A stretch of DNA of 64,000 nt from Bacteroidota bacterium (GTDB lineage: Bacteria; Bacteroidota; Bacteroidia; Bacteroidales; Paludibacteraceae), in contig JAFNAV010000005.1 in NCBI GenBank assembly GCA_017860345.1, forward strand, positions 1-64,000, read 5' to 3'. Below are positions 1-64,000 of this stretch, piece by piece; position 1 is the stretch's first letter, and each line of letters opens with the position of its first letter. Under the pieces are notes generated by a model, which worked only from the letters and a program-made list of their open reading frames with translations, made no database searches and was not told where the DNA came from. The translations under genes were made by a program, and so were the position numbers.

Positions 1-28
1 GTTGCAGAATAAAACCTTCGGTACGGTT

Positions 29-910
29 ATGATAAACGAATTTCTGCAATATATACAGTATGAGAAGAATTATTCATCTCATACTGTTTTGTCGTATCAC
101 AATGACATGAAGCAGTTCTGCGCCTTTCTACAAACCGACGAAAACTCCTTTCAGCCCAACAGCGTTGAAGCTCAGCAGATACAACAGTGGGCTATGACAT
201 TAATATCCGAAGGAAAATCAGCTCGTTCCGTATCCCGAAAAATTTCCACACTCAAGTCGTACTGGCATTTTTTACGCCAACGCGGATACTGCACAAAAAA
301 TCCTACATCAAAAATCATTCTTCCCAAAACAAACAAGCCCCTTCCAGCGTTTTTCAAACAGAAGGAGATGGAAAATGCGTTGGATGAATCTTTTTTGGCC
401 AGCGACTTTGAAGCACAGCGCGACCATTTGATTTTGGAAATATTCTATCTGACAGGCATACGGCTTTCGGAGCTTATCGGAATAAAAGATGCCGACTTTG
501 ACCTTAACGAAGGAACATTGCGTGTAACCGGAAAAAGGAACAAGCAGCGCATCATCCCCGTAAGCCCCGATTTATGCAGGAAAGTTGAACTGTACATCCG
601 TTTGCGCAACGAAGAAGTTGATTTCAGAGAAGACTATCTGCTACTACGGCTCAACGGACAAAAACTATATCCTAAAAAGGTATATAATATGGTACACCAA
701 ACCATGTCGCAAATATCTACCATCAACAAACGCAGCCCGCATGTACTGCGACACAGCTTTGCCACCAGCCTTCTCAACGAAGGCGCCGACATCAACGCCG
801 TGAAAGAGCTCCTCGGACACAGCAGCTTGGCAGCCACGCAGGTTTACACGCACACCAGTTTTGACGAGTTATACAATATATATAAACAAGCCCATCCAAG
901 AGGGGAATAA
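29..910 (+). CDS. xerC: Tyrosine site-specific recombinase XerC/XerD type
   Basis: Tyrosine recombinase that with a partner Xer protein resolves chromosome dimers at dif. From the ATG at 29 the protein has 293 residues, normal for XerC/D; the frame is open to base 2 with a TTG, but the ATG start gives the usual N-terminus (MINEFLQYIQYEKNYS). The N-terminal SAM-like core-binding domain covers roughly residues 1-90 and the catalytic domain 110-290. The catalytic set is visible: R145 (TGIRLSE), K169, H238 and R241 (HVLRHSF), H264 (LGHSS) and nucleophile Y273. It sits 14 bp upstream of hpf, a common Bacteroidetes arrangement. It is a housekeeping Xer protein and lacks the extra domain typical of integron integrases. 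XerC versus XerD cannot be settled here. Confidence 0.93.
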   Translation: MINEFLQYIQYEKNYSSHTVLSYHNDMKQFCAFLQTDENSFQPNSVEAQQIQQWAMTLISEGKSARSVSRKISTLKSYWHFLRQRGYCTKNPTSKIILPKTNKPLPAFFKQKEMENALDESFLASDFEAQRDHLILEIFYLTGIRLSELIGIKDADFDLNEGTLRVTGKRNKQRIIPVSPDLCRKVELYIRLRNEEVDFREDYLLLRLNGQKLYPKKVYNMVHQTMSQISTINKRSPHVLRHSFATSLLNEGADINAVKELLGHSSLAATQVYTHTSFDELYNIYKQAHPRGE

Positions 911-924
911 AAAAGGAGGTAATT

Positions 925-1224
925 ATGAAACTAAGAATCCAGTCAATCAATTTTGATGCAACAGCAGCACTCGAAACATACATTTCAAAAAAAACGTCGA
1001 AACTGGAGAAATTTTTTGATGAAATAACGCATATTGAAGTATATCTTAAAGTAATTAAACCCGAAACAGCCGAAAACAAAGAAGCCGAAATAAAAATATC
1101 TATCCCCAATGTGGATTTTTTCGCATCCAAAACCTGCAACAGCTTTGAGGAAGCAATTGATTTATCGATAGATGCATTAGACAAACAAATACGTAAATAC
1201 AAAGAGAAGGTGAGCAACAAATAA
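925..1224 (+). CDS. hpf: Ribosome hibernation promoting factor (HPF/RaiA, short form)
   Basis: A 99-residue protein of the short HPF/RaiA (sigma-54 modulation) family, which binds the 30S decoding region and inactivates ribosomes in slow growth. It shows the family's beta-alpha-beta-beta-beta-alpha pattern: an opening strand (MKLRIQSINFDA), a basic helix (YISKKTSKLEKFF), strands with ETAENKEAEIKISIP, and a C-terminal helix (SIDALDKQIRKYKEK). The long-form dimerisation domain is absent. A strong ribosome binding site, AAGGAGG, lies 6 bases before the ATG. It is probably cotranscribed with the recombinase; a hairpin with a T-run follows at 1273. Confidence 0.9.
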   Translation: MKLRIQSINFDATAALETYISKKTSKLEKFFDEITHIEVYLKVIKPETAENKEAEIKISIPNVDFFASKTCNSFEEAIDLSIDALDKQIRKYKEKVSNK

Positions 1225-1241
1225 AATATTGCACTATTTAT

Positions 1242-1271
1242 TTTGTATTCCGAAATTATTTCGTACATTTG
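1242..1271 (+). promoter_or_regulatory. Bacteroidetes-type promoter of the tRNA-tuf operon
   Basis: TTTG at 1242-1245, an 18-base spacer, then TACATTTG at 1264-1271 match the Bacteroidetes housekeeping sigma consensus (TTTG, 19-21 nt, TAnnTTTG). It points toward the tRNA cluster and tuf. It lies just before a hairpin that looks like the hpf terminator, so terminator and promoter are nested. Confidence 0.65.
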
Positions 1272-1272
1272 C

Positions 1273-1309
1273 AAGCCGTTTGAATAGCACTCTATTTAAA
1301 CGGCTTTTT
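1273..1309 (+). terminator. Hairpin with T-run after hpf
   Basis: Arms 1273-1287 and 1292-1306 pair over 15 bp with one G-T wobble around a 4-base loop and are followed by a short T-run. The position fits a rho-independent terminator for xerC-hpf. It also lies at the start of transcripts from the promoter at 1242-1271, so a 5' leader role is possible. Confidence 0.6.
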
Positions 1310-1340
1310 AGACTGTAAGTATATTATAAAACAGCAGTTT

Positions 1341-1414
1341 GCCTCTTTAGCTCAGTTGGCCAGAGCACGTGATTTGTAATCTCGGGGTCGTTGGTTCGAA
1401 TCCGACAAGAGGCT
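1341..1414 (+). tRNA. tRNA-Thr (anticodon TGT)
   Basis: Acceptor arms 1341-1347 and 1407-1413 pair fully with discriminator T1414. D-arm, T-arm (GTTCGAATC) and a 7-base anticodon loop TTTGTAA with TGT are present. There is a T-T mismatch in the anticodon stem. CCA is not encoded. First of four tRNAs ahead of tuf. Confidence 0.93.
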
Positions 1415-1529
1415 CAACCTAATTAATAATTGATAATTAAAAATTAAAAACGGCGGTTTTTAAATTGATAGTCGTGTTCACAGCTATACAAAATATTAAT
1501 TATTCATTATTAATTATTCATTCAAAATT

Positions 1530-1612
1530 GGGCAGTTACCAAAGTGGCCAACTGGGGCTGACTGTAACTCAGCTGTCTTTCGACTTCGGAGGTTCGAATC
1601 CTTCACTGCCCA
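1530..1612 (+). tRNA. tRNA-Tyr (anticodon GTA)
   Basis: An 83-base class II tRNA with a long variable arm. Acceptor arms 1530-1536 (GGGCAGT) and 1605-1611 (ACTGCCC) pair perfectly, with discriminator A1612. The anticodon loop holds GTA and the T-loop reads TTCGAAT. Confidence 0.93.
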
Positions 1613-1637
1613 CTATAAAATATGCCAATGAATTAAT

Positions 1638-1710
1638 ATGCCAATGTGCCAATATTAATTCTGCCTATTTCAAAAATTGGCACATTGGCACATTGTAAAA
1701 TTGGCACATT
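1638..1710. repeat. Inverted repeat between tRNA genes
   Basis: The 16-mer ATGCCAATGTGCCAAT at 1638-1653 is the reverse complement (15 of 16) of 1676-1691, and a third partial copy, ATTGGCACATT, lies at 1700-1710. It can fold into a stem in the tRNA precursor. It is AT-rich, noncoding and of unknown role. Confidence 0.6.
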
Positions 1711-1716
1711 AAATTT

Positions 1717-1789
1717 GCGGAAGTAGCTCAGTCGATAGAGCATTAGCCTTCCAAGCTGAGGGTCGCGGGTTTGAGCCCCGTCTTCCGCT
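1717..1789 (+). tRNA. tRNA-Gly (anticodon TCC)
   Basis: Acceptor GCGGAAG at 1717-1723 pairs with CTTCCGC at 1782-1788, with discriminator T1789. The anticodon loop CTTCCAA carries TCC. D- and T-arms are canonical. Confidence 0.93.
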
Positions 1790-1856
1790 CAAAAGAAAAA
1801 GAAGTGTTTTTACAAAAAAAACATGTGTTTTTCAAAGAGCGCATCTTTTTCACATT

Positions 1857-1928
<72 letters not shown>

Positions 1929-1984
1929 CAACTTTGTAAGCTTTTATAAAACATATAATTAATTATTAAAATAATCTTTGAGTT

Positions 1985-3172
1985 ATGGCAAAAGAAAAAT
2001 TTGACAGGTCGAAGCCGCACGTAAACGTAGGTACTATCGGTCACGTTGACCACGGTAAAACCACTTTGACCGCTGCAATTACAACCGTACTTGCAAAAAA
2101 AGGACTTTCTGAATTGCGTTCATTCGATTCAATCGATAATGCACCTGAAGAAAAAGAACGTGGTATCACCATCAACACAGCACACGTTGAATACCAAACT
2201 GCTGCACGTCACTATGCACACGTTGACTGTCCGGGTCACGCTGACTACGTTAAGAACATGGTTACCGGTGCTGCTCAGATGGACGGTGCTATCATTGTAG
2301 TAGCTGCTACTGATGGTCCTATGCCTCAAACACGCGAACACATTCTTTTGGCACGTCAGGTAAACGTTCCACGTATTGTTGTTTTCATGAACAAATGTGA
2401 CATGGTAGACGACGAAGAAATGTTGGAATTGGTAGAAATGGAAATGCGTGAATTGCTTTCATTCTACGAATTTGATGGCGACAATACTCCTATCATCCGT
2501 GGTTCAGCTCTTGGAGCATTGAATGGCGTTGCACAATGGGAAGATAAAGTAATGGAATTGATGGATGCCGTTGACACCTGGATTGAATTGCCAGAACGTG
2601 CTATCGACAAACCATTCCTTATGCCTGTTGAAGACGTATTCTCAATCACAGGACGTGGTACAGTAGCCACAGGCCGTATCGAAACAGGTATCATCAAAAC
2701 AGGTGAAGAAGTTCAGATTATCGGTTTAGGTCAGGGAGCTAAAAAATCAGTTGTAACCGGTGTGGAAATGTTCCGCAAAATTCTTGACGAAGGTCAGGCT
2801 GGTGACAACGTAGGTTTGTTGCTTCGTGGTATCGACAAAGAAGAAATCAAACGTGGTATGGTTATCACCCACCCGGGTAAAGTAACTCCTCACACTACTT
2901 TCAAAGCAGCGGTTTATATCCTGAAGAAAGAAGAAGGTGGACGTCACACTCCATTCCACAACCGTTACCGTCCTCAGTTCTACATCCGTACATTGGACGT
3001 AACTGGTGAAATCACTTTACCAGAAGGAACTGAAATGGTTATGCCAGGTGACAACTTGGAAATCACTGTAACATTGATCTATCCGGTAGCTTGTAGCGTA
3101 GGTTTACGTTTTGCTATCCGCGAAGGTGGACGTACAGTAGGTTCAGGTCAGATTACTGAATTGTTAGACTAA
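1985..3172 (+). CDS. tuf: Translation elongation factor Tu
   Basis: A GTPase that delivers aminoacyl-tRNA to the ribosomal A site. It has 395 residues, full length for bacterial EF-Tu. The G1 motif GHVDHGKT is at residues 19-26, followed by the switch region ([13 protein letters not shown]), DCPGH (G3) and NKCD (G4), then the two beta-barrel domains ending in the conserved [14 protein letters not shown]. It is flanked by tRNA-Thr upstream and tRNA-Trp downstream, the usual Bacteroidetes tRNA-tuf-tRNA-secE-nusG order. Codon use is strongly biased, as expected for a highly expressed gene. Confidence 0.99.
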
Positions 3173-3181
3173 GACCCCGAT

Positions 3182-3231
3182 CCCCTAAAGGGGACAAAAA
3201 TACAAAAAAGCCCTCAACTCCCCTTTAGGGG
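3182..3231. repeat. Paired palindromes after tuf
   Basis: Two perfect 12-bp palindromes, CCCCTAAAGGGG (3182-3193) and CCCCTTTAGGGG (3220-3231), are mutually complementary and can also form one long hairpin. They lie between tuf and tRNA-Trp. The element may act in termination or RNA processing. Comparable short GC-palindromes are frequent intergenic repeats in Bacteroidetes. Confidence 0.55.
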
Positions 3232-3244
3232 TTGGGGGTGATAC

Positions 3245-3317
3245 ACGGGCGTAGCTCAGTTGGTAGAGCACTGGTCTCCAAAACCAGGTGTCGGGAGTTC
3301 GAGCCTCTCTGCCCGTG
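3245..3317 (+). tRNA. tRNA-Trp (anticodon CCA)
   Basis: Acceptor ACGGGCG at 3245-3251 pairs with TGCCCGT at 3310-3316 (one G-T), with discriminator G3317. The anticodon loop CTCCAAA contains CCA. It stands 18 bp before secE, a conserved position. Confidence 0.94.
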
Positions 3318-3335
3318 CAAATTCATTATATAAAT

Positions 3336-3527
3336 ATGAAGATAATTAACTATTTCAAAGAGGCATATTCAGAACTGGTTCATAAAGTATCGTGGCCTAC
3401 ACGCTCCGAACTTACCAGCAGTGCAGTTGTAGTACTGATAGCTTCCATCATACTTGCTTTGTTGGTATGGGCAATGGATTCAGGTTTTGAAGTAATCATG
3501 AAGAATATTTACAAACTTCTGTCGTAA
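3336..3527 (+). CDS. secE: Preprotein translocase subunit SecE
   Basis: Small essential subunit of the SecYEG translocon in the inner membrane. It has 63 residues from the ATG at 3336 (MKIINYFKEAYSEL); an open frame from 3288 runs through the tRNA-Trp gene and is not a credible start. The family signature KVSWPTRSEL precedes one transmembrane helix (VVVLIASIILALLVWAM, about residues 33-49). Single-helix short SecE is the usual form outside enterobacteria. nusG follows after 20 bp. Confidence 0.95.
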   Translation: MKIINYFKEAYSELVHKVSWPTRSELTSSAVVVLIASIILALLVWAMDSGFEVIMKNIYKLLS

Positions 3528-3547
3528 TTTTTTTAGGAGGAAATAAA

Positions 3548-4096
3548 GTGTCCGAGTCAACAACATTAAAATGGTATGTATTACGTGCTATCAGTGGAAA
3601 AGAGAACAAGGTAAAAGAGTATATTGATGCAGAAATCAAGAACTCTGATCTTGGTCACTATGTTGCACAGGTACTTATCCCTACTGAAAAGGTATACCAG
3701 ATACGTAACGGCAAAAAAATTACGAAAGAACGTAGTTGTATGCCGGGATATGTTCTGATTGAGGCTAATCTGATAGGTGAAGTTCCTCACCGCTTACGAA
3801 ACACCCCTAACGTTATCGGGTTTCTTGAAGAAAAAAACCACGATCCTATTCCAGTTCGCCAATCAGAGGTGAATAAGATTTTGGGTACGGTGGATGATAT
3901 GCAGGAAACCGGAGAAGAAATTCTTACCCCGTATTATGTGGGCGAAAACGTAAAAGTGATTTTCGGTCCGTTCAGCGGATTTAGCGGACTTATTGAGGAA
4001 GTCAATACAGAAAAGAAAAAGCTGAAGGTTATGGTTATGATATTCGGTCGGAAAACTCCGCTCGAATTATCTTTCACTCAGGTAGAAAAGGAATAA
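3548..4096 (+). CDS. nusG: Transcription termination/antitermination factor NusG
   Basis: NusG binds RNA polymerase beta' and modulates pausing, Rho action and transcription-translation coupling. The 182-residue protein starts at GTG 3548 behind AGGAGG. The NGN domain (WYVLRAISGKENKVKEY, then MPGYVLIEANL, about residues 9-85) is followed by a linker and a C-terminal KOW domain (VGENVKVIFGPFSGFSG, about 127-143). Length and order are normal. It is part of the secE-nusG-rplK run. Confidence 0.97.
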   Translation: MSESTTLKWYVLRAISGKENKVKEYIDAEIKNSDLGHYVAQVLIPTEKVYQIRNGKKITKERSCMPGYVLIEANLIGEVPHRLRNTPNVIGFLEEKNHDPIPVRQSEVNKILGTVDDMQETGEEILTPYYVGENVKVIFGPFSGFSGLIEEVNTEKKKLKVMVMIFGRKTPLELSFTQVEKE

Positions 4097-4152
4097 AATC
4101 CGGTTAAGTTACAAACCAGTTTTATCCTGAAATCAATCAAAATTAAACAATT

Positions 4153-4596
4153 ATGGCTAAAGAGATTGCTGGACTTATTAAATTACAGATTAAAGGAGGT
4201 GCGGCAAACCCATCTCCCCCGGTAGGACCTGCATTAGGTTCTAAAGGGATCAATATTATGGAGTTTTGCAAACAATTCAATGCCAGAACCCAGGACAAAC
4301 CAGGCAAAGTATTGCCTGTTGTCATCACCTATTATTCAGACAAATCATTCGACTTTGTTGTTAAAACGCCACCGGTAGCTATTCAGCTTTTGGAAGTATC
4401 CAAACTGAAGAGTGGTTCAGCCGAACCAAACCGTAAAAAAGTTGCTGAAATTACCTGGGAACAGGTAAAAGCAATTGCCGAAGACAAGATGGTGGATTTG
4501 AATTGTTTCGAGTTAGAAGGCGCCATGAAAATGGTAGCCGGTACAGCAAGAAGTATGGGTATCACCGTAAAAGGTGCTTTTCCTGGTATTAACTAA
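4153..4596 (+). CDS. rplK: 50S ribosomal protein L11
   Basis: L11 forms the GTPase-associated centre with 23S rRNA and the L7/L12 stalk. The 147-residue product has the N-terminal conserved segment [20 protein letters not shown] (about residues 19-38) and the C-terminal rRNA-binding domain ending [12 protein letters not shown]. rplA starts 17 bp downstream. Confidence 0.98.
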
Positions 4597-4613
4597 TAAA
4601 CACTTCAATTAGA

Positions 4614-5309
4614 ATGAGTAAACTGACAAAAAATCAAAGGTTAGCTTTAGAAAAAATTGAAGCAGGAAAAACCTACTCTTTGAAGGAAGCAGCTGTATTA
4701 GTAAAAGAAATCACTAATACCAAATTTGACGCTTCTGTAGATATTGATGTACGCTTAGGTGTAGACCCACGTAAAGCCAACCAGATGGTTCGCGGTGTAG
4801 TATCGCTTCCACATGGTACCGGTAAACAAATCAGGGTTCTTGCATTATGTACTCCTGACCAGGAAGCTGCGGCTAAAGAAGCAGGAGCTGACTATGTTGG
4901 TCTCGATGAATATATCGAAAAAATTAAAGGCGGCTGGACTGACGTTGACGTTATCATCACGCAGCCTGCTATCATGGGTAAATTAGGTGCTCTGGGTCGT
5001 GTACTCGGTCCTCGTGGATTGATGCCCAACCCCAAGAGCGGTACAGTTACCAACGAAGTAGGTAAAGCTGTGAAAGAAGTGAAACAAGGAAAAATCGACT
5101 TTAAAGTTGATAAATATGGTATTGTACATACATCGGTAGGTAAAGTTTCATTTACTCCCGACCAAATTACAGGCAATGCCAAAGAATTTGTTTCTACTTT
5201 GATGAAACTGAAACCAACGTCGGCAAAAGGTACTTATGTAAAGAGCATTTATCTTTCAAGCACAATGAGTGCGGGTATTAAAATCGACCCAAAATCAATT
5301 GAAGAATAA
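4614..5309 (+). CDS. rplA: 50S ribosomal protein L1
   Basis: L1 forms the mobile L1 stalk near the ribosomal E site and in many bacteria represses its own operon. The 231-residue length is typical. Signature segments are the central [17 protein letters not shown] and the C-terminal [12 protein letters not shown]. It lies between rplK and rplJ. Confidence 0.98.
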
Positions 5310-5321
5310 AATTAAAAGTTT

Positions 5322-5843
5322 ATGAAAAAGGAAGATAAAAGCGATATAATTAAACAATTAGAGAGTACTATCAATGAGTATGCTCACTTCTATCTGGCTG
5401 ACATTGGTGGCCTCAACGCCACTGAAACAAGCGAGCTTCGTCGTGTATGCTACAAAGAAGATATAAAACTCGTAGTTGTTAAGAACACACTGCTTAAAAA
5501 AGCACTTGAGAATACTTCGGTGGATTTTGGCGAAATTTTTGGTTCGTTGAAAGGAGAAACTTCATTGCTACTTTCTAACACAGGTAACGCTCCTGCAAAG
5601 CTGATTAAACAATTCAGCAGTGGCAGTAAGAGCAAAAAACCGGTACTGAAAGCAGCATACGTAGAAGAAAGCTTCTATATTGGCGAAAACCAACTTGATG
5701 CCCTGATTCACGTTAAGAGCAAAAACGAACTTATCGCAGATGTTATTGCCTTGCTGCAATCGCCTGCTAAGAGCGTTGTGTCCGCACTCCAATCAGGAGG
5801 TAGTACTATCCACGGCGTGTTAACTACATTGTCCGAAAGATAA
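5322..5843 (+). CDS. rplJ: 50S ribosomal protein L10
   Basis: L10 anchors L7/L12 dimers to the ribosome. It has 173 residues: an N-terminal rRNA-binding domain with a typical LRRVCYKEDIKLVVVKNTLLKKAL segment (residues about 38-61) and a C-terminal helix that binds L7/L12. Only 12 bp separate it from rplA, so there is no room for the long L10 leader found in some phyla; translational control, if any, would involve sequence inside rplA. Confidence 0.97.
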   Translation: MKKEDKSDIIKQLESTINEYAHFYLADIGGLNATETSELRRVCYKEDIKLVVVKNTLLKKALENTSVDFGEIFGSLKGETSLLLSNTGNAPAKLIKQFSSGSKSKKPVLKAAYVEESFYIGENQLDALIHVKSKNELIADVIALLQSPAKSVVSALQSGGSTIHGVLTTLSER

Positions 5844-5890
5844 TTTTTCTCAACAAAAAAATAAAAATAAAAACATAAAAAATAAGTAAA

Positions 5891-6268
5891 ATGGCAGATT
5901 TGAAAGCTTTTGCAGAACAATTGGTTAACCTCACAGTTAAAGAAGTAAATGAGTTAGCCCAAATTTTGAAAGATGAATATGGTATCGAACCAGCCGCCGC
6001 AGCTGTAGCTGTTGCCGCAGGTCCTGCTGCCGCTGCTGCTCCTGCAGCAGAAGAAAAAACATCTTTCGATGTAATTTTGAAAAGCGCCGGTGCTAATAAA
6101 TTAGCTATCGTAAAATTAGTAAAAGAACTGACTGGTCTTGGTTTGAAAGAAGCTAAAGACTTAGTTGACGCTGCTCCTTCAGCGCTTAAAGAAGGTGCAT
6201 CAAAAGACGAAGCTGAAGCCTTGAAGAAAGCATTAACTGAAGGCGGAGCTGAAGTTGAACTTAAATAA
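5891..6268 (+). CDS. rplL: 50S ribosomal protein L7/L12
   Basis: Stalk protein that recruits translational GTPases. It has 125 residues: an N-terminal dimerisation domain, an Ala-rich flexible hinge (about residues 36-54) and a C-terminal domain with the conserved [20 protein letters not shown] stretch. A hairpin lies between this gene and rpoB. Confidence 0.98.
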
Positions 6269-6291
6269 TAACGCCTGATTATCAGGTCTTT

Positions 6292-6330
6292 GGTTTAGAT
6301 TCCCTCTTACAGAGGGATTCTAAACCTTTT
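6292..6330 (+). terminator. Attenuator-like hairpin between rplL and rpoB
   Basis: Arms GGTTTAGATTCCCTC (6292-6306) and 6312-6326 pair over 15 bp with one mismatch, followed by TTTTCTTGT. This is the place where bacteria often partially terminate to make more ribosomal stalk protein than RNA polymerase. Confidence 0.7.
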
Positions 6331-6383
6331 CTTGTCTATAAATATAATTGAGTTCTCCGCATTCAAAAATAACCTCTTTGAAA

Positions 6384-9300
6384 ATGTCTTCAAACACCAA
6401 TAACCAAAGAATCAATTTTGCTTCAATCAAAAATCAGCTGGAATACCCTGACTTTCTTGAAGTACAATTAAAATCTTTCCAGGACTTTTTTCAGATGGAT
6501 ACCGCTCCTGAAAAAAGAAAAACAGAAGGTTTGTATAAGGTTTTTGCCGAAAACTTTCCGATAGCCGACACACGTAATAACTTTATTCTTGAATTTCTTG
6601 ATTATTACGTTGACCCTCCCCGTTATTCTATCGAAGAGTGTATCGACCGTGGTCTGACTTATAGCGTTCCACTGAAAGCCAAGTTGAAACTTTATTGTAC
6701 CGATCCGGATCATGAGGATTTTGATACGGTAATACAGGATGTATATCTGGGACCTATCCCTTATATGACACCTAAAGGTACTTTTGTAATCAACGGAGCT
6801 GAGCGCGTAATTGTATCGCAGCTTCACAGGTCGCCGGGCGTATTCTTCGGTCAGAGCACCCACGCCAACGGAACCAAACTATACTCGGCACGTATTATTC
6901 CTTTCAGAGGTTCATGGATCGAATTTGCCACCGACATCAACAATGTGATGTACGCATATATCGACCGTAAAAAGAAATTACCGGTAACCACATTGCTTCG
7001 CGCCATCGGGTTCGAGAGCGATAAGGACATCCTTGAAATATTCAATCTGGCTGAAGAAGTAAAAGTGAGCAAAACAGCCCTGAAAAAAGCTGTAGGCCAA
7101 AAACTGGCTGCACGCGTACTGAAAACATGGATTGAAGACTTTGTAGATGAAGATACCGGTGAGGTGGTAAGTATCGAACGTAATGAAATCATTATAGATC
7201 GCGAAACCATTCTCGAAAACCAACATATCGACGAAATCATCGAATCGGGTGCGCAGACCATTCTGCTTCACCGTGCCGATGCTAATCTGAACGATTACGC
7301 TATCATTTACAACACGCTTCAGAAAGACCCGAGTAACTCGGAAAAAGAAGCTGTGCTATACATATACCGCCAGTTACGTAACGCTGTGCCTGCCGACGAC
7401 TCGACTGCACGCGAGGTGATTAACAACTTGTTCTTCTCCGAAAAACGTTATGACCTGGGCGATGTAGGTCGTTTCCGTATCAACAGAAAATTGAATCTGA
7501 ACACCGATCCTGACATCAAAGTTTTAACCAAAGAAGATATTATTGAGATTATCAAATATCTGATTGAGTTAATTAACTCTAAGGCTGATGTGGATGATAT
7601 TGACCACTTAAGTAACCGTCGTGTACGTACGGTGGGCGAACAGCTATTCAACCAGTTTGGTGTAGGTTTGTCGCGTATGGCACGTACAATTCGCGAACGT
7701 ATGAACGTACGCGATAATGAGGTATTTACACCTATTGACCTGATTAATGCCAAAAGCATTTCGTCAGTAATCAATTCGTTCTTCGGAACAAATGCCCTAT
7801 CTCAGTTTATGGATCAACAGAATCCGCTGGCTGAGATTACTCACAAACGCCGTATGTCAGCCCTCGGGCCGGGTGGTTTATCGCGTGAGCGTGCAGGTTT
7901 CGAGGTTCGTGACGTACACTACACGCACTACGGACGTCTTTGTCCTATCGAAACTCCTGAAGGTCCAAACATCGGTTTGATTTCTTCGCTATGTATCTAC
8001 GCCAAAATCAACGAACTCGGATTTATCGAAACTCCGTATCGCAAAGTTGAAAACGGCAAAGTAGATCTTTCTGAAGACGGTATCCAGTATTTCACGGCCG
8101 AAGAAGAAGAAGACCTGGTAGTGGCTCAGGGTAATGCCCCACTTCAGGAAGATGGAACCTTTATACGTACGAAAGTAAAATCTCGTCTGCAGGCTGACTT
8201 TCCTGTGGTTCCGCCACAAGAAGTTAATCTGATGGACGTAGCTCCTTCGCAAATTGCTTCGATTGCAGCAGCGCTTATTCCGTTCCTCGAACACGATGAT
8301 GCTAACCGCGCATTGATGGGATCGAACATGATGCGTCAGGCAGTTCCGTTATTGCGTTGCGAATCGCCTATCGTAGGTACAGGAATCGAAGGTCAGCTTA
8401 TCCGCGACTCGCGTACACAGATTACCGCCGAAGGTACTGGTGTGGTTGAGTATGTAGATGCCGATTGTATTAAAATACGTTATGACCGCAGCGAGGATGA
8501 AGAATTTGTAAGCTTTGACCCGGCTGTAAAAGAATATAAATTACCAAAATTCCAGAAAACCAACCAAAATACCACTATCGACCTCCGTCCTTTAGTAAGA
8601 AAAGGTCAGATGGTAGAGAAAGGTATGATCCTTACCGAAGGATACTCTACTCAGTTGGGTGAACTGGCAATTGGTAAAAACCTGAAAGTGGCTTTCATGC
8701 CCTGGAAGGGTTACAATTTTGAGGATGCTATCGTAATTAACGAACGCGTTGTACGTGAGGATATCTTTACATCTATCCACGTAGTGGAACAGCTACTTGA
8801 TGTACGCGAAACCAAACGTGGTGTTGAAGAATTTACTTCGGACATACCTAACGTTAGCGAAGATGCAACCAAAGATTTGGATGAAAACGGTATTATCCGT
8901 ATCGGTGCCCGCATCGAGCCGGGCGATATCATTATCGGTAAAATTACGCCTAAAGGAGAATCAGATCCATCGCCCGAAGAAAAACTGTTGAGAGCCATTT
9001 TTGGTGACAAAGCCGGTGATGTGAAAGATGCTTCGTTAAAAGCTACTCCGTCGTTATCGGGTGTGGTTATAGGTAAACGTCTGTTCTCAAAAGCTCAGAA
9101 AAACCGCAAATCAAAATTAGCCGACAAGGCTGTTTTGCCACGTTTAGACGAGGAATTTGAAACGCAGGCTGCCGTGTTGCGCGAAACGCTGATAGATAAA
9201 CTGATGGTACTTGTTGGAGATAAAACTTCGGCAGGAGTAAAAGACTTTTTAGGAACTGATATTATATCGCGTAACAGCAAATTCACTCCTGAACGTCTTC

Positions 9301-10196
9301 GGGAAATTGACTACAGTACAGTTCAGTTGAGCAAATGGACAACCGATGCTCACAAAAATGAATTGATCAGAGAGTTGATTATGAACTATCTGAGAAAGTA
9401 CAAAGAACTGGATGCTCAGATAAAACGTCAGAAATTCAACATCACCATAGGCGACGAGCTACCTAATGGTATTGTGCAAATGGCTAAAGTATATATTGCC
9501 AAAAAACGCAAAATACGTGTAGGTGATAAAATGGCCGGACGTCACGGTAACAAAGGTATTGTTTCCCGTATTGTTCGTCAGGAAGATATGCCATTCCTTG
9601 CCGATGGCACACCGGTAGATATTGTTTTGAATCCGCTTGGGGTACCATCGCGTATGAACCTGGGTCAGATTTTTGAAACCGTACTGGGTTGGGCTGGTAA
9701 AGAACTGGGCGTTAAATTTGCAACTCCTATTTTTGACGGTGCAAGCATGGACGATATGAATGCATGGACTGATAAAGCCGGCGTTCCACGTTATGGTAAA
9801 ACCTATCTTCATGATGGAGGTACTGGTGAGCAATTTGACCAGACAGCTACAGTAGGTGTTATCTATATGCTGAAACTTGGTCACATGGTTGAGGATAAAA
9901 TGCACGCACGTTCAATCGGGCCATACTCGCTGATTACTCAGCAGCCTCTTGGAGGTAAGGCCCAGTTTGGTGGACAACGTTTTGGAGAAATGGAAGTTTG
10001 GGCACTCGAAGCATTCGGTGCAGCTCATATCCTTCAGGAAATCCTAACTGTTAAGTCGGACGATGTAATGGGACGTGCACGTACTTATGAAGCCATAGTG
10101 AAGGGAGATGCAATGCCGACTCCGGGAATACCCGAATCCCTCAACGTATTGCTTCACGAGCTTCGCGGCTTAGGTCTGAGCATTAATTTGGAATAA
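6384..10196 (+). CDS. rpoB: DNA-directed RNA polymerase subunit beta
   Basis: Beta subunit of RNA polymerase; forms one pincer and part of the active centre, and is the rifampicin target. From the ATG at 6384 ([17 protein letters not shown]) it has 1270 residues; an upstream TTG at 6348 is less likely. The rifampicin region is intact ([33 protein letters not shown], split here only by eye), as are the C-terminal [21 protein letters not shown] and the conserved [12 protein letters not shown] see no resistance-type substitution in the cluster. rpoC follows after 140 bp. Confidence 0.98.
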
Positions 10197-10200
10197 AAAG

Positions 10201-10240
10201 CCTCCCCCTTTCCCCTCTGTAAAAAAAGTGGGGAAAGAGG
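10201..10240 (+). terminator. Hairpin in the rpoB-rpoC spacer
   Basis: CTTTCCCC (10208-10215) pairs with GGGGAAAG (10230-10237) around an A-rich loop. A tract of short AT repeats follows up to the rpoC start. It could slow or process the message; no clear T-run follows, so termination is doubtful. Confidence 0.4.
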
Positions 10241-10336
10241 TTTGAAAATTATTTGAAGTTTCATTCATCAGAACTTCAGAACATATAATTCTCAATTATG
10301 AATTATCTATTATCAATTATTAATTAAATAAAAGTT

Positions 10337-13300
10337 ATGGCTTTTAAAAACGATAATAAGCTAAAGACTAATTTTAATAAAATTTCTATCGGATTAGCAT
10401 CACCCGAAGAAATTCTGAAATTATCAAGCGGCGAGGTGCTCAAACCCGAAACAATCAACTATCGTACATACAAACCTGAACGTGACGGTTTGTTTTGCGA
10501 GCGCATTTTTGGTCCTACCAAAGACTTTGAATGTCATTGCGGTAAATACAAACGTATTCGCTACAAAGGCATTGTTTGCGACCGTTGCGGTGTAGAGGTT
10601 ACAGAAAAGAAAGTTCGTCGCGAACGCATGGGACACATCCAGTTAGTTGTGCCCGTAGCTCATATATGGTATTTCCGTTCGTTGCCTAATAAAATAGGTT
10701 ATCTGCTCGGTATGCCTACCAAAAAACTCGATGCTATTATCTATTACGAAAAATATGTAATCATTCAGTCCGGAGTTCTGGATAATGGTGAAAATATCGT
10801 AAATGGAGAATTACTTTCAGAAGAAGAATATCTGGACTTAATGGACTCATTACCACGCGAAAATCAGTTGCTCGACGATTCAGATCCGAACAAGTTTATC
10901 GCCAAAATGGGTGCTGATGCCATTTATGATCTTCTTACCCGTTTGGATTTAGATACCTTATCATACGATTTACGCCACAGAGCTAATAACGACACATCGC
11001 AGCAACGTAAAAACGAAGCCTTGAAACGTCTTCAAATTGTTGAATCGTTCCGTGCTTCGAAAATGCGCAATAAACCTGAATGGATGATTGTAAAAATCGT
11101 TCCGGTTATTCCGCCCGAATTACGCCCGTTGGTTCCGCTGGATGGTGGCCGTTTTGCCACATCGGATTTGAACGACCTTTATCGTCGTGTGATTATCCGC
11201 AACAACCGTCTGAAACGATTGATCGAAATTAAGGCTCCGGAAGTAATTCTTCGTAATGAAAAACGTATGCTTCAGGAAGCTGTGGACTCACTGTTCGACA
11301 ACTCCCGTAAATCGAGTGCAGTAAAAACAGATGCCAATCGTCCATTAAAATCACTTTCAGATTCGCTGAAAGGTAAACAAGGACGTTTCCGTCAGAACCT
11401 GCTTGGTAAACGTGTTGACTACTCTGCCCGTTCGGTAATTGTTGTAGGTCCTGAGCTCAAAATGCACGAGTGTGGTTTGCCAAAAGATATGGCAGCCGAA
11501 CTCTTCAAACCATTTGTAATACGCAAACTGATTGAACGCGGCATTGTAAAAACAGTAAAATCGGCTAAAAAAATAGTTGACCGCAAAGACCCTGTGATTT
11601 GGGATATTTTAGAGTACGTGATGAAAGGACATCCCGTATTACTAAACCGTGCCCCAACGCTTCACCGTCTGGGTATTCAGGCTTTCCAGCCCAAAATGAT
11701 TGAAGGAAAAGCTATTCAGCTTCACCCGCTGTCATGTACCGCTTTCAACGCTGACTTTGACGGTGACCAGATGGCTGTTCACCTTCCGCTTGGCAACGAA
11801 GCCGTACTGGAAGCTCAAATGCTGATGCTTGCTTCGCATAACATCTTGAACCCGGCCAATGGTGCTCCTATTACCGTTCCATCGCAGGACATGGTACTTG
11901 GGTTGTATTATATTACCAAACCACGTACCGGAGCCATGGGTGAAGGTCTTATTTTCTATTCACCGGAAGAAGCTGAAATTGCATACAACGAAAGAAAAGT
12001 TGCACTACACGCCCCTATCAAAGTAAGAACTTATGACATCATTGATGGTGTAAGAAAACTGACCATGATTGAGACAACGGTAGGTCGTATTCTCTTCAAC
12101 AAATGTGTTCCGGCCGAAGTAGGTTATATCAATGAACTCCTATCCAAGAAATCGTTGCGCGATATTATCGGTAACGTAATTGATATTTGTGGAGTAGCCC
12201 GTACAGCTCAGTTCCTTGACGACATCAAAGATCTTGGTTACTACATGGCATTCAAAGGAGGATTATCGTTTAACCTGGGTGACGTAATTATCCCTGCCGA
12301 AAAAGAAACACTTGTAAAAGAAGGTAACGCTGAGGTAGAGGAAATCCTGAACAACTACAACATGGGTTTCATCACCTTCAACGAACGTTACAACCAGATA
12401 ATCGATACCTGGACGCACATCAACTCCAAACTGTCGAACATTCTGATGAAACAGCTTTCGAGCGACAATCAGGGTTTCAATTCAGTATACATGATGCTTG
12501 ATTCCGGAGCTCGTGGATCTAAAGAACAGATTCGCCAGCTGTCGGGTATGCGTGGTTTGATGGCCAAACCACAGAAATCAGGAGCCGAAGGTGGTCAGAT
12601 TATCGAAAACCCGATTTTGTCGAACTTTAAAGAAGGTCTGTCGGTACTTGAGTACTTTATCTCTACCCACGGTGCTCGTAAAGGTTTGGCGGATACGGCT
12701 CTTAAAACAGCTGATGCCGGTTATCTTACACGTCGTCTTGTAGACGTATCGCAGGATGTTATTATCACCGAAGATGACTGTGGAACGCTACGCGGACTTA
12801 TTGCTACAGAAATGAAGAACAACGAAGAGGTTGTTTCGTCGTTGTACGAACGTATCCTCGGACGTGTTTCTGTTCACGATATTTATCACCCGCTTACCGG
12901 TGAACTGATTGTTTCGTCGGGAGAGCAGATAACTGAATTGCTTGCTAAAAAAATTCAGGAATCGCCTATCGAACGTGTTGAAATACGCTCGGTACTTACC
13001 TGCGAATCGAAAAAAGGGGTATGCGCAAAATGCTATGGACGTAACTTAGCTACCGGTAAAATGGTACATATGGGTGAAGCTGTAGGGGTTATTGCAGCTC
13101 AGTCTATTGGTGAGCCAGGTACTCAGCTTACACTGCGTACATTCCACGTAGGGGGGGTTGCTTCCAACGTTGGTGCAGAATCAAAAATCATACTCCGTTA
13201 CGACGGTCGTCTTGAATTTGACGAATTACGTACGGTTAATGCGCCTGAAAAAGATGCTGAATACGAAGTAGTAGTAAGCCGTTTGGCCGAAATGCGCGTA

Positions 13301-14623
13301 ATCGACACAAATACAGGTATAGTACTTACAACACAAAATATCCCTTACGGATCGAAATTATTTGTAAAAGATGGTGATTTGTGTACAAAAGGACATATCA
13401 TTTGTGAATGGGATCCATTTAACGCTGTAATTATTTCGGAAAACGAAGGTAAGATTGAATTTGAAGATGTGGTTGAAAACCAAACTTTCAAAACTGAAAC
13501 CGACGAAGCTACCGGGCTGAAAGAAAAAATTATCATTGAGTCGAAAGACCGTAACAAGGTACCAAGTGCACACGTACTGGATGCTGCAGGAAATATTCTG
13601 CGCACTTATAACTTACCTGTGGGCGCTCACCTTGTACTTGACAATGGCGATAAGATTAAAACCGGTCAGATGCTCGTTAAGATTCCACGTGCTGTAGGTA
13701 AAGCCGGTGATATCACCGGAGGTCTTCCGCGCGTTACCGAGCTGTTCGAAGCACGTAACCCGTCCAATCCGGCTGTTGTTGCCGAAATTGATGGCGAGGT
13801 TAACTTCGGTAAAATCAAACGTGGTAACCGTGAGCTGAGCGTTACTTCCAAAACTGGTGAAGTTAAGAAGTATATGATTCCGTTATCCAAACAAATACTT
13901 GTACAGGAAAACGACTTTGTACGTGCCGGAACACCATTATCGGACGGAGCTATCACCCCAAGTGATATTCTGATGATTAAAGGTCCTACAGCAGTACAGG
14001 ATTATATAGTAAACGAGGTTCAGGATGTATATCGTCTGCAAGGTGTGAAAATCAATGATAAGCACTTTGAAGTTATTGTACGTCAGATGATGCGTAAAGT
14101 TGAAATACTTGAACAGGGCGATACACGCTTCCTTGAAAAACAAATTGTTGACAAGAATGAGTTCATGGAAGAAAACGACCGCATTTGGGGTAAGAAAGTG
14201 ATTCTCGATTCGGGCGACTCAACCATACTGAAGCCAGGTCAGATTATTACTCCGCGTAAGCTTCGCGACGAAAACAGTATGCTTAAACGCCGTGATATGC
14301 GTTTGGTAGAAACCCGTGATGCAATTCCGGCTACTTCAAACCAAATTCTACAGGGTATAACGCGTGCTGCACTTCAAACAAACAGCTTTATGTCGGCTGC
14401 CTCGTTCCAGGAAACTACCAAAGTACTGAACGATGCTGCTATCAACGGAAAAGTAGACCGTCTGGAAGGTTTGAAAGAAAACGTGATTTGCGGACACCTT
14501 ATTCCGGCTGGTACCGGTCAGCGTGAATTTGACAAAATAGTAGTTTACTCACGCGACGAATATGAGAAGAAAGTGGATACACGACGTGTTATTATCGACA
14601 TGGAAGATACTAACGAAGAGTAA
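10337..14623 (+). CDS. rpoC: DNA-directed RNA polymerase subunit beta'
   Basis: Beta' subunit, carrying the catalytic Mg-binding loop. It has 1428 residues. The N-terminal zinc site ([20 protein letters not shown], about residues 66-85), the NADFDGDQ catalytic motif near residue 471 and the second zinc cluster ([17 protein letters not shown]) are all intact. In many Bacteroidetes rpsL, rpsG and fusA come soon after rpoC; here a convergent carbohydrate gene cluster follows instead. Confidence 0.98.
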
Positions 14624-14641
14624 AACTCCACCTAATATAAG

Positions 14642-14686
14642 CAAACAGGGCTGTCAGAAAAATCTGACAGCCCTGTTTGTTTTATC
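14642..14686. terminator. Strong bidirectional terminator after rpoC
   Basis: A perfect 17-bp stem (14642-14658 with 14663-14679), AAAA loop, followed by TTTTATC. The opposite strand also shows a T-run, so it can end both rpoC and the convergent esterase gene. Confidence 0.93.
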
Positions 14687-14711
14687 ATAAAAAAAGGCGG
14701 AAAATAAATCT

Positions 14712-15410
14712 CTAATTTTTCAACTGATGCTTAAGCATCCAGTTATAAATATCCGACCGGTGAAACAGCCGTTCGACACTTCCGTGAGTACCACCTTTGA
14801 TAACATTGAGAGATATTTCAGCTTTTGGGTTGATTTTTTTTACAGCTTTCATAATTTTCCGCGATTCAGAAATCGGCACCAATCTGTCGGCAGTACCATG
14901 ATGTAACCAGATAGGCACTTTAGCCAGATTTTGCGCATCTAAAGTATTTCCACCACCACAAATAGCTACTGCGGCCGCCACTCTGTCGGGGTACTTTCCG
15001 GCCACTTCCATCGTACCATATCCGCCTAAGCTCATGCCGCAAATGTAAATACGACTGCTGTCGGCCTGCGGATACAACCTCAAAACATAGTCAACCACCT
15101 CCATAACCTTGCCCGCATTCCACGCACCCTGAGCCTGAGGCGCGATGATAAATCCGGGAATTTTTTGACCTCTATTAAGTGCGTAAAGCGCTCCGTAACG
15201 CTTTACACGCTCCAAATTGGTACCGCACAAGCTCCTTCCGTGCAGAAATACAAACACCGGCTGCTTTGTAGCAATAGAGTCGTCGGGAGTATGAATTAAA
15301 AACGAATAAGCCGTTTTTCCTTCAACAGCCGCAATGTTTTGTGCAACTAAAGCAACTGGAAATAAAAAAGTTATAAAAACGACAACAATAGAAATTCGCA
15401 TAAATAACAA
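14712..15410 (-). CDS. Secreted alpha/beta-hydrolase esterase
   Basis: A 232-residue alpha/beta-hydrolase of the feruloyl-esterase/phospholipase-carboxylesterase type. A signal peptide (residues 1-24, ending LVAQ) predicts export. The catalytic triad is readable: Ser127 in GMSLGG, Asp175 in TADRLVP and His209 in GGTHGS; an oxyanion-type HGRS lies at 58. Such enzymes in glycan loci remove acyl groups (feruloyl, acetyl) from polysaccharide side chains. It is last of the minus-strand cluster and 160 bp from the large GH gene. Substrate is not predictable from sequence; a peptidase role is less likely. Confidence 0.8.
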   Translation of the reverse strand: MLFMRISIVVVFITFLFPVALVAQNIAAVEGKTAYSFLIHTPDDSIATKQPVFVFLHGRSLCGTNLERVKRYGALYALNRGQKIPGFIIAPQAQGAWNAGKVMEVVDYVLRLYPQADSSRIYICGMSLGGYGTMEVAGKYPDRVAAAVAICGGGNTLDAQNLAKVPIWLHHGTADRLVPISESRKIMKAVKKINPKAEISLNVIKGGTHGSVERLFHRSDIYNWMLKHQLKN

Positions 15411-15570
15411 GCTAATTTAATATCATAAATAATGGTGAGTTGTAAAATTACCAATTTTGATTGAAAAAAAAGCCTGAAAAATGCAAATGAAATAAAATGA
15501 TGATTAAAAAAAGATTTATTATTAAACCTGAAAAAGATAAAACACAATAATCTGCATTTATTTCCGCAAA

Positions 15571-18500
15571 TTACTGTATCTCCAACGAATCGAAGCTCAG
15601 TCCTGAATTATTGTTGGCACTTACAATTACTTTGTAGTTGCCAGCATTGATGTAGCTACCTGTAGTGGTGCTTATCTGCTTCCATTTTTCGGCTGCTACC
15701 GGAAAGGTTATCTCATCGTTCTTAATCATAGCTCCATTGGGCGCAATAATCTGCAAACGTGCTTTTATTGGCGCAGTACTGGTATTCATATAATTAAAAC
15801 GCAAAGCATAAATCTGAGCCAGTCCGGTGCTGATGTTCCATTGTAACGAACCCTGCGGCGCGATCCTAATACCATCGCGTTTGCGCACATTCACTTTTTC
15901 GGCTCTACCTTTGGCAATCGCTTTCTCGGCTTCATAAATTATGCTTATACGAGCATTTTTATCTTCAGGCAAAAGTTCCTTAGGCATTTTATCAGCTACA
16001 TCTTTTTCGGCAGCTCTCCACGACCAATTGGTTTGAGCCGTTGTGTCGATGTGAATAGTTTTATCAGCCGATGCAATAGCTATAGCAGAAATAAGTGCTT
16101 GTCCGGCCTTAATCTCTGGGAACGAAACTGACAATAAACCATTACGAACTGTAACATACACAACTTTTTTCAGAGCTCCATCATGTCCGCTCTCAGCCCA
16201 AATGTCCAAATCGTCAATCACTACTGAGTCATTCACGGCCACGTCGAAAATACGCAGACCTTCGCAATCGGTTTTTTCGCCACCTCCGGTTCCATGCCAG
16301 GGTTCGGTAAAATAAAGCTCAACACGATACCGCCCATCGGGCACAGGAAACTTATAAGCCAACTTGTGACGCCCAAAGCGGAAATGTCCGAATAAAGACC
16401 AATCGCGGGTTCCGGAAATAGGATCGTTAGTTACCCGCTGACTGGCAAGATAAGGATTAAGTTCGTTGAAATCCGCCGACCATGAGCGCGATAAAGTACT
16501 GTCATCTTTAGTCCAACACTGACCAAATTCATCGGTATAAGCATCACCACCACAATTAACACGATAGAGGTAGTTGTAATCCGAATCACCTTTGATTAAA
16601 GGCCTCGCAAGCTCAGCAAACGATGATTGAGCCGACCACGCATTCCTCTTGTACAATGAGTCGAAATGAGGCGCTTTCTCCAGATTATTCAAGACAATCA
16701 GATCTTCGGCCACAGGTTTGCCCCCGTAATAACCTACAGCACGCAGTACATTGTAACGAATATCCCGGTTTTCCCAAACAAAATGCGTTCCTTTACCATT
16801 GTTTTTCTTACGTCCCAGATATACTGAGTCAGTGGCATCGTTATATAATTTCACGCTATCACAATTGCTGTATACTTCAATATCGGCACGACGACGCTGC
16901 TTAAATCTATCAGGCCATGTATGCGAAACGATGTAAACCATTGGGTCGGCCTGAGGCGATACATAATTAGCCCGATACAAATAATACATATCAGCAGGCT
17001 CCTCCCATGGAGTAGTCAGCCCTTTGAAATTGAACGGACCTACTTTATCTATCATTCGATAAGCTTCGTCGGGTTGGCGACGTCCGGGATTGTCGTGCGA
17101 ACTGAATATCCACAGAAACTGACCGCAAACACTATCCTTGACCGACTCTGCCAAGCGGATCTTTTTTTCGAGCAGCTGACAAGCACGGCTTTCGCTCCAG
17201 GGAGCATTCATATCGAAAGGTGCAGGTTCGGTGTGGAAACCAAGTGTACGCCATGCACCATATTCGCCATTAAGCAGTTGGTTAGGCTGTGCCAGCTCAC
17301 GATCGTATTTTTCAAGTACGCCACTATTGTACGTGCCACTCCAGTTCTGAATTACATCCCAATCGGTTCCGGCGCCTCCATTGCAGGTAGTTACTACACG
17401 CATGTTTCGCGCCATAGGATCCATTTCCCGTATAATTTCAGTACATTCCTGAGCAAAATCGGCAGGTAGCACACTCTCGTTTTGCAAACCCCACATCACG
17501 ATAGATGGTGAGTTTCGTCGCTCTTTAATCCATTGACGCAGTAATGCCTTGAAATTAGTCCGAAACTCAGGAGTATCGTACCAAATATGAGCCGACAGTT
17601 GCGACCAATAAAGCAGTCCCTGACTATCAGCCAACTTCAGATAGTCGAGGTGATGCGGCTGATGCGCATCGCGAAACGCATTAAAACCCGCAGCTTTAAT
17701 TTGTTTGATGCGCGAAGCAATTTGCTCGGGTGAAAAAGCATGCGACTGTCCGAACTGGTGCTCGTATTCACAAACACCATTGATGAACACCGGCTTGTTA
17801 TTCAGCAGAAATCTACCGTCGCCATCGTTACGCTTTACAGGCCAACTGAAAGTCCGGATTCCGTAAGGCGTAGTAATTTCGTCGGTAGTCACATTATTAT
17901 CACGCTTTATCATAGTGGCTAACTGATAAAGGTAAGGTCTATCCGTATTCCATAGAACGGGATTTTTCACCGGCGATACCTGACGGACAACACGCGTTTC
18001 GCCAGCATTAAGTATAATCTTTGTGGATAAGCGAAAAACCGATATTCCATCTTCATTATTAAGTTTGTTTACCAGCTCTACTTCCACTGCCTGCGCCGAA
18101 TAGTTTTTTATTTCAGTATCAATAAATAAGCTATCGGCTTTATCATTATTCCATACATGAACGCCAAAAGGTTCGATACGCACCTTATCGGTAACTTCGA
18201 GTGTTACAGGGCGAAAAATACCCAGTGGTTGTGAACCCTCGCTAAAACCCCACTCCGATGAGCAGCCACCACACACCCAGGGCATATCAGCTATCATTTC
18301 AGGATGTTCGGCCACAACAGTAAGTACATTTCCTGCTCCTGGTTTTATGGCTTTAGTTACATCCAGTGTAAGGGTAGTACGTCCAACCGGATAACGCCCC
18401 AGCTTAATTCCATTTAAAATAAAAGTGCCATAAGTACCTACTCCATCGAAACGCAAAAAATATTGTTTGTTGTCTTCAGCTTTAGGAGCTACAAAAGTTT

Positions 18501-19797
18501 TAGTATAGGTGGCGTTACCATGCAGGTTTCCGTGTGTAAGTTGCCGGTAACCGTAGTAGTCGTCCCAATTGTGAGGAATGTTAACCGTGAGCGTATCCTT
18601 GTCCATCCACGTTTTCCAGCCATCGTTCAGGTTTACAATGGTACGCCTTTGCTTCACTTCGGGTGCAGGAAAGCGGACTTCCGAGCGCCCCATAGGCTTG
18701 CTCGTAGCCACAGCAATACCTCTTTGGTCATATTGATTTACAGCACAATAAAAATGATAAACCACTCCGTTGTGTTTAACCACATAGCTTTTGTGAGCAA
18801 AAAGATTGTCGTAATTTTTGGATGGAGTTATCAAATCCGCTCCTTTCCAGTCGTACCAATGTACAAGATCGTAGCTGCATGCAAAGGTATTGAATGCCTT
18901 ATAATTGCGGTCGGCACGAAAAGCCGAGAAATAGAACATCACATATACATCGCCAAATTTTTGTATGTGCGCATCGCCTGTGATACCCTCTTCGTGAGTA
19001 AAAACCGGATTTCCGGCATACCGTTTCCAATGTTTCATATCTTTGGATAAAGCAATACCGATACGTTCAGCTTTGATATTCGTTTCGGGATGCCGTCCTC
19101 CGGCGTTGTAAAACATAACAAAGGGCGCACCAAGAGTTTTGCTTTTGTCCCAATATATCGTACTTTTATACTGCGTAATATTTTCAAACCATTGAGCATC
19201 CTTATCATCCGGAGTCATTAAGGGTGCAGGAAAAGCCTCCCATTCTGTAGCCGATGTTAATTGTCTTTCGGGTGTAAAAGCCATTCCAATTTTAAGAGGC
19301 CCAGCTTCATACCCCGCGTTAGCACCTCCTATATAAGTCATCCAGTTTTTCTTTTTGTAAGGTAACAGCTCATAGCTTCCACCCCATTCCATATCAGGCA
19401 AAGCCGGAAATCCACCCCGCTGATTCTGATCCCAGGTGCCCTCACGAAACGCAAGCACTTTGCCCTTCACATCCCATTTCAGCAAATCATTGCTTTCGGC
19501 CATCCATGTTTCGTAACCTCTGCCATCGGTACCCGTTTTGCCATTATAAACCACATAAGTCATGTACCATTTACCATCTTTACGAAACACAGTGGGGCAA
19601 TCCACCTTATAATTATTGGTAGTTGGTGCCAGTACAAGACCATATTTATACGGAGTTTTTACCTGATCGTAAATTTCGGCCATGCGCTCCTGTGGCACTT
19701 TGTTTTCGGCGCTTTTTATTTCTGTATAAAGAGGTGTCTTTGCCGAAACCAATGTGGATAACACTACAACGAGAAGAAGAACTTGTTTTTTAATCAT
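15571..19797 (-). CDS. Multidomain glycosidase: GH43/GH117-like propeller + GH2 + malectin
   Basis: A very large secreted enzyme of about 1408 residues from the ATG at 19797 (MIKKQVLLLVVVLSTLVSA signal). Residues about 45-375 resemble a five-bladed propeller glycosidase (DCPTVFRKDGKWYMTYV, and GDAHIQKFGDVYVMFYF). Residues about 385-970 are GH2: sugar-binding jelly roll, then a TIM barrel with acid/base Glu near 770 (GLQNESV) and nucleophile Glu near 844 (LNGEYGAW). A malectin-like carbohydrate-binding domain (YRVNCGGDAYTD, about 1078-1235) and a final beta-sandwich follow. The fusion suggests two linked cleavages on one chain, for example beta-galactoside plus another residue. Alternative: the propeller domain may only bind. 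Family numbers are from motif recall. Confidence 0.8.
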   Translation of the reverse strand: MIKKQVLLLVVVLSTLVSAKTPLYTEIKSAENKVPQERMAEIYDQVKTPYKYGLVLAPTTNNYKVDCPTVFRKDGKWYMTYVVYNGKTGTDGRGYETWMAESNDLLKWDVKGKVLAFREGTWDQNQRGGFPALPDMEWGGSYELLPYKKKNWMTYIGGANAGYEAGPLKIGMAFTPERQLTSATEWEAFPAPLMTPDDKDAQWFENITQYKSTIYWDKSKTLGAPFVMFYNAGGRHPETNIKAERIGIALSKDMKHWKRYAGNPVFTHEEGITGDAHIQKFGDVYVMFYFSAFRADRNYKAFNTFACSYDLVHWYDWKGADLITPSKNYDNLFAHKSYVVKHNGVVYHFYCAVNQYDQRGIAVATSKPMGRSEVRFPAPEVKQRRTIVNLNDGWKTWMDKDTLTVNIPHNWDDYYGYRQLTHGNLHGNATYTKTFVAPKAEDNKQYFLRFDGVGTYGTFILNGIKLGRYPVGRTTLTLDVTKAIKPGAGNVLTVVAEHPEMIADMPWVCGGCSSEWGFSEGSQPLGIFRPVTLEVTDKVRIEPFGVHVWNNDKADSLFIDTEIKNYSAQAVEVELVNKLNNEDGISVFRLSTKIILNAGETRVVRQVSPVKNPVLWNTDRPYLYQLATMIKRDNNVTTDEITTPYGIRTFSWPVKRNDGDGRFLLNNKPVFINGVCEYEHQFGQSHAFSPEQIASRIKQIKAAGFNAFRDAHQPHHLDYLKLADSQGLLYWSQLSAHIWYDTPEFRTNFKALLRQWIKERRNSPSIVMWGLQNESVLPADFAQECTEIIREMDPMARNMRVVTTCNGGAGTDWDVIQNWSGTYNSGVLEKYDRELAQPNQLLNGEYGAWRTLGFHTEPAPFDMNAPWSESRACQLLEKKIRLAESVKDSVCGQFLWIFSSHDNPGRRQPDEAYRMIDKVGPFNFKGLTTPWEEPADMYYLYRANYVSPQADPMVYIVSHTWPDRFKQRRRADIEVYSNCDSVKLYNDATDSVYLGRKKNNGKGTHFVWENRDIRYNVLRAVGYYGGKPVAEDLIVLNNLEKAPHFDSLYKRNAWSAQSSFAELARPLIKGDSDYNYLYRVNCGGDAYTDEFGQCWTKDDSTLSRSWSADFNELNPYLASQRVTNDPISGTRDWSLFGHFRFGRHKLAYKFPVPDGRYRVELYFTEPWHGTGGGEKTDCEGLRIFDVAVNDSVVIDDLDIWAESGHDGALKKVVYVTVRNGLLSVSFPEIKAGQALISAIAIASADKTIHIDTTAQTNWSWRAAEKDVADKMPKELLPEDKNARISIIYEAEKAIAKGRAEKVNVRKRDGIRIAPQGSLQWNISTGLAQIYALRFNYMNTSTAPIKARLQIIAPNGAMIKNDEITFPVAAEKWKQISTTTGSYINAGNYKVIVSANNNSGLSFDSLEIQ

Positions 19798-19861
19798 GGA
19801 TACAAACAATGGAATATCTTATAAAAAATCTTATAACTACGTGATAACAAAACAATCAGAT

Positions 19862-22594
19862 CTAATTAAACATCCAGTCCATCGTTTCCTCATTACCGGT
19901 AGCTGCAAGGCCTGCATTACGCTGCTTAACAGCAGCATTCGTAAAGCCAAGCACCAGACAAACACCTTTGGGTAATAGCAATTTATGTTTACCCGCTTCA
20001 AAACTGTACGCATGCACATTTACTGCCGGCATACCGTCAATTCTTAAGGCATTTATCAGTACAGGTTCGGCCTGCCCGTATATATTGGCCGAGGCATCAG
20101 TTTCGAGCATCGGCGCACGTGCATACCGTTTATGATCGTCGCGAAAGAAACCTATCAGCAATTTCACCGGACGTGTAGTTTCAAACTCTACCGCAGTACC
20201 GTCAGCTCTTTGCGAGGCCACATTCTGAAACCATGCACTCATATTGGTCAGCTCCGGTGCCACTTCCAGAATTTTAGAAGGAAAATCATTATAAAGCGAG
20301 TCGCCGGGTTGCAGTTTCACCACCGGGTTATTGCCAAAAAGTTTTACATTGGCTACAGGCCATGCCGGTATTAGCTCTTTTTTCGCAGGCTTATTGAGAT
20401 TCGATTTGAGCAAGGCCAGATTATTTTTATAATTTTCAAATTCCTTTTGATAATGCACATACAGTTCGGGCCAGGTTTTATTTTTACCATCGATACCGGT
20501 AATAGGCACAGCACGTTGCGCGGTTTGCATACTATTAGCATACCAGTACGAGTTTTTGGTAAGCTCAACCAGTTTAGCGTAATGATTCAGACTTTTTTCA
20601 AGAAACGGCAATGCAGCATCCAAATTTTTCACATCTTTTCCCCACTGATAATCGAGCACCAACTTAGCCGCTTTTACTTTATTATTAAAGAAATAAGCAA
20701 ATTCGCGATAGCAATGCATATCATTACGCAAACGCTCAAACTCATCTTTGTTGCGGGTAACCTTGCCTTCTACTGAGTCAATGGCTGCTATTGCCTTATC
20801 GCCATGCCCAATTACCTGAGCAATAATATCTAACGGAAGTTCGCCTGTATGCGGTTGATTTTTCCATGCCTTTTCCACAAATTCAATCAGCTTTTCACCC
20901 TCAGGCCCACAGCTTTCGTAAAATCCGGGATAAATTGTATACTTATACGGGTTAACCAATTGGCTCATAAACATACCCAGCAACAAGGTCTGACGGTTTC
21001 CTTCGGTAATACCAAAGCGTCTGAGTAATTTAGGAGCTATTTCGCCACTTTCGTCGTAAGCGCGTTGTATGCGTCGGGCATCCGAATCGGATACACCATA
21101 AAAATTATCTAATTGCTTATTCCAGTACGCCACTTCATCATTGCGGTCGCGGTGGCAGTTCCAGGCATATCGCCCCCAGGTTTTGAACCACATCCAATCA
21201 CGGTCAATCTGTTTTAACCGGCCACCATCGGCCAGTTTATCGGCAGTGTATGGATAATCCCAATACGAAGCCTGCGGATACAGGTGCAAGCCATTGGCAC
21301 CATGAATATTGTGCATGGCCTTAACGGTTTTCTGCACAAAATCAGGCGAGCTCCAGCGCCATGGCTCCAGATTAGCCAAAATATGCACATTACTGATATG
21401 CACATCAACCAACTTGCTCAACTCCTGATGCGTTTGAGCCCATGGACCACGTGGCTCGTAAGTTGTCAGACTTTCACCATTATACTTATTTACCGTGTAC
21501 AGGTTTTTGTAAAAAGGTCGTGCAGCTTCAATATCCATTTGTGCATTTGTATCATGTCCACGCAGAATAATTGGCGGTTCGTCGGTACGTCCCAGAGCCT
21601 TCAGTCCATCTTTCACACCAGGAATGATAGTTTCGGTAAACCACTTAACATCATCTTCATAAGTATCCATTGCTTCGCCCAGCGTAATCAGAAAACCGAT
21701 ATTAGGATATTTCTCGACAAAAGCAGCAATACTTTTACGCGTATAATCGCTTATAAGCGGAGTAATAGGGCGGTTACGATCCTGAGTAGCTATGCCGTAA
21801 TGTTCGGCAAAGGGTTTTGACAAAATAATATTGTAAAACATCTGAATTACAAAAATACCACGCTTATCAGCCTCATGGGTAAGAAATGAATAGATTTCCT
21901 CATTTTTTTTGAAAGTTTCGTCGTCAACTTCTACGGCAAACGGATACTCTTTGAGCCGAACAAGCGAAGCAAAAGGATGCCCGTTCCACAGATACAAAGA
22001 GTTCATGCGATTAGCCACTAACATATCCAAATACTTTATCCATTCCGCTTTATCGTAAAACCAGGGGAAACTCTCGGGCGTATAAGGATACTCATATACA
22101 GTACGTCCGGGCAGGTAGGTTGGTTTTTGCAACCCAATACAAGTACCCCGCATCACCATTTCGGGAGCATCGGTATATGCTACCGGCAATTCCAGTTTTT
22201 TAGAAGCTTCCAGGCGGTCAATAATTTCGCGGCAACCGTATATGGCTCCATTGCCATCGGCGCCACAAATGATGGTGATATTTTTTTTGGTAGCAATAAA
22301 AAAACCTTCTTTTTTCAGATTTTTTGGCAAATCAATTTTCAACCGCTTCAGCAGGGACAAACCTGCAATATCTGATTTTTCAAAAACAACGATGGTCTGT
22401 TTTTTACCTGTTATTTTTTTATATGATTTATTATCAACCGTATACCCAACTTTAGTCAGTGATTCGGCAAGCATATCCCGAGCAAAAATAACCCTGGGAG
22501 AAGCCCCGGAATAACTCATCACCGAAACATCATTAGCAGCAACACAAATAGCCTGTAATACTAAAATAAAAAAAACTAAACTTCTGAAATTCAT
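19862..22594 (-). CDS. Alpha-glucuronidase-like TIM-barrel glycosidase
   Basis: A 910-residue secreted protein (signal peptide to about residue 20, AICVAAND). The N-terminal 150 residues look like the GH20/GH67-type alpha/beta domain (IICGADGNGAIYGCREIIDRL), followed by a TIM barrel rich in aromatic residues (NRMNSLYLWNGHP, FLITLGEAMDTYEDD, ILANLEPWRWSSPDF) and a helical region. The arrangement recalls GH67/GH115 alpha-glucuronidases, which remove (methyl)glucuronic acid from plant glycans. I cannot assign the family with certainty. Candidate acidic residues are in GEAMDTYEDD and NLEPW. It lies 64 bp upstream of the GH2 fusion start, so the two are likely one transcription unit. Confidence 0.65.
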   Translation of the reverse strand: MNFRSLVFFILVLQAICVAANDVSVMSYSGASPRVIFARDMLAESLTKVGYTVDNKSYKKITGKKQTIVVFEKSDIAGLSLLKRLKIDLPKNLKKEGFFIATKKNITIICGADGNGAIYGCREIIDRLEASKKLELPVAYTDAPEMVMRGTCIGLQKPTYLPGRTVYEYPYTPESFPWFYDKAEWIKYLDMLVANRMNSLYLWNGHPFASLVRLKEYPFAVEVDDETFKKNEEIYSFLTHEADKRGIFVIQMFYNIILSKPFAEHYGIATQDRNRPITPLISDYTRKSIAAFVEKYPNIGFLITLGEAMDTYEDDVKWFTETIIPGVKDGLKALGRTDEPPIILRGHDTNAQMDIEAARPFYKNLYTVNKYNGESLTTYEPRGPWAQTHQELSKLVDVHISNVHILANLEPWRWSSPDFVQKTVKAMHNIHGANGLHLYPQASYWDYPYTADKLADGGRLKQIDRDWMWFKTWGRYAWNCHRDRNDEVAYWNKQLDNFYGVSDSDARRIQRAYDESGEIAPKLLRRFGITEGNRQTLLLGMFMSQLVNPYKYTIYPGFYESCGPEGEKLIEFVEKAWKNQPHTGELPLDIIAQVIGHGDKAIAAIDSVEGKVTRNKDEFERLRNDMHCYREFAYFFNNKVKAAKLVLDYQWGKDVKNLDAALPFLEKSLNHYAKLVELTKNSYWYANSMQTAQRAVPITGIDGKNKTWPELYVHYQKEFENYKNNLALLKSNLNKPAKKELIPAWPVANVKLFGNNPVVKLQPGDSLYNDFPSKILEVAPELTNMSAWFQNVASQRADGTAVEFETTRPVKLLIGFFRDDHKRYARAPMLETDASANIYGQAEPVLINALRIDGMPAVNVHAYSFEAGKHKLLLPKGVCLVLGFTNAAVKQRNAGLAATGNEETMDWMFN

Positions 22595-23007
22595 ACGTTA
22601 ACTCTCTTTGTTTTCTAATAACTATATTTGATTGAATGACGCTCTGCTTTACATTCTGTACTCAAAAGTTAACATTTTTAATTTTATTCAATATTTTTAA
22701 TAATCGTGTGAAATACGTATAACAATCTCCACTTTAGTAAGCCTGAATGCTCATACCCACCACAGAACATTATTACTGAAAACAAAAGAAATAAATGGTT
22801 TTTCAACGAAATCTCACGTTGTTTTAAGATAATTTTGTTATTAATTACTATACACACAAATATTTTGTACCTATTAATCGATATAGATAACAGATTTTTA
22901 TATTTTTGTATAAATTTTATATCGTATCTGTTACACTTATTATTCCGATTCAGCAATCTGTCTTGATTAACCACGACAGCAGTGCTTGTATCATCTTGGG
23001 CAAAAGT
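22595..23007. other. Divergent intergenic region
   Basis: 413 bases, AT-rich, between the minus-strand glycosidase and the plus-strand orphan gene. TATTTTTG at 22901-22908 fits the Bacteroidetes -7 element for the orphan gene. No clear -33 partner, hairpin or repeat is seen. Confidence 0.5.
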
Positions 23008-23637
23008 ATGAATACCGATTATTTGAACACCAATTTTTCAGCGAACCGCAGTGTAGAGAATTTCTGCCTGTTGAACCAACTGACACCCACGCGATTCGTT
23101 GAAGTATGTACCGGGCTAAATAGTAACCTGAAGCTCATTATCAGAAATTTTATACAAAATAACTATCCAGAATTACTAACTTGTAACGGAGTTAAGATAC
23201 AAACATTTGTGGAACAGGTAATTTTGTTTACAGCGCATGCAACTCTCATACTCAATACGCTGGATATAGACGAAAATAAGGCCGCAGCAACAACGTCTAA
23301 AAGCACTGATGCGTTAACAAGCAGCAGCTTAGATATCGAAGCAACTAAGGCCATATCCGAAGATATAAAAACTGTATATAACAAGCACTTCCCATCGGTG
23401 CTTATGGGTACCGATACCAATAAACAAAAATTGTATCAACTTATTGAAGCTGACGTAATTTCCCTGATCAATAGTTGCGAGTATGCCAAAGCCTTTTTAG
23501 CATCCGGCTTGCCCGACGAAACTTTTATTTCTCCGCTTTCAGGCTTCAATGATTTTTACAACTCTATGGTTCATTTACCGGAAAACTTACGCTCTAAGGC
23601 AATTAATTTCTACACAAAACACCAACAGAGCGCATAA
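23008..23637 (+). CDS. Hypothetical protein
   Basis: A 209-residue protein from the ATG at 23008 (MNTDYLNTNFSANRS); an upstream TTG at 22906 would add a stretch overlapping the -7 promoter element and is less likely. I recognise no family. It is mostly helical by eye, with a low-complexity central stretch (KAAATTSKSTDALTSSS, about residues 84-100), and has no signal peptide or membrane segment. It is the only plus-strand gene inside the minus-strand glycan cluster, lying between the GH78 and glucuronidase-like genes, and shares a bidirectional terminator with GH78. Confidence 0.6.
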   Translation: MNTDYLNTNFSANRSVENFCLLNQLTPTRFVEVCTGLNSNLKLIIRNFIQNNYPELLTCNGVKIQTFVEQVILFTAHATLILNTLDIDENKAAATTSKSTDALTSSSLDIEATKAISEDIKTVYNKHFPSVLMGTDTNKQKLYQLIEADVISLINSCEYAKAFLASGLPDETFISPLSGFNDFYNSMVHLPENLRSKAINFYTKHQQSA

Positions 23638-23659
23638 AAATTTTCTTTAAAAAAAAACT

Positions 23660-23709
23660 AAAAGCCAGATATTTATCAGCATTTTACTATTGATAATTAT
23701 CTGGCTTTT
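23660..23709. terminator. Bidirectional terminator
   Basis: AAAAGCCAGATA (23660-23671) is exactly complementary to 23698-23709. A-tract before and T-tract after allow use in both directions, ending the orphan gene and the convergent GH78 gene. Confidence 0.85.
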
Positions 23710-23729
23710 GCTTATTGAAAATACGTTAC

Positions 23730-25931
23730 TTATTTGTAGCTAACCACTACCTCATCGGTACCGGTAATCAGTATTCTGTATTTATTCCCATCCAGTTTTT
23801 CAATAGTACCTTTGCTTGCTTTGGGTTTCGATTTGCTGACAAAAGTCAGATACCCCTTTCCTTCCGAAGCTTTGATTCGGATGAGTTTTTCATTCATGTA
23901 AAGTTTTATCTCGCCCTGAGGGGTTGGCACAACGCCTTCCATCCATTTTAAACCTCCCAAATTCGGTTCCGCAGCAAACTCACTATATCCGGGTTTCACA
24001 GGCTGTATACCAAGATAGTATTTTCCCAACAAATAAACCGGACTGGCACCCCAGGCATGACATAAGCTTTTGCCATAAGGCCGGCCGTACATGGCCAAAT
24101 GTTCTGCACCTTTGTCGCTGGGGTTATATTTTTCCCAGAACGAAGTAGCGCCTTCGCGCAACATGCCTCCCCAGTAATCTTTCATTTCTTTGGTTACCGC
24201 TTTATGCTCGCCCAAGGCACATAAAGCTTCCAATTCGTAGAAACGCATATAGGGTGTAGTAATTTTCAGTATCGAATCGTTGAGCAAAACCGAGTGTTTA
24301 ATCTGTTGCTTTTGTTCCAGTGTAAGATAATTGAAAAACACAGCAAACATGTTGGAATAACGCGTAACATCAGGCCGTTGAATTCCATCTATTCTGTTAT
24401 GAACAAGCGCCTTGCTTGTTTCGCTCCAAAAAGCAGGAATTAGCTTTGCTCGCAAGTCGGCAGCACTACGTTCGTATTTCACACGATCCACATCGTTGCC
24501 AGCCACTTTAGCACAAAGCGCCATAGTTTCCAGGCTTTTGCAGAAGAGCACCTGTTCGTACGACAGTTCACCGTGTTTATCCAGATACCCATCGGCCCAG
24601 TCCACAAAAACCCAGTCACCGGTCATTCCTTCTACCATTCCGTTTTTATTAGTGCGTCCTAACACGTAGTCCATCAGAGATTGCATACGCGGATACACCA
24701 TCTGAATAAACCGACTGTCGCCTGTAAACATGTAATAATCGTACACCGAAAGAAACCAGTAGAAGGTGTAATCCATTATCGTATTGGTATGACTTGTTAC
24801 CGGATCTTTGCCCCGAAGCAGCCAGATTGTGTTCTTTACAGTTTCGGTATCGAAAAAAAGATAATAATTCATCAGGTAGCTCTGAATAGCATCGCCACTC
24901 CAGGTCCAGCGATCGCGCTTTATCCCATCAATAAAAAACTCGCGCGTAGTGAGCAACATGGTATATGCCCCTACATCCCAAATCCGGTTAATCTCATCGT
25001 CGTTACAACGAAAAGAGCCGCGCTGGTTTTCAGGCTTATATTCGAACAGCATACTTACATCGGAATATTTTACACCGGCATCTTTGGTAATATATACATA
25101 GCGAAATGCCTTACTGCTATTCAAAGTATAAATGTCGGTAGCAGGAACTGTTTCGTTGGTTGCATTGTTGGTAATCAGCGAATTTGTTGCGGCCGAGTTA
25201 GCTACTGTTATACAATCGAGCGTTTCGCAAAACTCCTTATCCAGCGCTTCTTCTTTACTTTCGCCATAGTAAATATTAACTTTACCAACTCCCGAAAGCC
25301 CTTTCAACTGAATATATCCAAAGGTTTCTTTGCCAAAATCAATCAACTCGCCACCCAACACCGATTCGCGGGACACAGCCTGCTGTGGCTTTACAGGTAA
25401 TTTGTACGCCGATGGAGGTGTAGTAGCCAGATTAAACCCGCCAGAGGCAGAAGGCATATACACGGTAGCAGAGGTGTCGCTTGCTTTGCCACTTTCGTCA
25501 ATCCATTCTTTATCTTCGTAAGTCACTTTCCAGCTTCCGTCCGATTTTACTGTTTTTCCATGTACAAAAATAGCAGGAGGCGTTGCCTGATTCCATACTT
25601 TGATATTCAGGCTATGCTTTCCGGCGGGCAAAGTGAATTTTTGCGGCATACCGAACTGAAGCTTACCGTCTAATTTGATATTGAACTTACCCTCTACGGC
25701 AATTTCAATTTCTTCGGGAGCAGCCAGGTCAATCTGTTTGCTAAATTCTACAAGCACATAATGGCTGTCCATTTTCCAGAAATGAGGAAAAAACGCGCCC
25801 CGCTCGGTGCGACGATTGTTCATTTCGTTACCAAGCCATATTTCGTAATCGCCCGGATACCAAATCCAGGTCTGCGCATTCAGCATAAGAGACATTGCCG
25901 AAAATAGAATTAAAAATAAGGTGTTTTTCAT
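23730..25931 (-). CDS. GH78 family alpha-L-rhamnosidase
   Basis: Releases terminal alpha-L-rhamnose. 733 residues from the ATG at 25931 (MKNTLFLILFSAMSLMLNAQ, a clear signal peptide); an upstream start at 25982 would bury it. N-terminal beta-sandwich domains are followed by the (alpha/alpha)6 barrel. The family hallmark DGIKRDRWTWSGD near residue 335 holds the acidic and Arg/Asp residues of the active site, and GEHKAVTKEMKDYWGGMLREGATSFWE lies in the second half of the barrel. A C-terminal beta domain ends VVSYK. The gene precedes the terminator at 23660 and lies 99 bp downstream of the acetylesterase gene. Confidence 0.88.
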   Translation of the reverse strand: MKNTLFLILFSAMSLMLNAQTWIWYPGDYEIWLGNEMNNRRTERGAFFPHFWKMDSHYVLVEFSKQIDLAAPEEIEIAVEGKFNIKLDGKLQFGMPQKFTLPAGKHSLNIKVWNQATPPAIFVHGKTVKSDGSWKVTYEDKEWIDESGKASDTSATVYMPSASGGFNLATTPPSAYKLPVKPQQAVSRESVLGGELIDFGKETFGYIQLKGLSGVGKVNIYYGESKEEALDKEFCETLDCITVANSAATNSLITNNATNETVPATDIYTLNSSKAFRYVYITKDAGVKYSDVSMLFEYKPENQRGSFRCNDDEINRIWDVGAYTMLLTTREFFIDGIKRDRWTWSGDAIQSYLMNYYLFFDTETVKNTIWLLRGKDPVTSHTNTIMDYTFYWFLSVYDYYMFTGDSRFIQMVYPRMQSLMDYVLGRTNKNGMVEGMTGDWVFVDWADGYLDKHGELSYEQVLFCKSLETMALCAKVAGNDVDRVKYERSAADLRAKLIPAFWSETSKALVHNRIDGIQRPDVTRYSNMFAVFFNYLTLEQKQQIKHSVLLNDSILKITTPYMRFYELEALCALGEHKAVTKEMKDYWGGMLREGATSFWEKYNPSDKGAEHLAMYGRPYGKSLCHAWGASPVYLLGKYYLGIQPVKPGYSEFAAEPNLGGLKWMEGVVPTPQGEIKLYMNEKLIRIKASEGKGYLTFVSKSKPKASKGTIEKLDGNKYRILITGTDEVVVSYK

Positions 25932-26030
25932 GTATTTTAAATTTTGATTTATCAAGATAAAAAACTTTATATATAGAACCAATAATACTACATCGCAGGA
26001 TTTTTAAACTGTACATTCTTCCGGTATTTT

Positions 26031-27452
26031 TTACCAATTATCGCTTCGGAAAGAAGAAACAGGCAATCCTTCGGTACTTAGTAAATCGCCATCAACATAG
26101 TTCCCGAAAGCATAGCGTACAGCCACCGGATTTTTCACTGCATCACTTTTCACATACACTTTGCTACGTACTATCCATGCTTTGGCTGGATAAAAAACCT
26201 GATCCTGACCAGCTACAGTAAAGTACTTAAGCTCATTGTTACGCGCAGTAAGCCACATGGGTGCACGGTCGAAACTTACCTGAACAGTGTCATGCTGAAT
26301 TTCGATACCTTTATAAACAGGGCTTTCGGATGCAACTCCTTTTAAACCATAGGTCTTGGTCAGTGCAAGTAAGGCCAGGCGCTCGCCCGGTATTTGTTTT
26401 TTGGGCGGATGAATACCTTCTTTCAAACCTGCATCGAGCAAAACAGCCATTCCGGATTGAGGAATCATAGACTCTGCTTTTAATTGAGCCTCGCGCAAAT
26501 AAGCGGAGTTAATTACCGGCTTACCTTGCTCGGTCACCAGAGAGTAATCGTAAGGAGCAATCTGGCAATAATAAAACGGGAGGTTGTCACCGATAGCCCA
26601 GTTTTTCCGCCAGCCAGCCACCAGAGCGCTGAACAATTCGGGATAAGCTGCTGCCCTGTCGTAGTTGGTTTCGCCCTGATACCAGATAAAACCTCTGATG
26701 CTTAACCCGAGCAATGGCTTAATCATAGCCTGATAAAGCATGGTTGGTGTGCGGTTTTTATCTTTTACACCCTCTTCGGTATTTGGAATAGTTACCTGCG
26801 GGAAGGCCTTCAGCATATCCTCACTCATCCAGGCCTCGGCCGACGAGCCGCCCCAAGCACTTAAAACCAGTCCTACAGGCACATTCAGTGTTTTATTCAG
26901 CAACCTGCCAAAATAATAACCAGTAGCACTAAACTCCTTAACCGACTCCGGCGTAGCTTCCTGCCAGCTGCCCGTAACATCGGTTTGCGGAAGTAGCGAG
27001 CCGTTACGCTTTACAGTAAATAACCTGATTTGCGGATTGGTACTTTGGAGTATATCCATATTAGAGTTATCCACAGGCTGGTTTTTGAACCCTTTCATAG
27101 GCATCTCCATATTGCTCTGCCCGGAGCAAAACCAGAGTTCTCCGAATATTATATTATTTAAAACCAGCTCCTTACCATCACTAAACGTCAAGCTGTGAGA
27201 TTTTCCATCGGCTGCAGGAGTAGTAATTGACGACATCCAGTTCCCCTCGGCATCCGTAGTAGTTTTAATCACTTTTTTACTCCACGATGTTTTTATGCTC
27301 AATGTTTTATTCGGGTCGGCTTTGCCCCAAATATTTACCCGGGTATTTTGCTGCATCAGCATATTGCCCGAGAAAATAGCCGGCAGTTTAACTTCGGCAA
27401 AAGCCATCATAAAAGCCCAAAGAGCCAATGTAATAATTGTAAAACGTTTCAT
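26031..27452 (-). CDS. Sialate O-acetylesterase-type (SASA) carbohydrate esterase
   Basis: A 473-residue SGNH-fold esterase with signal peptide (to about residue 19, MMAFAEV). The catalytic Ser is in WFCSGQSNMEMP, and the block IWYQGETNYDRAAAYPEL is family typical; a His in EGIHPPKKQIPGERLA completes the active site. The family removes O-acetyl groups from sialic acids or plant cell wall polysaccharides. In a rhamnosidase cluster, deacetylation of an acetylated pectin or arabinogalactan is more likely than sialic acid work. It sits between GH106 and GH78. Confidence 0.85.
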   Translation of the reverse strand: MKRFTIITLALWAFMMAFAEVKLPAIFSGNMLMQQNTRVNIWGKADPNKTLSIKTSWSKKVIKTTTDAEGNWMSSITTPAADGKSHSLTFSDGKELVLNNIIFGELWFCSGQSNMEMPMKGFKNQPVDNSNMDILQSTNPQIRLFTVKRNGSLLPQTDVTGSWQEATPESVKEFSATGYYFGRLLNKTLNVPVGLVLSAWGGSSAEAWMSEDMLKAFPQVTIPNTEEGVKDKNRTPTMLYQAMIKPLLGLSIRGFIWYQGETNYDRAAAYPELFSALVAGWRKNWAIGDNLPFYYCQIAPYDYSLVTEQGKPVINSAYLREAQLKAESMIPQSGMAVLLDAGLKEGIHPPKKQIPGERLALLALTKTYGLKGVASESPVYKGIEIQHDTVQVSFDRAPMWLTARNNELKYFTVAGQDQVFYPAKAWIVRSKVYVKSDAVKNPVAVRYAFGNYVDGDLLSTEGLPVSSFRSDNW

Positions 27453-27606
27453 ATATCAATTCCTGTTTTTATAATAAAAAATTCGATGTTATAGTTTATA
27501 CCTTATCCCGATATGGTACGCATTCGGAACTTCGGTTTACAGCTCGTTACATCGCCCCATTTAACTTCCAAAATCAACAACTTCACCTACACAAGAAAAC
27601 ACTTTC

Positions 27607-30600
27607 TTATCTCTGAAATATCTTCAACGGACCTAACAAGCCTGCTTCCATCAATTTATCTTCTTTCATCCTGTATTTTCCGTCAGTCCACATGCCGGTA
27701 AAAGGTGGTATGCCTTTGTCGTAACCATTGATTGCATTAGCCCAGGTATTGGTCAATTCAATCTCGATGGTATTAGCGCCCTTTTTAAGCACTCCTGTAA
27801 CATCCACTTCGTAAGGCGCTGTCCACACTGTACCACAGTCGATGCCATTTACCCTAACAGTAGCCAGGCTGCATACTTTCCCCAGCGATAAGTACACCGG
27901 GCGGGTATATGTATCGGTATGTTTCTGAAAATCCACAGTGCAATTAAACGAAGTTTTGTAAACGGCAGTGCCCGAATAATACCTGATTAAAGGATTCTCA
28001 TTTTTGCTCCAGTCGAACAGTGAAACCAGCTTCAGTTTTTGATTATTTTTCGGAAAGTTTATATCCCATTTACTGTCAATAATAACAGAGTCCGGCAAAA
28101 CCACCGCCCCTTTGTTCAACGCATAGTTTTTATAGCTGAATACAATAAAGGTAGACTCATAAGGAGCCAGTGTTAGATTAATTTTAGTAGTGTTGGCTGT
28201 TCTTTCCATTTTGCCTACTGCCGACACTGTACCATTTACCGGATTCCATTGGGTTGGTTTACTTTTCACATTCCGAAAAACAGCATCGAAGTTTCGGGTA
28301 GCATTATCCTGATTGCTTATAAAATATACATCGCCCATATCGCCCGCCCGATGCGCCCATGCCACCTGTTCAGGTACAGTTACATCAGGGATAAGTCCGT
28401 AAGCCGTAAAGTCCTTATCAGCCACAGGTAAATCAGGAACTATTACACCCGCAGCTTTTAATTTCTCAATTTTGGCAAGCACCTCTTTCGAGTAATTTTT
28501 TCCTTTTGGGAAAACCACTATTTTATATTCAGCACCACCGGGAAGCAACATTTTATTATCCTCCACAGTTGCTCCTGTCAATACATCCTTATTGAACGAA
28601 TCATAAGCGTAACCGTTTAAAGGATTAATCCACCGGGCAGGATCCAGAATATTGGCCGAGCAACCAACCCCGGCAGGCATTTCGGTCATAGGCTGTCCCA
28701 CATTGGCCAAACGCGCTTTCTCGAAGTCAACTTTTTCTTTTCCGATAATACCGGGCAATATATTTATTAACTTATCGGGTGTAAAAGCTCTCGAAGGAAT
28801 ATCCTCGCCCACAAAAACAGCCACATCAGTAACCGGTTTTCCGTACTGCAACAAAGCCTGACAACGGGCAATATAATCAGTAAAAGCCCTACCCTGTTTC
28901 CACCAGGTTTGGTCGCGCTGAAAATAAAGTCCTATCCCATCCAAAGTCATTCCGGGAGCTCTATCCATAAAAGGGTTATGTACAAATACATGAAAGAAAA
29001 ATTTATTAAGCCCCAGAGCAAAATTCCGGTCGAGCAGAGGTTTCACCAAAGCCGGATCTTCGTCCCAATAAGTGCGCAACTGCGTAAATCCCTCGGCTTG
29101 TACAATGTTTTTTCCATAAATATGAGCACCGCTGATAGCGTCGAGCATATCATTGGGTTTGTCGTGAGTAGGACTTCGCAACCAGAACTCGCCCATAGGC
29201 AGATCTACCTCTTTGTAATGTCTGAGTCCATCGCTCACCATAGTAGGTGCTATGCATTCGGCCGACACCTGAGTACCGTACGTTTTTGCGTTTTTTACCA
29301 TTACTTTAAAAAATACATCGTTCACCAAATCGGCAATGGTAGCTCTTACATCCCTGAGTACCTGCTCCGACTTAACGGCGCTTTCAACCGGATAACCTGC
29401 CAGTACTGGCAACCATGGCATGAGGTCGTAGCCGCGGCGTTTGTGAAATTCATGAGCAAAACCCCGGCTCCAGTTCTGACTGCCACATTCCCAGCTATCG
29501 ATGTGCATGTACTTCACTACGCGTCGGGCTAATTCAGGATCAGTGTTGGCAAATGCAGCCCCAAACCAGTTGTTGAATTGCTTTTGTACGCTTGACTCCG
29601 TAAATTTATCGCATTCAAGGCCTTTGCCTGCACCACCAGTAGCATTCACATGTCCGGTAGAGGTGTGTCCCATGCGTAAAATCCGCCATTGGCCTTTAGG
29701 AAGTTTACAGTTTAGTATTCCACCCTGAACTTGAGCTGTGAGATTGATTATTTTTTTGAATGGAGCACATTCCTTGTTGGTTATTTCTTTGCCAGATACT
29801 TCGGGAGCTATTCGCCAAACCAAACCAGACTTACCTTCCCACGACTCTATACGCGGCTCGGCACTTAAGCGTATTTTTTTTACTTTCAGAACAGGTTTCC
29901 ATTTACCAGCTTCCATATCTTCGCTTCCGGGCTCGGTGCCGACAGGCGACCAGGCTAAGCGGAAATATTTGGCTGTAGTTGCCGGCACCGAAAAAGTAGT
30001 GGTAAAGCCAGTGTTTTGCCAACCCTGCCGGGGTGGTGTAAGCTGTTTCACTATGCGGAAGTTTTGTCCATCGTCGCTGGCCTGTACGGTAAAGCGCTGC
30101 GACTGCACATTATTGCCCGAAGGAGTAATTTCAATGCTTCGCAAAGTGAATGGTTTATCATACAGATATTCGATATAGCAGGGTTTTTCGGCCCGAAAAT
30201 CGTTGTTTGCCGAAAAAGGAACGGGATAGTCGGGATTATCAGATTTAATTTGAAACCCGGCATTTGGCGTTGATGACGAACCCACTTGCTTAGCTAACGG
30301 AACGGCATAAACAGCAATATCGCGGTAGTAGTCCCCAATCGTTTCGGGCTGACGAAGAGACATGTTTTGAATTTTTCCACCCGCAACAAGCGTATCGGTG
30401 AAAACAAGTTTTTGCATCGACTCTTCAGGCTTAATCCAGGGGCCACCAGCCAATGCAAAGCCATCGGCCACATGAAAGCCAAGCTTGAGTCCCAAGCTGT
30501 CGGCCACCTGAAAGCTGTAATGCACCATATCCCACCACTCAGGAGTAAGCTGACTCAGCGAATTGGGATAAGGCGATTTTTCGGTACCGCGGATAAAAAA

Positions 30601-30843
30601 GAGATAAGTGCCACCAAGTCCGGCTTGTTTCATGGCTTGGAGGTCGGCCTTAATGCCGGGTTTTGAAACAGCGCCATGCATCCAGTACCAGAATGACCAC
30701 GGGCGGACATCGGGCTGAGGGTTGACAAAGCTATCGTATAAGGCTGATTGCGGCCAAGCGATGGTAGGGAAAAGAATGGATAAAGCGAGTATCAAGGTAT
30801 AAGCCTTAAAACGCAGTGAGTTATGTTGATTTGTTTTTTTCAT
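27607..30843 (-). CDS. GH106-like alpha-L-rhamnosidase
   Basis: A 1078-residue secreted enzyme (signal to about residue 32, TIAWPQ). The opening of the mature protein (VRPWSFWYWMHGAVSKPGIKADLQAMKQAGLGG) and ECIAPTMVSDGLRHYKEVDLPMGEFW are characteristic of the GH106 group known from Bacteroides rhamnogalacturonan loci. An inserted beta-sandwich (about residues 210-330, F5/8-like) and a C-terminal jelly roll (VNGIDCGTVWTAPYEVDVTGVLKKG) complete the protein. A role in removing rhamnose from pectin-type chains is inferred from family and from the GH78 neighbour. Confidence 0.85.
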   Translation of the reverse strand: MKKTNQHNSLRFKAYTLILALSILFPTIAWPQSALYDSFVNPQPDVRPWSFWYWMHGAVSKPGIKADLQAMKQAGLGGTYLFFIRGTEKSPYPNSLSQLTPEWWDMVHYSFQVADSLGLKLGFHVADGFALAGGPWIKPEESMQKLVFTDTLVAGGKIQNMSLRQPETIGDYYRDIAVYAVPLAKQVGSSSTPNAGFQIKSDNPDYPVPFSANNDFRAEKPCYIEYLYDKPFTLRSIEITPSGNNVQSQRFTVQASDDGQNFRIVKQLTPPRQGWQNTGFTTTFSVPATTAKYFRLAWSPVGTEPGSEDMEAGKWKPVLKVKKIRLSAEPRIESWEGKSGLVWRIAPEVSGKEITNKECAPFKKIINLTAQVQGGILNCKLPKGQWRILRMGHTSTGHVNATGGAGKGLECDKFTESSVQKQFNNWFGAAFANTDPELARRVVKYMHIDSWECGSQNWSRGFAHEFHKRRGYDLMPWLPVLAGYPVESAVKSEQVLRDVRATIADLVNDVFFKVMVKNAKTYGTQVSAECIAPTMVSDGLRHYKEVDLPMGEFWLRSPTHDKPNDMLDAISGAHIYGKNIVQAEGFTQLRTYWDEDPALVKPLLDRNFALGLNKFFFHVFVHNPFMDRAPGMTLDGIGLYFQRDQTWWKQGRAFTDYIARCQALLQYGKPVTDVAVFVGEDIPSRAFTPDKLINILPGIIGKEKVDFEKARLANVGQPMTEMPAGVGCSANILDPARWINPLNGYAYDSFNKDVLTGATVEDNKMLLPGGAEYKIVVFPKGKNYSKEVLAKIEKLKAAGVIVPDLPVADKDFTAYGLIPDVTVPEQVAWAHRAGDMGDVYFISNQDNATRNFDAVFRNVKSKPTQWNPVNGTVSAVGKMERTANTTKINLTLAPYESTFIVFSYKNYALNKGAVVLPDSVIIDSKWDINFPKNNQKLKLVSLFDWSKNENPLIRYYSGTAVYKTSFNCTVDFQKHTDTYTRPVYLSLGKVCSLATVRVNGIDCGTVWTAPYEVDVTGVLKKGANTIEIELTNTWANAINGYDKGIPPFTGMWTDGKYRMKEDKLMEAGLLGPLKIFQR

Positions 30844-31231
30844 TTGATTATAGAAATATAAATAATCATATCAATATGGCACCTGAGCAAAATTGATGTT
30901 GGCTGACAGGTGTAAACAAAAATAGTAATTCAGGTTTATATAATGTTCTTTGAATTGTTGGAAAGAATCATCATATTGTTTTTTTTGTGTGCTGCGATAT
31001 CGGAAAAAGGTTCCGGCAATACGCTTATCCGCTCGCGCCGCATGGGTGAGGGATAGTAGCGGAAAGGCCATGACCCGAACCGCAGCGTAGCGGAGGTAAG
31101 GGTTATGGCCTTGTAGCGGATAGCCCGACCCCGCCTAAGCGGGGGCACCCCCAAAATAATATTCGGAAGTGAGGAATGAGCAGACTTCGTGGTGGTGCAT
31201 TCGGGGTTTGTCATTTTCTCACGGGCTTTGT
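30844..31231. repeat. Intergenic region with nested GC-rich palindromes
   Basis: 388 bases without a gene, between GH2 and GH106. AAGGCCATGACCC (about 31064-31076) is the reverse complement, with one wobble, of GGGTTATGGCCTT (about 31102-31114), and both arms are flanked by TAGCGGA. A second palindrome, CCCCGCCTAAGCGGGG, follows near 31130. GC content is well above the surroundings. It resembles a REP-like or small nonautonomous element, and may form a structured leader for GH106. Confidence 0.6.
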
Positions 31232-34078
31232 TTAATCGAACTTTAGCACGATGCGACCTGTGTACGTGCCGTCGACCCAGCGGGGCTGGGAGGATGGGCC
31301 GATAAGGTCGGTAGTGTTCACTTTGTTGCGCACCGGTGGGATAACGTTGAGTACCGAGATGCCGCTTTGTGGCAAGGTATAGAGCAGTTTATCACGACCA
31401 TCGCGCGGTTCGTACACCCCAACGTAGGCGTCGGGGGTTTGGTTTACAAGGTTTATGGCGCCTTCTGATGTTTTGAAATTAATCCAGCTTACGTTGGCAA
31501 AATAGCCTTTAAACTCGGGATAGGTGAATGATTCGCCGGGTATGGGATCGTTGTAATCGTTCTCCCAGAGGTCGTAAACGGTACCGTGGATGCGGTTTTG
31601 CCATACGCGGTAAGGGCCGGCTCCGAGCCAACGCTTGTGCTGCATTTTTTCTTCGGGATAATCGAAGCAGATTCCCATCAGATCGACCACAGCGCTGAAA
31701 TTGTAACTGTAATCGAGGGTTACGTTGTCGGCCTGCCCAAAAGTCCATTTAGCCCAATCGAGATTGCCGAGTTTGTAGTTAGCGGTGATTACCAGAAGAT
31801 TATTTTCGGTCTTCAGCTCAAATCCGGTAAATACTCCTGCATCGGTAAATTCGGTATAGGTACGCTCCTTGGCGCGCGATTGTTCGTCGTCGTGATTGTA
31901 AAACTGGTCTAATGAGCGGTCGGCACGCCGGGCTGCGATAAAACGGGGGCCGTGGCCAAAGCTTAATTTGCGTCCGGCAACAGAGACATAGGCCAGTTGC
32001 CCGTCTTTTTTAGCAAAAACATACTTTCGGCTGCCCGCTGCGACGATAAGCGTGTCGGCAGTTTCGGTATATGCGGCCTTTAGCGAAGCAACCGGAGCAG
32101 GCTCCGTAGTGCTATTAACAGGGAAAGACCAGCGCCAGAGTTCGTCGCCCCGATAATCGATGGCTGTGACAAATAAGGCATCGGCCTGAGGGTTTATGTT
32201 GGTATTCAGATTGATAGTTCCCGCATTGTGAGGTTTAACGTCCGGGCCTTTGAGTTCGCCCTGAGCAATCGTTTTTACAGTTCCGCGAGCATCGCCTGAT
32301 TTCGGAAATTTAACCTGTTTCCATACAAACCGACAGGTATTGAGGTTCAGGAAATCATACCGGTTCTCGACAGTAAGCGTACCGTTGAAGTTTTGATCGA
32401 TAGCTTTGTTGGTTATCTGCACCGGACTCCAGATTTGTTTCACGGTGAAATAGCTTCCTTCTTTTTCGTGGTGAGGCCCTACTATGCCATCGGCACCCCA
32501 GTTGCCCTGATTGTCGATATATCCGTCTTTGTCTAAACGCTTCACGCCTTCATCGGCCAGTACCCAGAGAAATCCTCCGGCACATCTTGGGTGCTTGCGC
32601 ATCATTTCCCAATAATCGTAGAGGCCGGCGCCGTGACCACCATCGTACAAGCCATGCAGAAATTCGGTTGGCATGTATATTTCGGGCTTGCGCATATAGT
32701 TTTGGCTTTCGCCATAAGAGCGGTAGTGCATGGTTTCGAATCCGCCAAAATTACCTTGCGGGTGAATTACCGGACGTAACTGCGGATCGTATTTATGAAA
32801 CTCACCATCCAGTTCAGTGTTCCAGCCACCCTCGTTGCCATTGCTCCACCAAATTACCGAAGGGTGGTTCACATCGCGCTCCACCATTTCCCGGATTAAT
32901 TTCACCCCGGTAGGCGTGTCGTATTTTCCGTGCCAGCCGCCCAGTTCGTTCTCAACATAAAGTCCCAGAGAGTCGCACGCATCGAGAAATTCAGGATCGG
33001 CCGGATAGTGCGACAGTCGCACGGCATTCATATTCATGTTTTTGATAAGCAATACATCTTCAATGTTTTTAGCCACAGACAAGGTACGTCCGGTTTCGGG
33101 TCTGAAGCTATGTCGGTTTACACCTTTAATCAGGACTTTAGCGCCATTGATATACAATCCGTCGGACGGACGGACTTCGATGGTGCGAAACCCGAATTTA
33201 TCGGTAATACGATGCAGAACTTTGCCCGAAGCATCGAGCAAAGTAAGCTGAGCTGAGTAACGGTTGGGAGTTTCGGCAGACCACAACAAAGGATTTTTCA
33301 CTGAAACATCCACCGCAGTCCAGTCGCTACCGGCCTTTACAGGCGTGTTGTTTTCGGCCACTTTCTTACCAAGCGCATCAAAAATGAGGGTATTTATCGT
33401 TCCACCGTCCAAGGCACGGTTCAGATAGCAGTTAGCCCTGAATTGGCCATTGGCCTTAGCATCGATGGAGAGCTGTGTAATGTGCGTAACAGGTTTTACT
33501 TCGAGAAAAACAGGACGAATTATGCCTCCAAAATTCCAATAATCGGCACGTCGCTCGGCCAGATTTACACCTGCGTTTTCACTCTCTTTGCTTACAGTTA
33601 CCTCCAGCAGATTTTTTTTGCCGTATTTTACACGCTCGGTAATGTTGTACGAAAAGCGGTAAAAACCACCCTGATGAGCAGCCCCGGCTTTTTGTCCGTT
33701 TATTTTCACTTCGGTATCGGTCATCGAAGCTTCGAATACGATATAAATAATTTGTCCGCGCCAGGCAGCAGGTACATCAAACTCATATTTATACATCCCT
33801 TTTTCGTTGGCCACGCCATCGGGGAAAGCTTTTCCGTAGAATTTCATTCCGTACTGATAATTACCAAAGCCCTGAAGTTCCCAACAGGAAGGTACGCCTA
33901 TTTTAGTCCACTTACCTGCATTCATGCCATCGGTGCAGAAAAAATCCCATTGCACCATATCGTCGCTTCCACGTCCCGAGAGATAAACCCTTTCGGTAAC
34001 AGGTACAGACTTTTCAGCATAAACAAGAGAAAGCAAAAGAACAGCTAATGTTGTCAGTAATAATTTAATACGAATCAT
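31232..34078 (-). CDS. GH2 family beta-galactosidase
   Basis: A 948-residue secreted GH2 enzyme (signal MIRIKLLLTTLAVLLLSLVYA). Order: jelly-roll sugar-binding domain, two Ig-like domains, TIM barrel with acid/base Glu near residue 414 (WWSNGNEGGW) and nucleophile Glu near 471 (PTEFLHG), then a long beta domain (about 590-948) containing RFIAARRADRSLD. The conserved INGAKVLIKGVNRHSFRPETG starts the barrel. Expected to hydrolyse terminal beta-galactosides; other GH2 activities (beta-glucuronidase, beta-mannosidase) remain possible. A terminator-bearing spacer separates it from the MFS gene. Confidence 0.88.
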   Translation of the reverse strand: MIRIKLLLTTLAVLLLSLVYAEKSVPVTERVYLSGRGSDDMVQWDFFCTDGMNAGKWTKIGVPSCWELQGFGNYQYGMKFYGKAFPDGVANEKGMYKYEFDVPAAWRGQIIYIVFEASMTDTEVKINGQKAGAAHQGGFYRFSYNITERVKYGKKNLLEVTVSKESENAGVNLAERRADYWNFGGIIRPVFLEVKPVTHITQLSIDAKANGQFRANCYLNRALDGGTINTLIFDALGKKVAENNTPVKAGSDWTAVDVSVKNPLLWSAETPNRYSAQLTLLDASGKVLHRITDKFGFRTIEVRPSDGLYINGAKVLIKGVNRHSFRPETGRTLSVAKNIEDVLLIKNMNMNAVRLSHYPADPEFLDACDSLGLYVENELGGWHGKYDTPTGVKLIREMVERDVNHPSVIWWSNGNEGGWNTELDGEFHKYDPQLRPVIHPQGNFGGFETMHYRSYGESQNYMRKPEIYMPTEFLHGLYDGGHGAGLYDYWEMMRKHPRCAGGFLWVLADEGVKRLDKDGYIDNQGNWGADGIVGPHHEKEGSYFTVKQIWSPVQITNKAIDQNFNGTLTVENRYDFLNLNTCRFVWKQVKFPKSGDARGTVKTIAQGELKGPDVKPHNAGTINLNTNINPQADALFVTAIDYRGDELWRWSFPVNSTTEPAPVASLKAAYTETADTLIVAAGSRKYVFAKKDGQLAYVSVAGRKLSFGHGPRFIAARRADRSLDQFYNHDDEQSRAKERTYTEFTDAGVFTGFELKTENNLLVITANYKLGNLDWAKWTFGQADNVTLDYSYNFSAVVDLMGICFDYPEEKMQHKRWLGAGPYRVWQNRIHGTVYDLWENDYNDPIPGESFTYPEFKGYFANVSWINFKTSEGAINLVNQTPDAYVGVYEPRDGRDKLLYTLPQSGISVLNVIPPVRNKVNTTDLIGPSSQPRWVDGTYTGRIVLKFD

Positions 34079-34274
34079 ATTAAAAAAGTTTTGTTGATAA
34101 ATACTGAAACAATGACGGGAAAAACGTGCATTTGTACCCGTATTTTAACCTTAGTATGCTGTGTGTTGCAGTTTTTAGCATCAAAAAAACAAATTCTGAA
34201 ACTTATTGAGCAATGAATTTTTCAAAATGAGCTATCCCACATACCTGTTGTACTCAGAAAACAAAACTAATAAA

Positions 34275-34306
34275 AAACCGGGAAAGGACATCTCCTCACC
34301 CGGTTT
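34275..34306 (-). terminator. Terminator of the MFS gene
   Basis: AAACCGGG (34275-34282) pairs with CCCGGTTT (34299-34306). On the minus strand the stem is followed by a T-run, so it ends transcription of the MFS transporter before the GH2 gene. Confidence 0.75.
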
Positions 34307-34347
34307 ATTAATATGATGCTTTTAATATTTTCAAATTATCATCTTTA

Positions 34348-35583
34348 TCATTCTGTCATATTCACCACCTTAGGTTTCAGCACTATCAGCTGTAGCACAA
34401 TGGCCACTACCACCACTACACCTAACACGGCAAAGTCGCTTCCGAGATGTCCCGCATCGGCCGATTTTCCTAAGAAGTTAGTTATCACAGCGCCAAATGA
34501 GATACCTGCCAAATTCATCAGTCCATAGCCGGTAGCCCTGTAGCGCGGCGATACAAACTGACAAAGAATCGGCATATTATTCACATCGAACATACCAAAC
34601 CCAAACCCAAAACAAAGCGCACCGCCCAACACCATGGTGAAGGTATGGCCGTATCCAAGCATAACCAAGGCCGGAATTGTAAGAGCCAAGCCGATTACGC
34701 CCGTATATATACGACCTTTCAAACGTTTTTGAACCCAGCGATCGGACACTACGCCACCCACCAATACACCTACAAAGGAGGCCATAGCCATGGTGATGGT
34801 AGCCATAGGCCCAGCCTGAGCCATATCCAGATGAAGCGTGTCGGAAAGTAACGTTGGCAACCAGTTTTTGGTAGCCCAGCCCGGCAAACTCGGCGCCGAA
34901 AAGTAGAAAAGCAATACCCAGAACGATATATTTCCTAACAAAACACCAATACCTTTGAGCGAAACCGAGAACTCTTTCAGGATTGATTTCTGGCTAACAG
35001 CTTTCACATCGTATCCTTTTTTCTCGCGAAGCAAAAGAATAAGAATCAGACTATAAACCACACCAACTACCCCAAAGAAATGAAAAGTAGACTGCCACGA
35101 AAAACGGTCGGCTATGGTAGCTCCAAATCCGCCAAACGCCTGCCCGAGGTAAATTCCCGTGGTATGGATACCTATAGCTATGGAGCGTGTTTTGCCATCG
35201 TGATAGTCGGCAATAAGCGACAAGCCGGCCGGAATATAAAACGCCTCGCTGATACCCATTAGCGCCCGCAACCAGTAAATCTGGTCGTACGTTTGCGCAT
35301 AACCCATCAGCAAAGTAACAGCCGACCACACAAACAAGCTGCCAACAATCAACCATTTACGATTCAGTCTGTCGGCAATAATTCCGGAAACAGGACTCAT
35401 AAAAGCGTAAATCCACAGAAAAACCGCCATTAATCTCCCAAAATTTTCTGCCGAAATCAGCTCATGAATATCGTGCATCATTGTTGGTTTCATGGTCGAG
35501 AGCATTTGCCTGTCCAAATAATTGAGCAAAGCCACAAACCACAACAACAGAACCACCAACCATGGATAAAACTTACCTTTCAT
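34348..35583 (-). CDS. MFS transporter, sugar/hexuronate type
   Basis: A 411-residue inner-membrane transporter with about 12 hydrophobic helices. The N-terminus (PWLVVLLLWFVALLNYLDRQMLS) and the loop between helices 2 and 3 (SPVSGIIADRLNRKW) are typical of the anion:cation symporter branch that takes up hexuronates and sugar acids. It stands between the aldolase and the glycosidases, so it probably imports a monosaccharide or uronate released by the cluster. The substrate is inferred from context only. Confidence 0.82.
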   Translation of the reverse strand: MKGKFYPWLVVLLLWFVALLNYLDRQMLSTMKPTMMHDIHELISAENFGRLMAVFLWIYAFMSPVSGIIADRLNRKWLIVGSLFVWSAVTLLMGYAQTYDQIYWLRALMGISEAFYIPAGLSLIADYHDGKTRSIAIGIHTTGIYLGQAFGGFGATIADRFSWQSTFHFFGVVGVVYSLILILLLREKKGYDVKAVSQKSILKEFSVSLKGIGVLLGNISFWVLLFYFSAPSLPGWATKNWLPTLLSDTLHLDMAQAGPMATITMAMASFVGVLVGGVVSDRWVQKRLKGRIYTGVIGLALTIPALVMLGYGHTFTMVLGGALCFGFGFGMFDVNNMPILCQFVSPRYRATGYGLMNLAGISFGAVITNFLGKSADAGHLGSDFAVLGVVVVVAIVLQLIVLKPKVVNMTE

Positions 35584-35991
35584 TTCCGATTCTTTTTTTT
35601 ATATTAGAGTTTATATAGAACAGCTTGTTATGTAACTAACAATATGACAATTATTAACACGAAGACTCGAAGACACCAATTAAAAACATATTAATATGTT
35701 TTTCTTCGTGATCTGATATTAAGCAAAAAAACAAATTGTGTCTTCGAGACTTCGTGTTTAAAACTTTTACATTCAATTTTATATCTCTTTATTCAATATA
35801 ATATCTATTCTTTTTAATATTTTTTGAGAGAGACAATTTTCACACAGACTTCCAAAAACCTAAAAATCAAGGCTCGCAACAGAGGCAAAGGCGGAGTTTA
35901 CCAAAGCAAAGGAGCATTCTGCCGAAAGAGCTTAACGATGAGTTTAAGGTTTTTGCAGGAGTATCCGATATTTTATTTCCTTAATTTACAA
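35584..35991. repeat. Intergenic region with long inverted repeat
   Basis: 408 bases without a gene. AACACGAAGACTCGAAGACAC (35656-35676, 21 nt seen as one arm) is matched inversely by 35738-35758, with two mismatches. Inside lies the perfect palindrome around AACATATTAATATGTT (35682-35703). The form suggests a small MITE-like or REP element. The rest is AT-rich and holds nothing I recognise. Confidence 0.6.
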
Positions 35992-36894
35992 TTAAATATC
36001 CAGCGCCTCGATGGCACTACGGATTTTTGCCTTGTGTGCTTCGTCGAATTTATTGAAAGGAGCCGCCAAAAAATCGTTGCAAATACCCAATACCGACAAA
36101 GCTGACTTTACGCCCTTCAGGTAGCTCGACCCATAACTGCCTACTGTGTAAATAGAAGAACTTATTTGCATCACTTTAACCTGAAGTTCGCGTACTTTAT
36201 CCACATTTTTTTCAGCAGCAGCGTTGTACAAATCAACATACAGTTTCGGGAACATGTTAGCTCCGCCATTTACACCACCATGTGCACCCAGCAATACCGA
36301 TTCGGCCATCATTTCCTCAGGGCCTACGAAAAGCGAAAAATCTTTGCGATTGCGCATCTCGTACATCACCGACTGAAAATATCCACCGCTGGCTGAGCTA
36401 TCTTTAAAACCAATAACCTGCTCGTTTTCGGCAATACGGCTAATTGTGGCCGGAGCAAACGAAACCTTGGTATGTGTAGGCATGTTGTACAAAAAAACCG
36501 GAAGCGGAAGTTGTGGCACCAGCTGTTCGTAAAACTCTGCAAGTTCGCTCTGAGCAGTGGCATAGTAATACGGCGGGGCAGAAACTACCGCATCGGCACC
36601 ATTATCAGCAGCTATTTTGGCTAATGACACGCTGTCGGCAATAGAGGTATCCGAAACTCCAACCAGTAAAGGAATTCTGTTTTTCAGGATTCGGGCAGTA
36701 TGACGAATAACTTCAGTTCTCAGACTAAAGCCAAGACTCTGAGCTTCGCCTGTTGTACCTAAAATAAATACTCCGTGTACCCCACCGGCCACTACATGCT
36801 CAATCAGATTCTCAAGCCCTTGTTTGTCAAGGGTATTATTGTCCAATAATGGTGTTACCAAGGGTGGTACAATGCCACGTAAAATCGTTTTCAT
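35992..36894 (-). CDS. DapA/NanA-family class I aldolase
   Basis: A 300-residue (beta/alpha)8 lyase of the dihydrodipicolinate synthase family. Readable features: GTTGE at 46-50, catalytic Tyr136 (LYNMP) and the Schiff-base Lys164 (GFKDSS). The family includes DapA, N-acetylneuraminate lyase and 2-keto-3-deoxy sugar acid aldolases. Next to an uptake transporter and glycosidases, a catabolic role on a 2-keto-3-deoxy acid or sialic acid is more likely than lysine synthesis; the fold alone does not decide. First gene of the minus-strand cluster. Confidence 0.82.
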   Translation of the reverse strand: MKTILRGIVPPLVTPLLDNNTLDKQGLENLIEHVVAGGVHGVFILGTTGEAQSLGFSLRTEVIRHTARILKNRIPLLVGVSDTSIADSVSLAKIAADNGADAVVSAPPYYYATAQSELAEFYEQLVPQLPLPVFLYNMPTHTKVSFAPATISRIAENEQVIGFKDSSASGGYFQSVMYEMRNRKDFSLFVGPEEMMAESVLLGAHGGVNGGANMFPKLYVDLYNAAAEKNVDKVRELQVKVMQISSSIYTVGSYGSSYLKGVKSALSVLGICNDFLAAPFNKFDEAHKAKIRSAIEALDI

Positions 36895-37074
36895 TTCTAT
36901 TGATTAATGTCGTTTTTTGTTTTATAAATATCAGTTAAATGACGTACCCGCGTTGATTTTGTACCCTTTTGGTTTATATGATAGTTTGAGAACCATTCTT
37001 GTTTGGTAAACTTTTTTGGGGAGGATTATTAAGAATTGAATATCGGAGAAAAATAAACGGAGATGAAATAAAAA

Positions 37075-37102
37075 AGCCCTGACGCTACAAAGCATCAGGA
37101 CT
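37075..37102 (-). terminator. Terminator of gpmI
   Basis: Arms 37075-37086 and 37091-37102 pair over 12 bp with two wobbles around ACAA. On the minus strand a T-run follows. It lies 25 bp past the gpmI stop. Confidence 0.85.
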
Positions 37103-37126
37103 TTCGGTACGTATAAAAAGCGTTTC

Positions 37127-38647
37127 TTAAACAATCAGGCTTTTGCCGGTCATTTCCTCCGGTTTGGCTATACCCAGAATGTGGCAGATAGAAGGAGCCA
37201 CATCGGCCAGAATACCATTCTCAACCTTAGCTGCTTTATTTTCAGTCACATATACAAAAGGCACCGGGTTCAGCGAATGAGCCGTATTGGGCGATCCATC
37301 TTCATTTTCAGCATTATCGGCATTGCCGTGGTCGGCTATGATAATCACCTCGTAACCATTGGCTTTAGCAGCATCCACCACCTTACCAACACAAACATCA
37401 ATCGTTTCGACAGCCTTTACAATAGCCTCGCGAATACCGGTGTGACCCACCATATCGCCATTGGCAAAGTTAAGCGCTACAAAGTTATATTGTTGTGTAT
37501 TCAGGGCCGCCACCAATTTATCAGCCACTTCGGGAGCACTCATTTCGGGTTGCAGATCGTAAGTAGCCACTTTAGGCGAAGGCACCAGAATGCGATCTTC
37601 GCCGGGAAATTCGCTTTCGCGTCCACCCGAGAAAAAGAATGTTACGTGAGCAAATTTTTCAGTTTCGGCAATACGCAACTGCTTCATTCCGAGCGACGAT
37701 ACATATTCGCCCAAGGTGTTCTGCACATTATCTTTATCAAACAATACATGCAAGCCTTTGAACGAAGAATCGTACGGAGTCATACAGTAGTATTGCAGTG
37801 GAATGGTTTTCATACCGGCCTCAGGCATATCCTGCTGAGTCAGTACCACGGTAAGTTCTTTAGCGCGGTCATTGCGGTAGTTGAAGAAAATAACCACATC
37901 GCCAGCCTCAATTTTTGCAGTAGCGTTGCCGGCAGCATCAGTAATTACTATCGGTTTAATAAATTCATCGGTAACACCAGCTTCGTACGAAGCCTGCACT
38001 GCCGCCACCGCATCGGTAGCAGGAGTTCCTGTACCGTGCACCATCAAATCGTACGATTCCTTAACACGTTCCCAGCGTTTGTCACGATCCATGGCATAGT
38101 ATCTACCCACCACCGAAGCTATTTGGGTAGTGGTACCGGCAGTATATTTAGCCAATTGTTCGATAAATCCTTTACCGCTTTTGGGGTCGGTATCGCGCCC
38201 ATCCATAAAGGCATGCACGTAAGCCTGAGCACCATATTCTTTGGCAATATCAATCAGTTTCAGCAAATGGTCGAGCGAACTGTGCACCCCACCATCAGAA
38301 ACCAGTCCCAGGAAATGAATCTTTTTCCGGTTGTCGCGGGCATAAGAATAAGCGTTGATAACTTCAGGATTCTGAAGAATACTGTTGTCGCGGCAGGCGA
38401 TATTGATTTTCACCAAATCCTGATACACCACCCGTCCGGCACCAATGTTCAAGTGTCCAACTTCCGAGTTACCCATCTGACCATCAGGCAGTCCCACATC
38501 TTCGCCCGAAGCCTGAAGCTCCGAATTAGGATAATTAGCCAACAGCGAATCCCAGTAGGGAGTTGGAGTGTTGAAAATAATGTCTGCTTTGGAATGGTTA
38601 CCAATTCCCCAGCCATCAAGGATCATTAATAAAGCTTTTTTACTCAT
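37127..38647 (-). CDS. gpmI: 2,3-bisphosphoglycerate-independent phosphoglycerate mutase
   Basis: Glycolytic enzyme that interconverts 3- and 2-phosphoglycerate with two Mn ions. It has 506 residues, the usual length. The N-terminal metal-binding [10 protein letters not shown], catalytic Ser61 in MGNSEVGH, the phosphotransferase stretch [12 protein letters not shown], and the C-terminal metal site [10 protein letters not shown] are all present. A -7 element (TAATTTTG on the minus strand, 38705-38712) lies upstream. It stands alone between the glycan cluster and the divergent LysO-type gene. Confidence 0.97.
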
Positions 38648-38865
38648 ATTATATTGATTTATATTATTTTATACCAGTACTAATACCTGCCGCTTACGAC
38701 GCCGCAAAATTACTTATTTTTTTGCACATAACCATTGTTTGCGGTTAAAGTTAATGCCTTTGTGCTCCAGATTGAATGTAACAAAACCCAACATAAACTA
38801 TATTACAGCCGGCAAAGCAAACATCATTCAGACATCGGCAGGCATGCAGCTTAAGCAGAAACGCT

Positions 38866-38873
38866 TATCTTTG
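38866..38873 (+). promoter_or_regulatory. -7 promoter element of the LysO-type gene
   Basis: TATCTTTG fits TAnnTTTG and lies 51 bases before the start codon. No convincing -33 element is visible. Confidence 0.45.
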
Positions 38874-38923
38874 CATTTCCTATTCTAATAAAAAATCTTT
38901 CAGTACAAACACAAAAGTATTCT

Positions 38924-39832
38924 ATGTTCGCAGTCATCCTGTTTATGCTCACCGGAATAGCCGCAGGCTATCTTGTACGAAAAAGAAAATTTCGTTTTAT
39001 AAACGGAATCATTATGATGTTGATTTGGGCTTTGCTGCTTTTGCTGGGTATAGAAGTTGGGTTGAATCAAGAAATTGTGAGTCGCTTTCACCAACTTGGC
39101 TTCGAAGCTTTTCTCATTGCATTTTTCGGAACACTTGGCAGCATTGTTGGAGCTAAAATACTGTGGGGGAAATCGTCTCAACAACAAATACAGTCAGAAG
39201 ACACACATACTACAACGGGCATATTCAGCGTACTCAAAGGCAGTCTTATTATTTTGGCTTTCTTTATTATCGGCCTGCTCGCAGGAATTTTCAAAATAAT
39301 TCCGGAAGCTTTTTTCAACCGCGATTTCAGCTTTTATGTCCTTTGTGCGCTTATGTTTTCGGTAGGACTCAGCATTGGCCAACAACCCGAAACCGTAAAA
39401 AAATTTCGCTCCATACATTCACGCGTTTTACTGCTACCCTTTGTAACCATACTTGGAACCTGGCTGGGCGTATTCGTTATTTCAGGATTCTTCAAGCATA
39501 GCGCCACCGAATTTCTGGCCATGAGCTCCGGCTTTGGTTATTACTCCTTATCGAGCATTATGATTACCGAATACAAAGGCATAGAACTGGGCACAATTGC
39601 CTTGCTTTCAAACATTATCCGCGAAGTATTAACCTTACTTTTTGCGCCATTTATGGTCAGATATTTCGGTCGTTTGGCACCCATTGCCGCCGGAGGCGCC
39701 ACTACCATGGACACCACCTTTCCTATCATTGTAAATACTTCGGGCAAGGAATTTTCCATCGTATCTATTTATAGCGGATTTGTGGTTGATTTTTCTGTGC
39801 CGTTTTTAGTAACTTTGTGGTGCGGATTCTGA
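38924..39832 (+). CDS. LysO-family (DUF340) amino acid exporter
   Basis: A 302-residue integral membrane protein with about 8-9 hydrophobic helices, of the LysO/YbjE family that exports lysine and toxic analogues. Supporting segments are the N-terminal LFMLTGIAAGYLVRK, YVLCALMFSVGLSIG and the C-terminal APIAAGGATTMDTTFPIIVNTSG, which is strongly conserved in the family. The nearest gene is class I fumarase 110 bp downstream, with its own promoter signal, so it is probably a single-gene unit. Confidence 0.85.
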   Translation: MFAVILFMLTGIAAGYLVRKRKFRFINGIIMMLIWALLLLLGIEVGLNQEIVSRFHQLGFEAFLIAFFGTLGSIVGAKILWGKSSQQQIQSEDTHTTTGIFSVLKGSLIILAFFIIGLLAGIFKIIPEAFFNRDFSFYVLCALMFSVGLSIGQQPETVKKFRSIHSRVLLLPFVTILGTWLGVFVISGFFKHSATEFLAMSSGFGYYSLSSIMITEYKGIELGTIALLSNIIREVLTLLFAPFMVRYFGRLAPIAAGGATTMDTTFPIIVNTSGKEFSIVSIYSGFVVDFSVPFLVTLWCGF

Positions 39833-39888
39833 TTGTTTCCGAATCGCAAAAAAACTTTAAACAGCCCAATATTACAGAAATTTTTCCG

Positions 39889-39896
39889 TAATTTTG
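39889..39896 (+). promoter_or_regulatory. -7 promoter element of fumarase
   Basis: TAATTTTG fits the TAnnTTTG consensus 46 bases before the fumarase ATG. The -33 region is not clear. Confidence 0.5.
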
Positions 39897-39942
39897 CAAC
39901 ACTGTATAAGGATAAAAAAACGACTAACAAATAATACAAATC

Positions 39943-41574
39943 ATGGCCAAAGAATTTAAGTATCAGGATCCTTTCCCCTTAGGAAAAGACAAAACCGAAT
40001 ACTACCTGCTCACCAAAGAGCATGTGTCGGTATCCACATTTGAAGGACAGGAAATCCTTAAAGTAGAACCCGAAGGTTTGACCAAATTAGCACGCACAGC
40101 TATGCGCGATTGTGCTTTTCTGCTTCGCCCCGAACACCAGAAACAGGTAGCTGCCATACTTGCCGACCCGCAAGCCAGCGACAACGACAAATATGTGGCT
40201 GTAACCATGCTGCGCAATGCCGAAATATCGGCCAAGGGAGTTCTTCCTTTCTGTCAGGACACCGGAACAGCTACCGTTTACGCCAAAAAAGGCAACAATG
40301 TGTGGACCAACGGAACTGACGAAGAAGCTTTGTCGAAAGGTATTTACGAAACTTATACCGAAGAGAATCTGCGCTACTCACAAAATGCTGCGCTCAATAT
40401 GTACGACGAAGTAAATACAGGCACAAACCTCCCGGCTCAAATTGACCTGGTAGCAAGCCACGGAAACGAATATAAGTTTCTGTTTATTGCCAAAGGTGGT
40501 GGTTCGGCCAACAAATCGTATCTTTTTCAGGAAACCAAAGCGTTGTTGAACCCGGTATCGTTGGAAAAATTCCTTACCGAAAAAATGAGAACGCTTGGTA
40601 CCGCTGCTTGTCCGCCTTACCACATTGCGTTTGTGATAGGTGGCACATCGGCCGATGCCTGCATGAAAACCGTAAAACTGGCATCGACCAAATACTACGA
40701 TGAACTCCCTACCGAAGGGAATGAACTGGGACAGGCTTTCCGCGATGTGGAAATGGAAAAGAAAGTTCTTAAAGCCGCACAGGAATCGGGCATAGGTGCT
40801 CAATTTGGTGGCAAATATTTTGCTCACGATATTCGCATCGTACGCCTATCGCGCCACGGGGCATCCTGCTTTGTAGGCATGGCCGTTTCGTGCTCGGCCG
40901 ACCGCAACATCAAGGCAAAAATCAACAAGGACGGCTTGTGGGTTGAAAAACTCGAAGACAATCCCGGACAGTACATCCCCGAGGAATACCGCAATGCAGG
41001 CGAAGGAAATGCCGTAAAAATAGACCTGAATAAGCCGATGAAGGAAATTCTGGCTACCCTATCTCAGTATCCGGTTTCCACGCGTTTGTCGCTGAGCGGA
41101 ACTATTGTTGTAGGGCGCGATATTGCTCATGCCAAGTTGAAAGAATTGCTTGATGCCGGCAAACCACTACCGCAATATGTAAAAGATCATCCTATTTATT
41201 ATGCCGGTCCAGCCAAAACACCTAAAGGAATGGCTTCGGGTTCTTTCGGCCCTACTACTGCCGGACGCATGGACTCGTATGTTGACTTATTCCAGCAAAA
41301 TGGCGGCAGTATGATTATGATTGCCAAAGGAAACCGCACCCAGCAGGTAACTGATGCTTGTCAGAAATACGGCGGCTTCTACCTTGGCTCTATAGGCGGC
41401 CCGGCAGCTATTCTGGCTCAGGACAGCATTAAGAAAGTAGAATGTCTGGAATATCCCGAACTGGGTATGGAAGCCATCTGGAAAATAGAAGTGGTTGATT
41501 TCCCTGCATTTATCTTAGTAGATGACAAGGGTAACGATTTCTTTAAGCTGATTAAGCCAACTCTGGTTTGCTGA
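39943..41574 (+). CDS. Class I fumarate hydratase (4Fe-4S)
   Basis: Oxygen-sensitive fumarase that hydrates fumarate to malate. It has 543 residues in the single-chain class I layout: an N-terminal alpha domain with [17 protein letters not shown] (an iron-sulfur Cys in CQDTG), AAKGGGS-like [31 protein letters not shown] with the next Cys, and a C-terminal swivelling domain ([17 protein letters not shown], then [16 protein letters not shown]). Expected in the reductive or oxidative branch of the TCA cycle of an anaerobe. A bidirectional terminator follows. Confidence 0.95.
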
Positions 41575-41597
41575 TGTAAAACATTCTGATAAAAAAT

Positions 41598-41635
41598 AAA
41601 AGCCTCATCCCGAACAAAAATGGGATGAGGCTTTT
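41598..41635. terminator. Bidirectional terminator between fumarase and ychF
   Basis: AAAAGCCTCATCCC (41598-41611) is the exact complement of GGGATGAGGCTTTT (41622-41635), with A- and T-runs at the ends. It serves both convergent genes. Confidence 0.92.
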
Positions 41636-41699
41636 GAATTTATGTTCTACCTGCGGGAGTTTAAAAAAACGTTAGCAATTAGTGATGTTAGGTTAGCGC

Positions 41700-42800
41700 C
41701 TATACATTAAAACGGAAATGCATAATATCACCATCCTGCACCACATATTCCTTACCTTCCACATTCATTTTGCCGGCTTCTTTACAGGCAGCTTCCGAAC
41801 CAAGTGTTGTAAAGTCATCATATTTAATTACTTCGGCACGGATAAATCCTTTTTCAAAATCGGTATGAATCACGCCGGCACACTGCGGCGCTTTCCAGCC
41901 TTTTTCAAATGTCCAGGCACGCACTTCCTGCACACCGGCAGTGAAGTAAGTTTGCAGATTGAGCAGGTGGTAAGCAGCACGGATAAGGCGCGATACGCCC
42001 GATTCGCTTAATCCGGCCTCCTCCAGAAACATCTGACGCTCTTCGTAAGTTTCCAGTTCGGCAATATCGGCCTCGGTAGCCGCAGCCACCACCAGTATTT
42101 CAGCGTCTTCGTCTTTCACCGCTTCACGTACAGCATCTACATAAGCATTGCCACTTACCGCCGATTTTTCGTCGACATTGCACACATACATCACCGGTTT
42201 GCTGGTAAGCAGATACAAATCTTTTACAAGTTTCTTATCCAGTTCGTCTAATTTTACCGTACGGGCCGATTTTCCCTGAAGCAGCGCCTCGCGATACTGC
42301 ACATAAATATCGTACTGAGCTTTGGCCATTTTATCGCCACCCGTTTGTGCCTGTTTTTGCACTTTGCTGATGCGGCTCTCGATGGTTTCGAGATCCTTCA
42401 ACTGTAGTTCAATATCAATAATTTCCTTATCTCTCACAGGATTCACACTACCATCAACGTGAGTGATATTCTCATCGTCGAAGCAGCGAAGCACATGCAG
42501 AATTGCATCAGTTTCGCGAATATTAGCCAGAAACTTATTGCCCAGCCCTTCGCCTTTGCTGGCACCTTTTACCAATCCGGCAATATCCACAATCTCTACG
42601 GTAGTAGGTACTATCCGTTGCGGATGAACCAACTCCGAAAGCTTGTTAAGCCGTTCGTCGGGAACGGTTATAACGCCCACATTCGGTTCGATGGTACAGA
42701 ATGGGAAATTAGCCGACTGCGCTTTCGCATTCGACAAACAGTTGAAAAGAGTAGATTTTCCTACATTAGGCAAACCTACGATTCCACATTGAAGAGCCAT
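41700..42800 (-). CDS. ychF: Obg-like ATPase YchF
   Basis: Redox-regulated P-loop ATPase of the Obg group that binds ribosomes. It has 366 residues. G1 motif GLPNVGKST at 8-16, [20 protein letters not shown] (G3), a helical coiled-coil insert, then a C-terminal TGS domain ([13 protein letters not shown], ending [11 protein letters not shown]). Adenine specificity of the family follows from the non-canonical G4. A -7 element (TATCTTTG on the minus strand, 42846-42853) lies upstream. Confidence 0.97.
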
Positions 42801-42901
42801 TGTATATTAATTAGATGTTTACTGAAAATTTATTTTTTCGGACTGCAAAGATAGTCAAAAATGCCGAAACAGCCATTAGTTACAGCAGCCGCTGGTTCAG
42901 C

Positions 42902-44080
42902 TTATTTCCCAAAATCTTTCCAGGGTAGCACCTCTGCCACCGAACGCTGCTGCAATTCGTTGCCTGCATATACCAGCATTTTCTTCAGATTTATTTTTTT
43001 TGATATCGTTTCAAAGTACGTTAATCCTTTAAACAAATCCGGCATAATAGTTTCTGTAGCTTTAAATTCCACGATTTCGAGCACATCTCCATGCTGAACT
43101 ATCAAATCCACCTCGTGACCACCCGAATCGCGCCAATACCAGACATCTTCCACCTGATCGGTATGATACATGCGTTTTACATATTCGGCCACCATCATAT
43201 TTTCGAAAAGGCTACCCTTAAACGGATGCAACAGCAGTTGGTCAGGGTTGTTTAGCTTTAATAAATAACAAAGCAGGCCGGTATCGTAGAAATACAGTTT
43301 CGGACTCTTAATCACCCGCTTACTGAAATTTTCGTAATAGGGCTGTAGCTGAAAAGTGATGTAACTGTTTTCTAATGCCGAAAGCCATGACTTGGCTGTT
43401 GGTTGCGACACACCACACTCGCCAGCTAAAGCATTGATATTCAATATTTGTCCGGCTCGTGTAGCACAAAGCGCCAGAAAGTTCTGAAACAAGCGCAAAT
43501 CTTTTATCGCTATCAGCTCGGTAACATCACGCTGTATATAATTTTGTATATAGTTGGAGTAGAACGTGCGCGATGCAATATCCCTATCGTAAATAGCAGG
43601 ATAAAAACCTTTGACCATACAATGTACATAGCTATCGTTCAATAAACTGTTTCTACTCAACTCCTGATTATCAAACGGGAATAGCCTGAATATCGCCACT
43701 CTGCCCGCGAGACTCTGGGTGATGTTTTGCATCAGATGAAAATTTTGCGAGCCCGAAAGAATATACTGCCCCATGGCTCTGCCTTCGTCAACATGAGTTT
43801 GTATATACGAAAAAAGAGAAGGCACACGCTGTATTTCATCGAGAATTACTTTCGACGAATATCTTTTCAAAAAATTATTGGGATCCTCTGCTGCAAAAAT
43901 GCGACTGTCCGGGTTTTCAAGATTGACATACTCAAACTCCGGAAATGAGTGTCTGAGCAATGTAGTTTTTCCCGATTGCCGTGGCCCTGTTACTGCAACA
44001 ATAGGATATTTTCCAAGAATCTGCTTCAGTGGTTTTACTATGTCTCTTTGTATATCCATATCTTTTTGTTTTTCAGCCAC
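42902..44080 (-). CDS. AAA ATPase with DUF4143 C-terminal domain
   Basis: A 392-residue protein with Walker A GPRQSGKTT (32-40), Walker B KVILDEIQRVP, a sensor-like YILSGSQNF, and the C-terminal DUF4143 nuclease-like domain (FENMMVAEYVKR, then DSGGHEVDLIVQHGDVLEIVEFKAT, a PD-(D/E)xK-type pattern D...ExK). Members are common, often multicopy, in Bacteroidetes; their function is not settled. MDIQRDIVK (ATG at 44059) is an alternative start. Immediately upstream is an array of four repeats with a 22-bp period, probably in its promoter or leader. Confidence 0.85.
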   Translation of the reverse strand: MAEKQKDMDIQRDIVKPLKQILGKYPIVAVTGPRQSGKTTLLRHSFPEFEYVNLENPDSRIFAAEDPNNFLKRYSSKVILDEIQRVPSLFSYIQTHVDEGRAMGQYILSGSQNFHLMQNITQSLAGRVAIFRLFPFDNQELSRNSLLNDSYVHCMVKGFYPAIYDRDIASRTFYSNYIQNYIQRDVTELIAIKDLRLFQNFLALCATRAGQILNINALAGECGVSQPTAKSWLSALENSYITFQLQPYYENFSKRVIKSPKLYFYDTGLLCYLLKLNNPDQLLLHPFKGSLFENMMVAEYVKRMYHTDQVEDVWYWRDSGGHEVDLIVQHGDVLEIVEFKATETIMPDLFKGLTYFETISKKINLKKMLVYAGNELQQRSVAEVLPWKDFGK

Positions 44081-44114
44081 AAATATATAATGTTTTTTTT
44101 GATTTTACAACCTC

Positions 44115-44196
44115 AACTTTGAAATTACACGGCTTCAACTTTGAAATTACACGATACTAACTTTGAAATTACACGACTTCAACTTTGAAATTACAC
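44115..44196. repeat. Four-copy 22-bp-period repeat array
   Basis: AACTTTGAAATTACAC occurs at 44115, 44137, 44159 and 44181, each copy identical over 16 bases, with 6-base variable linkers, so the period is exactly 22 bp (about two helical turns). It lies 35 bp upstream of the DUF4143 ATPase start and between it and htpG. The constant spacing suits cooperative protein binding on one DNA face. Confidence 0.9.
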
Positions 44197-44352
44197 AGAA
44201 TAAGTTTACCACCGGGGGTTTCCATTCTGTCATTCTGTCACACTAAAGCAGGTTGGCATTTTTTTTGAAAACAAAGCACACTGGAAAATTACGGGCATAC
44301 CACAGCCCTTATTCAATATTTTAAATCATTAATAAAAAAAACATATTGCAAA

Positions 44353-46407
44353 ATGAGTAAAGGAAACATCGGGGTAACAAGCGACAACATATTCCCCGTT
44401 ATCAAGAAATTTTTGTACAGCGATCATGAAATTTTTCTGCGCGAGTTAGTGTCAAATGCCGTAGATGCTACCCAAAAACTTAAAACTCTGGCATCGGTAG
44501 GCGAGTTTAAAGGTGAACTTGGCGACCTGAAGGTACGCGTTTCGGTTGATAAAAGTAAAGGTACGCTCACTATTTCGGACCGCGGGATAGGGATGACTGC
44601 CGACGAAATCGACAAATACATCAACCAGATAGCTTTTTCAGGTGCCGAAGAATTTCTCGAAAAATACAAAAACGATGCTCAGGCCATCATTGGTCATTTC
44701 GGACTCGGATTTTATTCCTCGTTCATGGTATCGAAAAAAGTGGAAATTTTTACTCAATCTTTCAAAGAAGGCACTACAGCCCAGCACTGGTCGTGCAAAG
44801 GCGACCCTGAGTATACGCTCGAAGACACCATCAAGTCCGACCGTGGTACCGACATTGTGCTACACATCGACGACGAAAATATCGACTTCCTCGAAGAATC
44901 AAAAATTCAGGAACTACTCACCAAATACTGCAAATTCCTGCCGGTAGAAATTGCCTTTGGAAAGAAAAAAGACTGGAAAGACGGCAAGCAGGTAGAAACC
45001 GAAGACGACAACATCATCAACAATCCCAACCCGGCATGGACACGCAAACCGGCCGACCTCAAGGAGGAAGATTACGATGCCTTTTACAAAGAACTGTATC
45101 CCTTTGGCGAAGATCCGCTTTTCCATATTCACCTCAATGTGGATTACCCGTTCAACCTGACCGGAATTCTGTATTTCCCCAAAATTAAGAACAACATCGA
45201 CATGCAGCGCAACAAAATACAGCTGTACTGCAATCAGGTTTTTGTAACCGATCACGTCGAAAACATCGTACCCGAGTACCTGACATTATTACATGGCGTA
45301 ATCGACTCGCCCGACATTCCGCTCAATGTATCGCGCAGCTACCTGCAAAGCGATGCCAATGTAAAAAAGATTTCAGGACACATCACCAAAAAAGTGGCCG
45401 ACCGACTGGCAGATATTTTCAAGAACGAACGCCCCGACTTTGAATCGAAATGGGATAATCTGAAGGTTTTCATTCAGTACGGTATGCTTAGCGACGAAAA
45501 ATTCTACGAGCGTGCCGAAAAATTTGCCCTGCTGAAAAACGTCGACGGAAAATATTTCACTTTCGACGAATACAAGGAGCTTGTAAAAGCTAATCAGGAA
45601 GACAAAAACGGCGACCTCATTTACCTCTACGCCAACAATGCCGACGAGCAATACAGCTACATACAGCACGCCAAAGACAAAGGCTACGATGTGCTGCTGA
45701 TGGACGGACAATTAGACGTACATGTGGTAAGCCAGCTCGAACAGAAATTTGAGAAAACACGCTTTGTACGTGTCGACAGCGATGTAATTGATAAAATCAT
45801 CCAAAAAGACGATACCGCCAAAGTAGAACTTACCAATGAGCAACGCGACGCACTCGTAACCGTATTCGATTCGCAGATTCCGGCCATCGACAAAACCAAC
45901 TTTATTGTTAGTTTCGAACAACTATCGCCTACTGCCAACCCCGTATTTATTACCCAAAACGAGTTTATGCGCCGCATGAAAGAAATGTCGGCACTCCAGG
46001 GTGGCATGATGAGTTTTTACGGCGAAATGCCCGACAGCTACAATCTGGTAGTCAACACGGCTCACCCCGTTATCGACCGCCTGCTCAAGGACGAGGAAGC
46101 TGCCTGCAACGCAGAAGTAGCCCCCGTAGTATCGGAACTTACCGAGGCCGAAAGCAAAAAAACAAAGATAAAAGACAGCCACAAAGATAAAAAAGACGAG
46201 GAAATACCCGCAGCCGAAAAAGCTGAAATAGAAGAACTCGAAAAACAAATAGCCGAACTTACAGCCCGCAAAAAAGCAGTGTACTCAACCTTTGCTGCCG
46301 GCAACAAGCAAGTTCGTCAGCTCATTGACCTCGCTCTGCTGGCCAACAACATGCTCAAGGGCGAAGCCCTGGCCAACTTTGTAAAACGCAGCGTAGAACT
46401 GATGTAA
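44353..46407 (+). CDS. htpG: Chaperone HtpG (Hsp90)
   Basis: ATP-dependent dimeric chaperone. It has 684 residues, slightly longer than E. coli HtpG because of a charged insert (SKKTKIKDSHKDKKDEEIPAAEK split here, about residues 600-622). The N-terminal GHKL ATPase domain shows LRELVSNAVDAT, ISDRGIGMT and IGHFGLGFYSSFMVS. The middle domain has IPLNVSRSYLQSD. The Lys/Glu-rich insert near the C-terminus recurs in Bacteroidetes HtpG as I recall. It is followed by a terminator and then the accessory island. Confidence 0.96.
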   Translation: MSKGNIGVTSDNIFPVIKKFLYSDHEIFLRELVSNAVDATQKLKTLASVGEFKGELGDLKVRVSVDKSKGTLTISDRGIGMTADEIDKYINQIAFSGAEEFLEKYKNDAQAIIGHFGLGFYSSFMVSKKVEIFTQSFKEGTTAQHWSCKGDPEYTLEDTIKSDRGTDIVLHIDDENIDFLEESKIQELLTKYCKFLPVEIAFGKKKDWKDGKQVETEDDNIINNPNPAWTRKPADLKEEDYDAFYKELYPFGEDPLFHIHLNVDYPFNLTGILYFPKIKNNIDMQRNKIQLYCNQVFVTDHVENIVPEYLTLLHGVIDSPDIPLNVSRSYLQSDANVKKISGHITKKVADRLADIFKNERPDFESKWDNLKVFIQYGMLSDEKFYERAEKFALLKNVDGKYFTFDEYKELVKANQEDKNGDLIYLYANNADEQYSYIQHAKDKGYDVLLMDGQLDVHVVSQLEQKFEKTRFVRVDSDVIDKIIQKDDTAKVELTNEQRDALVTVFDSQIPAIDKTNFIVSFEQLSPTANPVFITQNEFMRRMKEMSALQGGMMSFYGEMPDSYNLVVNTAHPVIDRLLKDEEAACNAEVAPVVSELTEAESKKTKIKDSHKDKKDEEIPAAEKAEIEELEKQIAELTARKKAVYSTFAAGNKQVRQLIDLALLANNMLKGEALANFVKRSVELM

Positions 46408-46433
46408 TCATTTCCCCGCCAACAACTCAATAC

Positions 46434-46471
46434 AAAACAGGGATGTACCACACCAGGCACATCCCTGTTTT
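46434..46471 (+). terminator. Terminator of htpG
   Basis: AAAACAGGGATGT (46434-46446) is exactly complementary to ACATCCCTGTTTT (46459-46471). Confidence 0.9.
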
Positions 46472-47087
46472 CATTTACAGCCACCCCCAATCCCTCAATA
46501 ACCAAATAACTTAACAACCTAATAACTGAATAACTCAATAACCAAATAACTCAATAACTTAACAACCTAATAACTTAATAACCCAATAACCGAATAACTC
46601 AATCCCCCAATCCTTCAATACAAGTCCACCCTACCTACAACGCACCACCGCCCCACGCCACCATCTCCATCACCCTGACAACAAACCACATACACTTCAC
46701 ACAAAAATTTACAATCCAAACAAAAAACCACCCACACACCTTGTTTAGTAAAAAAACTTTATTAACTTTACAGCCATAATTTAAGAACTTTAAACCCAAA
46801 GAACAAAAGAAGCCGGAAACAGAAGACTAAACCAGCGGAAAAGATGGAAAAATAATCAAATTATAAAGATGAATTTTTGAATTAACCGATTGGATATATG
46901 ACCTTGTTTATTGCGCCTAAACAAATAATGGACTTACAGTAAATTAAATAATTAAGACAAATAACTATAGTCGGTATAGGTGGATATATACAGATGTTAT
47001 GCCCCATTCTAAAAAAGGATAAAGCGACTTATTTGGGTTTATTTAATTTTTGAACAAAATATTCGCCAATCTGAAAACTGAAACAAA
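46472..47087. other. Gene-free left border of the cassette island
   Basis: More than 600 bases with no gene. It holds the AATAAC repeat, then a C-rich, G-poor tract to about 46740 (about five G in 46621-46740), then TTG (46741) with 19 bases to TAACTTTA (46763-46770), a plausible Bacteroidetes promoter facing the island. At 46996-47004 lies GTTATGCCC, the exact reverse complement of the core that ends the first cassette at 47896-47904. The 46961-47005 segment (ATAAC...GTTAT) may be a worn recombination site. Confidence 0.6.
46486..46610. repeat. Degenerate AATAAC tandem repeat
   Basis: About fourteen tandem copies of an 8-9 base unit of the form AATAACYN, with drift (AACAACCT, AATAACTG, AATAACCC). 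Noncoding and almost G-free on the plus strand. Confidence 0.85.
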
Positions 47088-47822
47088 ATGAACGCATATT
47101 TAGATAACAATATTTTCGTTTCCATTGAAGAGAGAGGACTTGATTTTAATGAAATCAAAAAGCATTTACCTGATAATGTTCAATTTGTATACAGCTATGT
47201 TCATATACAAGAGCTATTGGAATCAAAAAGTGACTTTATTAGTTTGAAAAGGAGACGAATTGACACATTGTCAAAAACGACTAATTTCAACTACGTGATT
47301 TCTAATGATGACACAATCGAAGTTATCAATATTCCACCAGACGAAGTTATAAAAATGATAAAAGAATATTCAACAATATTCAATACTACTAGATTCTATG
47401 CAAGTAATTACTCAATAGATAGAGACAAGTTTATGTTAGTATTGGGTGTCGACAAAAACAAAATAAATAATTATAGTTCGAAAGATGTAATTGACCATAT
47501 AAATTTTCTATTAAAAAAACAAGGAGAAATTCTTGATTTTAAGAATATTATTCATCTATCAGGAACCAATCTACATGAAATGATTAGCTCAATTTTTAAT
47601 TTTTTAGACATTGTAGGTTACTGGAGAGATTCACCGACAGACAAGTCTAATTTAGCTAGGATGTACGATGCAGGTCATACTTTTTTTGCTTCGGGTTGTG
47701 AATATTTTATTTCAGAGGACAAAAGAGCTCGTAATAAAGCTAAAGTTGCTTATGAATTTTGTAACGTAAAAACTAAAGTTCTTTCATTAGAAGAACTATT
47801 TTCGTTACCCGTTTTAAACTGA
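47088..47822 (+). CDS. PIN-like domain protein
   Basis: A 244-residue protein. The start MNAYLDNNIF has the first PIN-type Asp (D6), followed by a Glu in QELLES, and the end ARMYDAGHTFFASGCEYFISEDKRARNK carries the later Asp pair, matching PIN-like metal-dependent ribonuclease folds. It is longer than VapC toxins, and no antitoxin gene is adjacent. It is the first gene of the repeat-bounded island and is much more AT-rich than the core genes. RNase activity is an inference. Confidence 0.65.
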   Translation: MNAYLDNNIFVSIEERGLDFNEIKKHLPDNVQFVYSYVHIQELLESKSDFISLKRRRIDTLSKTTNFNYVISNDDTIEVINIPPDEVIKMIKEYSTIFNTTRFYASNYSIDRDKFMLVLGVDKNKINNYSSKDVIDHINFLLKKQGEILDFKNIIHLSGTNLHEMISSIFNFLDIVGYWRDSPTDKSNLARMYDAGHTFFASGCEYFISEDKRARNKAKVAYEFCNVKTKVLSLEELFSLPVLN

Positions 47823-47895
47823 CTTTTGAGAAAGAAAATACAATTAACGATATAGTTTGGTAGATTAAGATTAAGCTAAAACGAAAAAAAAACGA

Positions 47896-48051
47896 GGGCA
47901 TAACACCCGCCTATATCCACAGGCTGGCTGACGTGCATTTCGGCAGTCCCGCTAGGGATTGGGAGCGCTCGCATTAGCTTTGTCGCTCAGCAACAGTGAA
48001 CGCTCCCTCCGCCAAATGGCGGACAAATGCCCATAGCCTCGGTCGTTAGTG
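47896..48051 (+). repeat. attC-like site 1 (long form)
   Basis: Begins with GGGCATAAC (47896-47904) and ends with GTTAGTG (48045-48051). Next to the cores are spacers ACCC and CTCGGTC, then GCCTAT pairing with ATAGC leaving one bulged C, then a large GC-rich hairpin region. It follows the PIN gene stop by 75 bp. Confidence 0.75.
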
Positions 48052-48055
48052 GTAA

Positions 48056-48244
48056 ATGCAAAAAAAGACAGACTTGCTGGTTGAAAAATATTTGATAAAC
48101 TCTCCACTTCTCTCGACTTTCAGACAATTCTGTAACGACAGAATTTACTCATTTTCAGAATTCTGCATAAAGGACAATTCCCCGCAGATTTTCAAAAGAA
48201 AGAATTGGACATTCTGCTTTTCAACCATGACATATAACGACTGA
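48056..48244 (+). CDS. Small ORF of doubtful coding status
   Basis: 62 codons beginning within the conserved end of site 1 (TAAATGCAAAAA). The same ATG context recurs after the site at 53911-54060, so the start may belong to the repeat. No recognised family; no hydrophobic segment. Codons look Cys- and Phe-rich. Could be a remnant. Confidence 0.25.
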   Translation: MQKKTDLLVEKYLINSPLLSTFRQFCNDRIYSFSEFCIKDNSPQIFKRKNWTFCFSTMTYND

Positions 48245-48330
48245 AATTTGTGGAATTGCAAATTGAGAACCAAGGAATGATTTACATAAATGCAAATTAA
48301 CCTGCAGAAAGAACACGAAATTGAAATAAA

Positions 48331-48741
48331 ATGAAAACACATTTTCCAAAACAAATTAATTTTAAAAGTGCCCTAATAATATTTAGCGCATTAACTATCT
48401 TCGCCTTTCTTTCTTGTGATAAAGAGGATATAGATAACAGTAACGATACTAATACAGTAGCAAATGACAATTACTATGTAAAGTATGTTATATCTTCAAT
48501 TTATCCTTACATTTTCAGTAATTGGACAGTTACTACACCAGAAGGAAACTACACAAAAAATAATTATCAAACAAGACATTGGGAACAAACATATGGTCCT
48601 GTAAAAAAAGGATTTAAGTGTGATGTTCAAGTTAAAAACGGACAACCAACTATTGAAATATATGTCTCGAAAAACCAAGAACCGTTTGCTTTAAAAACAA
48701 CTAAGGAAGGTTATTCAGCAACGTATACTATAAATTTTTAA
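48331..48741 (+). CDS. Small lipoprotein of unknown function
   Basis: 136 residues. A hydrophobic N-terminal segment (ALIIFSALTIFAFLSC) ends in a lipobox-like FLSC with Cys at about 33, followed by Asp/Asn-rich residues (KEDIDNSNDTNT), so it is probably an outer-membrane or periplasmic lipoprotein. The rest is short beta strands. No family recognised. It is the sole clear gene of its cassette. Confidence 0.6.
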   Translation: MKTHFPKQINFKSALIIFSALTIFAFLSCDKEDIDNSNDTNTVANDNYYVKYVISSIYPYIFSNWTVTTPEGNYTKNNYQTRHWEQTYGPVKKGFKCDVQVKNGQPTIEIYVSKNQEPFALKTTKEGYSATYTINF

Positions 48742-48830
48742 ATTGAAGACAGAATTTATCATATTACATTCTTTAATTCGCAACAAATTTGGGGGTTGAT
48801 TCAAAGAAATTGGTTAACAAGAGAAAGCTC

Positions 48831-48891
48831 ACTTAACGACTGAAAGAAAATCAAACTACGGCTGCTAACACAAGCCTCGGTCGTTAGGGGG
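48831..48891 (+). repeat. attC-like site 2 (short form)
   Basis: TTAACGACTGA (48833-48843) is the inverse of TCGGTCGTTAG (48880-48890 region), and a second left core, GCTGCTAAC, lies at about 48861-48869. The right end AGCCTCGGTCGTTAGGGG is identical to the other sites. The central hairpin is deleted. Confidence 0.65.
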
Positions 48892-48910
48892 CAAATAAAA
48901 AAAAACAAAG

Positions 48911-49729
48911 ATGAAAATACGAACAATACTTAGTTTTTTACAACAAATACAACGTCTAACAAAAGATGACGACTTTGTATATTTTTTCAGAGGTCATGCA
49001 GACGAAAAGAAATTTGAACTTAAACCATCTATTTACAGAGAAAAAAAGTGGATAGAATCAGAAGATGTCCTATTTAAGGAATTAGTATCTCATAATCCAG
49101 AAGAATTTCGAGAATGTAGAAGCGCCATCGAATATTTGGTGAAAATGCAGCATTATTCACTACCGACAAGACTTTTAGATCTGACCACAAATCCCCTAAT
49201 TGCTTTATATTTTACAGTTTGTGAAATAGACAGATCACATGGAGAAGTAATAGTATTTAGAATTCCAAAAAAAAGTATTAAATATTACGATAGTGATACA
49301 GTCTCTGTGTTGGCTAATATAGCAAAATGCACATCGAATTTCGAGTGTGATGACACGTTGGATAAAACAGTATTCAATAAAGAAGAACATATTGGATATT
49401 TATTGCATCAAATTGGAGATGAGAAACCACATTTTCAACGAATAATTGACCCAGAAGATTTAAATAAAGTACTTTGTGTAAAGGTAAAACAAAGTAATCC
49501 GAGAATTATAAATCAATCAGGAGCTTTTTTGCTATTCGGAATTAACAAAGAAAAAGGTAAAATGGCAGAAGTTGATAGTTCTTGGTTACCTCTTAAGTCT
49601 GACAATAAACTGCTAATATACAATAAAGAAAAAATTAAAACTGACTTGGAGTTAATGGGAATTACAGCGTCATTTGTTTATCCTGAAATGGAGAGTTTTG
49701 CTAAGAAACTTAAGGATATATATAAATAA
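48911..49729 (+). CDS. FRG-domain protein
   Basis: 272 residues. The name-giving motif is at 26-28 (YFFRGHADEKKFELKPSIYR), followed by IEYLVKMQHYSLPTRLLDLTTNPLIALYFTV, a block typical of FRG proteins. The family is common in phage-defence and mobile regions, sometimes as toxin-like proteins; the biochemical role is not established here. It has no signal peptide. It sits alone in its cassette, 20 bp after site 2. Confidence 0.85.
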   Translation: MKIRTILSFLQQIQRLTKDDDFVYFFRGHADEKKFELKPSIYREKKWIESEDVLFKELVSHNPEEFRECRSAIEYLVKMQHYSLPTRLLDLTTNPLIALYFTVCEIDRSHGEVIVFRIPKKSIKYYDSDTVSVLANIAKCTSNFECDDTLDKTVFNKEEHIGYLLHQIGDEKPHFQRIIDPEDLNKVLCVKVKQSNPRIINQSGAFLLFGINKEKGKMAEVDSSWLPLKSDNKLLIYNKEKIKTDLELMGITASFVYPEMESFAKKLKDIYK

Positions 49730-49737
49730 TTATCTAC

Positions 49738-49817
49738 CCCCAACACCCGCTCTATTATCACAAGCTGGCCTCCCGGCAAATCGGGACAAGCTGTGCTTTT
49801 AGCCCCGGTCGTTAGGT
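49738..49817 (+). repeat. attC-like site 3
   Basis: Left core CCCCAAC (49738-49744) and right core GTTAGGT (49811-49817). Central hairpin CCCGG/TCGGG with the repeated ACAAGCTG word. It starts 8 bp past the FRG stop. Confidence 0.78.
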
Positions 49818-49922
49818 GGCGGTGTAAAAAAGGCTGTTTTTGGACTGATAAACATAGAAATAAGAATATATCTAACTGTGACAAGATAAGATTAAAATAA
49901 TTTTTAAAAACCAAATAAATAT

Positions 49923-50864
49923 ATGAATAAATTCGTATTGCTTCCCATTTTTCTGTTCCTGTTTTTTAACGCGAAAGCTCAGGATAGAATTATCAGTATA
50001 AATCATGATACAATTTATTGTTCAATAACATCCATAAACAATGAACGTATCTTATACGAAATAAAAAACAAGAATGGATCAGTAACCGGTAAGTTTATGA
50101 ATTTGTCGCAAGTAGCAGAATACACCCGTTCTCCTCAGGTGAAACCCAATTCGGAAGCATGTAAGATAAAAACTTCAAAACATGTAGATGTACCTGAAAA
50201 CCTGTGGCGCTTGGGTTTGAATATCGGTAGATCGACCATGCCCTGGTATTTTGACAACTTTGAACCTATGTCTGCAATGCAGGATTACTACGATAAGTTA
50301 AAAACCGGATTTCATGTTAACGCCTCTGCGCATTATATGATAAACAGTTCAATTGGCGTGGGAGCGGAATATTCATTTTTCAATACAAACTTTAGCGACG
50401 ATATTCCAACTGAATACTCTACATCAATATTTTATATGGTATCAGAAAAATACAATGAGTATATCCATTATGTTGGGCCATCTGCTCTTTTTGTACAGTA
50501 TCTGGACATACGACGGAAGTTCATTCTTACTGAATCTCTCTCGGCCGGGGCTTTGTTTATACGTTTGGAAGAACAAAGTACTTATCCAAATCTATATAGC
50601 TCCGGTTACACTGACGTTACAAGCAATTCATTACTTACGGGTAATACACTGTCAGCTAAATTGGGACTTAATGCTGAATACAAGCTGTTACCTCATGTTT
50701 CGGTTGGTGTAGGTGGTAGTTTTATTTGGGCTTCGTTAAAGAAAGCGAATATCGAATCAAGAGCGTCGAACAATAGTAGTTCCTCAGCGTACAATCAGGA
50801 ACTTACCAACGCTTTTAACTTGTCCCGCATCGATTATTCACTTGTTTTGCGTTATCAGTTTTAA
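49923..50864 (+). CDS. Outer-membrane beta-barrel protein, unknown function
   Basis: 313 residues with a signal peptide (MNKFVLLPIFLFLFFNAKAQ). After a short beta domain the sequence alternates (AHYMINSSIGVGAEYSF, ETGAL-like LSAGALFIRLEEQ, LLPHVSVGVGGSFIWAS) and ends in YSLVLRYQF, with the terminal Phe typical of outer-membrane barrels. Family not recognised. It is followed 22 bp later by the lipoprotein gene, likely one operon. Confidence 0.7.
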   Translation: MNKFVLLPIFLFLFFNAKAQDRIISINHDTIYCSITSINNERILYEIKNKNGSVTGKFMNLSQVAEYTRSPQVKPNSEACKIKTSKHVDVPENLWRLGLNIGRSTMPWYFDNFEPMSAMQDYYDKLKTGFHVNASAHYMINSSIGVGAEYSFFNTNFSDDIPTEYSTSIFYMVSEKYNEYIHYVGPSALFVQYLDIRRKFILTESLSAGALFIRLEEQSTYPNLYSSGYTDVTSNSLLTGNTLSAKLGLNAEYKLLPHVSVGVGGSFIWASLKKANIESRASNNSSSSAYNQELTNAFNLSRIDYSLVLRYQF

Positions 50865-50886
50865 TTCAACACTAACAAATTCTATT

Positions 50887-52854
50887 ATGCAGCCTATTAT
50901 TAAAAATACAATATTATTTACATTAGTCTGTTTGTTAACGGCTTGTACGAATGATTTTCTGAACGAAAATCTTAATTCTGTTTCTTTACCTGTTGGTGTA
51001 TCAAATATTTATATTTCACCCGACTGGCAAAGTTCAAACCGAATGTTTAAGTTGCCTTCGCTGAAAGATGCTGATTATGAAATTGTATCGAAGCCATCGT
51101 GGCTTACTGTGGGTTCCATGAGCGGACATTTGTCAGATAGTATTGCTATGATTCAATGCTCTGCAACAAAGAATTCCGCTTTCAGTTCAGTTGGTATTTA
51201 CATGGATTATATGACTGTAAGTGCAAAAGAAAAGAGCTACAAAGTTCCGGTTGCCTATATTACTGAAGGAAATCCTACTCTGCAGGTGCAAAGTAGTGTT
51301 ACACTATCTTATAGCGCTTATGGCTATCCAACGTTACAAATTCAGAATAGCGGCCCAGGCATTTTAATCTGGAATATCGTTAGTATGCCCGATTGGTTGA
51401 CGGTTGATACAGCCCGGCTTGAATCAAATGGGTTATATATTTCTCAATATTATTCATATAACATACCTCTTAAAATTATACCCGGCAAAATCACTTCGGG
51501 TAGTTTAACAGGAAAGATTGTTCTTTCTACAAATGATAAGGAGCATTCAACTGTATCGGTAAATGTTACAACCAACCTGGGTACACCTGAATTGAGCATA
51601 TATACAAATACTATTAATTTCTCTACAACAGAAACGGCAAAATCCTTATCATTTGTTAATTATGGAAGTGGCATACTGATATGGGAGTTTAAAGATATTC
51701 CCGCATGGTTAACCATTACGCCATCAAGCGGCATGTATAGTCCTTTTACTTCATATGCTAATATAGTCTTTAGCTGCGATCGGACAAAACTCTCGGCTGG
51801 ACAAAATACAGCTATAGTAAATCTGACAACAAACGACAACTCCCATTTGTCGTACAGCATTACGGTTACAGCTGTGGCGCCCGGAAATAACGAGAACATA
51901 CGTTCAATTGATGGAAATATTATAGATGCTGTCTTCAATAAAAACACAAACACATTGTATTATGTAACCAGCGCACCAAACAAGTTAATAGCTTACGATG
52001 TAACAACAAAAACTATTTTACATGAAATTAGTTTAAGCAAGGCTCCAACCTGTTTTGCTATTTCGGAAGACTGGACCAAAGCAGCTGTAGGACACAATGG
52101 ATACTTAAGTGCAATTAATTTATCCAACAATACTGTAACTGCTCTCTACAACTCCGATTACTCAGTACGTGATATTGCCTGGGCTGAAAACGATTGGTTT
52201 AGCTACACACAAACCGGTGGTAGTTTCTCAGCTCTGCACTGGATAGATACAGCTACCGGTGCTGTTTACGATGACACCAATAAGTCTAGTCTGGATGGCG
52301 GTTCAATGATAAAAAAAGTACCCAGTCAGCCTTATCTTATAGCTACACGAGGAAGTACTTCGCCCAGCGGTTTTTTTTCATATAGCATTGCAAGCAAGAG
52401 CAAAAAAAGCTATTCGCATATGGACTTATCTAATTTCTGGTTTTCGGAAGATGGTCAATATATTTATGGCCGAAGCAGAGATATTTACAGAACAACCAGT
52501 TCAACAGGATCGACAGATACATTTGATGCCGACATCAATTCGATTGGTAAAATCATTTCCTCAAGCAACTATGGAATCAATTTCATTTATCACAGCAATC
52601 ATTTCTTATGGGTCATTCTAAATGATTCTTATACTTCCGATACCTTTACCAGTATTTATCAAATTGAAGATAATGACTATACAATAGTAAAGAAATACAC
52701 ATATGATACGCTCTACCAACCTGCTGCGCAAACCACCTCCTTTAGCGTAAATGCAAATTATGTTTTTGCCAACAATGAAGGAACAGAAATTTCGGTTTTA
52801 TGTAAAGGTGTCAGCAACGACACCTGGATAATGCAGTTTATTCCTGTAAAATAA
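50887..52854 (+). CDS. Lipoprotein with BACON-like repeats and C-terminal propeller
   Basis: 655 residues from the ATG at 50887 (MQPIIKNTILFTLVCLLTAC); the lipobox LTAC puts the Cys at 20. At least three BACON-like beta-sandwich repeats follow, each with a WLTV/WLTI core (PSWLTVGSMSG, PDWLTVDTARL, PAWLTITPSSG), then a beta-propeller-like half (KLIAYDVTTKTILHEISLS). BACON domains in Bacteroidetes usually bind carbohydrate or mucin. It pairs with the barrel protein upstream; both have more moderate base composition than the other cassette genes. Confidence 0.72.
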   Translation: MQPIIKNTILFTLVCLLTACTNDFLNENLNSVSLPVGVSNIYISPDWQSSNRMFKLPSLKDADYEIVSKPSWLTVGSMSGHLSDSIAMIQCSATKNSAFSSVGIYMDYMTVSAKEKSYKVPVAYITEGNPTLQVQSSVTLSYSAYGYPTLQIQNSGPGILIWNIVSMPDWLTVDTARLESNGLYISQYYSYNIPLKIIPGKITSGSLTGKIVLSTNDKEHSTVSVNVTTNLGTPELSIYTNTINFSTTETAKSLSFVNYGSGILIWEFKDIPAWLTITPSSGMYSPFTSYANIVFSCDRTKLSAGQNTAIVNLTTNDNSHLSYSITVTAVAPGNNENIRSIDGNIIDAVFNKNTNTLYYVTSAPNKLIAYDVTTKTILHEISLSKAPTCFAISEDWTKAAVGHNGYLSAINLSNNTVTALYNSDYSVRDIAWAENDWFSYTQTGGSFSALHWIDTATGAVYDDTNKSSLDGGSMIKKVPSQPYLIATRGSTSPSGFFSYSIASKSKKSYSHMDLSNFWFSEDGQYIYGRSRDIYRTTSSTGSTDTFDADINSIGKIISSSNYGINFIYHSNHFLWVILNDSYTSDTFTSIYQIEDNDYTIVKKYTYDTLYQPAAQTTSFSVNANYVFANNEGTEISVLCKGVSNDTWIMQFIPVK

Positions 52855-52974
52855 TTATGCATGGTAGAGCTTGCTTTGCATATTTGAAAAGTGATGGGCT
52901 GAAAATAGCCAAACAAGATTCTTAGTCAGCAACAATAAAGAATGAAACAGGTAAAGAAGACACAAACACCGACT

Positions 52975-53058
52975 GCCTAACACACGCTCTATTATCACAA
53001 GCTGGCCGCCCCCCGATAAGTCGGGACAAGCTGTGGCACTTAGCCTCGGGCGTTAGGG
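52975..53058 (+). repeat. attC-like site 4
   Basis: Left core GCCTAAC (52975-52981) matches RYYYAAC and right core GTTAGGG (53052-53058) matches the complement. Inner hairpin CCCGA/TCGGG. Spacers ACACGCTC and AGCCTCGG. Confidence 0.82.
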
Positions 53059-53090
53059 GTGAATTTAAGAAAGAAAAAACAAATTATCAA

Positions 53091-53906
53091 ATGATTAAAA
53101 CAACTTTTGGACTTATTGGACTTCTCATTCTAACAGGTTGCTCTCAACTGAACAACTTTAAAAATCCTCATATTCGAACAGAAAATGCGGAGCTTGTTAG
53201 AATTGCAAAATTCAATGAGATGAAAGAATCTGTTTGCGAATTAGTCTATGTTGGTGAAATTGCTGATACCGCAAGAATTGACACTTTAAAGACTCAAGAT
53301 TACTTTAAATTCGACTTTAAAACCATTTTAAAAAACAAGAGATTTCCAATAAAAATTTACGTTGATGTGAATCAACGTTTAGCATACGACTTAGAGAAAT
53401 TATCTATTCCTCCTGTGCCAATTCTGCTAGACAGTATTAACATACTCTTTGACTCTATTGAAAACAAAAAACAACTTGAACTTTGGGAAAACAGACAACG
53501 AAATTATGTTGAAGCAATTCCAGTTTCAATTATAAATCTTGGAAAGTCGACAATTTGGTTAGTTCAACAAGATTTAAAGATACAAATGATTCAGGAAGCG
53601 AAAGACATAAATGGAAATTGGAAACCCATAGAATTTTGGAATTATAGCAGGTGTGGACTTAGTTATGGTAATTTGATTCTAAGATCTAACGAAATTGCGA
53701 TATTTAAAATTTTAAGATATTCAGGAGATTTTCAGACAGAAATACGATTAAAAATAAAAAGCGGAAAATACACTTATTATTCTGACCCATTTAATGGAAG
53801 TGTAAATCAGAGTCAATTTGAAATTCCGAAAGAACTGTTTAATGACAGAGAGTTGACGAAAGTTGAACGAGAAAAAATTATTGAAACAATGTTTTTAAAC
53901 GACTAA
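53091..53906 (+). CDS. Lipoprotein of unknown function
   Basis: 271 residues. The signal ends LILTGCSQL with Cys at about 17. The rest has repeated beta segments and a long middle helix (NKKQLELWENRQRNYVEA). No family recognised. It begins 32 bp after site 4 and ends 5 bp before site 5. Confidence 0.62.
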   Translation: MIKTTFGLIGLLILTGCSQLNNFKNPHIRTENAELVRIAKFNEMKESVCELVYVGEIADTARIDTLKTQDYFKFDFKTILKNKRFPIKIYVDVNQRLAYDLEKLSIPPVPILLDSINILFDSIENKKQLELWENRQRNYVEAIPVSIINLGKSTIWLVQQDLKIQMIQEAKDINGNWKPIEFWNYSRCGLSYGNLILRSNEIAIFKILRYSGDFQTEIRLKIKSGKYTYYSDPFNGSVNQSQFEIPKELFNDRELTKVEREKIIETMFLND

Positions 53907-53910
53907 AAAC

Positions 53911-54060
53911 TACCGACACGTATGTTCATAGGCTGGCAGATGTGCATTTCACAATCCCGATAGAGCTCGGGAGCGCCCGCATTAGCTACGCTGATTTTCG
54001 ATTCTCTTTGTCTGCCGCAGCCAGCTGGTGGACAAATACCCATAGCCTCGGTCGTTAGTG
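53911..54060 (+). repeat. attC-like site 5 (long form)
   Basis: Close relative of site 1: shares CATAGCCTCGGTCGTTAGTG at the right end and the inner GCATTAGCT word. Right core GTTAGTG (54054-54060). The left core is worn (ACCGAC, 53912-53917). Confidence 0.7.
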
Positions 54061-54088
54061 GCAAATGCAAAAAAACAACAAGATATAT

Positions 54089-54547
54089 ATGAAAATGAGA
54101 AGGATAATAATAATTTTAAGTGTATTTTTACTTGGTTGTACAAGTACAAAAAAAGTGTTTTCATCACTTGAAAAATCTGTAGAAGACAACTACGGTTATT
54201 CAATAAATAATCCTATTTTGATTGGAGAATTTAGTAATTGGCAAAAGAATGCAGATTTGTCTCTATTTTATATTTCTAAGCTGACATACAACCAAAGACC
54301 TTTGCAATATATTTTACATGCGACAGTCGAAAAGCCTATGAATCAACCAAGAAAAAAGAAATCCATACCTTTAAGATTTGGAGTTCCAAGTAGTTTAGAA
54401 GGAAAGTTTCTTGACTTATATGTCGTTGTGCCTATAGGTACGACAGATACACTAAAATTATATTTTGACGAAGAAATAAAAGGAACATTGAAAATACCTA
54501 AGGGATTCGAGTTTGACATTAATCAATCTAATAATATTTATAGATAA
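54089..54547 (+). CDS. Small lipoprotein, unknown function
   Basis: 152 residues from the ATG at 54089. The upstream ATG at 54065 lies in the repeat-like AAATGCAAAAAA context after site 5, so a later start is preferred. Signal IIIILSVFLLGCTSTKK, lipobox Cys near 16. Predicted beta-rich. No family recognised. The next gene begins 20 bp past its stop. Confidence 0.58.
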   Translation: MKMRRIIIILSVFLLGCTSTKKVFSSLEKSVEDNYGYSINNPILIGEFSNWQKNADLSLFYISKLTYNQRPLQYILHATVEKPMNQPRKKKSIPLRFGVPSSLEGKFLDLYVVVPIGTTDTLKLYFDEEIKGTLKIPKGFEFDINQSNNIYR

Positions 54548-54566
54548 ATTATATCAAAGACACCTT

Positions 54567-54944
54567 ATGATTTCAGATAGATTATTAAGAATTTTGAAAG
54601 TTTGCTTTTGGTTGAATATAGCGATATTTACAGGAATGATTATTTTAAATATTGTGACTATAGTTTCTGCAGTTAGTGGAGAAATTTATCAGCCAAACAT
54701 ATTTATTGGAATCTTAATTGGAATCTTTGAATTACCAGTTTTTTTTCTTTTTGGTTATTCCGTATATTTTTTCTACAAATACTACAAATACAGCAAATAT
54801 GGAATATATTTCTTGTTTTTTCATTTACTTTATGCGAATATTTACTTCTATAAGGTAATCTGGAAAAGAAAACGAGAGTTAGTGAACTCATACGAAAGCG
54901 AGCAGGTATTAGGAAATAAAATCTTTATAGAAACAAAAGAGTAA
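54567..54944 (+). CDS. Small membrane protein
   Basis: 125 residues from the ATG at 54567 (MISDRLLRILKVC); an in-frame start at 54513 overlaps the preceding gene. Three to four hydrophobic segments (FWLNIAIFTGMIILNIVTIV, FIGILIGIFELPVFFLFGYSVYFF, IYFLFFHLLYANIYF). Possibly translationally coupled to the lipoprotein. No family recognised. Confidence 0.6.
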   Translation: MISDRLLRILKVCFWLNIAIFTGMIILNIVTIVSAVSGEIYQPNIFIGILIGIFELPVFFLFGYSVYFFYKYYKYSKYGIYFLFFHLLYANIYFYKVIWKRKRELVNSYESEQVLGNKIFIETKE

Positions 54945-54964
54945 TTTAAACGAAAAAAAACAGC

Positions 54965-55047
54965 CCCTAACACACGCTCTATGTTCACAAGCTGGCTGAC
55001 TCCCGATAAGTCGGGACAAGCTGTCCGCTTAGCCTCGGTCGTCAGAC
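54965..55047 (+). repeat. attC-like site 6
   Basis: Left core CCCTAAC (54965-54971); right core changed to GTCAGAC (55041-55047), a degenerate form. Interior as in sites 4 and 7. The damaged right core may make this site inactive. Confidence 0.78.
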
Positions 55048-55064
55048 TGTGCAAAAACTATAAT

Positions 55065-55185
55065 GAAATGGCTGAGAATGGCGCAGATGAATTTTTTCTC
55101 AGTCAGGTATCGGAATATATAAATGGTGATGGGAGTTTTTGCGCAACTTGTCCTGTATTATTTATCGGGAGACTCTCGTTAGAAG
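55065..55185 (+). repeat. Right half of a second-class site
   Basis: GAGTTTTTGCGCA and CTCTCGTTAGAAG (core at 55178-55185) resemble the site at 56813-56859. No gene is present between site 6 and this end, so the unit looks like an empty cassette. Confidence 0.5.
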
Positions 55186-55214
55186 GCTAGTTTAAAAAAA
55201 AGACATTGACAAGT

Positions 55215-55679
55215 ATGAAAAATAGATTAATAATTGGAGTAACATTAACCACAATAATTATAACAACAATGGGATTTTTTGACTTATTTGCCACAAAACA
55301 GAACTCAGACAAAAAGTATGTAAATGAGGAAACATACAGAAAAAACAAAGAGAATCAACTAAACATGACACCAAAAATTCTCAAGCAACTTAGAGACTTA
55401 GGAGTATCTGAATCAAAAGAATTAAAACTTGAGTATTTTTTTTACACTAATACTGTTGACAAGGCCAAAAAACTTGCAGAAGAAATTCAAAAATTGAATT
55501 ATAAAGTTGAATATCACATATCTGCTGGAGACAAAAAGCTTTTTGTCATAACCGGTTGGACAACAAAAATGATTATGTCTGACACCTCAGTAATTGAGTG
55601 GACAAAGAAAATGTGCGACTTAGGTTATCAATTTGATTGCGACTATGACGGTTGGGGGACAGAACCTAACCAAGAATGA
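55215..55679 (+). CDS. RraB-like (ribonuclease E inhibitor) protein
   Basis: 154 residues from the ATG at 55215. An N-terminal hydrophobic segment (LIIGVTLTTIIITTMGFFDLF) is followed by a domain with KLEYFFYTNTVDKAKKLAEE-type start and CDYDGWGT end, the hallmark YDGWG of the RraB family. RraB binds RNase E in proteobacteria; a target here is not known, and the membrane segment makes the role uncertain. It is alone in its cassette. Confidence 0.68.
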   Translation: MKNRLIIGVTLTTIIITTMGFFDLFATKQNSDKKYVNEETYRKNKENQLNMTPKILKQLRDLGVSESKELKLEYFFYTNTVDKAKKLAEEIQKLNYKVEYHISAGDKKLFVITGWTTKMIMSDTSVIEWTKKMCDLGYQFDCDYDGWGTEPNQE

Positions 55680-55693
55680 GATAAAAAACCAGC

Positions 55694-55776
55694 CCCTAAC
55701 ACACGCTCTATTATCACAAGCTGGCCACCTCCCGGCAATTCGGGACAAGCTGGCCGCTTAGCCTTGGTCGTTAGGG
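55694..55776 (+). repeat. attC-like site 7
   Basis: Perfect outer pair CCCTAAC (55694-55700) and GTTAGGG (55770-55776). Inner pairs AAGC/GCTT, GCC/GGC and TCCCG/CGGGA. The best preserved member. It starts 15 bp after the RraB-like stop. Confidence 0.85.
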
Positions 55777-55821
55777 ATGAGTTTAAGAAAGAAGACCTAT
55801 ATCATTATAAATCTTGAGAAC

Positions 55822-56298
55822 ATGAAAAAAATAATTTTGATTATTGTAGTTTCTGAAATCCTATTCATGAGCATTTTGGGAAGGAAAATAGATTACTATT
55901 TACTGAAAAAAAATAATTATCCAATTTTTTCATTTCCATTAGCTATGTGTAGAGATGGTGGAACTACAATTTTTTATGGTACAACTTACAAAATTATAGC
56001 TCTTCAATCTATATATAGTGATTCTATAGGAACTTTTGGTTATAAAACAGGAACAATTTTATTAAATTGGTTTCAAAAAATTGATTTAAATAGATATTTA
56101 AATGATAAAAACACTTCAAAATTTATAGCAGAAAACAAATATGAAGATATGAATAATGGATTTAATGTTTTAGTTTCATTTTTAATCCATTTGCAAATAT
56201 TTGTTTGTATAATTATTTTAATAAAAAGAAAGAACAAAAAAAAAGAAGATTCCATCACATCAAGCAACTTCTCAATAAGTAAAAAACAAATAAAGTGA
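55822..56298 (+). CDS. Small membrane protein, unknown function
   Basis: 158 residues from the ATG at 55822. Helices near the N-terminus (IILIIVVSEILFMSILG) and near the end (NVLVSFLIHLQIFVCIIILI), then a charged Lys-rich tail. No family recognised; very AT-rich. It follows site 7. Confidence 0.55.
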   Translation: MKKIILIIVVSEILFMSILGRKIDYYLLKKNNYPIFSFPLAMCRDGGTTIFYGTTYKIIALQSIYSDSIGTFGYKTGTILLNWFQKIDLNRYLNDKNTSKFIAENKYEDMNNGFNVLVSFLIHLQIFVCIIILIKRKNKKKEDSITSSNFSISKKQIK

Positions 56299-56363
56299 AC
56301 GCGCTTGCTGGCGAAGAACTTCCAAATCAGTAACCTGACGATTCAGTAAAAAAATCATTGACA

Positions 56364-56804
56364 ATGGACAAGTCCAGAAAGATACATAATAAAGAAAACC
56401 CAACTCTAAGAATTGAAAGTATAAAGCTAACAGTAACCGAACTACGTAGTAATTATTAGTTTAGCGAAAAATCAAACAGAATTTCAATTCAAACGAGTCT
56501 GTTTTACAACAATCCAAATTTATATCAAAGTATTATTGGGAAAGTAATACAAAAAAACATTCAAAACATTGAGAACAAAAAAGAACACGGAAGTATTCTG
56601 TATTTTGAATTCGAAAATGATTTTAAAAATAAGGAGTTCATAGAAGGATTATTGTGGGGTGAAAAGAAACCTACAAAAAACCACACTGAAACCTTTATCT
56701 CAAAAGGCAAATATCTATTTATAATAAGCTTTAACAACAGAAACACAATCAGCCCCGAAATATTTTTCCGCGAACCGAAGCTATTGAAGCAAGAGATGAG
56801 ATAA
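56364..56804 (+). pseudogene. Orphan gene interrupted by an amber codon
   Basis: One frame of 147 codons from ATG 56364 (MDKSRKIHNKENP) to TAA 56802-56804, with a single TAG at 56457-56459 (codon 32). The frame continues cleanly after it (FSEKSNRISIQTSLFYNN, ending LLKQEMR). The length divides exactly by three, so a nonsense mutation in a former gene is the simplest reading. Family not recognised. It lies within the cassette that ends at 56850. Confidence 0.6.
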
Positions 56805-56812
56805 AAACAAAA

Positions 56813-56859
56813 AATAATGAGAGCAAAGGTGGTTTTTGCGCAGGCTCTCGTTATATGCC
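56813..56859 (+). repeat. Second-class site S1
   Basis: AATAATGAGAGC (56813-56824) pairs with GCTCTCGTTATAT; right end GTTATATGCC (56850-56859). A near-copy of its left half lies at 60222. Confidence 0.65.
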
Positions 56860-56905
56860 ATTTTAGAACATACTACAACCAAATAAACTTTCAGATATTT
56901 GCAGA

Positions 56906-57604
56906 ATGAATGATAATGATACAAAAAGACTTTCAAGACTTATAGCAATCTTAACTCAGTTGCAAACAAGACGTCTTGTAACTTCTACTAAACTTGCTCA
57001 AAAATTTGGAGTTAGCACAAGAACAATTTATAGAGATTTAAAAGCATTAGAACAAGCAGGTGTTCCAATTTTGACAGAAGACGGTAAAGGTTATTCATTG
57101 ATGGAAGGTTACAGAATTCCACCAATTATGTTTACCGAAAACCAAGCAAACGCATTAATCCTTGCTGAACAATTGGTTTTAAAAAATAAAGACAGCTCAT
57201 TAATTGATGATTATGCCGAAGCCATTGACAAAATAAAAGCCGTTTTAAGACAAACTGAGAAAGACAAAGCGAACTTACTATCATTAAGAACAAAATTTGC
57301 AAAACTTGATAACTACGAAATTAAGAGCAACATATTATCTACTTTACAAATTGCAATTACCAATTTTTATCTTGCAAATTTTCAATACATCAACGCAGAA
57401 AATAAAGAGAGTAAAAGAACTGTTGAGCCTTTTGCTTTATTAAATATTTCGGAAGGTTGGTTATTGGTTGCCTATTGCCGTCTGCGAAATGAATTTCGTT
57501 ATTTTCGGTTAGACAGAATTCAAAAACTGCAAGTTCAACAAGAAAATTTCACACCTCATAAAATGACGTTACAAGATTTTTTTGAAAAATATCACAACCA
57601 TTAG
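56906..57604 (+). CDS. YafY-type HTH-WYL transcriptional regulator
   Basis: 232 residues. N-terminal winged HTH of the DeoR/HTH_11 type (LIAILTQLQTRRLVTSTKLAQKFGVSTRTIYRDL, about residues 11-44), helix linker, then a C-terminal WYL domain with LLNISEGWLLVAYCRLRNEFRYFRLDRI. WYL domains sense nucleic acid or small ligands and are common in defence and stress regulators. It is first in a block with DUF1761, YdeI, HxlR and nitroreductase genes. Confidence 0.88.
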   Translation: MNDNDTKRLSRLIAILTQLQTRRLVTSTKLAQKFGVSTRTIYRDLKALEQAGVPILTEDGKGYSLMEGYRIPPIMFTENQANALILAEQLVLKNKDSSLIDDYAEAIDKIKAVLRQTEKDKANLLSLRTKFAKLDNYEIKSNILSTLQIAITNFYLANFQYINAENKESKRTVEPFALLNISEGWLLVAYCRLRNEFRYFRLDRIQKLQVQQENFTPHKMTLQDFFEKYHNH

Positions 57605-57613
57605 AGATACCCT

Positions 57614-57629
57614 TGACATACAGTTGTCA
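57614..57629. promoter_or_regulatory. Possible operator
   Basis: TGACA, six bases, TGTCA: a dyad in the leader of the DUF1761 gene, 50 bp before its start and 10 bp after the WYL regulator stop. TACTTTTG at 57641-57648 fits a -7 element. Regulation by the neighbouring regulator is only a guess. Confidence 0.35.
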
Positions 57630-57677
57630 GTAGCCCATTTTACTTTTGTGGCACAATCAATAAAAAAACAAAAAAAT

Positions 57678-58100
57678 ATGCTACAAAAAATTTCAAAAAT
57701 CAGTTGGATAGGAGTATTCCTCTCTTTAGTATTTTACTCTTTTCTCGGTTGGCTTTGGTTCACTGTATTGTTCCCAAACCAATATGCTGGTACATTAGAT
57801 AAATTGGGAATGATGCCTGCAAAGCCAGACCCTATTTATTTTTATGGACCAGTTTTGGCAATTTTGCCTACAATAATTACAACAGCTTTGTTGATGGTAG
57901 TGCTAAATATCAACAAAAGAAAAGCAGCAATTGAATTTGCCTTAGTTATAGGCTTGGGTTTTTTGGTTGCCAATACATTTAATATTGCCATTAACCCCAA
58001 TATTCCACATCCAATGACTTATGGATTGTTAGTTGGTGGATTTCAATTGATTAGTGTATTAGTATCTTGCCTTATTTTGCAAGCAATGCGTAAAAAATGA
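57678..58100 (+). CDS. DUF1761-like membrane protein
   Basis: 140 residues from the ATG at 57678 (MLQKISKISWIGVFLS); an earlier in-frame start at 57582 overlaps the regulator. Four hydrophobic helices; the layout (FLGWLWFTVLFP, GPVLAILPTIITTALL, then GLGFLVANTFNIAINPN) fits DUF1761. Function unknown. Its stop overlaps the next start (ATGA). Confidence 0.72.
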   Translation: MLQKISKISWIGVFLSLVFYSFLGWLWFTVLFPNQYAGTLDKLGMMPAKPDPIYFYGPVLAILPTIITTALLMVVLNINKRKAAIEFALVIGLGFLVANTFNIAINPNIPHPMTYGLLVGGFQLISVLVSCLILQAMRKK

Positions 58101-58696
58101 ACAGACAAGCAATAGAAGAATTCTACCCTGAGTCCAAACAGCATTTGAGAGAATGGTTACAAAAAAATCATTTAATAAAAGAGGCTGTTTGGCTTATTTT
58201 TTATAAAAAACATACAGGAAAACCTTCAGTTGCTTGGACTGATGCAGTTGACGAAGCTCTATGTTTTGGCTGGATAGATAGCAAAGGGGAAACCATAGAC
58301 AAAGATACATTCAGACAATATTTCTGTAAACGCAAGGCAACAAGCACCTGGAGTAAAATAAACAAACAAAAAATTGACACCTTAACTGCAAAAGGATTAA
58401 TGGCAGAGGCAGGTTTTAAGGTAATTGAAATTGCCAAGCAAAATGGCTCCTGGACTATTTTGGACGAAGCAGAGGAACTGAGTATACCAGTAGAATTGGA
58501 AAAAGCTTTCGAAAAATTTGAGAATTCAAAAGACTACTTTTCATCATTAAGTAAAAGCAAGAAAAAGGTTTTACTATATTGGATTGCTCTTGCTAAAACA
58601 GAAACGACACGACAAAAACGAATTTTAGAAATTGCAGAAAACGCTTCGCAAAAACAACAGCCGAAACAATTTAGACCGAAAGAAAAAGGTATTTAA
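58097..58696 (+). CDS. YdeI/OmpD-associated family protein
   Basis: 199 residues, soluble. The start LREWLQKNHLIKEAVWLIFYKKHTGKPS, then EALCFGWIDSKGETIDKDTFRQYFCKRKATSTWSKINKQK (conserved FGWIDS and RKATSTWSKIN), identifies the YdeI-like family, linked in some bacteria to bacteriocin or peptide resistance. Its start overlaps the preceding stop by four bases, so translation is likely coupled. Confidence 0.85.
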   Translation: MNRQAIEEFYPESKQHLREWLQKNHLIKEAVWLIFYKKHTGKPSVAWTDAVDEALCFGWIDSKGETIDKDTFRQYFCKRKATSTWSKINKQKIDTLTAKGLMAEAGFKVIEIAKQNGSWTILDEAEELSIPVELEKAFEKFENSKDYFSSLSKSKKKVLLYWIALAKTETTRQKRILEIAENASQKQQPKQFRPKEKGI

Positions 58697-58760
58697 TCAA
58701 GTCGAATTAGGTTTTGTTGCAAAACACCAACAGATTCACATCCCAGTCACAAAACGATAA

Positions 58761-59117
58761 TTATTTTCCAATTATTTTCTTTCGGTGCTTGGCACCCCAT
58801 GCTGAGAGATTTTTGATTACAGTTTGTAATTCCTGACCATATTCAGTGAGTTCATACTGAACAGTAATAGGCTGAGTATCCAAAACTGTTCTGGTTACAA
58901 GTTGATTTACTTCCATATCTTTCAACTCCTTACTTAACATTTTATTTGATATTCCATCAACATCAGCCAATATATCAGAAAATCGTCTTTTGTTACGATA
59001 ACATAATACCGCAAGTATGGATATTCGCCATTTCCCGTTTAATACATCCATAGCATCATGTACTGCCATTATTTGCATTTTACAGTTTTCTTTACTTGGA
59101 AAATTTTTGTTTGCCAT
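58761..59117 (-). CDS. HxlR-family transcriptional regulator
   Basis: 118 residues with the compact HxlR winged HTH: MDVLNGKWRISILAVLCYRNKRRFSDILADVDGISNKMLSKELKDMEVNQLVTR, then VQYELTEYGQEL. Such regulators often control divergently transcribed oxidoreductases, as here with the nitroreductase 102 bp away. It is the only clearly minus-strand gene of the island. Confidence 0.9.
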   Translation of the reverse strand: MANKNFPSKENCKMQIMAVHDAMDVLNGKWRISILAVLCYRNKRRFSDILADVDGISNKMLSKELKDMEVNQLVTRTVLDTQPITVQYELTEYGQELQTVIKNLSAWGAKHRKKIIGK

Positions 59118-59119
59118 TT

Positions 59120-59133
59120 GTTACTTAGTTAAC
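59120..59133. promoter_or_regulatory. Operator-like repeat, copy 1
   Basis: GTTACTTAGTTAAC, close to the perfect palindrome at 59155. It overlaps the start of the HxlR message, fitting autoregulation. Confidence 0.55.
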
Positions 59134-59154
59134 TGAAGGTAACCATTACATTTC

Positions 59155-59167
59155 GTTACTTAGTAAC
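59155..59167. promoter_or_regulatory. Operator-like palindrome, copy 2
   Basis: GTTACTTAGTAAC is a perfect dyad around the central T. It lies 20 bases before TAATTTTG (59188-59195), the -7 element of the nitroreductase, so binding would block or activate that promoter. Confidence 0.65.
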
Positions 59168-59219
59168 AAAAGTAAACAAATATTTCCTAATTTTGCACAA
59201 AAAATAAACAATAAAAAGT

Positions 59220-59867
59220 ATGGCAATATTAGAAGAATTAAAGTGGCGGTATGCTACTAAGAAAATGAATGGGCAAATTGTTCCACAAGACAAAATAGAT
59301 TACATATTAGAATCGGCAAGATTAGCACCTTCTTCCTCCGGATTACAACCCTATCGCATTTTTGTAATAAGCAACCGAAACAAGTTGCAAGAAATCAAAG
59401 AAAATGTTTTCAAAGATTTCCCTTTCAATCAAGGACAGATAAATGATTGTTCACACTTATTGGTTTGGGCATCTTGGGACAATTACACGCCCGAAAGAAT
59501 AAGAAAAACGCTATTAAATACCTCAAGACAAAGAGGCTTACCTGACTTGTCGTCAGAAGATTACCAAAAGAGACTTTGGTCTTTTTTTGAACCCAAAGGA
59601 GATGAATGGCATAAAAACCATTGTGCAAAACAAGCATACATTTCATTCGGCATGGCTATGGTAGCAGCAGCTGAACAAAAGGTTGATGCAACGCCAATGG
59701 AAGGTTTCAACTTTAATAAAATGGATAAGATTCTTGGACTAAAAAAATTAGGATTAAAAAGTATAGTATCACTACCTCTTGGCTACAGAGACGAAGAAGG
59801 TGATTGGCTTATTAAATTGCAAAAAGTAAGAACCCCAAAAGATGAATTTATAACTGTTATAGCTTGA
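59220..59867 (+). CDS. NAD(P)H-dependent nitroreductase-like oxidoreductase
   Basis: 215 residues, FMN-binding nitroreductase fold (NfsB-like). The N-terminus WRYATKKMNGQIVPQDKIDYILESARLAPSSSGLQPYRIFVI and the C-terminal LGLKSIVSLPLGYRDEEGDW are family typical. It reduces nitro or quinone compounds with NAD(P)H. It is divergent from hxlR with shared operators, suggesting induction by an electrophile. Confidence 0.9.
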   Translation: MAILEELKWRYATKKMNGQIVPQDKIDYILESARLAPSSSGLQPYRIFVISNRNKLQEIKENVFKDFPFNQGQINDCSHLLVWASWDNYTPERIRKTLLNTSRQRGLPDLSSEDYQKRLWSFFEPKGDEWHKNHCAKQAYISFGMAMVAAAEQKVDATPMEGFNFNKMDKILGLKKLGLKSIVSLPLGYRDEEGDWLIKLQKVRTPKDEFITVIA

Positions 59868-59872
59868 AAAAA

Positions 59873-60009
59873 GGCATATAACAACGGTTTGGCAAAGGTG
59901 GCGGAGTAGAACTTCGGATGACAAGTTTTTCGCAAATTTGAAGTCCGTGCTTTGTACGAAGATTTGTGGTAAAATCACCACCTTCGCCAAGCCGCAAAAC
60001 GTTAGCAGC
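59873..60009 (+). repeat. attC-like site S2
   Basis: Begins GGCATATAAC (59873-59882) and ends GTTAGCAGC (60001-60009). Inner arms CGGTTTGGCAAAGGTGG and CCACCTTCGCCAAGCCG are complementary with two wobbles. The left core is the exact reverse complement of GTTATATGCC at 56850-56859. Confidence 0.82.
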
Positions 60010-60035
60010 AATCAAAAAAATCCCTTTGAGTTACG

Positions 60036-60090
60036 AAGCTAACGACAAAAAGTGAATATTGAAAATCAAAGACCTATGTGGTCGTTAGTC
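60036..60090 (+). repeat. Small attC-like site S2b
   Basis: GCTAACGAC (60038-60046) against GTCGTTAGTC (60081-60090), eight of nine paired. It lies 29 bp after S2, so the unit between them is empty. Confidence 0.6.
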
Positions 60091-60221
60091 AGAATCTTAA
60101 AAAAAGGAAAACCCATTTACAGCTTGAAATAGCTCACATTATCAATATCGGATTTCTTGTAGCGGGTGAACTCGACGACTTTCTGACAAGTTGTGGAGAC
60201 AAAGTAAGAGCAAAATCAAAA

Positions 60222-60250
60222 AATAATGAGAGCGAAGGTAGTTTTTGTGC
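60222..60250 (+). repeat. Half-site S3
   Basis: Matches 56813-56841 (S1) with a few substitutions over AATAATGAGAGC and the GTTTTTG word; the right arm has decayed. Marks a former boundary. Confidence 0.6.
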
Positions 60251-60343
60251 AAACTCACAAAGATGTACATAGCGACAAGAAAGCTTAAAATGAAACAAAA
60301 AAAATAGAGATTAAAGATAAATATAAAATTTAAATTCAACGTA

Positions 60344-61072
60344 ATGAGAGTTGCAGTAGCCCAGATAAAGGCGATAAAAGGAAATGTTGATAAAAACATT
60401 GAAAATCATTTAAGGTGGATAAAACAAGCAATTCGGAATAATGCGGATATGCTGGTTTTTCCTGAGTTATCAGTAACTGGGTACGAACCTGATTTAGCGG
60501 TGAATCTTGCAACCAATCAAGACGACTCGAGATTGGATGAGATTCAAAGTTTAAGTGATAAAAATGGAATCACAATTGGAGTTGGATTACCAACTAAAAA
60601 CGAGAGTGATACACTTGTAAGTATGATAATTATTCAGCCTCACAAGGAGCGGATAACCTATTCAAAACAGTATTTATATCCACCGGAAGAACCAATTTTC
60701 AAAGCCGGTAAAAATCCTCTTGTCTTAAATTTTGAAACAGAAATTGTATCTCCTGCAATTTGTTACGAAACGTCGAATAAAGCGCATTGCGAGTTTGCAA
60801 AACGAAACAAGGCGACCGTTTATATAGCAAGTGTCTTAAGCTCAATTAATGGAATTGATACTGAACTAAAAAAACTGTCTGACATAGCTAAAAACAATAA
60901 TTTGGTAACATTTATGGCAAATTATGTTGGTGAATCAGGAGGGTATCAATGCGCAGGAAAATCTTCTGTTTGGGACACAACTGGAGAACTGATTGGGCAA
61001 CTTGACAGCGAAACAGAGGGAATACTAATTTACGACACTCAGACAAAAGAAATTGTAAAGGGAACAAAATAA
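60344..61072 (+). CDS. Carbon-nitrogen hydrolase (nitrilase superfamily)
   Basis: 242 residues with the complete catalytic triad: Glu41 (FPELSVTGYEP), Lys108 (TYSKQYLYPPEE) and Cys140 (PAICYETS). Short length and single domain fit branch of amidase/carbamoylase-like members acting on small amides. Substrate unknown. It is the last gene of the island; site 8 begins within 10 bp of its stop. Confidence 0.88.
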   Translation: MRVAVAQIKAIKGNVDKNIENHLRWIKQAIRNNADMLVFPELSVTGYEPDLAVNLATNQDDSRLDEIQSLSDKNGITIGVGLPTKNESDTLVSMIIIQPHKERITYSKQYLYPPEEPIFKAGKNPLVLNFETEIVSPAICYETSNKAHCEFAKRNKATVYIASVLSSINGIDTELKKLSDIAKNNNLVTFMANYVGESGGYQCAGKSSVWDTTGELIGQLDSETEGILIYDTQTKEIVKGTK

Positions 61073-61075
61073 ACT

Positions 61076-61276
61076 GCCCAGAACTCAAACCTATGTTCAC
61101 AAGCTGGCTGACTCCCGATAAGTCGGGACAAGCTGTGCACTTGGCAGTCCCGATAGAGCACGGGAGCGTCCGCATTAGCTTCGCTGATTTTCGATTTACT
61201 TTATCCGCCGTGGCGGACAGTGAACGCACTCTCCGCCAGCTGGCGGACTAATGCCCTTAGCCCCGGTGGTTATGGG
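61076..61276 (+). repeat. attC-like site 8, hybrid form
   Basis: The left half (CTATGTTCACAAGCTGGCTG and the TCCCGATAAGTCGGGA hairpin) matches the short sites 4, 6 and 7; the right half (GGCAGTCCC, GCATTAGCT, GGCGGACTAATGCCC) matches long sites 1 and 5. Right core GTTATGG (61269-61275). About 200 bp, the longest of the set. Confidence 0.75.
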
Positions 61277-61436
61277 TAAGTTTAAAAAATGAACAATGGT
61301 AAAAGTTGAAATAGCCTCCGGCAGTTATCAAACAACGACCGGCATTAACATATAAAGCTACTGCATTAACAAAAGCTATATAAACATGGAAAAGATTATT
61401 AAACTCGACAAAACCGTTTTATAGTAAACACGCTGA

Positions 61437-64000
61437 TTATTTCAACGCATCGGTAATTTTCAGTTTCGATAAAGTAGGTGATGATCCCACCTCAACTCCA
61501 TCTACCAATACTCTGAGGCCTTTGCCCAAATGGTAACGGTCGCCATGCTTATCCCAAACAATAGTCAGGTTTCTGCCATGGTACGATATATTGTCTAAAC
61601 AAAACCAGTCCCATTTTCCATCGGGCAACAGCGGGTTTAGTTCAATGGTGTTGTCGGCACGGGGGCGCAGACCCACAAGTCCGGTTATAATCAGGTCGTT
61701 GAAGGTGGAATGGTTGTAGTACCTGCTGCGCTCCTGATCGCCTTTGAGCCAGTATCCGGTTATTTCATCCAAATATTCACCAACATAGGGCAATCCGCGA
61801 TGATACTGTGACTGAACCAATTTCTCTAAATGACTGAAATAAACGCTGTCGTTGGTGGCAGTTTGCTGATAATTATTCATGAAGTTGGCCATGGCAGTGA
61901 GTACCTGCGAGGTAGCAAAAGGCCAGATGGCTCCATCCCATTCACATTTTCCAACGCCCCGTGTACGGAACTCAGGATGGCGACGCTCGGCCGTAGTCAT
62001 GCCGTAAGGCGCTGAGAAACCTTTTTCGTCGGCCAGTTGCTTCCAGGCTCCGTCGTATTTACTGTTGTCGGGCATATTGAAATACCAGGGTAAATAACCT
62101 ATAAACTCGCGTACATTGGCTAATGAATCGGTACGCATGGTTTCGAAAAAACCCAGCTTTTCACCCCAAAGTTTAGTTTCCACCAGATTTTTGATGGTAT
62201 CGGCTTTCGATGCATACAGTTTTGATTTTTCGTCGTTTCCTGCCATTTTTTCGATAATTGCCAACGCTTTAGCGTTGCCATACATATAGCTGTTGATGGT
62301 TGGTCGCGCGAATTGTTTTTTCCGTCCGCCGCTAATGGTTTCTTCCATGCCGTCCTGTACATCGCCCTGCCAGTACAAGCCGTTCTTTAAGCGATGAGTC
62401 GACTCCCACCGTTGGTACTCCTGCTCCATATCTTTCAGCATATCAAGCAGAAAAGTTTTATTTCCGGTAACGAAATACTGATTCAACTGCGCATCGATAT
62501 TCCAGGAGCTGAAGCTCATCATCTTTTTCATCGGAGCGCCCTCGTTGCCCCGATACCATGTGCGGATACCCTGATTGATATAAGTTGTGTCGCGCAGCCA
62601 GCGGCTTTCGTAGATATGATGTCCCAAAGCACACGAAATAAGATTGTATTTGTCGGCATAACTCCGATTTACCAAAAACTCGGTAAAAGCATAACCCACC
62701 GGAGTTTCTTTGATGTGCTTGCGCAAAGTCCACCAGCGGTAATAGAACATTTCTTCAAAATTATGTTGTGGACATTCGAACAAAGGAATATTTTTTTCCA
62801 TCCACTGAGCAGACTGACTGTTTGGAATAGCCTGAACGATATTTTCGTCTTCCATGTTGTTGAAATAATCAACGTAATGTCTGAAATCAGAAAATTTTAG
62901 TACCGACGCTGTACTGTTTATATCCAACGATTCGGTTTTAAAATCGGCAATGCGGTACACCGTCAGCGGAGCCTGTTCGCCGGCATTGGGTAAGTCGTAA
63001 TCCTGATCGGCAGGCGTATCGGGTGTAGGGAATGTACGCGGCTCGCCAGTAGTGAAGGAAACACGCTCTATAGCAGCCACTGGAGCATAAAACATACGGG
63101 TCCCAGCTTTTTTTCCATCGATATAAACAGTAAGGCTGCGATTTTCTACCGATAGTTGGGCTGTAATATTGTAAGTCTTATTGGGCTCGTATTTCATCAG
63201 ATTGCCGTAACGCGAACCCCCTTTGGCTCGTACCGAACCATCGGGCATAAACTCGACACGCGAACAAGCAATGCCTTTATCATCCAGAAATTCAATACGC
63301 AGCAAACCCTTATCAGTCTGAGCAGCCTGCACCGCAAACGACACTTTCAGCTCGCGCGATGCAGGTATCTTGCGTTCTGCTTTCGCATAGTCAAAAGGAT
63401 CTTTATCAGCCAGTGTCAGCCAGCTCTTCTGATTTATTTTTTCAAGCGATACAGGTGCCCAGAGTGGAGAATAAATATTCCAATCATTCAGCTCGCTCAA
63501 TTTTGAATACTTATCCAACTGGTCGTTGGCATGGGTTGTAGGACTTATTTTTACAGACACCGGAATGCGCGATACCCACATATCTTCTTTGTTTACGCTG
63601 TAGGTTACCCACAGATTTTTGTCGTACGGTATGCCGTTACCTTCCTGTATACCCCGGGTGTACTGCGGGCCATACGATTTGTAATTTCCTCCGTAGCGCA
63701 TTGGCGTAATTTCGCCATGAACCAGATTCAGCGTTGTGTAATTCAATCCATCAGCCGAAGTGGAAATAGCTAATGGCCAGCGAAATTCCGAAGGGTTATA
63801 AACCGTGGCATAACTTCCATCAGTGAGGCGCTGGCCCCATATTTTAGCATTACTATTAACAAAGCCTTTGGCGCGTTCTACAGGCTGAAGCCAGGTTTTT
63901 CCTCCGTCTTCGCTGATAGATGTTAGCGCATGTTTCCACAAAGAAGCCACTTTACCATCCGGTAAATGATAATAGCAAAAGGCTTTATAACCCTTGTCTA
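61437..64000 (-). CDS. Secreted-type glycosidase: sialidase-like N-part and six-hairpin C-part (partial)
   Basis: The frame is open through the right window edge, so the N-terminus is missing; at least 853 residues are seen. The first visible part has BNR-like SEDGGKTW and SADGLNYTT blades, then a beta-sandwich (AKAERKIPASRELKVSFAVQA), then an (alpha/alpha)6 barrel (FYYRWWTLRKHIKETPVG, GKCEWDGAIWPFATSQVL, GYWLKGDQERSRYYNHSTFND) like MGH1/GH63-related glycosidases. The substrate is not clear. It belongs in style with the minus-strand glycan cluster at 15-37 kb but is separated from it by the island. Confidence 0.7.
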   Translation of the reverse strand, partial: DKGYKAFCYYHLPDGKVASLWKHALTSISEDGGKTWLQPVERAKGFVNSNAKIWGQRLTDGSYATVYNPSEFRWPLAISTSADGLNYTTLNLVHGEITPMRYGGNYKSYGPQYTRGIQEGNGIPYDKNLWVTYSVNKEDMWVSRIPVSVKISPTTHANDQLDKYSKLSELNDWNIYSPLWAPVSLEKINQKSWLTLADKDPFDYAKAERKIPASRELKVSFAVQAAQTDKGLLRIEFLDDKGIACSRVEFMPDGSVRAKGGSRYGNLMKYEPNKTYNITAQLSVENRSLTVYIDGKKAGTRMFYAPVAAIERVSFTTGEPRTFPTPDTPADQDYDLPNAGEQAPLTVYRIADFKTESLDINSTASVLKFSDFRHYVDYFNNMEDENIVQAIPNSQSAQWMEKNIPLFECPQHNFEEMFYYRWWTLRKHIKETPVGYAFTEFLVNRSYADKYNLISCALGHHIYESRWLRDTTYINQGIRTWYRGNEGAPMKKMMSFSSWNIDAQLNQYFVTGNKTFLLDMLKDMEQEYQRWESTHRLKNGLYWQGDVQDGMEETISGGRKKQFARPTINSYMYGNAKALAIIEKMAGNDEKSKLYASKADTIKNLVETKLWGEKLGFFETMRTDSLANVREFIGYLPWYFNMPDNSKYDGAWKQLADEKGFSAPYGMTTAERRHPEFRTRGVGKCEWDGAIWPFATSQVLTAMANFMNNYQQTATNDSVYFSHLEKLVQSQYHRGLPYVGEYLDEITGYWLKGDQERSRYYNHSTFNDLIITGLVGLRPRADNTIELNPLLPDGKWDWFCLDNISYHGRNLTIVWDKHGDRYHLGKGLRVLVDGVEVGSSPTLSKLKITDALK

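Follow-up and report, generated by a model that had tools for sequence, protein, structure and literature searches.

The question raised by this locus is what kind of element produced a run of short units that mostly end in imperfect palindromes, with no integrase gene in view. The window, that is the whole stretch of DNA analysed, is 64,000 nt long, and the run begins at position 46996. Known integrons have an integrase, an attI site, one-way cassettes, recombination sites with R and L boxes, a G/TT recombination point (the slash marks the junction) and a preference for folding of the bottom strand. The analysis leads us to conclude that the window very probably holds an integrase-less cassette array belonging to a Bacteroidota variant of the integron, with integron-like gene capture. 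The features are as follows.

46690..46995, plus strand: leader, a degraded 3' remnant of a HARP-type tyrosine recombinase gene followed by an attI-like site
46996..46998, plus strand: attI-like recombination point GTT and start of cassette 1; leader copies diverge here
47088..47822, plus strand: cassette 1 ORF, 244 aa, no Pfam match
47902..48047, plus strand: attC-like site 1; R'' GGGCATAAC matches its own cassette start GTTATGCCC at 6/6 positions
48331..48741, plus strand: cassette 2 ORF, 136 aa, no Pfam match
48867..48885, plus strand: site 2, hairpin lost, 16 nt from AAC to GTT
48911..49729, plus strand: cassette 3 ORF, FRG domain, candidate defence family PDC-S15
49742..49813, plus strand: attC-like site 3, 3'-arm motif
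49923..52854, plus strand: cassette 4, two ORFs, a sub-threshold beta-barrel match and a BACON_2 protein
52979..53054, plus strand: attC-like site 4, 3'-arm motif
53091..53906, plus strand: cassette 5 ORF, 271 aa, no Pfam match
53915..54056, plus strand: attC-like site 5, degenerate R'', GAC in place of AAC
54065..54944, plus strand: cassette 6, two small ORFs, no Pfam match
54969..55043, plus strand: attC-like site 6, core GTC in place of GTT
55206..55679, plus strand: cassette 7 ORF, RraB domain
55698..55772, plus strand: attC-like site 7, 3'-arm motif and folding
55825..56298, plus strand: unit 8 ORF, no Pfam match
56850..60001, plus strand: composite unit, with WYL regulator, DUF1761, OmdA, HxlR (minus strand) and nitroreductase by Pfam
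59880..60003, plus strand: attC-like site closing the composite unit, 121 nt from AAC to GTT, a usual length in relatives
60344..61072, plus strand: last cassette ORF, carbon-nitrogen hydrolase by Pfam
61082..61271, plus strand: ninth attC-like site and array end, 3'-arm motif

The earlier note had counted about a dozen palindromic sites. The palindromes are real, and nine attC-like sites are counted between 46996 and 61271, several of them decayed. Its description of the units as almost all plus-strand agrees with the ORFs taken as genes (15 of 16), and the unequal unpaired spacers and bulged second box that it reported are present in window sites. Three units are multi-gene, with 2, 2 and 5 genes, and for unit 8 (55770-56850) no attC-like end is recognisable. 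A 17-nt 3'-arm motif, written from the array's own sites and run with up to 4 mismatches over both strands of the whole 64-kb window, matches at 8 places, all of them in the array. The less specific 16-nt 5'-arm motif matches four times in the array and six times outside it, each of these six with 4 mismatches. Direct repeats also support the site arms; the ninth site is unlike the others in sequence. The array has no match in Rfam. Palindromes of another kind also lie within it, at 56803-56850 and 60212-60256.

The array begins at the attI-like G/TT point at 46996, behind the decayed 3' end of a tyrosine recombinase gene. Eight copies of this leader, some partial, are found in the window's draft genome, and six of them agree as far as GATG and are divergent past TT(A/G). 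By alignment the leader is homologous to the recombinase-coding DNA of relatives and the site after their stop codon, with leader matches falling within recombinase hits twice in genome G024 and also in G011 and G035. When nine recombinases were compared by tblastn with eight stretches of the window's genome, only the XerC gene was returned, so that the leader is detectable only at the DNA level. The earlier note saw no integrase, and in the assembled genome two profile searches likewise found no intact copy and matched XerC/XerD-type genes only; the draft is 86% complete, and the integrase may be absent from the assembly. An empty site was sought in 30 congeners; in all seven that have both flanking genes, these lie on separate contigs. 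No leader was found behind htpG in 11 congeners, within a searched flank of up to 1.5 kb (shorter than 100 nt in one).

Relatives carry the gene intact. It encodes a tyrosine recombinase of about 455-590 aa with HARP-like N-terminal repeats, lies directly upstream of the array and is transcribed toward it, and is followed by an attI-like site about 30-450 nt past the stop codon and then by cassettes. Inverted repeats of attI-like form precede the first cassette, and with G/TT they are listed between the recombinase stop and the first cassette at 26 loci (39 examined). This anatomy places a putative attI beside the recombinase gene, at which cassettes may enter. A promoter within the recombinase gene was also considered, but the pattern TTG-TAnnTTT, present at the matching place in 4 of 52 genes and in 15 of 1600 random windows, was judged too rare.

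HARP is a domain of SMARCAL1-type proteins. It (PF07443) was matched in 22 of 44 recombinases at E-values up to 0.1, the best being 1.5e-7, with the difference that here it is repeated ahead of a tyrosine recombinase. The insertion of IntI, which has been called essential for integron function (PMC8138268), is absent from all four HARP recombinases and present in all three IntI proteins of a 12-row alignment. Two HARP-type recombinases score 218 and 222 bits with TIGR02249, whose cut-off is 265. The recombinase core does pass the cut-off of 220 for XerA-like recombinases (NF040815), with 225 bits in G024 and 233 bits in L137; HARP-type enzymes differ from that family in their N-terminal repeats and their linkage to attI and cassette arrays. 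In a tree computed without rows L070, L104, L245 and L101 the HARP clade has support 95/87, separate from the Xer pair (100/99); it does not group with XerC and XerD, Xer proteins being known for chromosome dimer resolution (PMC8138268). The solved structure with the lowest E-value is the integron integrase 2a3v, both by sequence and by fold, although the TM-scores of the fold comparison are low (0.27-0.31 on the query) and the matches listed leave the N-terminal modules unexplained. On viral contigs 55 relatives were found, with no match beginning before residue 209 of 549. The family is separate, scattered across Bacteroidota, and below the cut-off usually applied to integron enzymes. Lacking the IntI insertion, scoring below the IntI cut-off and forming its own clade, it makes the system integron-like yet not an IntI integron.

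A feature of the sites missed by the earlier note, which had called their anatomy attC-like, is that the outer arm pairs with the start of the same cassette. A first chain detector proved too permissive, shuffles behaving much like real sequence; a second box was then required, and later sites defined by the core only were adopted. With the second box required, values of at least 1.6 were reached in 23 of 39 loci and in 33 of 195 shuffles, a high chance rate. For the pairing test sites were defined by the core only, and 98 such sites lie behind recombinases, compared with 11 in permuted sequence. Among 59 consecutive pairs in relatives, for which the site lengths came from own-start chains at these same loci, the outer 5' arm agrees with its own cassette start at a mean of 4.25 of 6 positions (34 perfect) and the next start at 2.41 (one perfect); random reassignment gives 2.21 (sd 0.16). 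Of these pairs 25 are imperfect, and in 10 the next start beats the own. Fourteen cassettes of the window's genome give 3.93 for own and 3.07 for next start, with 4 and 0 perfect (permutation 0.004); this count omits window unit 8, the fourth unit of C36 and the units on C34, C52, C11 and C5. Within the window the match is perfect in only 2 of 9 cassettes tested; the start of the composite unit, GTTATATGC, agrees with its own R'' GCATATAAC at 6/6 positions. Units 7 and 10 of the window, and also C36_2 and C109_2, match the next start better, and the first cassette of the C52 array has no own-start match. Agreement between the outer arm and its own cassette start is what formation of the site in an excised circle would predict. 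A cyanobacterial plasmid with canonical IntI also obeys this rule, in a chain of three units, assessed without a shuffle comparison, of which the last site is doubtful; a class 1 integron plasmid gave no chain. Sites prefer lengths of 119-124 and 183-189 nt, with internal periodicities of 18-19 and 37 nt.

The sites also differ between strands. Of the 98 sites, 71 fold lower on the bottom strand and 27 on the top strand. Among non-Watson-Crick stem columns, G.T wobbles occur only on the bottom strand in 120 and only on the top in 32, with the reservation that 116 of the 120 are one pair type and may stem from few conserved columns. Bottom-strand folding, proposed as a check in the earlier note, is borne out at 55693-55778 in the window (z -4.2, top strand -2.6), and not at 52974-53060, which is at shuffle level (-0.6 and -0.5).

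The best surviving alternative is that a canonical IntI integron lost its integrase and left an ordinary CALIN with divergent attC sites. The site anatomy and own-start pairing are indeed those of integron cassettes, and IntI genes above the cut-off exist in 5 of 295 genomes of the order. However, the gene remnant heading the array is of HARP type. The IntI insertion is missing, in the rows compared, from the intact recombinases, which make up a clade of their own, and only chance-like chains were found beside five IntI genes of the order (three of the contigs are shorter than 4.2 kb). We regard this origin as unlikely. The array does resemble a CALIN (at least two attC sites, no integrase nearby) and with nine sites would be one, provided that they count as attC; it differs in that an attI-like site and the remnant of a recombinase gene stand at its head, its sites being those of another recombinase family. 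The earlier note offered a CALIN or a system with another recombinase; both hold together, and what it missed is that the leader (46690-46995) is a recombinase remnant with an attI.

It is very improbable that MITE-like palindromes inserted behind genes without any cassette exchange. Repetitive sites, about 87-93% alike between some genera, and the other-type palindromes in the array would fit, but a match to the start of the preceding unit is not expected of a MITE, and the single orientation, attI-like start and linked recombinase already contradict most of this account. Least probable of all are transcription terminators or mRNA-stabilising hairpins alike through shared ancestry, which would suit folding sites at gene 3' ends but not own-start pairing, bottom-strand asymmetry or the preferred lengths; termination may be a secondary role, which leaves the outer arms unexplained.

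Returning to the integron variant, we hypothesise that the HARP-repeat tyrosine recombinase, encoded upstream, acts on the attI-like site and on attC-like sites folded from one DNA strand, probably the bottom one. Cassettes would excise as circles at G/TT, accounting for the pairing of the outer arms, and would then enter again at attI; the HARP repeats, we propose, help in folding the hairpin or in holding it. The window's own recombinase gene has decayed to its 3' end and attI, leaving the array stranded unless an enzyme acts in trans. The likeness to IntI integrons extends over integrase, attI, one-orientation cassettes, G/TT point, own-start pairing, bottom-strand bias, and sites with an R box, unpaired spacers and an L box with mismatch or bulge. 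The differences are a recombinase with HARP-like repeats, without the IntI insertion and under the TIGR02249 cut-off, its gene upstream of the array and co-oriented, and periodic sites that prefer about 121 or 185 nt.

The system is widely scattered but sporadic in Bacteroidota. One stretch, 95.2% identical over 599 nt, is found in arrays of two genera; the left border of this shared cassette lies about 145 nt inside a unit in G024, and the hairpin interior differs. The comparison turned up no close strain that carries this array.

No description of a HARP-recombinase cassette system was found in the literature searched, and for Bacteroidetes the IntegronFinder 2.0 survey gives In0 elements alone and then a single complete integron (PMC9024848). 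We lean towards the view that Bacteroidota have a second kind of integron, present sporadically in many orders, in which the recombinase does without the IntI insertion and its HARP repeats would fold or anneal single-stranded cassette sites. Definitions based on IntI would overlook it, which would be why the phylum has looked nearly integron-free. Among bacterial gene-capture devices integrons are the best known; if the HARP-type family does the same job, Bacteroidota hold an unmapped pool of mobile cassettes, of which at least one is a candidate phage-defence gene, and the recognition of folded single strands would become addressable in an independent enzyme.

The palindromes that the earlier note described along the cassette array are real. 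A 17-nt motif for their 3' arm, composed from the window's own sites, matches eight places in the array (48033–61257) and nothing else in the window, whichever strand is read. The motif for the 5' arm discriminates less well: four of its matches lie in the array and six elsewhere in the window. One further site is found in the array:

59880–60003: ninth attC-like site, with a sequence unlike the other sites

Decay is visible at several sites: the hairpin of site 2 is gone, AAC has become GAC in site 5 and GTT has become GTC in site 6, and no recognisable end site is found at the end of unit 8. The near-uniform orientation also holds, with 15 of the 16 ORFs taken as genes lying on the plus strand. 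One cassette gene (48911–49729) has a FRG domain, and its match (3.7e-101) is to PDC-S15, a candidate phage-defence family. The array also contains two copies of a palindrome-like repeat of another kind (TGAGAGC...), at 56803–56850 and 60212–60256, one of them lying at the start of a composite unit.

Cassette 1 is preceded by a leader of about 300 bases, of which the draft genome contains eight copies, including that of the window, some of them partial.

Contigs C82, C109, C11, C34, C36 and C52 of the same genome: copies of the truncated recombinase leader

Six copies share a GATG end, and their sequences diverge past TT(A/G), which locates the recombination point; the copies C34 and C52c are without the GATG end. 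Nucleotide comparison shows homology of the leader to a recombinase gene's 3' part plus the site that follows it; tblastn no longer detects the recombinase protein there. The recombinase, encoded upstream of arrays in relatives, is a tyrosine recombinase with N-terminal HARP-like repeats (HARP recombinase). Matches to the leader are present in 10 of 150 genomes of the family (its own counted); most involve a single stretch of it, and four (two in G024, one each in G011 and G035) fall within recombinase hits. The array had been described as lacking a visible integrase, and two profile searches of the 86% complete assembly matched only XerC-/XerD-type genes. Between htpG and the leader there are 8-nt repeats in tandem (AATAACT-like), at 46488–46615.

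Intact loci are found in relatives. G024, a single-contig genome of the window's family, carries one array behind an intact recombinase of 586 aa and a second behind a 131-aa remnant; each has an attI-like site and includes several cassettes with arms that fit their own starts. By eye, an attI-like site follows the recombinase stop codon in four long loci (G034, G094, G112, G114) of 17, and none was seen in the long locus of G140 or in the 12 others. The system is sporadic. Within the family, 22 of 150 genomes have a recombinase match at 1e-40, nine of them near full length; across the phylum, a match at 1e-110 occurs in 13 of 395 and reaches into the N-terminal part in only three. From a scan across 84,980 species genomes, the best 80 of 329 relatives were kept. 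By record title these 80 are Bacteroidota or its subgroups (Paludibacter, Spirosoma, Arcicella, Algoriphagus, Belliella, Pedobacter, Solitalea, Chitinophaga and Saprospiraceae are named), except for one recombinase-bearing MAG labelled Bifidobacterium breve (L181), which is probably mislabelled or contaminated. Some genomes labelled Paludibacter sp. fall in the window's genus, and contig stretches are identical between G034 and locus L137 (8.5 kb) and between G094 and L140 (12 kb).

Of the 80 loci (L135–L214), the 39 in which the sequence continues for 1500 nt or more past the recombinase were used to compare the outer six bases of each site with cassette starts. Sites were defined by their core alone (AAC to GTT, preferred lengths, paired arms), the outer bases playing no part, which gave 98 sites, compared with 11 when the sequence was permuted; the choice is not fully independent, because the preferred lengths came from own-start chains in the same loci. 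Over 59 consecutive pairs the outer bases match their own cassette start with a mean of 4.25 (34 perfect), compared with 2.41 (one perfect) for the next start and 2.21 (sd 0.16) for random starts; the own start fits better in 43 pairs, worse in 10 and equally in six. With the threshold of the chain test set at 2.6, 12 of 39 loci pass, along with 4 of 195 shuffles and none of 35 upstream controls; lowering it to 1.6 lets 23, 33 and 3 pass. A canonical IntI plasmid follows the own-start rule too, and no chain was obtained from a class 1 plasmid stretch. For 14 cassettes on three contigs of the window's genome, the means are 3.93 (own, four perfect) and 3.07 (next, none perfect; permutation 0.004), the next start fitting better in four.

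The bottom strand folds with lower energy in 71 of the 98 sites (mean -20.2 versus -19.0 kcal/mol for the top); among five sites folded both ways, bottom was lower in three, top in one, and one was equal. Non-Watson-Crick stem columns with G.T only on the bottom strand number 120, versus 32 only on the top, and may stem from few conserved columns, because a single pair type accounts for 116 of the 120. Site lengths peak at 119–124 and 183–189 nt, and autocorrelation of the inner part peaks at 18–19 and 37 nt, more weakly at 7–8.

One cassette stretch of 599 nt, 95.2% identical, is common to the C52 array and a G024 array:

L043 9639–10237 and L075 11845–12442: shared cassette stretch, in two genera

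It stands first in the C52 array and far downstream in that of G024. Its right border is clean, while the left border and hairpin interior differ, and the C52 copy does not match its own start. Between some genera, stretches of about 150–210 nt around sites are about 87–93% alike.

Of 44 aligned recombinases, 22 match Pfam HARP at E ≤0.1 (best 1.5e-7). The one chosen for modelling has no such match, and is predicted to carry three ββαββα modules preceding the recombinase fold (pLDDT 83.9, pTM 0.44). Among solved proteins, the integron integrase 2a3v has the lowest E-value by sequence and by fold, followed by XerA in the fold comparison, where TM-scores are low and the best is that of an archaeal Xer.

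IntegronFinder 2.0 gives for Bacteroidetes only In0, then one complete integron, in Salinibacter ruber (PMC9024848), and Bacteroidota are counted among integron carriers (PMC8618304, PMC9668308). IntI proteins were selected by their additional domain, the IntI insertion, in PMC2426708. A word search of PMC8352920, in which attC models for 11 taxa were built, found no Bacteroid- term, and no paper on the HARP recombinase family was found in the literature searched (preprints and most subscription journals being outside its scope).

The earlier note had guessed at a Bacteroidota system, and judging from sequence this system indeed appears to work like an integron. It falls outside the IntI family: the four HARP recombinases of the tree alignment lack the insertion, and the IntI profile TIGR02249 scores 218 and 222 bits against a cut-off of 265. 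The HARP group has support of 95/87 (97/67 in a first tree) and three IntI 100/100; several branches of the tree are long and its backbone is not resolved. The HARP recombinase system may be a sister lineage without the IntI insertion, or an independent invention, the tree favouring neither.
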